Shown here: positions 1-32,855 of the stretch, piece by piece | How positions within the stretch are numbered: the first letter of the stretch is position 1 | How the letters are laid out: each line of letters starts with the position of its first letter | From: Syntrophaceae bacterium | GTDB taxonomy: Bacteria > Desulfobacterota > Syntrophia > Syntrophales > Smithellaceae | Length of the DNA stretch: 32,855 bases | NCBI GenBank assembly: GCA_003141615.1 | Contig: PLMV01000116.1 | Span: forward strand, 1-32,855 | Direction of reading: 5' to 3' | Program-made: the position numbers and the translations under genes | Notes under the pieces: generated by a model | The model's database searches: none | Told to the model about the DNA's origin: nothing | What the model saw: the letters and a program-made list of their open reading frames with translations, nothing else

Positions 1-44
1 TTTGATTTAGAATTGGAATTACATATTTTAAGGAGAATTAAACC

Positions 45-848
45 ATGTTCGATATATCCCAGTTTTCACTAAAAGGGAAAATAGCAGTGGTTACCGGCGG
101 TGGCCGCGGCATCGGTCAGGCTATAGCGTTTGCTTTCGCTAAGGCAGGAGCCAAAGTGGTCATCACCAGCCGCAAGGCACCGGATCTGGAGGCAACGGCA
201 GCCGAGATTAAAGCCTTCGGCGGCGAAGCGTTTCCGCTCCCGGCTCATCTGGGCAAAATGGACGAGATAAAAAAGATGGTCAGCACTGTGATGGACAAGT
301 TTGGCCGAATAGATATTCTGGTCAATAATGCCGGCGCAAGCCCCGCCATGGGTTCAGTCCTCGAATGCAACGAACGCCTCTGGGATAAACTCATGGACAT
401 TAACTTAAAAGGAGCTTATTTCATCAGCCAGGCTGTGGCCAATATTATGGTAAAGCAAGGCGGCGGAAAAATCATCAATATAGCTTCCGTTGACGGGTAC
501 AATCCCGAACCCGGTTTGAGCATCTATTCTATTTCCAAGGCCGGCATGCGGATGATTACGAGGGCATTTGCCAGTGAGCTGATATCTTATAATATTCAGG
601 TGAACACCATTGCTCCGGGACCCATCAGCACTAAGATGATGGATTCCCACTGGGGACACCTACCACTGGAAGAAGCTCAAAAAGTGAAACAAACGGTGGA
701 AAAGATGCTGCCCTCCGGTCGAATCGGCAATCCCGATGAAATCGCAGGCGCCGCTCTCTATCTGGCATCCGCTGCCTCTAACTATACAACAGGAGCGGAG
801 ATCATCATCGACGGCGGCTTATTGCTGGGCAATCATTTATCCGGGTAA
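45..848 (+). CDS. SDR family NAD(P)-dependent oxidoreductase
   Basis: Classical short-chain dehydrogenase/reductase of 267 residues, the usual family length. The Rossmann glycine motif TGGGRGIG is at residues 17-24, NNAG at 94-97, and the full catalytic tetrad is visible: N120, S148, Y161, K165 (YSISK). The C-terminal TGAEIIIDGG signature is typical of the FabG/3-hydroxyacyl-CoA dehydrogenase-like branch. It starts at an ATG preceded by AAGGAG at 30-35. It lies 47 bp before the isochorismatase-family gene on the same strand and faces the acyl-CoA operon. A role in oxidising a hydroxyacyl-CoA or alcohol intermediate is inference from context; the exact substrate cannot be read from sequence. 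Confidence 0.93.
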   Translation: MFDISQFSLKGKIAVVTGGGRGIGQAIAFAFAKAGAKVVITSRKAPDLEATAAEIKAFGGEAFPLPAHLGKMDEIKKMVSTVMDKFGRIDILVNNAGASPAMGSVLECNERLWDKLMDINLKGAYFISQAVANIMVKQGGGKIINIASVDGYNPEPGLSIYSISKAGMRMITRAFASELISYNIQVNTIAPGPISTKMMDSHWGHLPLEEAQKVKQTVEKMLPSGRIGNPDEIAGAALYLASAASNYTTGAEIIIDGGLLLGNHLSG

Positions 849-895
849 GAAATGATCTGCAAAAAATACACACTGACAAAAAAGGGTAAGTTGAA

Positions 896-1435
896 ATGCT
901 CAGCCGCACCAACGCAGTACTAATCATTATTGACATTCAGGGCAATCTTGCCCAGGCAATGTACGACAAAGAAAATCTTTTTGCCAACAGCGTAAAGCTT
1001 ATTCAGGGTTTTAAAGCGTTTAATCTGCCGATCATCTTCACTGAGCAAATCCCGCAAAAACTCGACAAGACTTTACCTGTAATCTTGCAGGAATTAGAGG
1101 GCATAGAGCCTATCGAAAAAGAAACTTTCAGCTGCTGGGATGATCGAAATTTCATCAAGCAACTGAAAGCATTAAGCCGCAAACATATAGTTCTTACCGG
1201 CATTGAATGCCACGTTTGCGTTTATCAAACGGCCTTGGATTTAATCTCCAACGGCTATACGGTTCATCTGGTCACAGATGCCGTCTCTTCGCGCACGCCG
1301 GAAAACCGCCAAGTCGGAATAGAAGCAATCAAAAGTGCAGGCGCGCATCTTACATCCACGGAAATGGTTTTATTTGAACTGCTGCGCACCGCCGCCGATC
1401 CGAAATTTAAGGACATATTCAAAATCGTGAAATAA
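896..1435 (+). CDS. Isochorismatase-family cysteine hydrolase
   Basis: A 179-residue protein of the isochorismatase-like (YcaC/ISOC1-type) fold. The Asp-Lys-Cys triad is present: D13 in IIIDIQ, K75 in EKETFSCW, and C108 in the GIECHVCVYQTALDL signature. This family hydrolyses amides, nicotinamide-like compounds or isochorismate; the ISOC1-like branch has no firm substrate, so none is proposed. Probably co-transcribed with the SDR gene 47 bp upstream. It ends 12 bp from the convergent end of the TetR gene. A second, internally deleted copy of this gene lies at 13148-13402, beyond the far end of the minus-strand operon. Confidence 0.9.
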   Translation: MLSRTNAVLIIIDIQGNLAQAMYDKENLFANSVKLIQGFKAFNLPIIFTEQIPQKLDKTLPVILQELEGIEPIEKETFSCWDDRNFIKQLKALSRKHIVLTGIECHVCVYQTALDLISNGYTVHLVTDAVSSRTPENRQVGIEAIKSAGAHLTSTEMVLFELLRTAADPKFKDIFKIVK

Positions 1436-1447
1436 ACAAAGAATTTC

Positions 1448-2119
1448 TTAGTGTGGGGCATCCTCAATAAAGAGGTTGTTCAACCCGCCCAACATAAACG
1501 ATGCCGATTCCTGAGCCATTTGCATGACATCTGCAGAACGGTCCTGCCAGAGCAGGTAATAACAGGCGATGCGCTCATAGATCCCGACGATGCAGACGGC
1601 AATCAATTCCGGCGATAAATTCGTCACGAAATGCTTGCCCTGTCTCTCACTGATCTTGATAATTGCATCCTTGATGTCCAGCGTGAGCTTGACAAACACT
1701 TGTTTCCTCTGTTCTTCGACTTCCACACTCTGACCGACCGATTCCCTGAAAAAAATAGCGATTTTCTCAGGATAGCGCAAACAGAAGTCCCCTAGAAATG
1801 CAAATGAGATCATCCGAAAGCCATCGAAGGAAAATTCTGTCTTTTGAAACTCCTCACCCATTGATTTTCTTAGATCATGCCCAATTTCCTGCATGAGTTT
1901 GATCAGGAGTTCCTCTTTGTTTTTGAAATAGAAATAGACTGAACCAGTCGACACCTCTGCCAGATCAGCGATTTCCTCGATGCTCGTCTGATGATAGCCC
2001 TTCCGGGCGAACAACGTCTCGGCCGCTTTCAAGATGGTATTACAGCGATTTTCCTTTTCCCGGAGACGCCGCATCGACCGTCTCGGCACGGCATGATCCG
2101 TCTTGTTTACCCTGGTCAT
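1448..2119 (-). CDS. TetR/AcrR-family transcriptional regulator
   Basis: A 223-residue TetR-type repressor. The N-terminal helix-turn-helix spans about residues 27-75, with the signature TSIEEIADLAEVSTGSVYFY followed by FKNKEELL. The C-terminal ligand domain is divergent, as usual. The start ATG is preceded by AGGTGA, so the N-terminal basic extension (residues 1-20) is probably real. It is the last gene of the minus-strand acyl-CoA operon, 202 bp after the flavoprotein gene. Members near acyl-CoA genes commonly bind acyl-CoA or the free acid and repress the operon; here the best operator candidate is the 17-bp palindrome at 12948-12964. The ligand is not predictable. Confidence 0.92.
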   Translation of the reverse strand: MTRVNKTDHAVPRRSMRRLREKENRCNTILKAAETLFARKGYHQTSIEEIADLAEVSTGSVYFYFKNKEELLIKLMQEIGHDLRKSMGEEFQKTEFSFDGFRMISFAFLGDFCLRYPEKIAIFFRESVGQSVEVEEQRKQVFVKLTLDIKDAIIKISERQGKHFVTNLSPELIAVCIVGIYERIACYYLLWQDRSADVMQMAQESASFMLGGLNNLFIEDAPH

Positions 2120-2321
2120 TTAATTCACCTAATTCTTCTGGACATAGACTACAACGATGGGCACCCCACCTCCGATCATCGCGTTCACGCTCCTATCATA
2201 TCCTTCCTTAAACATCAATGACAGCTGAAGACTTCAAAACCGGTATGTCCGCATATTCCTTCCACGCTAAACTGACGCCATTGACCGCATTCTGCTCACC
2301 CATCGTGGCGCTCCCGACGTA

Positions 2322-3299
2322 TCATGATACGACTTCCATGGTTCTTACCCGCGACAAAATCGCATGGGCGCCCGAGACGATCTCATTTACGACCTCGGCG
2401 ATCGGCTTGATCTCATGGATAAGCGAAGCCGCCAGACCACACGCAATGGGTACGCCTTCCGGGTCTCCCTTGGCGTACATCTCCCTGCCCACCTTTCCAC
2501 CGACGATCGTGAGAAGCTCAGCCAACCCCGCCCCGCGGGCTTCCATTTCCAGCGCTTTGCCGGTCGCCCAGTTCTTCATGCATCGCATGGGGTTATTAAG
2601 GGTTCTCATGATGAGCGTCGTATCTCTTTCCGTCACCTCAAGATAGCGCTTCTTCATCGTTTCATTCATCGTGCTTTCGGCTGTCGCTACAAAACGGGTC
2701 CCCATAAGCACGCCGGCAGCCCCGTAGCACATGGCGGCAGCGAATCCCCTTGCATCCGCAATACCACCGGCGGCGATAACGGGAATTGAAAGTTCATCCA
2801 CCGCCCTGGGCAACATGATCGACAGGGGAACGTCATCCATGCCAGGATGGCCGCCGCATTCAAAACCAACGATGATGATCCCGTCAACACCACCGGCAAC
2901 GGCCTTTTTTGCAAAACGAAGTGTTGGTACTTTATGAAATATTTTGATCCCTCCCCCCTTGAGCACAGGTACAAGAAATGCCGGATCGTTGCCGGCCGTC
3001 TCAGCCGCCGCCACCCCTTCTTCAGCGGCAACCTTCGCAAATCCCAGCGAGCGTTCCCCGCGCCCCAATTCGGGAAGCATGCTGATGTTCACCCCAAAAG
3101 GCTTATCCGTCAGATCACGAGTTTTCCGAATTTCCTCCCGAAAATCCTCAGCGGTCGGAAACGTTTCCGCCGTCAGAAAAGCCATCACGCCCGCATTCGC
3201 TGCCGCTGCGACAAATGAAGCCGTCGACAGCCACTGCATTCCCCCCATCATGATCGGGTGAGGAATCCCCAACATTTCCGTCAGTCTTGTTTTAAACAT
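2322..3299 (-). CDS. Nitronate monooxygenase / 2-nitropropane dioxygenase-like FMN oxidoreductase
   Basis: A 325-residue TIM-barrel flavoprotein of the NMO/FabK superfamily. Family marks: GIPHPIMMGGMQW near the N-terminus (residues 11-23), GFECGGHPG with H151 at the active-site position, AAGGIAD at 176-182 and GAAGVLMGTRF at 193-203 for FMN phosphate binding. The family includes nitronate monooxygenases, FabK enoyl-ACP reductases and uncharacterised NADH:quinone or enoyl reductases. In an acyl-CoA operon of a probable anaerobe an enoyl-CoA or related reductase is at least as likely as an oxygenase; that is inference. It sits 106 bp downstream of the acyl-CoA dehydrogenase gene. Confidence 0.87.
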   Translation of the reverse strand: MFKTRLTEMLGIPHPIMMGGMQWLSTASFVAAAANAGVMAFLTAETFPTAEDFREEIRKTRDLTDKPFGVNISMLPELGRGERSLGFAKVAAEEGVAAAETAGNDPAFLVPVLKGGGIKIFHKVPTLRFAKKAVAGGVDGIIIVGFECGGHPGMDDVPLSIMLPRAVDELSIPVIAAGGIADARGFAAAMCYGAAGVLMGTRFVATAESTMNETMKKRYLEVTERDTTLIMRTLNNPMRCMKNWATGKALEMEARGAGLAELLTIVGGKVGREMYAKGDPEGVPIACGLAASLIHEIKPIAEVVNEIVSGAHAILSRVRTMEVVS

Positions 3300-3405
3300 T
3301 CCTTTTTTCTCACTCCTTTATCGGAAGGATATTCACTCCCGTTGCTTCCGTCTCCGTGTCAGCGGATTTTTTACAGCCCAGACAATCAATCGCCCCGGGG
3401 AAGGT

Positions 3406-4542
3406 TCAAAACCCCGATGTTCGGGCAATGATTTCGTACATAACTTCGTCCGCCCCCGCACCGATCGACATAATACGAGAATCTCTAAAATATCTGGAAA
3501 TAAGCGTCTCGTTCATAAACCCCATTCCCCCGAACATCTGCAGACAGCCACTGGCAACCTCGGCAATCAACTGTCCGGCAAACAGTTTCCCCATCGATAT
3601 CTCGCGGGTGACGTCCAGCCCTTCCATCTTCATGCGGACGATATGGTACGTGAGCTGCTTCAGGCATTCATTTTTCATCAGCCACCCCGCCAGCCGATGT
3701 CGCAGGACCTGCTTGGTGATGAGAGGCTTGCCGTAGACGATTCTCTGTTTCAGGTAATCAACCGTCATATCGATCATATCCTGAACGCACACATGGACGC
3801 CCGGCAGGATCGTAAACCGCTCATGCTGGAACTGTTTCATCTGATAGATGAATCCCTCCCCCTCTTCACCGATTAAATTCTCCACCGGCACCGCTACATT
3901 GTCGAAAAAGAGCTCCGCCGTATCACTGCTTCGCAAACCCAGCTTATCGAGTTTCTTGCTGACGACAAAACCGGGCAGATTCGTCGGTACCACGAAAAGA
4001 CCAAATGAATGATATCCCCCATCGTCACTCGTCTTCGCCAGCAGGGTCAGAAAGTCGGCCTGGGTACCATTGGTGATATAGGTCTTGGATCCATTGATGA
4101 TATAGTGATCCCCCTTCTTCACCGCCTTCGTCTTGATGGCAAACACGTCCGATCCGGCATCGGGCTCCGTGACGGCAATGGCCGACACCATATCGCCGGC
4201 GATCGCGCCCCTCAGGTATTTGTCCTTCAGGTATTCGCTGCCAAAGGCGTCAATCGCGGGTGTCGCCATATTGGTCTGCACGGCAATCGCCGTCGAAACA
4301 CCCAGTCCGCGGATATGTCCGGCTTCTTCCAGGAGAACCGTCTCATACCAGTAGTCGAGCCCCTGCCCTCCATATTTCGGATCGTAACGAATCCCGAGGA
4401 AGCCAAGATCCCCCATCTTTTTGAACAGGTCATGCAGTGGGGCTGTCGTCTCCTCCCATTCGTCGATATAGGGATTGATTTCCTTGTCGACAAATCTTTT
4501 CACCGATTCCCGGAAGGCATTGTGTGTTTCATCAAAATACAT
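3406..4542 (-). CDS. Acyl-CoA dehydrogenase, catalytic Glu at the LCAD/IVD position
   Basis: A 378-residue acyl-CoA dehydrogenase, full family length, FAD-dependent. AVTEPDAGSD at residues 123-132 is the conserved flavin/substrate motif and the C-terminal helical domain carries QMFGGMGFMNE. At the position of the medium-chain enzyme's catalytic glutamate (near residue 362, IGAGADEVM) there is no Glu aligned. A Glu is instead present at E241 in FQHERF, matching the helix-G base of isovaleryl-CoA and long-chain dehydrogenases. That fits a branched substrate such as isovaleryl- or citronellyl-CoA. The start ATG has AAGGAG seven bases upstream. It follows the acyl-CoA ligase gene by 57 bp. Confidence 0.93.
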   Translation of the reverse strand: MYFDETHNAFRESVKRFVDKEINPYIDEWEETTAPLHDLFKKMGDLGFLGIRYDPKYGGQGLDYWYETVLLEEAGHIRGLGVSTAIAVQTNMATPAIDAFGSEYLKDKYLRGAIAGDMVSAIAVTEPDAGSDVFAIKTKAVKKGDHYIINGSKTYITNGTQADFLTLLAKTSDDGGYHSFGLFVVPTNLPGFVVSKKLDKLGLRSSDTAELFFDNVAVPVENLIGEEGEGFIYQMKQFQHERFTILPGVHVCVQDMIDMTVDYLKQRIVYGKPLITKQVLRHRLAGWLMKNECLKQLTYHIVRMKMEGLDVTREISMGKLFAGQLIAEVASGCLQMFGGMGFMNETLISRYFRDSRIMSIGAGADEVMYEIIARTSGF

Positions 4543-4570
4543 TTTTCTCTCCTTTAGATAGATTGAATTG

Positions 4571-4600
4571 GGCGTCAGACGTTTTCCTTTTCCCGACGCC
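4571..4600 (-). other. Intercistronic inverted repeat
   Basis: Between the ligase and acyl-CoA dehydrogenase genes, GGCGTC and GACGCC form 6-bp arms around an A-rich loop. The motif GGCGTCGGG also occurs twice in tandem across the ligase stop codon. No T-run follows, so this is more likely a processing or REP-like hairpin than a terminator. Confidence 0.4.
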
Positions 4601-6312
4601 TAGTGCCCGACGCCTGCCCTGAGCACCTTCTTGTCCACTTTCCCCACGGCTGTCAGCGGCATGGCGTCCGTAATCTCCATAACTTTGGGAACCTTATAAG
4701 GTGTCAGGTTTTCCCGACAATGGTCGAGCAGTTCTTTTTTAATGGATTCAAGATCTTTTTCCATCGCCGGGGCAGTCAGTTGGATCACTGCCTTAACAAT
4801 CTGGCTGTCCGGCCTCTTGGGATCCGGCATCCCGATAATGGCGCAAAGCTGGACCGCCGCATGCTGACTCAAGACATCTTCAACCTCCCGGGAAAACACC
4901 TTGTACCCCCCCACGATGAGCATATCCTTGGAGCGGTCAGCGATGAAGACATATCCGTCCTCATCCATCCTGACAACATCGCCGGTATAGAGCCACGTTT
5001 CCTTCTGGTACTCCCTCAAGGTGTTTGCCGTTTCTTCGGGCTTTCCGTGATACCCCTTCATTACCTGAGGACCGTGAACGATCAGTTCCCCGACTTCACC
5101 CACCGGCACCTCTACCGTTCCTGTTTCAACATCGACCACTTTAATCCGCGTACTCTGCAAGGGCAGGCCGACAGAACCAATCTTCTTTTTCCCTTTGCAG
5201 GGATTCATCGTGATGACGGGGCTCGCTTCGGTCATGCCGAGGATTTCCACCACTTTCCCTGCACCGACGATCGCTTCCAGGGCCGTGATGGCCTCTTTCG
5301 AAAACGGCGCTGCACCGGAAATGCATATCTCACACGACGAGAAATCAATTTTCGCAAAGGCCGGATTATCCATCAGCATCTGGTAGAGGGACGGGACATG
5401 CAGCATGATGAAGGGGCGGTATTGGGAAATTTCCCGGCAGACATGGTCGGTGTTTCTGGGATCGGGAATCAGGCACTGGGTATAAGACATGGCCATGGTC
5501 GTCAGCCCCAGATAGAGACCCGCTTGATGAAAGAATGGAAATCCCGAACAGGCAACCCCTCCGCCCACCTTGAGGTCGAACCATTGTGTCGCCTGAAGGA
5601 TATTGGCAACAAGATTGCGGTGCGTCAATACCGCCCCCTTGGGCAGGCCTGTCGTACCCCCCGTATACTGGATAAGACAGGTATCCTGGGGATCGATACG
5701 CACCTTCGGCCTGGACGCCCCATAGTTCCGGATAACATCCATGAAGGGGACAATCTCTTTGCCGGCGATCGGCTCAACCTTCCCCACGGGTACTTTCTTC
5801 AGTAATTTCCCCAGGAATCTCTTGTGCAGCGGCAGAAAGTCGATAATATTTGTGACGATGAAAATTTTCAGCGACGGAATATCGTTACGAATTTTTTGCA
5901 CGCGATTTTCGAAAATGGCATCGAGCGTTACCAGGCACTTTACGCTCGTGTCGTTGATCTGATTGGCCATTTCCTTGGGCGTCAAGAGCGGCGAAACCCC
6001 GCTGGCCACGCAACCTGCGCGCAGAATACCGGCCAGGGCAATCAGATACTGCGGGGTATTGGGAAGATTCACACCAACCACGTCACCCGGGACACAACCC
6101 CGGCTGGCAAGGTATCCGGCAAAACTACCGGAGAACCTGTCCAGGTCTCTGTAGCTACAGGTGCTGCCGAGAAAATGAAACGCGTCCCTATCCGGATCGT
6201 GGTTGATGGCTCTTTCCAGCAAATCCACATACGTTTCATCGGGAATCGTTATCTCATGCTCTACCCAGGGATCATACGATTGCAACCACGGTTTGGTATC
6301 GTAAACTGTCAC
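4600..6312 (-). CDS. AMP-dependent acyl-CoA synthetase (ANL superfamily ligase)
   Basis: An acid:CoA ligase of 570 residues from the chosen start. The ATP-binding loop YTGGTTGLPKG lies near residues 216-226, the hinge/A8 region LYTGDVVRMDEDGYV and the GGYKVFSREVE motif follow, and the catalytic lysine is in PLTAVGKVDKK near the C-terminus. I start at the GTG at 6312 because it has a strong AGGAGGTG five bases upstream; the reading frame stays open for 38 more codons but has no Shine-Dalgarno there. It activates a carboxylic acid to its CoA thioester with ATP, the expected first step of the pathway in this operon. The acid is unknown; a branched medium-chain acid is inferred from the neighbours. 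Confidence 0.9.
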   Translation of the reverse strand: MTVYDTKPWLQSYDPWVEHEITIPDETYVDLLERAINHDPDRDAFHFLGSTCSYRDLDRFSGSFAGYLASRGCVPGDVVGVNLPNTPQYLIALAGILRAGCVASGVSPLLTPKEMANQINDTSVKCLVTLDAIFENRVQKIRNDIPSLKIFIVTNIIDFLPLHKRFLGKLLKKVPVGKVEPIAGKEIVPFMDVIRNYGASRPKVRIDPQDTCLIQYTGGTTGLPKGAVLTHRNLVANILQATQWFDLKVGGGVACSGFPFFHQAGLYLGLTTMAMSYTQCLIPDPRNTDHVCREISQYRPFIMLHVPSLYQMLMDNPAFAKIDFSSCEICISGAAPFSKEAITALEAIVGAGKVVEILGMTEASPVITMNPCKGKKKIGSVGLPLQSTRIKVVDVETGTVEVPVGEVGELIVHGPQVMKGYHGKPEETANTLREYQKETWLYTGDVVRMDEDGYVFIADRSKDMLIVGGYKVFSREVEDVLSQHAAVQLCAIIGMPDPKRPDSQIVKAVIQLTAPAMEKDLESIKKELLDHCRENLTPYKVPKVMEITDAMPLTAVGKVDKKVLRAGVGH

Positions 6313-6445
6313 TGAACACCTCCTTCCTGCATCCAGGAATGCTGTTTTCATGCTCCGTGATCCGTTTTCGGGGAATGGAAACGGTTCAGACGTCAGGAAC
6401 CGCATTCTTCCCCCTGTCTTGCACAAGACTGTTGCGTCTACTGAG

Positions 6446-6526
6446 GTAAAGGCTAAAAGCCAATGGTTAAGGGATTCGTTCCCTTCGCCCTCCGCCCTTC
6501 ACTTGCATTTCGCCTTTAGCCTTTAG
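6446..6526 (-). other. Intercistronic imperfect inverted repeat
   Basis: The spacer between the AtuA gene and the ligase carries an imperfect inverted repeat: GGCTAAAGGCGAAATG, overlapping the AtuA stop codon, pairs with CCATTGGCTTTTAGCC about 50 bases on. There is no T-tract. It may stabilise or segment the operon transcript. Confidence 0.35.
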
Positions 6527-8303
6527 TTCTTATTACGATCGCTTCCGGCATTTCGATGACTTTGGCACGCAGATATTCGCCGAGCGTCTTCGCCTGGGGG
6601 TCACTGCGCATCGATGCCGCCACACCTTCCCCGAGCACGCCCTTGATATAAAAATTGACGGCCAGGAGATTGGGAAATTCGTACCGTTCCATCTCAAATC
6701 CGCTCATATCGCGCAGGAGCTCTTTCAATTTTTCCGTTGTCAGGAATTCCCTCAGGAAGGCGTAAGCCTCGGGTGTCTTCGCCCATACCCCAAGATTGGC
6801 GTTGCCGCCCTTGTCGCCGGAGCGCGTAGCGAAAACGCGCCCCAGAGGCATTCTGATCATCTTCCCCATGGGCATCGGAGGAATCGTAATCTTTTTGGCA
6901 TCCGGCACGGGCGCCGAGGGGTCCGGCAAAACAGAATCCACCATCACAACCTTCTCCTCAACCATGACTTTCTGCTGGATGTGCTTGGTCGAGATGAGTG
7001 TCGGCCAATGGATGATGGCGGGGCCGCCCTTGGTCGGTGGGGCGGTTGCCGTAAAACCGGGGATGTTGGCCAGGCCGAGCTCAACGATCTTCGCAGAGAA
7101 TTTACCGACTTTTTTCGCATCCGGATCCATCACCGATACGCGCAGATAGGCAAAGGCCTCATCATTCGTTTGGGGATCATCCTTATCGGACCGGATCAGT
7201 TGTACATTCTCCACGGCAAATTTCCCCCGGCCGCCGAGACTGTCGAACAATGCGTCTTCGAAGATCTTCGCCTTCTTTTCAATGTCGAGCCCCGTGAGAA
7301 CGATCGTCATCGAATTGCGATAATTGCCCGCATTGTTGATGCAGACTTTGGTCGTCGCGGGGGGAGGCTCACCCTTCACACCGGTAATCTTCGTCCGGTC
7401 CGGTCCCTCCTGGGAAATTTCGATCGTATCGAACCGCGCCGCCACATCCGGCGTCAGATACTTCGGCCCCCTTACTTCATAAAGAAGCTGGGCCTTGACG
7501 GTATCGACCGAGACGAGACCTCCGGTGCCGGGATGTTTGGTGATCACAAAGGAGCCGTCCGCGAAGATTTCGGCGATGGGATAGCCTACGTTGAGGAACG
7601 AAGGCACCTCCTCGATGAAGGAATAATTTCCCCCAGTCGCTTGGGCGCCGCATTCAATAATATGACCGGCAACAGCGGCGCCGGCAAGCTTGTCCCAGTC
7701 CTGGCGCTGCCATCCGAACCACCAGGCGGCCGGACCCATCACGACCGAGGCATCCGCAAGACGTCCGCCCACCACAATATCCGCTCCCTGGGACAGGGAC
7801 TCCGCAACGCCCCAGCCACCCAAATAGGCGTTGGCAGAAATAGGCATCGCGCCAGCTTCCTTCAGGCTGATTCCCTTATCCAGGTGAATAAACGCTTCCC
7901 CCTTCTCCTGCAGATCCGCCAGCCGTCCCATGAGATCATCGCCTTCAATGCAGGCAATCTTCGGATGAAGGCCCAAGGTGTCCGCGATCTTCTTCAGCTC
8001 TTTCGCCAATCCCTGCGGATTCAATCCGCCGGCGTTGGAGACCACCCGAATGTCGCGGTCGAGGCATTCCCCCATCACCTGCTCCATTTGCTTCAGAAAC
8101 GTCGGCACGTAACCCGTCTCCGGTTTCCTCATCTTCATGCCGAAGAGGATCGCCATCGTAAGTTCCGCCAAATAGTCTCCAGTCAGTATGTCGATGGGGC
8201 CATCCTGCACCATTTCCTTGGCCGCCGTCAGGCGATCGCCGAAATAACCGCTGCAGTTGGCGATGATGACTTTGTCATTTCTTCTTGGATCTTTCGTACT
8301 CAT
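6516..8303 (-). CDS. atuA: AtuA family protein (acyclic terpene utilisation, DUF1446)
   Basis: A 595-residue protein of the AtuA/DUF1446 family. Recognisable blocks are IANCSGYFGDR near residues 14-24, the GDYLAELTM segment, VSNAGGLNPQGL at about 84-95, the glycine-rich GGWGVAESLSQGADIVVGGR region, and the C-terminal TRSGDKGGNANLGVW block typical of long AtuA proteins. AtuA is needed for citronellol/geraniol growth in pseudomonads, but its chemistry is not established. Here it sits between an acyl-CoA ligase and an enoyl-CoA hydratase and beside a three-part carboxylase, the same company it keeps in Atu-type clusters. The symbol denotes family membership, not proven function. Confidence 0.9.
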   Translation of the reverse strand: MSTKDPRRNDKVIIANCSGYFGDRLTAAKEMVQDGPIDILTGDYLAELTMAILFGMKMRKPETGYVPTFLKQMEQVMGECLDRDIRVVSNAGGLNPQGLAKELKKIADTLGLHPKIACIEGDDLMGRLADLQEKGEAFIHLDKGISLKEAGAMPISANAYLGGWGVAESLSQGADIVVGGRLADASVVMGPAAWWFGWQRQDWDKLAGAAVAGHIIECGAQATGGNYSFIEEVPSFLNVGYPIAEIFADGSFVITKHPGTGGLVSVDTVKAQLLYEVRGPKYLTPDVAARFDTIEISQEGPDRTKITGVKGEPPPATTKVCINNAGNYRNSMTIVLTGLDIEKKAKIFEDALFDSLGGRGKFAVENVQLIRSDKDDPQTNDEAFAYLRVSVMDPDAKKVGKFSAKIVELGLANIPGFTATAPPTKGGPAIIHWPTLISTKHIQQKVMVEEKVVMVDSVLPDPSAPVPDAKKITIPPMPMGKMIRMPLGRVFATRSGDKGGNANLGVWAKTPEAYAFLREFLTTEKLKELLRDMSGFEMERYEFPNLLAVNFYIKGVLGEGVAASMRSDPQAKTLGEYLRAKVIEMPEAIVIRTKG

Positions 8304-8329
8304 ATATCCCCCCTATCCGTGATTATGAT

Positions 8330-9100
8330 TTATCGGCCGGTAAAAACCGGCGGCCGTTTTTCGATGAAAGCTGTAATGCCTTCCCGCGCATCCTCCGTGC
8401 TCACAATTTCCTTGAGCTTTTCGGAAAGATAATTCAGGGCTTCTTTCAACGGCATGTTCGCTGCTCCGTAAAACGCTTGCTTGCCGATCCTCATCCCGAT
8501 CGGACTTTTGGAAACCAGGGTCTTGAGGACGTTGTTTACTTCTTCGTCCAAATTGCCCATGGGCACGACGCGGGTGATCAATCCCATGGCCAAGGCCTCC
8601 TGGGCCGTCATCCGCTCGCCTAAGAGAATCATCTCCATCGCCTTTTTCTGCAGGACATTGCGAAAAATCAGGGCGCCGATCATCATCGGCCACAGCCCGA
8701 CATTCACTTCCGGCGTGCCGAATTTGGCGTCGTCTGCGGCGATCACGATATCGCAGGCCAGCATAAAGCCCATCCCACCGGCCAGACAGAAACCCTTGAT
8801 GCGCGCCACCGTCGGCTTGGGAAAGCTCGCCAGTCTGTTTAAGAGACTGGCATAATATCCAAACACATCCTTCCCCTCTGTCGCCATGCCGCCCGCGAGC
8901 TGCGCGCCGGTGCAAAAGGCCTTATCGCCAGCCCCGGTGATCAGAAGGGCTCTCACGAGATCATCCTTTTGGACCTGATCGAGATACGCGTGGAAAAGAT
9001 CAATTGCCTCGGGCGTAATCGCGTTTCGCTGCTGCTCGCGATTGATTGTGATGGTGCCGATGCCGTCCTCGACCCGGTAGAGCAAATGCTGATCGTTCAT
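8330..9100 (-). CDS. Enoyl-CoA hydratase/isomerase (crotonase family), AtuE/LiuC-like
   Basis: Crotonase-fold hydratase of 256 residues. The start is the ATG at 9100, which has GGAGG upstream; a longer frame without such a site begins at 9199 and would overlap the carrier-protein gene. Oxyanion-hole elements are FCTGAQLAGG (62-71) and the CLAGGMGF region (105-112). E131 in FGTPEVNVGLWP is retained at the second catalytic Glu position. The first Glu of rat crotonase (E144) is replaced by Gly (G111), as in methylglutaconyl- and isohexenylglutaconyl-CoA hydratases. Next to a carboxylase, hydration of a 3-methylglutaconyl-type CoA ester is the likely role. Confidence 0.9.
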   Translation of the reverse strand: MNDQHLLYRVEDGIGTITINREQQRNAITPEAIDLFHAYLDQVQKDDLVRALLITGAGDKAFCTGAQLAGGMATEGKDVFGYYASLLNRLASFPKPTVARIKGFCLAGGMGFMLACDIVIAADDAKFGTPEVNVGLWPMMIGALIFRNVLQKKAMEMILLGERMTAQEALAMGLITRVVPMGNLDEEVNNVLKTLVSKSPIGMRIGKQAFYGAANMPLKEALNYLSEKLKEIVSTEDAREGITAFIEKRPPVFTGR

Positions 9101-9128
9101 AAGATTGCCTCCTTGGCTTGTATGATAT

Positions 9129-9653
9129 TTACTTTGATTGGGTATCCTCCGGTTCCTTCTCGATGTCCACCAGGATCTTTCCGGGCATGACTTTTTCACC
9201 GACAGACACGTTGATTCCTGTCACCCGGCCCGGGAAAGGGGCAGTCAAGGTTGTTTCCATCTTCATCGCTGTCAGGACAATAACGCTATCCCCTTTCTGC
9301 ACACTGTCGCCCTCGGCGACCATGATGCGCATGACGACCGACGGCATAGGCGGCGTAATCACTTGGGGAAGTCTTGTCAGATCTCGCGCACCTTTTCTGG
9401 TCCGTGCCATTCTGTCGGCATCTTGAACAACATAGGGCACCCCCCGAATCAAGATGGTTTTTTCGCCTTTTTCGCCGGTGACAAATGCATTCACACCGAC
9501 ACCATCCACCACCCAATGAACGTGATGATCAGTGATGACTGTATAACTAACATCCAGCGTTTTCTCACCGGTGGAAACCTTCAGATGATTTTCTTTCACC
9601 GGATCTACACCATAAGTTAGCGTCTCTTCACCCATCTTGAATCTGTAATGCAT
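9129..9653 (-). CDS. Biotin carboxyl carrier protein subunit of acyl-CoA carboxylase
   Basis: A 174-residue protein with a C-terminal biotinyl domain. K131 in AMKME is the biotinylation site, with the flanking glycines and the FPGRVTGINVSVGEKV turn of the domain. The N-terminal ~95 residues resemble the BT (beta-barrel) linker region found between the biotin carboxylase and carrier domains of methylcrotonyl/geranyl-CoA carboxylase alpha subunits; this is judged by position and length, not by a strong motif. Together with the separate biotin carboxylase just upstream (495 residues) the summed length is close to one fused alpha subunit. It swings carboxybiotin between the two enzymes. Confidence 0.92.
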   Translation of the reverse strand: MHYRFKMGEETLTYGVDPVKENHLKVSTGEKTLDVSYTVITDHHVHWVVDGVGVNAFVTGEKGEKTILIRGVPYVVQDADRMARTRKGARDLTRLPQVITPPMPSVVMRIMVAEGDSVQKGDSVIVLTAMKMETTLTAPFPGRVTGINVSVGEKVMPGKILVDIEKEPEDTQSK

Positions 9654-9697
9654 TGTTTCCCTACCTCTCCATCGTGGTCATCCGGCACGTTTTTTAT

Positions 9698-11185
9698 CTA
9701 TCGTCGCCAGTTCCCCAGGCTGTGCCACGGGGACAATATCTCACCGGCGCCTGCACTTGAAACTTTTGTTTTTTTCTGACCGGCAAGGTCATCGATGATG
9801 TAAGCGATGCAGGCCATATCGGCAGCCGTTCTTTCCGGTTTCCAGTCTACAAAATGGGAAATCAGAAAATCGGTGAATGTTTCCCCGGTAACAAAAGCTT
9901 CCGACCGGAGAACGTCGATCAAAAAAGGAATGCCGGTCCGGATTCCCAGAATGACGTATGCCTGAAGCGCCTGAATCATCCGCTGAATGGCGGCGTCTCT
10001 GTTTTCGGCGTGGGCGATCAGTTTGGACAGAATGGGATCGTATTCCACCGGAACCTGAAACCCGGCATAGACACCGCAATCATTCCGTATTCCGGGGCCC
10101 GACGGTTCTTTCATGTAGGTGATTTTGCCGGGAGAAGGATAGAACCCCTGTTCCGGATCTTCCGCATAGATACGGCACTCAATGGCATGCCCTCTTCCCC
10201 GAATCTCCTCTTGTACCAGGTTCAGCGGATCGCCGGCGGCGATCGAAAGCTGGTGCCGGACAATGTCGATGCCGGTCACCATCTCCGTTATCGGATGCTC
10301 GACCTGGAGACGCGTGTTGACTTCCAGAAAGTAGAAGCTGCCGTCCCGGTCCAGCAGAAACTCCACCGTACCCGCATTCACATACCCGGAAGCCCTGGCC
10401 GCCGCGACTGCCGCCTTTCCCATGCGCTCCCGGAGTTCCGGCGTCATGGCGGGCGATGGCGTCTCTTCAATAATCTTCTGGTGACGTCTTTGGATGGAGC
10501 ATTCCCGCTCGAGCAAATGAACAACATTTCCATAGCGGTCGGCCAGAATCTGGAACTCGATGTGCCGGGGTCGGGCAAGATACTTTTCCAGGTAGATCGA
10601 ACCGTTGCCAAATGCACTGGCGGCTTCGCTCGCGGCAGACAGGCAGGCCTCGCGAATCTCCGCATGCGTTTGCACGACGCGCATTCCCTTTCCTCCGCCT
10701 CCCGCCGCCGCTTTAATCAGGACGGGATATCCCAAGCCATCAGCCTCGCGGGCGATGGTCTCCGGGTCCGACTCTGGACGAGTCATGCCGGGAATAACGA
10801 GCACACCATTTTTAATCATCGTCTGCCTTGCGACGGTTTTATCCCCCAATTCACGAATCACGGGCGCCGGCGGTCCGATGAAGATCAGACCGTTCTGTTC
10901 GCAACGCTCGGCAAAATTCGCGTTCTCGGCCAGAAATCCATAACCTGGATGAATTGCCTCGGCCCTGGTTTCTTTCGCAGCAGCGATGATTTTATCGATA
11001 TTGAGGTAACTCTCCGCCGGTTCGGCGTTGCCCAAATGGACGGCCTGATCGGCCTCAAGGACATGAACCGCATTTCGATCCACATCTGAATAAACGGCGA
11101 CGGTCGCCACACCCATTTCCCGGCAGGTATACATAATGCGCCGGGCAATTTCCCCTCTGTTGGCAACCAGGATCTTTTTGAACAT
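9698..11185 (-). CDS. Biotin carboxylase subunit of acyl-CoA carboxylase
   Basis: ATP-grasp biotin carboxylase, 495 residues from the ATG at 11185. I chose this start because MFKKILVANRGEIA is the canonical N-terminus and CAGGAGAG lies just upstream; the open frame continues 41 codons further without support and would overlap the carboxyltransferase gene. Visible motifs: glycine-rich ATP loop AAAGGGGKGM (159-168), K238 in RRHQKIIEE, metal ligand E288, and the catalytic R292/E296 in NTRLQVEH. It carboxylates biotin on the neighbouring carrier protein using ATP and bicarbonate. The BT and biotinyl domains that are fused in LiuD/AtuF are absent here and encoded by the next gene. Confidence 0.94.
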   Translation of the reverse strand: MFKKILVANRGEIARRIMYTCREMGVATVAVYSDVDRNAVHVLEADQAVHLGNAEPAESYLNIDKIIAAAKETRAEAIHPGYGFLAENANFAERCEQNGLIFIGPPAPVIRELGDKTVARQTMIKNGVLVIPGMTRPESDPETIAREADGLGYPVLIKAAAGGGGKGMRVVQTHAEIREACLSAASEAASAFGNGSIYLEKYLARPRHIEFQILADRYGNVVHLLERECSIQRRHQKIIEETPSPAMTPELRERMGKAAVAAARASGYVNAGTVEFLLDRDGSFYFLEVNTRLQVEHPITEMVTGIDIVRHQLSIAAGDPLNLVQEEIRGRGHAIECRIYAEDPEQGFYPSPGKITYMKEPSGPGIRNDCGVYAGFQVPVEYDPILSKLIAHAENRDAAIQRMIQALQAYVILGIRTGIPFLIDVLRSEAFVTGETFTDFLISHFVDWKPERTAADMACIAYIIDDLAGQKKTKVSSAGAGEILSPWHSLGNWRR

Positions 11186-11273
11186 ACTGTCTCTCCTGTT
11201 CAACTGTCCACAATGATCATGTAATAATTTTACTTTACGCCTCTCGTGCCGGAGGCGATTCCCTTGTTGCGTG

Positions 11274-12890
11274 CTACATCCGGAAAATACCGTATCCCAA
11301 GATATCATCGCGGATAGGGGCGTTCAGGGCGGCGGATAGGGCAAGACCCAGCACATTCCGTGTATCGACCGGATCGAGAATGCCGTCATCCCAAAGTTGG
11401 GCCGTACTGTAGTAGGCATTGCTTTCCGTCCTTGCGGCGGCAATCACCGGCCCGCTGATTTGTTCCACTTCTTCAGCAGACATCGTGGGCGCACCCTCCT
11501 TGGCAAGCTGGTCATTTCTCAGCGTGACAAGAACACCTGCGGCCTGTTCCCCCCCCATGACGGCAATTTCGGCATTGGGCCACATCCAGAGGAAGCGCGG
11601 CGAATACGCCCGACCGCACATGGCGTAATTGCCCGCCCCATACGATGCGCCAATCATCACCGTAAATTTTGGAACGGTTGCGTTGGCCACGGCATTGACC
11701 ATCTTGTGACCGTCCTTCGTGATGCCGAGCCGCTCGTACTCGCGACCAATAATAAAACCATTGATATTCTGGAGAAAAATAAGCGGTATCTGGCGCCGGT
11801 CACAAAGCTGAATGAATTGGGTGCCTTTTAGGGCGCTATCGGAGAACAGGATGCCGTTATTCCCGATGATCCCCACGGGATAGCCGTGGATATAAGCCCA
11901 GCCGCAGACCAACGTCGGTGCATACAGTTCCTTGAACTCCAGGAATTCACTCCGATCAACAATACGCGCAATCACTTCCCTGACATCGTAGGGCACTTTA
12001 AGTTGACGGCTGACAATGCCATAGATCTCCTTCGGATCATAAATGGGCGGCGCCGGCTCTTGCATCGACAGTCGGGCCTTTTCCTGATTGGGGAGGTTTT
12101 TGATAATCTTACGCAGAATTTCGAGGGCATGCCTGTCATCTTCGGCATAATAATCAGACACGCCGGACTCGCGGCAATGCAGGTCTGCGCCCCCCAGTTC
12201 GTCCGCCGTCACCTCCTCGCCTGTGGCCGCCTTGACCAGGGGTGGGCCGCCTAAAAAGATTGCGCCCGTTCCCTTGACATGCACAACTTCATCGGACATG
12301 GCGGGCACATAAGCGCCGCCGGCAGTGCACAGACCCATCACGGCCGTGATCTGGGGGATCCCCATCTTGGAGATCTTTGCCTGGTTATAGAAAAGCCTTC
12401 CGCCGTCGTCAATATCAGGAAAAACCTCAGACTGAAGCTGCAATAAACCGCCGGCCGAGTCGATCAGGGTGACGGAAGGCAGGCGATTTTCCATAACGAT
12501 CGTCTGGCAGCGCAGGCTTTTTTTAACGGTCAGGGGATAGGTAGCCCCACCCTTGATCATTGCGTCATTACAAGTAATCAACACTTCCTTGTCGGCGACG
12601 ACGCCGATTCCCGAAACGAGACCCGCACCATGGATTTTTCCGTCATACATGCCCCGGGCCGCCAGCGGAGCGATCTCCAGAAAAGGTGTGTTTCTGTCCA
12701 GCAGGAGTTCCAGTTTCTCCCGGACAGGCATCTTCCCCTGAGAAATGAGACGTTTCCGGGCCGCCGGAGAACGATCCTCCCGGGCGATCCGGAGTTCCTC
12801 TTTCAGATTAACCACCAGTGATTCCATCGCCTCGTAATTCTTTAGGTATTCATCCGATCTGGTATCGATTCTTGTTTCAATGACATCCAT
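11274..12890 (-). CDS. Acyl-CoA carboxylase carboxyltransferase (beta) subunit
   Basis: A 538-residue carboxyltransferase with tandem crotonase-like N and C domains, the length of methylcrotonyl- and geranyl-CoA carboxylase beta subunits (LiuB/AtuC). Marks include GGRLFYNQAKIS (163-174), the oxyanion-hole stretch CTAGGAYVPAMSDE (188-201), and the C-domain block GASYGAGNYAMCGRAY. It moves CO2 from carboxybiotin to an acyl-CoA. The LiuB/AtuC-like features and the hydratase/AtuA neighbours favour a 3-methyl-2-enoyl-CoA substrate, but methylcrotonyl and geranyl cannot be told apart by eye. It is the first gene of the operon; the Shine-Dalgarno is AGGGG. Confidence 0.92.
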   Translation of the reverse strand: MDVIETRIDTRSDEYLKNYEAMESLVVNLKEELRIAREDRSPAARKRLISQGKMPVREKLELLLDRNTPFLEIAPLAARGMYDGKIHGAGLVSGIGVVADKEVLITCNDAMIKGGATYPLTVKKSLRCQTIVMENRLPSVTLIDSAGGLLQLQSEVFPDIDDGGRLFYNQAKISKMGIPQITAVMGLCTAGGAYVPAMSDEVVHVKGTGAIFLGGPPLVKAATGEEVTADELGGADLHCRESGVSDYYAEDDRHALEILRKIIKNLPNQEKARLSMQEPAPPIYDPKEIYGIVSRQLKVPYDVREVIARIVDRSEFLEFKELYAPTLVCGWAYIHGYPVGIIGNNGILFSDSALKGTQFIQLCDRRQIPLIFLQNINGFIIGREYERLGITKDGHKMVNAVANATVPKFTVMIGASYGAGNYAMCGRAYSPRFLWMWPNAEIAVMGGEQAAGVLVTLRNDQLAKEGAPTMSAEEVEQISGPVIAAARTESNAYYSTAQLWDDGILDPVDTRNVLGLALSAALNAPIRDDILGYGIFRM

Positions 12891-12947
12891 AAAGCCCCCT
12901 TACATCGGTGCCATAATTTAAATTTTAAAATATTATATTGTTCATAT

Positions 12948-12964
12948 TTAGAATCTTATTCTAA
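12948..12964. promoter_or_regulatory. Candidate TetR operator palindrome
   Basis: A perfect inverted repeat, TTAGAAT-CTT-ATTCTAA, with 7-bp arms. It abuts the -10 element of the operon promoter and would cover the transcription start, the classic position for repressor binding. Assignment to the operon's TetR protein is inference. Confidence 0.55.
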
Positions 12965-12993
12965 TTAATAATTAAATTCGATTATCGTGTCAA
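12965..12993 (-). promoter_or_regulatory. Sigma70-like promoter of the acyl-CoA operon
   Basis: On the minus strand TTGACA (12988-12993) and TATTAA (12965-12970) are separated by exactly 17 bp, 75 bp upstream of the carboxyltransferase start. The -35 is a perfect consensus; the -10 matches at four of six positions. The rest of the 257-bp gap to the next gene is AT-rich, with one more perfect palindrome at 13089-13102 (GCCGGT-TT-ACCGGC). Confidence 0.65.
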
Positions 12994-13147
12994 GCTTTTT
13001 TTCAAGATCATATTACGTTACCGTATTTATGAAACTGCTGTACTTAGGCTTGATAACCGATGCTACCTACTCCGTCACGATTTTTCATGCCGGTTTACCG
13101 GCTACTTTATCCCAAAGTATCAGAGTATTGTAAGGAGGCAACTAATC

Positions 13148-13402
13148 ATGCTCAGCCGCGCCGACGCAATATTAATTATTATTGATATTCAGTGCAATCT
13201 TGCCCAAGCCATGTACGAAAAGGAAAATCTTTTTTCCAACAACGTAAAGCTGATTCAGGGTGTTAATGAAAATCGCGATATCGGCATAGCAGCAATAAAA
13301 AGTACCGAGGTTCATCTCACCAGTACAGAAATGGTTCTTTTTGAATTGCTGCGCACCGCCGCCGATCCCAAAGCAAAAAAACTTTTCAAGATTGTGAAAT
13401 AA
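13148..13402 (+). CDS. Internally deleted isochorismatase-family paralogue
   Basis: An 84-residue frame that matches both ends of the 179-residue isochorismatase-family protein at 896-1435. Residues 1-38 (D13 retained) and the final ~46 residues (STEMVLFELLRTAADPK) align closely, but about 95 residues between IQG and ENR are missing. The deletion is in frame and removes the catalytic Lys and Cys, so the hydrolase cannot be active. A strong Shine-Dalgarno (AAGGAGG) and clean start and stop remain, so it may still be translated. It is either a decaying duplicate or a small derived peptide. The nucleotide sequence has diverged from the parent at many positions, so the duplication is not recent. 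Confidence 0.7.
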   Translation: MLSRADAILIIIDIQCNLAQAMYEKENLFSNNVKLIQGVNENRDIGIAAIKSTEVHLTSTEMVLFELLRTAADPKAKKLFKIVK

Positions 13403-13459
13403 AGAAGGCTCTGGAAGTCTTCCGAAAATACTTTTCACTAAAAGCCTGCTTATGAACAT

Positions 13460-13774
13460 CTAAGAATAGTGTATTGCCAACCAAATCGTCTGATTGTTCG
13501 GGTCGGTCCAGGTAACTTTGTGTCTGGTGTGTGCAGGAATATTTAAGTAATCACCCTTTATGAGATTAACTTCATCTCCGCTTTCGAAGAGAATTGATCC
13601 GGAGCCTTCAAGAACAATGACCCACTCGTTTTCTTTCTGATCATACCAACCATTTTCCGGAGATGTATGGCCCTGCGAAACAATTCTTTCGATCTTTATA
13701 TTTTTATGACGAAGCAATTCTTCGAACGATTCATGCTCTAATCCATCCGGCAATGACGAAAATATATTCCCCAT
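13460..13774 (-). CDS. Cupin domain protein
   Basis: A 104-residue single-domain cupin. The first conserved block is SQGHTSPENGWYDQKENEW (33-51) leading into VIVLEGSGS; the second is GDYLNIPAHTRHKVTW (74-90), with H82 and H85. The WYDQ...EWV pattern is that of a widespread small-cupin subfamily of unknown substrate in which the canonical HxH pair is altered. AGGAG lies upstream of the ATG. It is followed within 60 bp by the end of the isochorismatase-like frame on the opposite strand. Function unknown; metal binding and a small-ligand role are family-level expectations. Confidence 0.85.
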   Translation of the reverse strand: MGNIFSSLPDGLEHESFEELLRHKNIKIERIVSQGHTSPENGWYDQKENEWVIVLEGSGSILFESGDEVNLIKGDYLNIPAHTRHKVTWTDPNNQTIWLAIHYS

Positions 13775-13802
13775 AGGTTGATGCTCCTATTTCTTTGGAA
13801 TT

Positions 13803-13863
13803 GACATAACGCTCGCCTTCAGCGTCACGATGTATTCGTGTCCGCTGCAAGGCGTTGTTCGGC
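13803..13863 (-). other. attC-like recombination site (integron cassette type)
   Basis: Directly 3' of the AttH/CrtC-like gene is an imperfect palindrome. On the plus strand CGCCTT-CAGCG-T-CACG pairs with CGTG-TC-CGCTG-C-AAGGCG around a 7-base loop, leaving unpaired bulge bases on one side. The outer ends carry AAC and GTT, and on the gene strand the site ends in GCGTTATGTC, close to the GTTRRRY core. Size (61 bp), bulges and position after a stop codon all match integron attC sites. The core is not perfect and no integrase is in the window. Confidence 0.55.
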
Positions 13864-13876
13864 GACCATGGTCTTC

Positions 13877-14875
13877 TCACACAACAATCGCCACACCGTG
13901 GTCTGCTCTGTCCGTGAGAATCTCGAATGCTGCGCGATGCATCGTCTTCAATGTCCGCGGCGGTTGTCCCCGTCGCTCCACGGTGATCTCCGCGCTGGCC
14001 AACTTGGTGTTGAGACATGTCTTCCGGCCGCCCGGTGGATTCTGATAGCTCAGCCCGACAAAGACAGTGGCGGGAGCATGAATGCGTCCATAGATGTGGG
14101 CCTGAGGGCTTCGTGCATCAATTGTCCAGGTGAAAAAATCGAAGTTCCCAGACGCACGCAAGGCCTGCAGGAGACCGTTAATCGCAGTCTCCTGTCCCTC
14201 GTCGCGCAATACGACGAATGTCAGGCGTGGACTCCAGACAGGCCCGAGCTTGACCTGAGCGGTGCAGCACTCCAGGAAGGCATCCGGGGCATTATCGAAG
14301 CCCGCGACTTGGCCCCATGCGTAATGATCGGTGTGCCGACTGCCCCAGTTGTGATTTTGGCTGCCCCTCCAGCCGTCGATCGGAATCTCGCGACCGTCCA
14401 CTGTGAGTGTGCCGGTGTACTCGGCATTTGGGGTCCCGACCAGGGACTTTGCCTTCGGGAACCCGCGCTCGTACAATGATTCGGGTAGCAGCAACAATGG
14501 TGGCTCATGGCCCGTGTAGCGCAACGACCATTGGAAAATATGAGATGGCGATACTGCGCGGCCGTGCAAGGCTCCATCTGTCAGCGTCGCGCCGTTAATG
14601 CGCACGTCTAGCTGCGTCCGCGAGAAGTTGCACTGCGATATCGGAACCGTCTCCTTCACCGCAGTGATGAGGTTCGTCTCACCATCGAAATAGATCGCCC
14701 ATAGCTCGCCGCACGCTTTGTCGGGCTGTCCTCGAGGACTCAAGGCGGTGTAGCGGATCCAGAAGGCCAAGGGACGCGTGGGGTGATTGGCCCGCTGAAA
14801 GTAACTTTCGTAGAACCCGCTTGGATCTTCCGGCTTAAAGCGAGAGTTGTTCCAGTCAGTGTGCGTCTGTGTCAC
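13877..14875 (-). CDS. AttH/CrtC-like (lipocalin-fold) hypothetical protein
   Basis: A 332-residue protein that looks like the AttH/CrtC group (carotenoid 1,2-hydratase, tocopherol cyclase-like double lipocalin folds). The most telling stretch is residues 170-190, with SQNHNWGSR and then DHYAWGQV, matching the NxxWG/YAWG pattern of those proteins. No signal peptide is seen. The start is a GTG (14875) with only a weak GGGGGA upstream. Its base composition is visibly richer in G+C than the genes on either side, and an attC-like site follows its stop, so I infer arrival as an integron cassette. Enzymatic function is unknown; the fold call is moderate. Confidence 0.65.
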   Translation of the reverse strand: MTQTHTDWNNSRFKPEDPSGFYESYFQRANHPTRPLAFWIRYTALSPRGQPDKACGELWAIYFDGETNLITAVKETVPISQCNFSRTQLDVRINGATLTDGALHGRAVSPSHIFQWSLRYTGHEPPLLLLPESLYERGFPKAKSLVGTPNAEYTGTLTVDGREIPIDGWRGSQNHNWGSRHTDHYAWGQVAGFDNAPDAFLECCTAQVKLGPVWSPRLTFVVLRDEGQETAINGLLQALRASGNFDFFTWTIDARSPQAHIYGRIHAPATVFVGLSYQNPPGGRKTCLNTKLASAEITVERRGQPPRTLKTMHRAAFEILTDRADHGVAIVV

Positions 14876-14943
14876 TCTAACTCATCCCCCTTCTACGAAT
14901 TGCGGTCCGTAACCCCGTTCGCCTGATTACAAGACACTCTGCA

Positions 14944-15480
14944 TTACTTCATCTTTGATTTTAACTTGATCTTTTTACCTGCAACCATGAAGTTGCCGCT
15001 TCCCAGATGATGCATCGTCCGCGGGTTTTTCACTTTGGGATCAATCCAGGCCTTCACTACTTCAAGCACAAAAAAACAATACTTGTTTAACATACTCGTG
15101 TCAACCACCCGGCACTCAAGATTTGCATAGCATTCCTCAATGAGAGGCGCTCCGACTTTTGAAGCAGGCTTTGGCGTGAGACCAAATTTCTTGAACTTGT
15201 CTACATTTGCACCAGACGTATTGCCACAGCCCACGACCTTTTCAGCTATCTCCACTGTGGGAATGTTAATCACGCATTCTTTTGTTGCCTTCAACAGGCC
15301 AAAGGAATAGTTGCGATTGCTGATGACGCAACCCACCAGCGGCGGCTCAAACTCCATCATCGTGTGCCATGACATAGTCATGATGTTTGGATTCCCATCC
15401 CGGGAGGTTGTGACCATGACAACCGGCCCCGGCTCAAGTAAGCCATAGACCTTAGATAGAGGAAAGGATTTCTTTGCCAT
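14944..15480 (-). CDS. Flavin reductase family protein (FMN-binding split barrel)
   Basis: A 178-residue split-barrel flavoprotein of the flavin-reductase-like/DIM6-NTAB group. The pattern GPVVMVTTSRDGNPNIMTMSWH (18-39) followed by EPPLVGCVISNRNYSFGLL (45-63) and ECVINIP is characteristic. Such proteins bind FMN and act as NAD(P)H:flavin reductases or flavoredoxin-type electron carriers; in anaerobes the flavoredoxin-like role is common. AAGGAGG stands ahead of the ATG. Neighbours are the AttH-like cassette gene and an intergenic repeat, so context adds nothing to its role. Confidence 0.88.
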   Translation of the reverse strand: MAKKSFPLSKVYGLLEPGPVVMVTTSRDGNPNIMTMSWHTMMEFEPPLVGCVISNRNYSFGLLKATKECVINIPTVEIAEKVVGCGNTSGANVDKFKKFGLTPKPASKVGAPLIEECYANLECRVVDTSMLNKYCFFVLEVVKAWIDPKVKNPRTMHHLGSGNFMVAGKKIKLKSKMK

Positions 15481-15612
15481 TTTAATACCTCCTTTTAATG
15501 AAACTCAGATATTACAAGCACAGCGCAGTAATATCTGTAAGTTGAATTATCCCACGTGCGAAGCTAAGTGGGACTGCATATGCAGCTTGCTTTGAGGTTC
15601 ATCCCCGTTATT

Positions 15613-15644
15613 TTCTAATTAAAATAGAACCGTCCCCATTTTCC
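15613..15644. repeat. REP-like fragment (GAACCGTCCCCATTTT motif)
   Basis: The stretch TAATTAAAATAGAACCGTCC followed by CCATTTTCC matches, from memory, a motif often found at the ends of REP-associated IS200-like (Y1) transposase elements. Only the motif is present; no transposase frame is nearby. The rest of the 15481-15660 gap has a small palindrome (CTGCATATGCAG) and nothing else recognisable. Confidence 0.35.
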
Positions 15645-15660
15645 TTGTTTGAAGCTGTTG

Positions 15661-16530
15661 TCAACCGTGAATTCGCAGAAGATCATACTCTATGTCTTTT
15701 CTGTTTAAATCGTCTCGATTCTTTATCTTCAAGTTGAAGAGAATAAAGTCTTCCAGTCCTGAAACGTTGCAAGGCTGACCATTCTCACCAGGAACTGCTA
15801 ACTGAAATAGATAGGGCACACCATCTTTGTAACTATTTCTGAATGTAGGGAAATATGAATTCCCTGTTATTTGGCAGCGCTTTCCAAATATCAGCATTAC
15901 CATATGCTTATGGTGCACATCTGTTAATGATGTTTTCTTCCGTTCAGTTTCTACCATTTCATAATAACTGGCCGCAGTTTTTCGTTCGATGTTTGGGTAA
16001 CAGAAGAAGACGTATTCATCATTACTATTAACAATAACGCTTGCACAAATATTACCTTCTTCGTCCCTCAACTTCCCGTATGACCAGTGAAGAAGTAGTT
16101 CATGAACTTTTCTTGCGTAATCTGGATCAGACATAAGCCAACCAACCAGGGGTATCTGATACTGATTTTTTGGATCTTTAGCATATCCAAAAAACGCACC
16201 CAACCATTTATCAGGTTCAATCTCGAAATCTGGCAGTGAGTGTACATACAGGCTATTGTAACAAAAAGCGCTTTTTTCGAAAAACGTGGTTAGTAAATAG
16301 ATACCTAGACCAAAAAGGAAACTAACGAATACTGACTCGAAGGAGAATAAAGCAGATATGAGGCCTATCATGGTTAGCGCTATCTTCACAGCGCGTATGA
16401 ACGGCTTGAATCTTTCGTGTAGGACGACTTGGATAAACCAACCTTTCTTATGAATGTTCACATCAAAGTGAAGGCGGTTTAACCAAAGTATCAGCCACTG
16501 CTTAAGCGTTTTTTCTTTTTTAGCAATCAT
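15661..16530 (-). CDS. Two-helix membrane protein of unknown function
   Basis: A 289-residue protein I do not recognise. The N-terminal ~45 residues are basic and aromatic, two hydrophobic segments at about 48-64 and 66-84 form a probable transmembrane hairpin, and the remaining ~200 residues look soluble with no familiar motif. There is no signal peptide. It lies 24 bp downstream of the GIY-YIG-like gene on the same strand, so the two are probably co-transcribed. The start ATG has only a weak CAGG upstream, consistent with translational coupling. A membrane-anchored partner or effector of a nuclease module is a possibility, not a demonstrated role. Confidence 0.7.
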   Translation of the reverse strand: MIAKKEKTLKQWLILWLNRLHFDVNIHKKGWFIQVVLHERFKPFIRAVKIALTMIGLISALFSFESVFVSFLFGLGIYLLTTFFEKSAFCYNSLYVHSLPDFEIEPDKWLGAFFGYAKDPKNQYQIPLVGWLMSDPDYARKVHELLLHWSYGKLRDEEGNICASVIVNSNDEYVFFCYPNIERKTAASYYEMVETERKKTSLTDVHHKHMVMLIFGKRCQITGNSYFPTFRNSYKDGVPYLFQLAVPGENGQPCNVSGLEDFILFNLKIKNRDDLNRKDIEYDLLRIHG

Positions 16531-16554
16531 AGTCTGGTAGACCTGACAGTAGCG

Positions 16555-17088
16555 TTACCGACGGCTTAAAGTTGTCCGCTGGATTAGCTGGTTAGCTTCA
16601 AGCTCGCTCATTACTTCGTTTACGATACCATTAAGTTTGGCCTCGTTTTCCAGTGTTCTGAATGTCTCCCTTTTCTGTTTTATTTCTTTTGATACCCATC
16701 CTGCGCCAGAAAATATATTTAACAACTCACACCCAACCATACCCTGCAATTTCTTTTGAATCTTTTCGTTTAGCCACCTCTCCATTTCATTTATTCGATC
16801 TATACTGATACGTCTTTTACTTTCATCTTCTGAATAATTATCAAAATGATCAAATATATATGTGTACACTCTTTCTTCATGGTCAGAAATTTTATTCCTA
16901 ACTTGGCTATGAATCTTGTTATACGAAAAGTGGTTGCCACACCTAGATATTAGAGGATTACACCCTTCTCTATTATCACCAGTCTTGCCGACATAAAGCT
17001 TGATATCATTTTTGCCTGAAGCAATAACAGCATATACAGAGAATTTTCTCTTAAGACTTTCTGGATTTAATTTAAATTTGTATGCCAT
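16555..17088 (-). CDS. GIY-YIG-like nuclease domain protein
   Basis: A 177-residue protein whose first ~110 residues carry the order of GIY-YIG nuclease motifs: VYAV (18-21) for GIY, LYVGKTG (31-37) for YIG, R49 and H53 in ISRCGNHFSY for the catalytic Arg/His region, and E101 or E103 in INEMERW as the metal-binding Glu candidate. The C-terminal ~65 residues are helical and charged, with no known domain. It is the first gene of a two-gene unit with the membrane protein. Homology is inferred from motifs only; the domain is degenerate enough that a search is needed. The product would be a small DNA- or RNA-cleaving enzyme. Confidence 0.6.
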   Translation of the reverse strand: MAYKFKLNPESLKRKFSVYAVIASGKNDIKLYVGKTGDNREGCNPLISRCGNHFSYNKIHSQVRNKISDHEERVYTYIFDHFDNYSEDESKRRISIDRINEMERWLNEKIQKKLQGMVGCELLNIFSGAGWVSKEIKQKRETFRTLENEAKLNGIVNEVMSELEANQLIQRTTLSRR

Positions 17089-17220
17089 GTCTCATAAGCT
17101 AACAATGTTTATATGTATCCGGCCGGGTATTTCACCTTCTGCTTTTCTGAAAACTTTATAAGGATTGTGATGATAAAAACATGATTCGCCGTTGTTTGTC
17201 AATATACCTTGTAAAACGAA

Positions 17221-17249
17221 TTGTCAAACAGCACGTTTTTGTTTATATA
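17221..17249 (+). promoter_or_regulatory. Promoter of the truncated permease copy
   Basis: TTGTCA and TATATA with a 17-bp spacer, the same elements and spacing as ahead of the intact permease gene at 18567-18595. The shared leader begins at AACGAATTGTCAAAC (17215-17229) and runs to the Shine-Dalgarno. Confidence 0.6.
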
Positions 17250-17284
17250 GTTACGGCACAAGGGCAGGCTTATGAGGAGGCACT

Positions 17285-17422
17285 ATGGCCACTGAAAACA
17301 CCGTCAATCAAAATCGTTTCTGGGGAGAAACGATTGCTTTTCTTGCCCTGTTTCTCGACACTGTCCGCCTGAACGCAAAAAACGCTCTTGATTTATTTTT
17401 ATTGCAGCTTATATTAATTTAA
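17285..17422 (+). pseudogene. Truncated NCS2-type permease copy (N-terminal fragment)
   Basis: A 45-codon frame beginning MATENTVNQNRFWGETIAFL, plainly homologous to the first ~27 residues of the permease at 18631 (MNAENTISQHSFWGETTAFL). After the FLDTV segment the similarity stops and the frame runs through unrelated AT-rich sequence to a TAA. Promoter, leader and Shine-Dalgarno (GAGGAGG) are kept, so a short peptide could still be made. It is the remains of a tandem duplicate whose body was deleted. From its end to the DUF3175 gene nothing else is recognisable. Confidence 0.75.
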
Positions 17423-17561
17423 AATTTGTAAAATTTTAGATGTGCTTAAAACCGTTAATCCTTGATAATCGGAAACTAATTATCTCTTATAAATGCGTTG
17501 TGATGTTGCCAATCCGGATACATCAACCATGAGAAAACGGAAAATTAACAGAGAGGCAGCG

Positions 17562-17867
17562 ATGCCGAAGCCATCCAAGTCATCCCCGGACAACCGTTGG
17601 TCCGGTAGAGTTACCCAGGAAAGCAGCGCGCTCGATCTGGAGAAAGGGGTTTTCACCTGGGAAGATCCTAAAAGGATCGCGCTGTCGCTCAAGCAGTCGG
17701 CAGACAGCAGTACCAGCCGCAAAGCTCCACCGTTTCGCTCCGCCATGTCGATGCTCGTATTCTATATCAACCGAGCCGGTAAAAATCTGGACAAAGACCG
17801 CTTACGTATTTTGGAGCAAGCCAAGGGAGAACTGCGGACGTTATATGGAAAGAGCCGTTATGAATGA
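17562..17867 (+). CDS. DUF3175 domain protein
   Basis: A small soluble protein of 101 residues from the ATG at 17562. It shows the DUF3175 pattern: RWSGRVTQESSALDLEKGVF, then DPKRIALSLKQSA, then PFRSAMSMLVFYINRAGKNL, and a C-terminal helix with LEQAKGELR. The family has no known function. I prefer this start because GAGAGG lies just upstream and the length suits the family; in-frame starts at 17493 and 17529 lack such a site. No operon partner is evident; a palindromic element follows. Confidence 0.8.
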   Translation: MPKPSKSSPDNRWSGRVTQESSALDLEKGVFTWEDPKRIALSLKQSADSSTSRKAPPFRSAMSMLVFYINRAGKNLDKDRLRILEQAKGELRTLYGKSRYE

Positions 17868-17886
17868 TTGGCGTCAAATTGCGATA

Positions 17887-18012
17887 ATACCAAGTCGCAT
17901 TCTTTGGATAACTTTGTTGGCTGCGTCGTCGGCTTCCTCAACGTATTACTACTAATACGCCTGCGGAGCCTCCTCCTTGCCGTCGCGTTATCCTTTGAAT
18001 GCAACTCGGTAT
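17887..18012. repeat. 126-bp imperfect palindromic element
   Basis: The ends are near-perfect inverted repeats: ATACCAAGTCGCATTCTTTG at the left against CTTTGAATGCAACTCGGTAT at the right. The arms continue inward through GGATAAC/GTTATCC and a C-rich middle to a loop near TACTACTAATA. Compact, non-coding and palindromic, it looks like a MITE or REP-type element between the DUF3175 and lipoprotein genes. Confidence 0.65.
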
Positions 18013-18056
18013 AAGTAATCAAACAAAATGTAAGATTTAGAAAGGAGAAGGCGATT

Positions 18057-18557
18057 ATGAACAGACACAACATTAAAAACTTAACAAGAAGCACAGCTCT
18101 CGGACTGAGCACATTGGTTTTGATAAGCTGCAGCGGCTACAACAAGATAGTCAAGATGCCGGAAGTGAATGAGGTGCCGCCGGGCCAGTACGAGCGTATT
18201 ATTAAACTGAACGATCCTGAAGGCATTCCAGATAAAACCATCGCGGGATTAGTCTTCATTAAGAAAGGAGCAAATGTCTGCACTGATTACCCTCGTCAAG
18301 AGATTATAAAAAGCCTTGATGAACTGACAATGACCGAAAAGAATTCCTATCGATACTTCAGTAATTATGCAATCACGACAGAAATTGAGACACTGGGATT
18401 TGTTTCCATACCCATAGAATATAGAGCAATTCTCTGGAAAAATGAAAAAGATGAAAACTGCAAATACGAAGTGCAAGTGGAATATATCAACAAAGAACGC
18501 GGCGATTTCAGCGGAGAAAGAAATGAAAATGTACATGGCGGCGGACATGGACGCTAA
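18057..18557 (+). CDS. Putative lipoprotein
   Basis: A 166-residue secreted protein. The N-terminus is a type II signal peptide: basic MNRHNIKNLTRS, a hydrophobic stretch, then the lipobox LISC with Cys26 as the lipidation site. The mature part is hydrophilic, with a His/Gly-rich tail (VHGGGHGR). No domain is recognised. AAAGGAG stands nine bases before the ATG. It follows the palindromic element and precedes the permease promoter, so it is probably its own unit. Membrane-attached; outer-membrane location is assumed for a Gram-negative host. Confidence 0.8.
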   Translation: MNRHNIKNLTRSTALGLSTLVLISCSGYNKIVKMPEVNEVPPGQYERIIKLNDPEGIPDKTIAGLVFIKKGANVCTDYPRQEIIKSLDELTMTEKNSYRYFSNYAITTEIETLGFVSIPIEYRAILWKNEKDENCKYEVQVEYINKERGDFSGERNENVHGGGHGR

Positions 18558-18566
18558 TCTAACGAA

Positions 18567-18595
18567 TTGTCAAACTGTGCATTTTTAGTTATATA
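18567..18595 (+). promoter_or_regulatory. Promoter of the NCS2-type permease gene
   Basis: TTGTCA (18567-18572) and TATATA (18590-18595) with a 17-bp spacer, about 35 bp before the start codon. It is conserved in the truncated duplicate upstream, which supports function. Confidence 0.6.
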
Positions 18596-18630
18596 GTTGC
18601 TATATAAGGGTGAGATCATGAGGAGGAACA

Positions 18631-20169
18631 ATGAACGCTGAAAACACCATCAGTCAACATAGTTTCTGGGGAGAAACAACCGCCTTTCTCGCTCTGTTTT
18701 TCGATAACGTCGGTACGCTGATATTTTTCAGCGCGATCCTCGTTTTCACTTTCAATTATCCGGCAAACATCATTCTGACACGCATGATTCCGGGCACGGC
18801 CGTCGGTATTTGCGTGGGAGATCTTGTCTATACGTGGCTCGCCATCCGCTTGAGACAGAGAACAGGACGCGCCAATGTCACGGCAATGCCTCTGGGCATT
18901 GATACGCCTTCAACCATCGGCATTGCCTATGCCGTAATGGGCCCTGCTTATGTCGCCACCCGTGACGCACAACTCACCTGGCACATCGGCATGGCCACGC
19001 TCTTCATGATTGGCGCCGTTAAGATCTTCACCTCTTTTTTCGGCGGATGGGTTCAGCGCATCATTCCCACTGCGGGACTGCTGGGACCGCTCGCCGGAAT
19101 CGGGCTTCTGCTGCTCGGATTTCTGCCAATGATCGAAATATTCAATGAGGCTGTCGTCGGCATGGTTACCCTGGGGCTTATCTTTACGGCGCTCATGAGC
19201 AAGCTGCAACTGCCTGGCCGGCTGCCCGGCGTTCTTGTCGCAGTGATTCTCGGCACGGGCATTCATTTCGCCTTGGGTTATGGCGGATACCTACCGGAGT
19301 TCACCGCGCCGTCTCTTCAAATGACTTTTTCTTTACCGGCATTTTCCATCGACTTTCTCAAAACACTGCCGCGGAGCATTCAGTATCTAACCATCGCCAT
19401 CCCCTTCGGCATCCTCACAATCATCGGCGGCATCAATAACACGGAAAGCGCCCGTCTGGCAGGCGACGATTACCGCACAAGAGACATCCTGCTCACAGAA
19501 GCATTTTCGTCACTGATCGCGGCTTTCTTTGGCGGTGTGGCGCAAACCACGCCTTATATCGGTCATCCGGCGTATAAAAAGATGGGTGCGACCTGGTGGT
19601 ACACACTGCTGACAGGGCTGCTGATCGGCGTCTGCTCAGTGGTCGGCCTGCTTTCACTTTTTGTAAGTCTCATCCCGCGGGCTGTCATCGCGCCGATTTT
19701 CATTTTTATCGGTTTTGAAATCATGCGTCAGGCCTACAATGATTCGCCGCCTGCTCATTCCCCGGCGGTAAGTTTAAGCATCCTGCCGGTTATCGCCAGT
19801 CTGGTGCTTATTATTCTGGGCCAGTTCATGGGCGCGATGGGCGCGACGCCGGACAAACTGCCGCTGCGTTTGCAAATTATGCATCAAACACTGACGATGC
19901 TCAGCAACGGATTTATTCTGACGGGGCTTCTCTGGGGAAGCATGTTGGCATTTCTGATTGACCACAAAGCGCGTCTCGCGGCACTATGCTCCGCCATTTG
20001 CGCAGTGTTGACTCTCTTCGGTGTTATCCATTCAGTGATGCCCAGCGGCGAACTTTACCTGCCCTGGCTTATTCCATCTCATGCCCACTACATGCTCGCT
20101 GTGGCCTATCTCGCGCTATCTTGCATCCTGCTGTTATTGACCAGAAGAACGGATAAACCACGGGTATAA
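18631..20169 (+). CDS. NCS2-family (AzgA-like) permease
   Basis: A 512-residue polytopic membrane protein with some 12-14 hydrophobic segments. The N-terminal FWGETTAFLALFFDNVGTLI segment, AMPLGIDTPS near residue 90, and IIGGINNTESARLAGDDY near 267 are features of the NCS2 nucleobase/purine transporter superfamily, on the AzgA-like side. Substrate is unknown; purines or related heterocycles imported by proton symport would be the family expectation. GAGGAGG precedes the ATG. No guanine-type riboswitch is visible in the leader. A truncated copy of the gene start lies 1.3 kb upstream. fdhD follows by 87 bp but has its own features. Confidence 0.85.
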   Translation: MNAENTISQHSFWGETTAFLALFFDNVGTLIFFSAILVFTFNYPANIILTRMIPGTAVGICVGDLVYTWLAIRLRQRTGRANVTAMPLGIDTPSTIGIAYAVMGPAYVATRDAQLTWHIGMATLFMIGAVKIFTSFFGGWVQRIIPTAGLLGPLAGIGLLLLGFLPMIEIFNEAVVGMVTLGLIFTALMSKLQLPGRLPGVLVAVILGTGIHFALGYGGYLPEFTAPSLQMTFSLPAFSIDFLKTLPRSIQYLTIAIPFGILTIIGGINNTESARLAGDDYRTRDILLTEAFSSLIAAFFGGVAQTTPYIGHPAYKKMGATWWYTLLTGLLIGVCSVVGLLSLFVSLIPRAVIAPIFIFIGFEIMRQAYNDSPPAHSPAVSLSILPVIASLVLIILGQFMGAMGATPDKLPLRLQIMHQTLTMLSNGFILTGLLWGSMLAFLIDHKARLAALCSAICAVLTLFGVIHSVMPSGELYLPWLIPSHAHYMLAVAYLALSCILLLLTRRTDKPRV

Positions 20170-20256
20170 ATATGGACAAATATTCTTCGAAGGTGTAATA
20201 AAAAAGATGTTATACTGTGGCAAAACACTTAAGTTAACAATGAAAGGACTTTTGCT

Positions 20257-21057
20257 TTGGAAGATACAATTTATGAAGAACTGAATGTGGGTGAGATCAC
20301 CAGAGACAAAAATGGTTGCCGCGTTTCGGACATTACCAAAAAAGTGATTGCTGAAATATCCCTGAAAGTGATTGTCAATGGAGCGGAACTTGTCTCAGTG
20401 CTTTGTCTGAACCAATACCAGGAAGAACTGGCGCTGGGTTTCCTTTATAACGAAGGAGTTATTAATTCCTGGTCGGACATTGAAAATATTTCTTTCAATG
20501 ACAAAATGCTGGCGGTTATCATCAACCTGAAAGCAGGAGTAATAATTGACCGGCAGGAAAGTTTGAGAAGCCTCACTTCGGGTTGCGGTAAATGTTATAC
20601 CTACATAAACCCTCTTAAACAAAGCCAATACAAAGCGGTTGAGAGCAGCGCAACCTATTCAATTAACACTATCCTCAATTTGATGAATGATTTTGTCACC
20701 AGATCGGAAATATATATCGACGTCGGGGGCGTGCACAGCGTGCTGCTGCATACCACCGATTATGAAATATTGATTGAAGACATCGGCAGGCATAACTGCT
20801 TTGACAAAATAACCGGGCTGATGCTGAAGGAAAACAAGCTGGATATTTTCGGTCAGGCGGTTGTCTTTGTATCGGGAAGAATATCTTCCGAGATCATGAC
20901 AAAGATTATCCGAATGGGCGTTCCGGTTCTGGTTTCCAAATCAACACCGACAACCGCCGCTGTAAAGCTTGCCCAGCAGCACAACGTAACCTTGCTGGGG
21001 TACGTCAGCGCCAGCGGCGGGTACATTTACAGCTGCCCGGAAAGATTAGTTTCCTGA
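20257..21057 (+). CDS. fdhD: Formate dehydrogenase accessory sulfurtransferase FdhD
   Basis: A 266-residue FdhD. The sulfur-carrying CxxC pair is at C110 and C113 (SGCGKC), followed by the conserved IYIDVGGVHSVLL, IEDIGRHNCFDKI, SGRISSEIM and SKSTPTTAAVKLA blocks. FdhD passes sulfur from IscS to the molybdenum/tungsten cofactor of formate dehydrogenases. Translation appears to start at TTG (20257) after AAAGGA; the nearby ATGs are out of frame. No formate dehydrogenase gene lies in the window, so it acts on an enzyme encoded elsewhere. The protein is intact and fits a formate-using or formate-producing anaerobe. Confidence 0.95.
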   Translation: MEDTIYEELNVGEITRDKNGCRVSDITKKVIAEISLKVIVNGAELVSVLCLNQYQEELALGFLYNEGVINSWSDIENISFNDKMLAVIINLKAGVIIDRQESLRSLTSGCGKCYTYINPLKQSQYKAVESSATYSINTILNLMNDFVTRSEIYIDVGGVHSVLLHTTDYEILIEDIGRHNCFDKITGLMLKENKLDIFGQAVVFVSGRISSEIMTKIIRMGVPVLVSKSTPTTAAVKLAQQHNVTLLGYVSASGGYIYSCPERLVS

Positions 21058-21220
21058 TTGCTCCTTATCTTTCCTCCCGTAAAATAACCAGTAACAATTT
21101 TACTTTAATTTTATCATCGGCGTCAGCATTAATTTTGTGAAGTTCTTCCTTATTTTTCTATTTTGCTTTTTTATGCTAGATTACAATCGGTAATGGTTGA
21201 AACAATCTGGAAGAAAAATT

Positions 21221-21670
21221 ATGTTTGATTTGAATCAAGACAAACTCAAAATTAAAGCAGCAAAGTTTCTCAATTATTTTCAAAAGCCGATAAGCAGAAT
21301 TACAGAGATTATATTACTGATCGCTTTCACGGCAGTCGCCTATATGTTTCTTTTATATTGTGCAAAATACTTGTGGGTTTTATTTACAGCCACAGATGTC
21401 GGACAGGCATATGCTGAAATATATGTGGAAAGTTACAGGATAACTAACGATGTATTGAACAGAGGTATTTTCAGTCTTTCAATGAGCATGACACTGACTT
21501 CTTGTGTAATATGTCTTATTGTCGGTGCGGTGTTTAAATTTCTGCATATCATCCAATATTTCTATTCGGCTAGAGGTTTTTTGGGTAGAATCATTTTTAC
21601 AGGGCTACCTTTGACGTTTATTCCCCTGCGGCAGAGACCGCAGGGCGAAATAAGGAATAGTTTTTTATAA
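21221..21670 (+). pseudogene. 5' part of a disrupted membrane/TPR protein gene
   Basis: From the ATG at 21221 (GGAAG upstream; a TTG eight codons earlier is less likely) the frame encodes two hydrophobic segments, around IILLIAFTAVAYMFLLY and MTLTSCVICLIVGAVF. The native sequence ends at about 21603 (IIFTG), where a 149-bp insertion begins; the last ~20 codons to the stop are read from the insertion. The original product appears to continue at 21753. No family is recognised. The upstream gap (21058-21220) is AT-rich and holds a copy of a short motif (TTATGCTAGATTACAA) found again at 27437. Confidence 0.6.
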
Positions 21671-21752
21671 TCTTGGAAACCTAAGGTTTCCAAACCTTCC
21701 TAAAGGGAAGGCTGTGGCAGAGACCACAGCGTGAAATTTTTATATTTACAGG
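21604..21752. mobile_element. 149-bp hairpin-rich insertion with 8-bp direct repeats
   Basis: TTTACAGG at 21596-21603 is repeated at 21745-21752, and removing the segment between rejoins the host reading frame (FTG to CFRF). The insert holds four hairpins: CCCTGCGG/CCGCAGGG (21624-21645), TTGGAAACC/GGTTTCCAA (21673-21693), CCTTCC/GGAAGG (21695-21711) and GCTGTGG/CCACAGC (21711-21730). The first and last share the loop CAGAGA although their stems differ by paired changes. No protein is encoded; a non-autonomous MITE-like element is inferred. Confidence 0.55.
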
Positions 21753-21777
21753 ATGCTTCAGATTCGCCGAAGAATTT

Positions 21778-22227
21778 GTGCCGGAGTTAGTTGATGTAAT
21801 ATTTATTTTCAGCGGACAGCATAGAAAGATTAGTAGTAACCCGAAAGAGGGAGAAGTCCGGAGCAGGGCAGACGAGTTAATACAGAAAAAAGATACAAAA
21901 CAAAGCAGCGTTGACTGGCAAATAATGTCAAAAGATATATGGGAATCGTTTGCGGCATATATCATAGTTATACTAGTTATTATAGTAGTCGCCGGCATTA
22001 TGTTCGTAATTCCACACGTACAAAACTTCAACAAAAGTGAAGAGCCAGCACTAGCAGAGGCTCCTAGAGATAAGCCACCCGTTGCTCAATCTGGAGCACC
22101 TGGACTTTCTGATGCAGTACCTGGCTCGGCGAAGGAATGGTATGATAAGGCGCTTGTTCTAATTGACAACGCAAATCGCACTGATTTCCTAAAGTCTATT
22201 GAATATCTGAACGGGCCATCCGCCTGA
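21778..22227 (+). pseudogene. Middle part of the disrupted membrane/TPR gene
   Basis: A frame continuing the same protein after the insertion. It contains a third hydrophobic segment (YIIVILVIIVVAGIMFVI), then an Ala/Pro-rich linker and the beginning of a TPR-like helix ending LKSIEYLN. There the frame is lost: GGGCC reads into a stop, whereas one extra G would give a continuous AIRLKPDYV TPR signature. The true frame is open upstream of the GTG at 21778, reaching back into the insertion, so this is not an independent gene. Confidence 0.6.
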
Positions 22228-22238
22228 AACCGGATTAT

Positions 22239-22481
22239 GTGGATGCTTACAGGGAGCGAGGGTTTTTTTATGCCAAACTGGAACAGTATGAACTTGCCAT
22301 CAATGATTATGATGAGGTTATCCGCCTGAAACCGAATGATGTTTCTGCCTACAATATGCGAGGGCATGCTTATTTTTTGCAGGATAATATCAGTCTTGGT
22401 TGTTCTGACGCACGAAAAGCGTGCGCATTGGGAAACTGCAAATTGTTAGAATTGACTAAAAGCAATGGATACTGCCGTTGA
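22239..22481 (+). pseudogene. 3' part of the disrupted gene: TPR repeats
   Basis: Encodes tetratricopeptide repeat sequence: the RLKPDYVDAY-type unit just upstream, then RGFFYAKLEQYELAINDYDE, IRLKPNDVSAYNMRGHAYF and a Cys-containing terminal repeat. It joins in sense to the preceding fragment if one G is restored near 22218. TPRs mediate protein-protein contacts. As it stands, the three fragments cannot produce the full protein without frameshifting. Confidence 0.65.
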
Positions 22482-22503
22482 TTTGAAGGGGGAATTCTAA
22501 AAC

Positions 22504-22745
22504 TGATTACAAATGGTAATCCTCAATTTTGACAATAATCCACAACTGAACAGTTGTAGGTGACCTGTACAGGAGGCGGGCGATGGGTGCCAATAAGGTA
22601 ATCTAGAGGACTCGCTACACTCACCGCTGATTTTTAGTTGCATCTTTCAAATAGTAATCCACAATGTCAGGACTTTTCAAAATCGTTTGTTTGTAGGTGA
22701 AAGAAATAATTCTGTCGATTCAGAAATCAGATTTTTATTTCTTTC
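22504..22745 (+). repeat. Two head modules of the dispersed repeat family
   Basis: Within the 467-bp gap 22482-22948 there are two copies of the repeat head that begins GTAATC and ends GTAGGTGA: one from 22515 and one from 22652, the latter preceded by TTTCAAATA. No gene is seen in the gap; the remainder is AT-rich, and a promoter for the MaoC gene presumably lies near 22750-22940 but none stands out. Confidence 0.5.
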
Positions 22746-22948
22746 TTTCTGTACTATATAAATTGTCAACCTTAATGAAAATGCACTTTTCATGTAATAA
22801 TCACTGATTTTATTGCTATGGAAACTATGATATGTAAGCACTTACTAATATTTTGCCCGGCGAGGAAAGGTGAGAATAAAATTAATCTGCTTTATCCGGA
22901 GAAAAAACAGTCTACTCGACTCATAAATAATTATTAGGGTTTATTATT

Positions 22949-23833
22949 ATGAAAAAACCTGCCCTTGACTCGGAACTGACCGGAACAATTCTGCGGGATT
23001 ACGAAACTTCAGTGAACTGGCGGGATATCATGAATTATTCTGCAGCGATTGGCGACGCTAATCCTCGATATTTTGATGATGAAAGGTCTAATGGAATTAT
23101 CGCACATCCTGTTTATCCTGTAGCTCTTACCTGGAACATCATTGGCCGGATTCAGGAGTTTATTGTTTCAGAAAAGTTTCCCACGGAGCTGCTACTCTCT
23201 CAGGTACATTATACAGAGCACCTGGAAATTCACCAGCCTTTATCACCAGGCCTTGAGCTTGTCATTAAAGGTCAAATTGTTGCGATATTGCCACATCGCG
23301 CTGGCACTCATGTCATAATCCGCCTTGTTGCCCGGGAAAAAGAAGGAGCCCCGGTATTTACTGAACATATAGGGGCTATGCTACGCGGTGTCGAGTGTAT
23401 CGGTGGCGGCTCCGGTAAGGAATCTCTTCCCATTGTCCAGAATATCAGTGATGCAGTCGAGCCCTGCTGGGCAAGCACTGTATCAATAGACCAGCTTATG
23501 CCGTTTGTTTATGACGGCTGTACTGACATTGTTTTCCCAATTCATACTTCAATTAAATTTGCCCGCATGGTAGGGCTTCCGGGTATTATCCTGCAGGGTA
23601 CCGCAACTCTTGCCCTTGCCGTTACGGAACTTGTTAACAGGGAGCTCAACCGTGAACCCGCAAGGGTCAAATCAGTTTCATGCCGTTTCACCGGTATGGT
23701 TCTACCCGGTTCGAATATTTCTGTCCGTATGATCGAAAAAAGGAAAAACAATACCACAACAGACCTGTTATTTGATGTATGCAACATCAATGGGGGACGA
23801 GTTATTAGCAGCGGTTGCCTCTCTGCTGATTAA
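22949..23833 (+). CDS. MaoC-family double hot-dog dehydratase
   Basis: A 294-residue protein with two hot-dog repeats. The N-terminal repeat has YSAAIGDANPRYFDD (30-44) and GIIAHPVYPVAL, a pattern of FAS1/MaoC N-terminal dehydratase domains with D36 and H53 as possible catalytic residues. The C-terminal repeat has FPIHTSIKFARMVGLPGIIL, where the usual NPxHxD is altered to FPIHTS. It probably hydrates or dehydrates an enoyl/3-hydroxyacyl-CoA. A weak Shine-Dalgarno precedes the ATG. It heads a likely operon with two acyl-CoA ligases, 43 bp to the first. Confidence 0.82.
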   Translation: MKKPALDSELTGTILRDYETSVNWRDIMNYSAAIGDANPRYFDDERSNGIIAHPVYPVALTWNIIGRIQEFIVSEKFPTELLLSQVHYTEHLEIHQPLSPGLELVIKGQIVAILPHRAGTHVIIRLVAREKEGAPVFTEHIGAMLRGVECIGGGSGKESLPIVQNISDAVEPCWASTVSIDQLMPFVYDGCTDIVFPIHTSIKFARMVGLPGIILQGTATLALAVTELVNRELNREPARVKSVSCRFTGMVLPGSNISVRMIEKRKNNTTTDLLFDVCNINGGRVISSGCLSAD

Positions 23834-23876
23834 GGCCAGAAGATACAAATTACCAGAACAATTTATGAAGGAATAT

Positions 23877-25586
23877 ATGAAGGATGTGATGGTCAAGTTA
23901 CCGCTTTTGAACAACTATGTCGAGTACTGGGCACAAAAGGCGCCAGATAAGGAAGCCATGATCCAGCACGAAGACGGGAAGGTTGTAACGTACGGTAAAT
24001 TTAAGACGCTCATTGACTTTTTTGCTTTGAAGCTGCTTGATATGGGTATAGGCAAAGGTGACCGTGTCGCCACACAGCTTGTACTCATCCCTGAACATAT
24101 CATTTTCATGTATGCCTGTTTTAAAATAGGAGCCATTATTGCCCCCCTGGATCTTCGTCTTAAGGAAGATGAGGTTGTGCGCGATCTTGGCAAGATAAAA
24201 CCAAAGGCATTCTTTTTTCTTGGCAAGACCCCTGTCATAGATTTTACAAAAATAGGTGAGGCTGTACGTGACCGTTGTCCATACGTGGAACATCTTGTCC
24301 AGTTTACATCTGATCCGAAGCCAGGCGATATAATTCCTGGAGCAATATCAATTACCGAATTGATGAACAAAGGACGTCTCTTATGGCTTAAAATAAAGAA
24401 TGTTTTTACCCGGAAGCTTGAAAGGGTCTATGCAGAGATAGGCCCCCGGACGCCGGCTCTTATCATTTATACCACAGGTACCACCGGTGAACCTAAACCG
24501 GCAGTATTGTGTCATGAAAACATTCTCGTGCAAAACGAGCTCCTTTCCCGCGGAACAAACCTTTCATCGGATATGCGTGTATTGATCAATCTCCCGCCAA
24601 GCCATGTGGGTTGTGTGACTGAACTTTTCATGACAACAACTTATCGCGGAGGCACATCAGTTTTTCTTCGCGTCTTTGATGTTGCACTTACCTTGGAGGC
24701 CATTGAGAAATGGAGTATTAATGCCCTCGGCCAGATCCCAACACAGTTTCGGATGCTATGGGCTCATAAAAACTATGCTAAATATAATCTGGGAAGCCTT
24801 AAATTTGTTGCTTATGCCGGGTCTGCAGTCGACGTTGAATTTCTTAAAAAGCTGTCCAAAATGGCGCCGCGTTTCGGCACTGGCATCGGTATGACAGAGA
24901 ATGCGGGATTTGCCACATTCACACCTGAGGGTATATCCATTGAGGAGATGGTTGGTCAGGTCGGGCAGGCCTATCCGGACCTTGCTCCGGTTACTATCCG
25001 CAGTCCGATGAAAGAGGACGGTTTAGCAGGAGAAGAGCTACCAGTTGGTGAAGTAGGGGAAATATGCTATCATCCTCCCATCGTTTTTCTGGGTTATTTC
25101 AATCAACCTGAGGAAACCTCCAAGGCGATTTCAAAAGAGGGAATCCTTTACACGGGGGACCTCGGATATTTCAAGGAGATGGGAAGCTATCGTGCGCTCT
25201 ACCTTTCCGGACGGCGTAAGTTTGTGATAAAACAGAAAGGCTACAATGTATTTCCCGATGAGATTGAGTCATTTATTGCCAGTATGGAAGGCGTTGATGT
25301 CGCAGAAGTTGTCGGGATGCCTCACCGTGTATTCGACGAAGGAATTTTTGCCTTTGTGCGCCCGGTGGCAGGTATTTCCCTCACGCCGGAAACTGTAATG
25401 GACTACTGTAAATCAATAGCGGCCTACAAGAGACCACAGTATGTGGAAATATGGCCAGCTGATAAACTGCTTCCTCTAACCAGAAGCACAAAAGTGGATA
25501 AACTGGCGCTGAAAGAACTGGCTACAGAAATCATTAAGGGGTTGCGCGAAAAAGGAAAGTGGGACAGCGTCACCGGGCAGGGATAA
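23877..25586 (+). CDS. AMP-dependent acyl-CoA ligase with unusual P-loop
   Basis: ANL-superfamily ligase, about 569 residues from the start chosen here (AAGGA upstream); ATGs at 23865 and 23889 are alternatives, and an open frame reaching into the MaoC gene at 23772 is unlikely. The ATP loop reads YTTGTTGEPKPAVL near residue 200: the glycine after PK is proline, which is uncommon. Later motifs are normal: LYTGDLGYF, KQKGYNVFPDEIE, and LTRSTKVDK with the catalytic Lys. It probably forms an acyl-CoA, or acyl-adenylate, for the MaoC enzyme encoded upstream. Substrate unknown. Confidence 0.87.
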   Translation: MKDVMVKLPLLNNYVEYWAQKAPDKEAMIQHEDGKVVTYGKFKTLIDFFALKLLDMGIGKGDRVATQLVLIPEHIIFMYACFKIGAIIAPLDLRLKEDEVVRDLGKIKPKAFFFLGKTPVIDFTKIGEAVRDRCPYVEHLVQFTSDPKPGDIIPGAISITELMNKGRLLWLKIKNVFTRKLERVYAEIGPRTPALIIYTTGTTGEPKPAVLCHENILVQNELLSRGTNLSSDMRVLINLPPSHVGCVTELFMTTTYRGGTSVFLRVFDVALTLEAIEKWSINALGQIPTQFRMLWAHKNYAKYNLGSLKFVAYAGSAVDVEFLKKLSKMAPRFGTGIGMTENAGFATFTPEGISIEEMVGQVGQAYPDLAPVTIRSPMKEDGLAGEELPVGEVGEICYHPPIVFLGYFNQPEETSKAISKEGILYTGDLGYFKEMGSYRALYLSGRRKFVIKQKGYNVFPDEIESFIASMEGVDVAEVVGMPHRVFDEGIFAFVRPVAGISLTPETVMDYCKSIAAYKRPQYVEIWPADKLLPLTRSTKVDKLALKELATEIIKGLREKGKWDSVTGQG

Positions 25587-25752
25587 AAATTATTAGGTGG
25601 TAAATCCTATCGGACATGGTTTAAGGGCTTTTTTGTATATTGAAAAGATTGCAGGTAAGAATCGTTTTGAAACTGCCCCTTGCTTGCAGATTAAGTCTAT
25701 TTGTTACGAAGAAGACAAAACAACACACCAACAAACAGAAGGAAGGGTACAT

Positions 25753-27336
25753 ATGGGAGCAATGCGGAATCCGGGAGTTATCTGGAAAGCACTTGACGAG
25801 GCAGCGCGGGAGGTACCCAATGACAGGATGTATATTTACAAGGACCGAACTATTTCCTTCAGAGAAGTGGATGGATCCTCGGATCGGGTTGCGACGTGGC
25901 TCCTGAAGCAAGGCATTAGGAAAGGTGACCGTATTGGCATCATTGCCCTGAATCAGCCAGAGTGGCTCTACACATATTTTGCGGCGGCAAAGATTGGCGC
26001 CGCTATAGTGGGACTAAATGTACGCTACCGTGACACGGAACTAGATTACATGCTGAATCAGAGTGAAGCAAGCATGGTTGTTGTGGTGAATGAATTCGGC
26101 GGATTCAATTATGTGAAATTTTTCGATACCTTCCGTACAAAGATTCCCACCGTGAAGGATTTTGTCTTCATCGGTGATGGCGGATTTCCTGGTAGTGTAT
26201 CCTATGATTTGCTTCTTGCCGAGCCTGCTGACAAGAATATACTTGAAAAGGCAAAAGCATCGGTTTCGCCGGAAGATCTCATGATCATTATCTACACTTC
26301 CGGAACGACAGGAATACCCAAGGGGGCAGCCATCACGCATAAGAGCCAGCTTGCCTCTGCAGTAGCCCAGGTTGATCATGCGCAAATGACTTCCGATGAC
26401 TGTTTGCTTATGATCTTGCCCCTCAATCACGTTGGGGGCATTTCCTGCTCAGTTTTACCGAGCCTGCTGGCCAGGGCAATGGGAATCCTGATTCCCTTCC
26501 CCGATCTCAACGCGGTCATCGAGAACGCGCGTAAATATACCCTTACCATATACGGTGGCGTACCCACACTCTACTCCCTTCTTTTTATGACCCCGGATTT
26601 TCTGAAGCTTGATTTCTCCAAAGTGCGGATCGCCATATGCGGAGGCTCGAACTCAGAACCAGCGCTTCTCTCCCAGATCAAGGAAGTCTTTCACAATGGC
26701 GTGGTGATGAACCTTTACGGCCTCAGTGAAACCTCGGGGGCCGTAGTCCTAAGTCCATGGGAGAGTGATTTTGATACTACTGTCCGTTCCATCGGGAAAC
26801 CCATCGGCGATTTCCAGGCAAAGGTAGTTGATGGAAAAGGTAACACGCTGTACGCCGATGAGATCGGCGAGTTTTGCTTCAAGGGGGATGCCTTATGCAG
26901 CGGTTATTTTCGCATGCCTGAAGCAACGGCGGAATCCTTTGACAATGATGGCTGGCTACACTCCGGCGACATGGGGTATATTGAAAAGGATGGATACATT
27001 GTCCTGAAAGGACGTAAGAAAGAAATGTATATTCAGGGAGGGTTTAACGTCTATCCTGCAGAGGTGGAGAATCTGATCTCGAAGCATCCCAAGGTGCTAC
27101 TTGTGGCAGACATCGGAGTACCCGATACCGTTCTGGGCGAGGTGGGTAGATGTTATATCGTTCCGCGGCCAGGAACAAATCTCACAGCGGAGGAAATCAT
27201 AGATTACTGCAAGGGACACCTTGCCGACTACAAAGTGCCGCGCCAAATCGTATTCAAGGATGTTCTTCCCTTGACGCCAGTGGGAAAGGTGATGAAGATA
27301 AAGTTGAAGGAAGATTTCGAAAGAACAGGCGTTTAA
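25753..27336 (+). CDS. AMP-dependent acyl-CoA ligase (long-chain acid:CoA ligase type)
   Basis: Third ANL ligase of the window, 527 residues from the ATG at 25753, which follows AGGAAGGG; the open frame from 25597 has no such support. Canonical motifs: YTSGTTGIPKGAAITH near residue 181-196, GLSETSGAVVLS, WLHSGDMGYIEKDGY, GRKKEMYIQGGFNVYP near 415, and the catalytic Lys in TPVGKVMKIKL near 511. It converts a fatty or aromatic acid to its CoA ester in the cytoplasm. It probably shares a transcript with the MaoC and preceding ligase genes. The two adjacent ligases differ enough in sequence that different substrates are likely. Confidence 0.9.
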   Translation: MGAMRNPGVIWKALDEAAREVPNDRMYIYKDRTISFREVDGSSDRVATWLLKQGIRKGDRIGIIALNQPEWLYTYFAAAKIGAAIVGLNVRYRDTELDYMLNQSEASMVVVVNEFGGFNYVKFFDTFRTKIPTVKDFVFIGDGGFPGSVSYDLLLAEPADKNILEKAKASVSPEDLMIIIYTSGTTGIPKGAAITHKSQLASAVAQVDHAQMTSDDCLLMILPLNHVGGISCSVLPSLLARAMGILIPFPDLNAVIENARKYTLTIYGGVPTLYSLLFMTPDFLKLDFSKVRIAICGGSNSEPALLSQIKEVFHNGVVMNLYGLSETSGAVVLSPWESDFDTTVRSIGKPIGDFQAKVVDGKGNTLYADEIGEFCFKGDALCSGYFRMPEATAESFDNDGWLHSGDMGYIEKDGYIVLKGRKKEMYIQGGFNVYPAEVENLISKHPKVLLVADIGVPDTVLGEVGRCYIVPRPGTNLTAEEIIDYCKGHLADYKVPRQIVFKDVLPLTPVGKVMKIKLKEDFERTGV

Positions 27337-27361
27337 CCTGCCATCCCTCCCCGAAAACTAG

Positions 27362-27397
27362 GCTAATATTAACTTTTTTATAACACTTAATATTAGC
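27362..27397. terminator. AT-rich inverted repeat after the ligase operon
   Basis: GCTAATATTAA and TTAATATTAGC form perfect 11-bp arms around a 14-base loop, 25 bp after the ligase stop. No clean T-run follows, so it may be a weak terminator or a protein-binding palindrome. The rest of the gap to 27535 holds a short repeat motif near 27437 and a small hairpin (ACCGCA-TTTT-TGCGGT, 27495-27510). Confidence 0.4.
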
Positions 27398-27535
27398 TAA
27401 ATAATTTCTTTCTTCCTCATTTTCCAAATTTTTAATTTTATGCTAGATTACAAACAGTAATCGTTAAACAATTCTTTTTCATTAAGAACGTCATACCGCA
27501 TTTTTGCGGTGTTTATGTTATTATAGAAAATATAT

Positions 27536-28069
27536 ATGAACTTTGTTAACAGACGAACAGAAATGAAAAATATTTCGGAACTTGAGCGGATTGTTGCGAA
27601 GTTTGATGAACAGTTGAAACCTGTCGCAACGAGGTCTTTTGATTTCAACGATCCTGAATGGATAACTAAACTCTATAAGACTCCAGATCCACTTGATGAG
27701 ACCGGAACACGATCGGAGATGGAAACATTACTCATAGAAGTCACCAATCATTACGCCAATTGCGATTCCGAAACGAGGCGAGTAATCCGCTCTATTTTTC
27801 AAAAATATGACTCTGTTGCTTGGGCCGCAACTTTCTCTAAGGCTCCAACCACTTCGGAAGGCATTCGCCGGCAATTATTACTTTTCTCAATCTTAGATCA
27901 AGGAAAAGACACACGGGATGCAATCCTGTGGCTACAAGATATTTCTACTAGGGCGAAATCGGCTGGTATACAAGTTAAGCCCATACTTGAAGAAGTTGCT
28001 GGCTTTTCCAGTGAAATGAATAAGTACGGAATGGGCTCAACTAAGAGTTTACTTCTGAATGCCTGCTAA
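27536..28069 (+). CDS. Hypothetical helical protein
   Basis: A 177-residue soluble, mostly alpha-helical protein that I do not recognise. It contains no membrane segment or signal peptide, and a conspicuous region of helix-turn-helix-like repeats around FSKAPTTSEGIRRQLLLFSI could be HEAT-like, but that is only an impression. The start is uncertain: ATG at 27536 and ATG at 27563 (MKNISELERIVAKF) both lack a good Shine-Dalgarno. A 33-bp hairpin (GGACTCGC/GCGAGTCC, 28084-28116) and a dispersed repeat follow immediately. Function unknown; small AT-rich genes between such repeats are often recently acquired. Confidence 0.65.
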   Translation: MNFVNRRTEMKNISELERIVAKFDEQLKPVATRSFDFNDPEWITKLYKTPDPLDETGTRSEMETLLIEVTNHYANCDSETRRVIRSIFQKYDSVAWAATFSKAPTTSEGIRRQLLLFSILDQGKDTRDAILWLQDISTRAKSAGIQVKPILEEVAGFSSEMNKYGMGSTKSLLLNAC

Positions 28070-28083
28070 CGTATCGATCCACC

Positions 28084-28116
28084 GGACTCGCGGTGTGCAC
28101 CATTGCTGGCGAGTCC
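28084..28116. other. GC-rich hairpin downstream of the hypothetical gene
   Basis: GGACTCGC and GCGAGTCC are perfect 8-bp arms around a 17-base loop that itself contains GGTG-TG-CACC. It begins 15 bp after the stop TAA, which reads TGCTAACG. The arrangement recalls an attC but the closing GTTRRRY core is absent, and there is no T-run for a terminator. Confidence 0.45.
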
Positions 28117-28129
28117 AAGTGCTATTATC

Positions 28130-28260
28130 TTTAAACCAGTAATCCTTAATTCTTACAACTACCCAATACTGAAACTTTGTAGATGAAACAAATAATTGAC
28201 TTCTTCCTGAAAGAAACAAATCACCAATCCTGACTAAAATAGAACCTTTCAACCAGTAAT
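28130..28260 (+). repeat. Dispersed repeat copy, short form
   Basis: Begins TTTAAACCAGTAATCC and closes TTTCAACCAGTAAT, so the unit is bounded by imperfect direct repeats. Its head runs GTAATCCTTAATTCTTACAA to GTAGATGAAACAAATAATT, shared with copies at 22515, 22652, 29656 and 32577. The 200-270 bp body of the long copies is mostly missing. Confidence 0.6.
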
Positions 28261-28339
28261 AAACAAAATGGCTGAACTCTAACTTAACATGTGGTACAAA
28301 TATTTGGGGCAGGTCAATAATAGGGAAGGATCCATTATA

Positions 28340-29614
28340 ATGAACATAACCATCATTTCTCTGGGGACACGCGGTGATGTGCAGCCCTACGTTGCTTTGG
28401 GCTTGGGTTTGAAGAAAGCGGGGCATAATGTCAAGTTGGCCACCCATGGCGAGTTTTCATCATTTGTGGTTGCCTATGGTCTGGACTTTTCCCCGGTGGA
28501 AGGCAATATCCAGGCGCTTTTGGAAGGAGATGCGGGGAAAGGCATGCTGGGATCTGGCAATAACAAGTTCAATTTTTTCCGCCATTTTGCGGTACTTGTC
28601 AGACCGTTGATGAAAAACATCATGGCTGATTCCTGGAAGGCCTGCCAGGGAGCAGATGTGATCCTTCATTCCTTCTTTGGCTTGTTTGCGGCAAAATCCA
28701 TTGCGGAACGGTTAGGCATACCATACTATCCGGCAATGATTTTCCCGGACACCCCTACAAACGTATTTGCCCATAACCTGTTTCCGCCGGAGATCCGACT
28801 TGGACCCATTTACAACCGTTTGACCTACTCGATGGTCGACTGGGCCTTCTGGCACCTGTTCCGCAGCACATTCAACGACATCAGAAAAGAAGTGCTGGAT
28901 TTACCGCCCATCAAGAAGAATCCGTTACGTCAGATGCGCAAGGAGCGCGTCCCCGTTCTTTACGGGTACAGCGCCTCCATTCTCCCCCGACCCAAGGACT
29001 GGAAGGACTGGATTCACGTGACAGGGTACTGGTTTCTGGACAGCCACAATGTCTGGCAACCGCCCGAAGACCTCGTTGATTTTCTGAAATCCGGGACAAA
29101 ACCGGTTTACATCGGTTTTGGCAGTATGAGTAACCGTGATCCTGAAAAAACGACAGGCACTGTCATCAAAGCGCTTCAAATCGCCAAACAGCGCGGTATC
29201 ATCATCAGCGGCTGGGGGGGGCTCGTGAAGAGCAGTCTACCCGACGAGGTGTATCATATCGATTCAATCCCCCACGACTGGCTGTTTCCGCAAACGTCTG
29301 TTGTTGTCCATCACGGTGGAGCCGGGACGATAGGCGCAGGTCTCCGTGCGGGCTGTCCGACCGTTGTTATCCCGTTTTTTGCCGACCAGCCTTTCTGGGG
29401 GCGATGTGTCTACGAAGCCGGGGCGGGACCCAAACCCATTCCACAGCATAAGCTGAATCCGGAGAACCTGGCTCACGCAATCTCGGCGGCGGTGTGCAAC
29501 AAAACCATGAAACAGCATGCAATGGCCATCGGAAAGCGCATCCGCAGTGAAAATGGCGTGGAGCGAGCCGCACAGCTTGTCCACCGCTTTGTGCAAGAAA
29601 AGAAAACAGGATAG
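28340..29614 (+). CDS. GT1-family UDP-sugar glycosyltransferase
   Basis: A 424-residue glycosyltransferase of GT-B fold, from the ATG at 28340 (GAAGGA upstream) rather than the open frame at 28289. The N-terminus MNITIISLGTRGDVQPYVAL is the acceptor-domain signature of the sterol/macrolide/flavonoid UGT group. The donor signature VVVHHGGAGTIGAGLRAGCP lies near residue 320, followed by PFFADQPFWGRCV. Bacterial members transfer glucose or related sugars to lipids, sterols, rhamnolipids or macrolides; the acceptor here is unknown. It stands between two copies of a dispersed repeat with no functional partner. Confidence 0.88.
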   Translation: MNITIISLGTRGDVQPYVALGLGLKKAGHNVKLATHGEFSSFVVAYGLDFSPVEGNIQALLEGDAGKGMLGSGNNKFNFFRHFAVLVRPLMKNIMADSWKACQGADVILHSFFGLFAAKSIAERLGIPYYPAMIFPDTPTNVFAHNLFPPEIRLGPIYNRLTYSMVDWAFWHLFRSTFNDIRKEVLDLPPIKKNPLRQMRKERVPVLYGYSASILPRPKDWKDWIHVTGYWFLDSHNVWQPPEDLVDFLKSGTKPVYIGFGSMSNRDPEKTTGTVIKALQIAKQRGIIISGWGGLVKSSLPDEVYHIDSIPHDWLFPQTSVVVHHGGAGTIGAGLRAGCPTVVIPFFADQPFWGRCVYEAGAGPKPIPQHKLNPENLAHAISAAVCNKTMKQHAMAIGKRIRSENGVERAAQLVHRFVQEKKTG

Positions 29615-29646
29615 ACATTGCATGCCGGTGACCGACACGTTGCACC

Positions 29647-29915
29647 TTTCAAACAGTAATCTTCAACATCAAAACTTTTTAAAGTTGTTTGTTAGTAGGT
29701 AAAAGAAATAACCAACTAATTCAAAAACATTTCCAATCCAGTTCGCCATTCATGGTATAAACCAAGAACAGCAGAAATCGACCTCAATACCGGAATGATT
29801 CTAACCCGATAAAAACCTAAAGTAGATGGTCCGGGAAACTTTTCAATAAGAAAATACGCAGGAGTCTGCGCTTTTTTAAATTTCCATTTTTGATGCAACA
29901 TTTCAACCGGTAATC
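29647..29915 (+). repeat. Dispersed repeat copy, long form (R1)
   Basis: A 269-bp unit from TTTCAAACAGTAATC to TTTCAACCGGTAATC. The body is nearly the same as the copy at 32569-32836 and, in part, the one at 31166-31281. It includes a terminator-like hairpin (see 29857). It fills most of the 29615-30010 gap, where no gene is seen. Confidence 0.75.
29857..29877 (+). terminator. Rho-independent terminator within the repeat
   Basis: CGCAG-GAGT-CTGCG followed by CTTTTTT on the plus strand. It is conserved in the copy at 32780-32801 and in decayed form at 30321-30342, and would end the glycosyltransferase transcript. Confidence 0.6.
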
Positions 29916-30010
29916 TTTGAACCAGCTTGTTATGGATTTTCTTGACACACTAGATTGCTTGTCCTATGCTTCCCCAACAAAATAGAAACTTTATCATATA
30001 AGGAGGCTTT

Positions 30011-30316
30011 ATGAGATGGTATCATTATGTTGCTTGCTTCTGCGCTGGTATATTCTTAACCAACACTGTCCCACATTTCGTCCACGGGGTATCAGGTGAC
30101 TTTTTCCCCTCTCCATTCGCACATCCACCGGGCAAAGGATTATCTTCTCCAACGATAAATGTTCTGTGGGCGCTGGCTAATCTCGTTATCGGATATATCC
30201 TATTGAGGACAGGTAAGTTATCCCAAACAAACAAATGGAGCCTCCTCGCATTTTTTGCTGGTGTCGTTTGCCTCAGTATACAGCTAAGCATTGTATTCGT
30301 TGACAAGATGCATTAA
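30011..30316 (+). CDS. Small integral membrane protein
   Basis: A 101-residue protein with three hydrophobic segments: the N-terminal WYHYVACFCAGIFLTN region, INVLWALANLVIGYILL, and WSLLAFFAGVVCLSIQLSIV. A conserved-looking loop PHFVHGVSGDFFPSPFAHPPG lies between the first two. An excellent Shine-Dalgarno (AAGGAGG) precedes the ATG, and a TTGACA is found 65 bp upstream at 29941. I do not recognise the family. It is followed by a decayed copy of the repeat's terminator hairpin at 30321-30342. Confidence 0.75.
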   Translation: MRWYHYVACFCAGIFLTNTVPHFVHGVSGDFFPSPFAHPPGKGLSSPTINVLWALANLVIGYILLRTGKLSQTNKWSLLAFFAGVVCLSIQLSIVFVDKMH

Positions 30317-30389
30317 ATAAACGCGGGATTCTACGCTTTTTTAAATCCAAGATTAATCATCTCCAGCATACTTTGACTTTTTTACTATA

Positions 30390-30734
30390 ATGAAAAAATT
30401 AAACAGAAAAATATTCTATATACTTGTTGTATGCGTTGTTTTTGCTATTATCGGATTTTCTGCGGCACTCAATAATTATTCATCTGAACTCATGAATCGT
30501 GATGATCACAAAGATGCAGTGGTGCACGTCTATATACTCAAAGACTCCAGCTTTTTAGAAGCCACGAAAATGCTTAACCAGGCGGGATTGGTAAAAAACA
30601 GTTTTTTATTTTGTAGCTTGGCCATAATCAAAGGATCCAATTATCACGTTCGCGCCGGAGAATATAAATTTAACACTTCCATGACTCCTTCTGAAATGAT
30701 TGACAAATTAATGCGTGGAGAAAATAAAAAATAG
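30390..30734 (+). CDS. MltG/YceG-like N-terminal fragment (truncated)
   Basis: A 114-residue protein with one N-terminal transmembrane segment (FYILVVCVVFAIIGFSAAL) and then a LysM-like region typical of endolytic transglycosylase MltG: VYILKDSSFLEATKMLNQAG, VKNSFLFCSLAIIKG, RAGEYKFNTSMTPSEMIDKL. Full MltG has about 330 residues with a catalytic glutamate domain; here the frame stops right after the LysM-like domain, so no transglycosylase activity is expected. Either a truncated gene or a stand-alone anchor protein. The Shine-Dalgarno is poor. The 30735-30982 gap after it has a small hairpin (CTTGTG/CACAAG, 30787-30808) and no clear gene. Confidence 0.7.
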   Translation: MKKLNRKIFYILVVCVVFAIIGFSAALNNYSSELMNRDDHKDAVVHVYILKDSSFLEATKMLNQAGLVKNSFLFCSLAIIKGSNYHVRAGEYKFNTSMTPSEMIDKLMRGENKK

Positions 30735-30982
30735 CGAAAAAATATTGATGTTCTGCGGAATATAAACTTTTTCACGTCTGATCTCTTGTGTTGCTTATTC
30801 CACAAGGGTTTCCTCCGTTTTGTTTGAAGGGGTGTTAGGGGTTATAGTTGGGTAAGGGATAATGGGTTTGTATCTGATGTGAAATAATGATTTGATAATT
30901 GATATTGATGATGAGCTGCTTCAATAGATTAGCACTCATAGTGGCCGAGTTACCGTATATAAAATAAAGTGCGTGTGATCAG

Positions 30983-31201
30983 ATGGGTAGAAGAAGAACA
31001 AACAGACGAGATATCAAGATTCCTCATACTCGACCTGTTAAAAAGGGTAAGAATATAAGAGGAATTAACTGGGTTACTTTGATAATTGGTGTAATCATCG
31101 CGTTTGGAGTTGCTTATTATTATTTTGTAAGAGCCGAAAGGCGCACCCAACATTCCATAAATTATTTCCAAACTCATGGTAAATACCCAGAACAGCGATA
31201 A
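30983..31201 (+). CDS. Small basic single-pass membrane protein
   Basis: A 72-residue frame: a strongly basic N-terminus (MGRRRTNRRD...KKGKN), one membrane segment (WVTLIIGVIIAFGVAYYYFV) and a short tail. No good Shine-Dalgarno is seen. The last ~12 residues are read from the start of a dispersed repeat, so the gene's original 3' end may have been replaced. Unrecognised; moderately likely to be real because of the clear positive-inside membrane topology. Confidence 0.45.
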   Translation: MGRRRTNRRDIKIPHTRPVKKGKNIRGINWVTLIIGVIIAFGVAYYYFVRAERRTQHSINYFQTHGKYPEQR

Positions 31202-31281
31202 TCAACCTCAATACCGGAATGATTCTAATCCAATAAAAACCTAAAGCAGATGGTTCCGGAAACTTTTCAATTAGAAAATTA
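31166..31281 (+). repeat. Dispersed repeat copy, partial (R2)
   Basis: Matches the central part of the long copies, from TTCCAAACTCATGGTAAATA through CCTCAATACCGGAATGATTC to GGAAACTTTTCAATTAGAAA. The head module and the terminator end are missing. Confidence 0.65.
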
Positions 31282-31297
31282 TTGATCATGAACTAAT

Positions 31298-31332
31298 AAA
31301 AAAAGCCGTCCCACCTAATCATGAAACGGCTC
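31298..31332 (-). terminator. Rho-independent terminator of the HU gene
   Basis: On the minus strand GCCGT...ACGGC closes a 16-base loop and is followed by seven T. It lies 24 bp past the HU stop codon. Confidence 0.7.
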
Positions 31333-31355
31333 AATGAATATGATGAATAGTCGGT

Positions 31356-31625
31356 CTATTTAACTGCGTCTTTTAGACCTTTTCCGGCTTTAAATACGGG
31401 AACCTTCTTTGCGGCTATTTTAATTGCCTTACCTGTTTGGGGGTTCCTGCCTGTGCGGGCTTTTCTCTTACTGACACGAAATGTTCCAAATCCAACAAGT
31501 GTAACAGTGTTACCTTTCTTGAGTGCTTTCTTGATTGCTGCCAGTGTTGCATCCACTGCCAACCCAGCTTCTTTCTTGCTACATGTAACCTTAGCCACTT
31601 CTTCGATCAAATCAGATTTGTTCAT
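31356..31625 (-). CDS. hup: HU-family DNA-binding protein
   Basis: An 89-residue histone-like HU, the standard length. The dimerisation helices occupy residues 1-40, GFGTF is at 45-49, and the DNA-intercalating arm carries GRNPQTG (59-65) with P62. It bends and compacts DNA as a dimer in the nucleoid. AGGAGG stands upstream of the ATG, with a good promoter (31659-31687) and terminator. The protein is intact. Cys15 is a slightly unusual residue. HU versus IHF: the sequence follows HU, but IHF-like use cannot be excluded. Confidence 0.95.
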
Positions 31626-31658
31626 TTAGTGCCCTCCTAGTTTTATAATTATTAATTT

Positions 31659-31687
31659 AATATACATTCTACTTTGCTGTAAATCAA
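31659..31687 (-). promoter_or_regulatory. Promoter of the HU gene
   Basis: TTGATT (31682-31687) and TATATT (31659-31664) on the minus strand with a 17-bp spacer, about 34 bp ahead of the start codon. The rest of the 31688-31859 gap is AT-rich and without recognisable content. Confidence 0.6.
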
Positions 31688-31859
31688 TTGGAATTAAGCC
31701 GATAAATGAAGATCAATATTTAAGATTAGGAATGTTTTTTTAAGGATAGCTTCCTGTAAGAAACAAAGCGTCAACCTTCGCAAATATACAAGACTTCAAT
31801 CCGTTATCAATGAAACTGTGTGATTTCCTCTTTCAAAAAAATTAGGTTTTATAGAACAT

Positions 31860-31895
31860 AAAAATCGGGCATTCACTTCAAAAGTGAACGCCCGA
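31860..31895 (-). terminator. Rho-independent terminator of the small lipoprotein gene
   Basis: A long stem, TCGGGCGTTCACTT against AAGTGAATGCCCGA with a 3-base loop and one G-T pair, followed by TTTTT on the minus strand. Confidence 0.85.
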
Positions 31896-31927
31896 CTATT
31901 TTGTCTTGCAAATTTATTTTACAGCAA

Positions 31928-32128
31928 TTATTTTGCAGGTGCAGGTGCAGCTTCGGGAGCAGGTGCTGGTGCTGGTACTGCAGTAGCTGCAGGTGCCGGC
32001 TGAGCAACAGGTGCTTCAACTTTAGGAGCTTCTGCTGGTGCCTCTTCCTTTTTTTTGCAACCTAAGACTGCAAGAGACAAAGAAGCAACAAATAGCATAG
32101 CGACAAAAATGGCAAATATCTTTTTCAT
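31928..32128 (-). CDS. Small Ala/Pro-rich lipoprotein
   Basis: A 66-residue lipoprotein: signal peptide MKKIFAIFVAMLFVASLSLA, lipobox AVLGC with Cys24, a basic KKK start to the mature chain, then an Ala/Pro/Glu-rich low-complexity tail. Such short tails are seen in small entericidin-like or spacer lipoproteins; no specific family is claimed. It has a strong Shine-Dalgarno (AAGGAGG), a good promoter (32199-32226) and a strong terminator, so it is likely well expressed as a single-gene unit. Confidence 0.85.
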   Translation of the reverse strand: MKKIFAIFVAMLFVASLSLAVLGCKKKEEAPAEAPKVEAPVAQPAPAATAVPAPAPAPEAAPAPAK

Positions 32129-32198
32129 TAACGGCTAACCTCCTTTCACAGATTTAATAAAGATTGTATTGATATAACAAGTCCTTATATTGGGTGCA

Positions 32199-32226
32199 AA
32201 AATACGCCTTTTTTTCGCCTTGTCAA
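32199..32226 (-). promoter_or_regulatory. Promoter of the small lipoprotein gene
   Basis: A perfect TTGACA (32221-32226) and TATTTT (32199-32204) with a 16-bp spacer on the minus strand, about 70 bp before the start codon. Confidence 0.65.
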
Positions 32227-32424
32227 GCATAAAATTAATAATTACCAGTAGCATCCAGCGATTTTGACGAACATACTCTCTTTCAGTCCGCAATGAATTG
32301 TTTTCCCTATGGCTTTCCAGGGTATGAGAATATTTCTGAAAATATATCTTGATTTTTCCTGTTAGTTTGATAAACTATTTTCGTAACAAGTAGCATAGAG
32401 ATGAAAATAGCAAACTCTTCAACA

Positions 32425-32465
32425 AATAAGCCCGTTGCCTTGTCGTACGGGCTTATTGTTTTTTT
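32425..32465. terminator. Strong intrinsic terminator hairpin
   Basis: AATAAGCCCGT and ACGGGCTTATT are perfect 11-bp arms around an 11-base loop, with GTTTTTTT following on the plus strand. It starts right after the end of a minus-strand coding tail (stop near 32468), so it may work in both directions. No gene is seen between 32227 and 32424. Confidence 0.75.
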
Positions 32466-32467
32466 AA

Positions 32468-32569
32468 AACCTGCTTCTCGGTGGTCGCTGAGCCCAGAAA
32501 AGCCGCTCGTCAAATTCCTTCTCCATCTTTTCCTTATTATCATTGTAGTCAATGATGTTATCAACTAAT
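32468..32569 (-). pseudogene. Possible 3' remnant of a lost gene
   Basis: On the minus strand a frame open from the repeat boundary near 32570 reads LPFELVDNIIDYNDNKEKME and ends EFDERLFWAQRPPRSRF. It has no plausible start codon and Shine-Dalgarno for a longer product, stops 3 bp before a strong terminator, and begins exactly where a dispersed repeat copy starts. It may be the tail of a gene whose body was replaced. Evidence is thin. Confidence 0.3.
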
Positions 32570-32836
32570 TCGAATGGTAATCCTCAATTCTGGCAACTGC
32601 CCGTTACTGAACCTTAGGTAGGTGAACTAAATAACCCACTCATTCCACAACCTTACTAAAGCAGTTCACCGTTCATGGTAAATACCCAGAACAGCAGAAA
32701 CCGGCCTCAATATCGGAATGATTCTAATCCGATAAAAACCTAAAGCAGATAGTTCCGGAAACTTTTCAATTGGAAAATACGCAGGAGTCTGCGCTTTTTT
32801 TAAATTTCCATTTTTGATGCAACATTTCAACCGGTA
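32569..32836 (+). repeat. Dispersed repeat copy, long form (R3)
   Basis: About 268 bp from CGAATGGTAATCCTC to TTTCAACCGGTAA, closely matching the copy at 29647-29915 over its whole length, including the CGCAGGAGTCTGCG hairpin with a T-run at 32780-32801. The window ends 19 bp beyond it. Confidence 0.75.
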
Positions 32837-32855
32837 AGTGTGCCACGAGGCTGCA

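Follow-up and report, generated by a model that had tools for sequence, protein, structure and literature searches.

A probable off-target integron cassette with an AttH-fold gene, and dispersed attI units, in a Smithellaceae genus

Integrons are described as one platform, i.e., an integrase, an attI site, and an array. Cassettes enter by recombination of attI with the folded bottom strand of attC (PMC8352920). The origins listed for attCs without an integrase gene (intI) are off-target insertion, intI loss, and rearrangement, and off-target cassette insertion is proposed as one origin of CALIN (PMC8618304). IntegronFinder 2.0 reports CALIN from two attCs upward by default (PMC9024848). Insertions of single cassettes at a non-classical site, attG, were obtained experimentally in E. 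coli (Loot et al. 2024 as cited in PMC12444791).

The window analysed here, i.e., the whole stretch of 32,855 nucleotides, lies on contig C87 of a metagenome-assembled genome (MAG), G000, of 3,539,553 bases in 218 contigs (89.7% complete, 5.9% contamination); the genomes compared were also MAGs. A flavin reductase gene (14944-15480; PF01613, E 8.6e-35), a 332-aa gene with a GTG start (13877-14875), a 60-bp site (13863-13804), and a cupin gene (13460-13774; PF07883, E 1.5e-7) follow one another on the minus strand. The sequence-only reading had taken 13803-14943 for a single captured cassette. The capture was supported, i.e., the site scored high with a covariance model and the gene was not core, and the extent was corrected. 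The cassette proper measures 1071 bp, from the T after G14881 to G13810 (13810-14880, minus strand), and consists of one AttH-fold gene and its attC. We consider it about 70% probable that this genuine cassette, with a gene of probable betaproteobacterial origin, was inserted by IntI acting in trans, through attC recombination at a GTT-containing site, between the flavin reductase and cupin genes and outside any main array.

The cassette belongs to a known sort. The attG insertions described in PMC12444791 resemble it in the G|TT, as a single cassette with an intact attC is found in a chromosome, at a distance from attI and intI. Those insertions were experimental in E. coli, whereas the window holds a natural case, probably of the off-target type, with one edge confirmed by comparison, common to two species and decaying in one. 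CALIN (PMC9024848) share the attC without nearby intI, but only one intact attC is present here, i.e., a single match in the window at E<=10 with default filters, and the intI-less loci of the genus retain an attI unit. The sedentary chromosomal integron has the same attC architecture, and sister species have attI with intI; in contrast, no intI was found in the MAG, and its attCs and attIs lie in many places, not in one array. The attI of the locus itself is a probable relic 2.2 kb off, with the flavin reductase gene between.

The site at 13804-13863 (minus strand; its bottom strand is the plus strand of the window) is a genuine attC. It scored 42.3 bits in cmsearch with a covariance model, R1, at E 4.3e-8 in the window alone and 4.6e-6 against the whole MAG. 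R1 was built from 20 aligned attCs with 15 pairs, the site of the window excluded, and the training attCs came from contigs of relatives carrying an integron integrase and, for two of them, from plasmid R388. Twenty-one candidates were picked from a larger listing, and 18 entered the model, including L122:8840-8900, L120:786-860, and L124 with corrected strand or coordinates; L121 (99 nt), L130:2216-2303 (88 nt), and L122:9455-9510 (opposite orientation) were excluded. In single-strand DNA folding, the bottom strand formed a hairpin of -17.3 kcal/mol (z -4.9), which none of 200 shuffles equalled. The AAC/GTT ends and the unpaired bases on one side of the stem had been read correctly; the latter are two extrahelical bases on the R''/L'' arm, placed as in the attCs of relatives. 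The position just behind the gene was also right, with the stop at 13877 and the attC from 13863 on the same strand. An Rfam search returned no attC-like family and two chance matches only, and a DNA search of plasmids gave no attC-like match.

The right edge of the cassette is confirmed to the base, at the G|TT of R'. In G010, a genome of the same genus without the cassette gene, the cupin side aligns to 13298-13810 of the window at 89.5% identity and stops at G13810, and its homology restarts exactly at G|TTATGTC; thus TTATGTC is host flank. Comparative support covers this right edge, and the left edge is placed by motif, i.e., G|TTAGAG at 14881-14875, since no relative could be aligned over the 60 bp that separate G14881 from the stop of the flavin reductase gene. 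The proximity of the GTG start to GTTAGAG, remarked earlier, is in fact an overlap. An AAGGGGG in the flank (14886-14892, minus strand), 10 nt before the GTG, may serve the cassette gene as a ribosome-binding site, as read from its position. The GC content of the gene (58.7%) had been called higher than that of its surroundings, which held for the flavin reductase (46.6%) and cupin (40.6%) genes next to it and not for the more distant carboxylase genes (52-59%).

Those carboxylase genes form an 11.7-kb block enclosed by two copies of an isochorismatase-like gene in direct orientation, i.e., a complete one (896-1435) and a partial, internally deleted one (13148-13407). In G010 and G008, the gene runs on without interruption by the block.

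The slot between the two neighbours is variable in the genus, as other genes occupy it in relatives. The cupin gene had a near-full-length match in five of 16 same-genus genomes and a partial one in G004, and it was linked to the flavin reductase gene in G008, G009, G004, and G010, where the two flank other genes. G008, G009, and G004 lack the cassette gene and have a C_GCAxxG_C_C redox gene between flavin reductase and cupin; this gene was assigned by Pfam in G008 and identified in the other two by sequence similarity. In G010, the place before the cupin gene is taken by a CmpB-like membrane gene. A clean empty site was not found in the relatives compared, so replacement or deletion must also have occurred.

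The most serious alternative is that the cassette is the remainder of a longer array, i.e., an eroded integron or CALIN that started at an attI about 2.2 kb upstream and lost the rest by deletion. A probable relic of an attI 3' end, without integrase, was found in the same orientation at 17101-17123 (minus strand), where the sequence from 17123 to 17101 reads GGATACATATAAACATTG|TTAGC. It scored 4.3 bits (E 3.9) alone, and therefore it is credible only through synteny with G011, in which an attI (L011 1791-1888; 30.7 bits, E 2.3e-8) occupies the same place between the transporter and the next genes and is split by a short palindromic insert. A similar ACATTG|TT was found at the corresponding place of G010, and no attI was seen at the G008 locus. 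The first genes behind the attI differ among the three species, i.e., a 177-aa gene without Pfam family in the window (16555-17088, minus strand), a gene that looks SIR2-like by eye without Pfam hit in G010, and two SET genes in G011. Weak attC relics follow in each of them: a possible decayed attC after the 177-aa gene (16477-16597, minus strand; 9.7 bits, E 0.13 in 1.9 kb, filters off), one at L011 3334-3398 (14.1 bits), and one at L099 602-649 of G010 (6.7 bits). These observations fit an array, but the intervening flavin reductase gene is chromosomal and linked to the cupin gene in G008, G009, and G004, with no attC found between them. An eroded array is therefore unlikely as the source of the cassette, and off-target insertion is the best fit, given that the genes on either side are chromosomal and that relatives have them linked.

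Two further observations concern the window. Around an insert of approximately 1.2 kb with a DUF3175 gene, part of the 5' end of the transporter gene occurs twice (17278-17365; 18624 onward). A second weak attI-like match, AT-rich and possibly due to chance, was located at 27429-27546 (plus strand; 13.3 bits, E 0.006).

A homologue of the cassette gene was found in five of 40 genomes searched, its own included, and in one of the 16 same-genus genomes, G011 (91%). A vertically inherited core gene, which the earlier reading had named as a possible refutation, was rejected on this distribution; the gene is rare in the genus, and its flanks enclose other genes in four relatives. In a tree of 52 proteins (L047 and L059 omitted as too short, L065 not included), the copies of G000 and G011 form a group with those of Curvibacter and Rhizobacter (99/95), which in turn joins the Rhodocyclales proteins (100/99). 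Homologues from within the family or order itself (G017, G026, and Syntrophaceae UBA2251) fall in another clade. Transfer from a betaproteobacterium-like source would be the simplest reading of the tree. An attC match was absent from every other homologue locus examined, so the gene family is normally chromosomal, which speaks for a captured gene here. The plasmid protein search returned only distant Streptomyces homologues (24-25%), and the protein search of viral contigs gave no match.

It could also be considered that an ordinary gene, inherited vertically or transferred by homologous recombination, came to stand beside an unrelated attC relic. Close homologues, those of Curvibacter and Rhizobacter among them, are indeed chromosomal and without attC. 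Against this, the homology of G010 breaks at the cut base of the attC, and, as in other cassettes of the genus, 13 bp separate the end of the gene from the attC; this reading is very improbable. A transcription terminator or a chance palindrome, for which the place directly behind a stop codon would be suitable, was rejected and deserves next to no credence, because the E-value with R1 is 4.3e-8 here and 58 other loci, which total 488,637 bases and include all 51 genome-contig homologue loci, were without a match at E<=10, the extrahelical bases and R/L boxes are in register with those of array attCs, and the cut base coincides with the G010 homology break.

The second copy, on contig L011 of the LacPavin MAG G011, shares the gene, the attC region, and the cupin gene with the window at 90%, and the transporter further upstream is shared also. 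Its attC scored 12.6 bits with R1 and no longer shows an attC-type fold. Between G000 and G011, DNA identity was 91.3% in the gene and 81.5% in the attC, and substitutions in the gene were distributed as 23/13/53 over the codon positions, with 48 synonymous and 32 non-synonymous codons. This pattern suggests constraint on the gene and not on the recombination site. The flavin reductase gene is absent in front of the G011 copy, and the start of the gene, GGAGGTATTAA-ATGGCAAAGA, is the start region of the flavin reductase of the window. A deletion has apparently fused the cassette gene to this region and given it a host start.

Insertion of the cassette by IntI in trans would then have proceeded as follows. 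An IntI located elsewhere would have acted on the bottom strand of the attC; we infer this agent, since no IntI was found in the MAG. The event may have preceded the separation of the G000, G010, and G011 lineages. The cassette was presumably kept because its gene was useful and the flank supplied translation signals. The attC would later have decayed in G011, where the gene was joined to the flavin reductase start region, and the cassette would have been lost or exchanged in G010, leaving an edge at the exact cut base. It is reasonable to regard the cassette as undergoing domestication. The cupin side of G000 is 92.6% identical to G010 and 88.6% to G011, and if the locus followed descent, the cassette would have been present in the common ancestor of the three genomes. 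This order stays conditional because the transporter does not resolve it (85.9 vs 86.0%). Homologous recombination, or the transfer of a larger piece, could alternatively have moved the cassette and the cupin gene together. The probable attI unit about 2.2 kb upstream would be older, and one of many intI-less units in the genus.

The cassette protein was predicted with high confidence by AlphaFold2, from an alignment of 38 homologues (mean pLDDT 93.9, pTM 0.92), as a double lipocalin-like AttH fold. Its top Foldseek match was 2ich, AttH of Nitrosomonas (E 5.4e-12), followed by kievitone hydratase, pericyclases, and 25-phosphosteroid lyase; a profile search of PDB sequences reached the last of these only at E 0.19. 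No Pfam family was found at E<=0.001. The earlier AttH-like assignment thus stood by fold and not by Pfam. Weak matches were DUF7065 (E 0.067) and the Rv3169 family (23 bits vs a cut-off of 150), and Tocopherol_cycl matched weakly in 29 of the 38 homologues (best 4.2e-6). The protein alignment, A3, left out L016, L021, L024-L026, L041, L042, L047, L051-L054, L056, and L059. AttH, kievitone hydratase, and 25-phosphosteroid lyase have the same fold as predicted here, but identity is 15% or less. The product is likely a hydratase, lyase, or cyclase of lipids or isoprenoids, judging from the modelled fold.

The attCs of G000 are dispersed over the genome. R1 gave at least 33 matches at E<=0.01 on at least 20 contigs, 14 of which carry one attC each among the matches listed, and most of the attCs inspected closely follow an ORF. 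The description of the cassette as lone is therefore valid for the window and not for the genome, nor does it take account of the probable attI relic upstream. All of G000-G015 had attC matches at E<=0.01 (at least 2 to at least 56 each), and G016 had six at E<=0.05. The background is low, as the nine order-level genomes gave 0 to 14 matches among those listed, with none in G028 and one each in G026 and G031. The near-complete G008 (10 contigs, 98% completeness) has 10 attCs (E<=0.05) in seven places on three contigs, and no IntI passing E 1e-60. IntI was above the cut-off in 59 of 155 genomes of the class. In G000, 89.7% complete, there was no TIGR02249 match over the cut-off (best 82.4 bits vs 265), and sub-cut-off matches of this kind occur in all 14 control genomes. 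The cassette had been placed far from its integrase, which holds for this MAG.

Around one lone-attC locus of G000, C117, a genus-wide search for an empty site with the flanks matched repeats only and led to attI. The repeated element also sits just behind intI and ends with ATATAAACAATG|TT immediately before the first cassette, as expected of attI. The conserved unit of approximately 190 bp consists of an inverted repeat, an AT-rich stretch, which may hold a promoter, and the attI. On intI contigs, i.e., L115-L118 and others, the cassettes and intI are co-directional, the unit lies 64-66 bp behind the IntI match, and the shared block begins right behind the intI stop at the inverted repeat GGGATATTAT...ATAATATCCC. 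Most intI-less copies begin at the same point after unrelated flanks.

An attI model, R2 (119 columns), was built from six intI-linked copies, leaving out the partial or weak L114 and L077. Over 17 genomes of the genus, 29 of its matches reached 40 bits or more, and 28 were distinct (one was split). Five lie 64-66 bp downstream of a co-directional IntI match, and the contigs of 24 (23 distinct) are without any IntI match at E<=1e-60. In the family, R2 matched at E<=1e-5 in 24 of 44 genomes; no attI was found in viral contigs searched with the attI pattern. Remnants of intI upstream of the intI-less units were found in none of 12 loci by tblastn (best E 4.9), and all six intI loci tested alike were matched. 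There was no shared upstream ORF; the flanks were heterogeneous, several with approximately 100 bp of common non-coding sequence. Twenty intI-less loci were examined for a downstream attC, three of which end too soon to test, and a same-strand attC (E<=0.1) lay within approximately 1.6 kb downstream in 14 of the other 17. Among loci fetched by attI similarity only, the proportion was 10 of 13; the remainder were fetched through their attC and are not independent.

These dispersed intI-less attI units differ from the described integrons, and they seem new, as no description was found in the open-access literature searched. Both intI loss and mobility of the unit would fit as their origin. Tentatively, and with slightly less than even confidence, we propose that the integron of this genus, and partly of the family, is distributed, i.e., one integrase would serve several scattered docking units of approximately 190 bp without intI, each with one or few cassettes, in addition to cassettes at non-attI sites, and the block may itself move. 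The cassette of the window has its context in a genus where attCs and intI-less attI units are dispersed, in near-complete assemblies also. If the units work in trans, a chromosome could offer a single integrase several sites for docking cassettes, many of which would escape searches that require intI or a minimum of two attCs.

Some minor features of these repeats were observed. A short palindromic element of the CTTCAGAAACAAAGTG..CTGAAG type was seen at L011 1867-1941 and in L242, L251, and L255, where it apparently breaks up the attI units. At L223 6313-6523 of G003, an attC stands immediately before, not after, the attI unit. A further repeat of approximately 177 bp (L174:7733-7909, query 5234-5410) occurs in many copies in G000 and G010 and in few in other members of the genus.

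What the first reader, a model, noticed from the sequence alone, without database searches (positions are those of the whole stretch)
21596..21752. 149-bp structured insertion that breaks a gene and shows compensatory stem changes
Direct repeats TTTACAGG flank a segment whose removal rejoins the coding sequence in frame (FTG-CFRF). Inside are four successive hairpins. The first and last share the loop CAGAGA and following GCGAAAT/GTGAAAT, but their stems differ in paired ways (CTGCGG/CCGCAG against CTGTGG/CCACAG), a mark of selection on base-pairing. This implies a functional, mobile, non-coding element family rather than random sequence.
Basis: partly seen in the sequence, partly recalled or inferred. 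Interest (0 to 1): 0.6.

Follow-up and report, generated by a model that had tools for sequence, protein, structure and literature searches.

The report
Miniature IS200-type single-strand transposon copy
This is one of about a dozen near-identical copies of a tiny gene-less jumping element that matches the ends of an IS200-type transposon in related bacteria; it broke a membrane-protein gene, and apart from a 90-base deletion beside it, it is an ordinary member of a known class.

Summary
The mobile unit is window 21616-21743 (128 bp, GTTTATTCCCC...TTTTTAT). It has at least ten full copies at 97-100% identity in the same genome, plus truncated, single-hairpin and diverged copies, and relatives in the same genus.

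It makes no target duplication. At two sites the empty locus in a sister species shows insertion exactly 5' of RTNTA (22 of 22 copies). Read on the minus strand this is TANAY|element, the IS200/IS605 layout. Two related genomes carry 578-581 bp elements with the same terminal hairpins around an IS200-type Y1 transposase (PF01797, NF033573). The best explanation is therefore a non-autonomous (PATE/MITE-like) IS200/IS605-family element, moved as single-stranded DNA by a TnpA supplied in trans. No such TnpA was found in this incomplete genome.

The TTTACAGG repeat is coincidence. Intact orthologues have 30 extra codons at the site, so the insertion came with a 90-nt host deletion and removal does not restore the gene. 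The paired stem change is genuine but fits selection for transposase-recognised DNA hairpins, not a functional RNA. It is a new family of a known kind.

The parts
21616..21743 (-). 128-bp non-autonomous IS200/IS605-type element; the transposing orientation (target 5' of left end) is the minus strand
   Evidence: 10+ copies begin at this base and end at this point; no TSD; empty sites
21744..21748 (-). target pentamer ATTTA on + (TAAAT on the minus strand), host DNA flanking the left end
   Evidence: RTNTA in 22 of 22 copies; present in empty sites of G010; GTTTA in the host orthologue
21710..21743 (-). left end (LE): hairpin CTGTGG-loop-CCACAG at 21712-21729 plus ATTTC-bearing 5' foot and tip
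   Evidence: 82% identical to the LE of the IS in G019/G092; covariance model hits
21616..21648 (-). right end (RE): hairpin CCCTGCGG-loop-CCGCAGGG at 21624-21645, tip GAATAAAC on the minus strand
   Evidence: 24/24 nt identical to the RE hairpin of the IS in G019/G092
21673..21694 (.). internal hairpin TTGGAAACC/GGTTTCCAA
   Evidence: folding
21695..21711 (.). subterminal hairpin CCTTCC/GGAAGG, in the place of the CCGCCTAAGCGG hairpin of the autonomous IS
   Evidence: folding; comparison with L037
21221..21615 (+). 5' part of the interrupted membrane-protein gene
   Evidence: orthologues in G010 (52%) and G021 (45%)
21744..22200 (+). 3' part of the interrupted gene; 30 codons (90 nt) between the two parts are missing relative to G010 and G021

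Best explanation
Window 21616-21743 is a miniature non-autonomous element of the IS200/IS605 family (PATE/MITE-like). It keeps the two terminal DNA hairpins and tips of an IS200-type element and has no transposase gene. A Y1 HUH transposase supplied in trans binds the single-stranded hairpins on the minus strand, cuts the left end after TANAY and the right end after TAAAC, circularises the single-stranded element, and inserts it 3' of another TANAY without duplicating the target. Shown: copies, ends, target, absence of duplication, and transposase-bearing relatives with the same ends. Inferred from the family: the single-strand pathway and supply in trans. The insertion broke a membrane-protein gene and came with, or was followed by, a 90-nt deletion on its right-end side.
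For: Ten full copies at 97-100% identity plus partial ones in the same genome with unrelated flanks. Empty sites: G010 TAATAATA|ATTTAATGAGG against TAATAATA[element]ATTTATTGAGG, and G010 GGTTT|ATATATCTAT against AGTTT[element]ATCTATCTAT. RTNTA at 22/22 insertion points, against 0.6% of window positions. IS of 578 and 581 bp in G019 (same family) and G092 (same order) with the same hairpins and target and similar tips, enclosing a TnpA that matches PF01797 (4.7e-32), NF033573 IS200/IS605 transposase (5.1e-31, above cut-off) and solved IS200/IS605-type transposases including ISHp608. Family features as described in PMC7290912 and PMC6006769.
Against: No matching TnpA was found in this genome (89.7% complete, repeats break contigs) or with these ends in its genus; the known IS differ in the right-end tip (GTTCAC/GTTTAC against TAAAC). 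The L006 site differs from its empty paralogue by 2 nt beyond the element. The middle third (about 21649-21694) has no counterpart in the IS.
Confidence: 0.92

Rival explanations
1. A REP/REPIN-type repeat moved by a RAYT (TnpA-REP) transposase rather than an IS200-group relic.
For: Single-hairpin solo copies of about 40 bp exist (L017, L036, L043, L046); a RAYT-like Y1 gene with an internal TGA is present in the own genome.
Against: The ends match an IS200-group IS whose TnpA scores on NF033573 above cut-off and below the cut-off of the REP-transposase model. The RAYT-like locus L031 carries no such hairpins (by eye). No GTAG/CGTC tag at the hairpin foot.
Confidence: 0.04
2. A self-splicing or otherwise functional structured RNA (intron-like) that is removed from the mRNA.
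For: Strong fold; removal keeps frame.
Against: No Rfam match at gathering threshold; the fold is as strong as DNA and on the other strand; copies sit in unrelated and often intergenic flanks; joining the flanks leaves out 30 conserved codons.
Confidence: 0.02
3. A classical DDE MITE with a 4-bp TTTA duplication.
For: The element as aligned begins GTTTA and is followed by RTNTA, so a TTTA repeat can be read at some copies.
Against: The left GTTTA is constant while the right pentamer varies (ATATA, ATCTA, ATGTA), and the empty sites have one pentamer matching the right one. The inverted repeats are internal hairpins, not terminal repeats of each other.
Confidence: 0.02

Closest known systems
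IS200-group elements of the IS200/IS605 family (here: the unnamed 578-581 bp IS in G019:C66 and G092:C86; type members IS200, IS608, ISDra2)
   Same: subterminal hairpins (24/24 nt identical RE hairpin), insertion 3' of a short fixed target, no duplication, same target RTNTA
   Different: no tnpA, 128 bp, different middle, right-end tip TAAAC instead of GTTCAC/GTTTAC
PATEs (palindrome-associated transposable elements, ends-only derivatives of IS200/IS605 elements)
   Same: ends-only, hairpin-bounded, non-autonomous, multicopy
   Different: a different sequence family, in Syntrophaceae; includes recombined single-hairpin forms
REP/REPIN and RAYT
   Same: short hairpin repeats dependent on a Y1 enzyme
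   Different: no REP tag; the TnpA relative is of IS200 type
STnc490 (art200), IS200 antisense RNA, Rfam RF01405
   Same: weak cmscan match 26 bits, E 0.0016 on the minus strand
   Different: far below gathering score 56; not used as evidence

Membership tests
IS200/IS605 family (non-autonomous derivative) | Y1 HUH transposase acting on these ends | tested here: inconclusive
   present between the same ends in G019 and G092; not found in the own genome
IS200/IS605 family (non-autonomous derivative) | no target site duplication | tested here: met
   empty sites
IS200/IS605 family (non-autonomous derivative) | insertion 3' of a specific tetra/pentanucleotide next to the left end | tested here: met
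   TANAY on the minus strand in 22/22
IS200/IS605 family (non-autonomous derivative) | subterminal hairpins at both ends, no terminal inverted repeats | tested here: met
IS200/IS605 family (non-autonomous derivative) | guide sequence 5' of each hairpin pairing with the cleavage site | tested here: inconclusive
   ATTTC lies 3 nt before CTG at both ends with cleavage sites TAAAT/TAAAC; in the IS the RE foot (TTAAC) and the RE tip both differ; read by eye, no binding test
IS200/IS605 family (non-autonomous derivative) | single-stranded circular intermediate, lagging-strand bias | not testable with these tools
   needs experiment
REP/RAYT | GTAG/CGTC tag at hairpin foot and association with a RAYT gene | tested here: not met
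   ends read; RAYT-like locus without these hairpins; TnpA below REP model cut-off
DDE-type MITE | terminal inverted repeats and fixed-length target duplication | tested here: not met

The most novel reading that the evidence does not exclude
The roughly 40-bp single-hairpin copies (such as L043 and L017), in which one hairpin carries the left-end foot on one side and the right-end tip on the other, are themselves mobile, so that one hairpin serves as both ends of a single-strand transposon; and the transposase also makes deletions at the right end, as the 90-nt loss in the window.
Probability: 0.12. Interest if true: 0.45.

Novelty: new member of a known kind. Interest (0 to 1): 0.22.

Why it matters
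It is a small family of IS200/IS605-type miniature elements in Syntrophaceae, apparently young in this genome (several copies identical), with likely autonomous relatives, target and empty sites identified. It illustrates that gene disruption by such elements can carry an adjacent deletion, so excision need not restore the gene. It does not open a new class.

Tried and rejected
8-bp TTTACAGG target duplication: rejected (no other copy has it, left repeat absent from the orthologue). Boundaries 21596-21744: rejected by the copies. An earlier reading of mine, that GTTTA at the left is the target and stays in the host: rejected, because the empty sites match the right pentamer and the left GTTTA is constant. 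RAYT of the own genome as the source (L031): no matching hairpins. G010, G005 and G039 IS200 copies: no matching ends. The more distant TnpA relatives L175-L179 lack these hairpins. No match in plasmids nor exact pattern in viral contigs. A genome-contig scan found one named relative, a Syntrophaceae bog MAG, PLGI01.

Full report
What is there. The single strand of 21596-21752 folds much better than shuffled sequence, as RNA (z -5.7) and as DNA on both strands (z -5.8 and -5.9). The outer hairpins are a 26-nt repeat with loop CAGAGA and stems that differ by a paired change. No Rfam family reaches its gathering score anywhere in the window.

Copies and borders. A search of the own genome (3.54 Mb, 218 contigs, 89.7% complete) finds ten full copies at 97-100% identity, three cut off by contig ends, and shorter or diverged ones. 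Aligned with flanks, all begin at the base that is window 21616, and the shared part ends at 21748. Flanks are otherwise unrelated.

Empty sites. At the C106 copy the sister species G010 reads TAATAATA|ATTTAATGAGG where this genome reads TAATAATA[GTTTATTCC...]ATTTATTGAGG. At the C174 copy G010 reads GGTTT|ATATATCTAT where this genome reads AGTTT[element]ATCTATCTAT. Both put the element at GTTTATTCC...TTTTTAT, without duplication, immediately before a host pentamer RTNTA. That pentamer is present in 22 of 22 copies listed by hand, and at 0.6% of window positions. A third site, with an empty paralogue in the own genome, agrees except for 2 nt. Note that the C106 copy has an assembly gap (NN) inside.

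Origin. DNA relatives occur in the same genus and family. In G019, two hairpins lie about 540 bp apart around a 149-aa ORF on the opposite strand, which is a Y1 transposase: PF01797 E 4.7e-32, NF033573 IS200/IS605 transposase 5.1e-31, REP-type model below its cut-off, similar to solved transposases including ISHp608 (that 2xm3 is ISDra2 is from my own knowledge). G092 has an 87% identical TnpA between the same ends. These IS are 578 and 581 bp; the RE hairpin is 24/24 identical to the window element, the LE 82% over 40-44 nt, and both are followed by RTNTA (ATTTA, ATCTA). Read in the coding sense of that transposase, the window element lies on the minus strand: TAAAT|ATAAAAATTTCACG-hairpin ... 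hairpin-GAATAAAC. That is the layout described for the family: insertion 3' of a tetra- or pentanucleotide, subterminal hairpins, no duplication, no inverted repeats (PMC7290912; PMC6006769). Ends-only derivatives are known as PATEs (PMC7290912).

Base-pair changes. On 15 end sequences, 97.8% of stem cells pair; one pair changes on both sides (U-A in 9, C-G in 5) and the structure beats all slides, but only that one pair covaries. This is modest support for selection on pairing, and fits recognition of DNA hairpins by TnpA. In the sequences the subterminal hairpin also differs in a paired way (CCTTCC/GGAAGG against CCGC/GCGG), which I did not test statistically.

The host gene. It encodes a membrane protein with orthologues in G010 and G021. 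Both have GLPL(A/T)-YIVA...(30 residues)-F(T/M)G.F at the site, and the window has GLPLT-[element]-FTGCF. Ninety nucleotides of host sequence are therefore missing on the RE side of the element. Whether deletion and insertion were one event is not shown.

Single-hairpin forms. L017, L036, L043 and L046 carry one hairpin with the RE tip on one side and the LE foot on the other, and RTNTA next to it. They could come from recombination between the two end hairpins of a full element, or be mobile themselves; not resolved.

Limits. No autonomous copy was found in this genome or genus, which may be due to the incomplete assembly or to loss. Movement is inferred from empty sites, not observed.

Noticed in passing
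window 22200-22481: The interrupted gene seems to have a second lesion: TPR-like sequence (AIRLKPDYVDAYRERGFFYAKLEQYELAINDYDEV) continues in another frame after about 22200.
   Followed up: no
L016 (G000:C182:5750-5873): A diverged subfamily copy with altered stems (TTTGGGG/CCCCAGG; CTGCGG with another loop), suggesting an older wave.
   Followed up: partly
L038 and L044 (G021): Two-hairpin variant GTGAACTACCCTGCGG...GTATTACCCTGTGG in two unrelated sites, with two same-facing ends and no LE-type foot seen.
   Followed up: no
L031 (G000:C174:18051-18353): RAYT-like Y1 transposase gene with an internal TGA, beside a stretch rich in short CAGCT/GTAGCT repeats.
   Followed up: no
window 21610-21713, minus strand: Sub-threshold Rfam match to STnc490, an RNA antisense to IS200 (26 bits against a gathering score of 56).
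   Followed up: partly
L006 (G000:C161:4463-4595) and G000:C39:52760-52993: Another copy lies inside a gene with an empty paralogue in the same genome; the joined flanks differ from it by 2 nt.
   Followed up: partly
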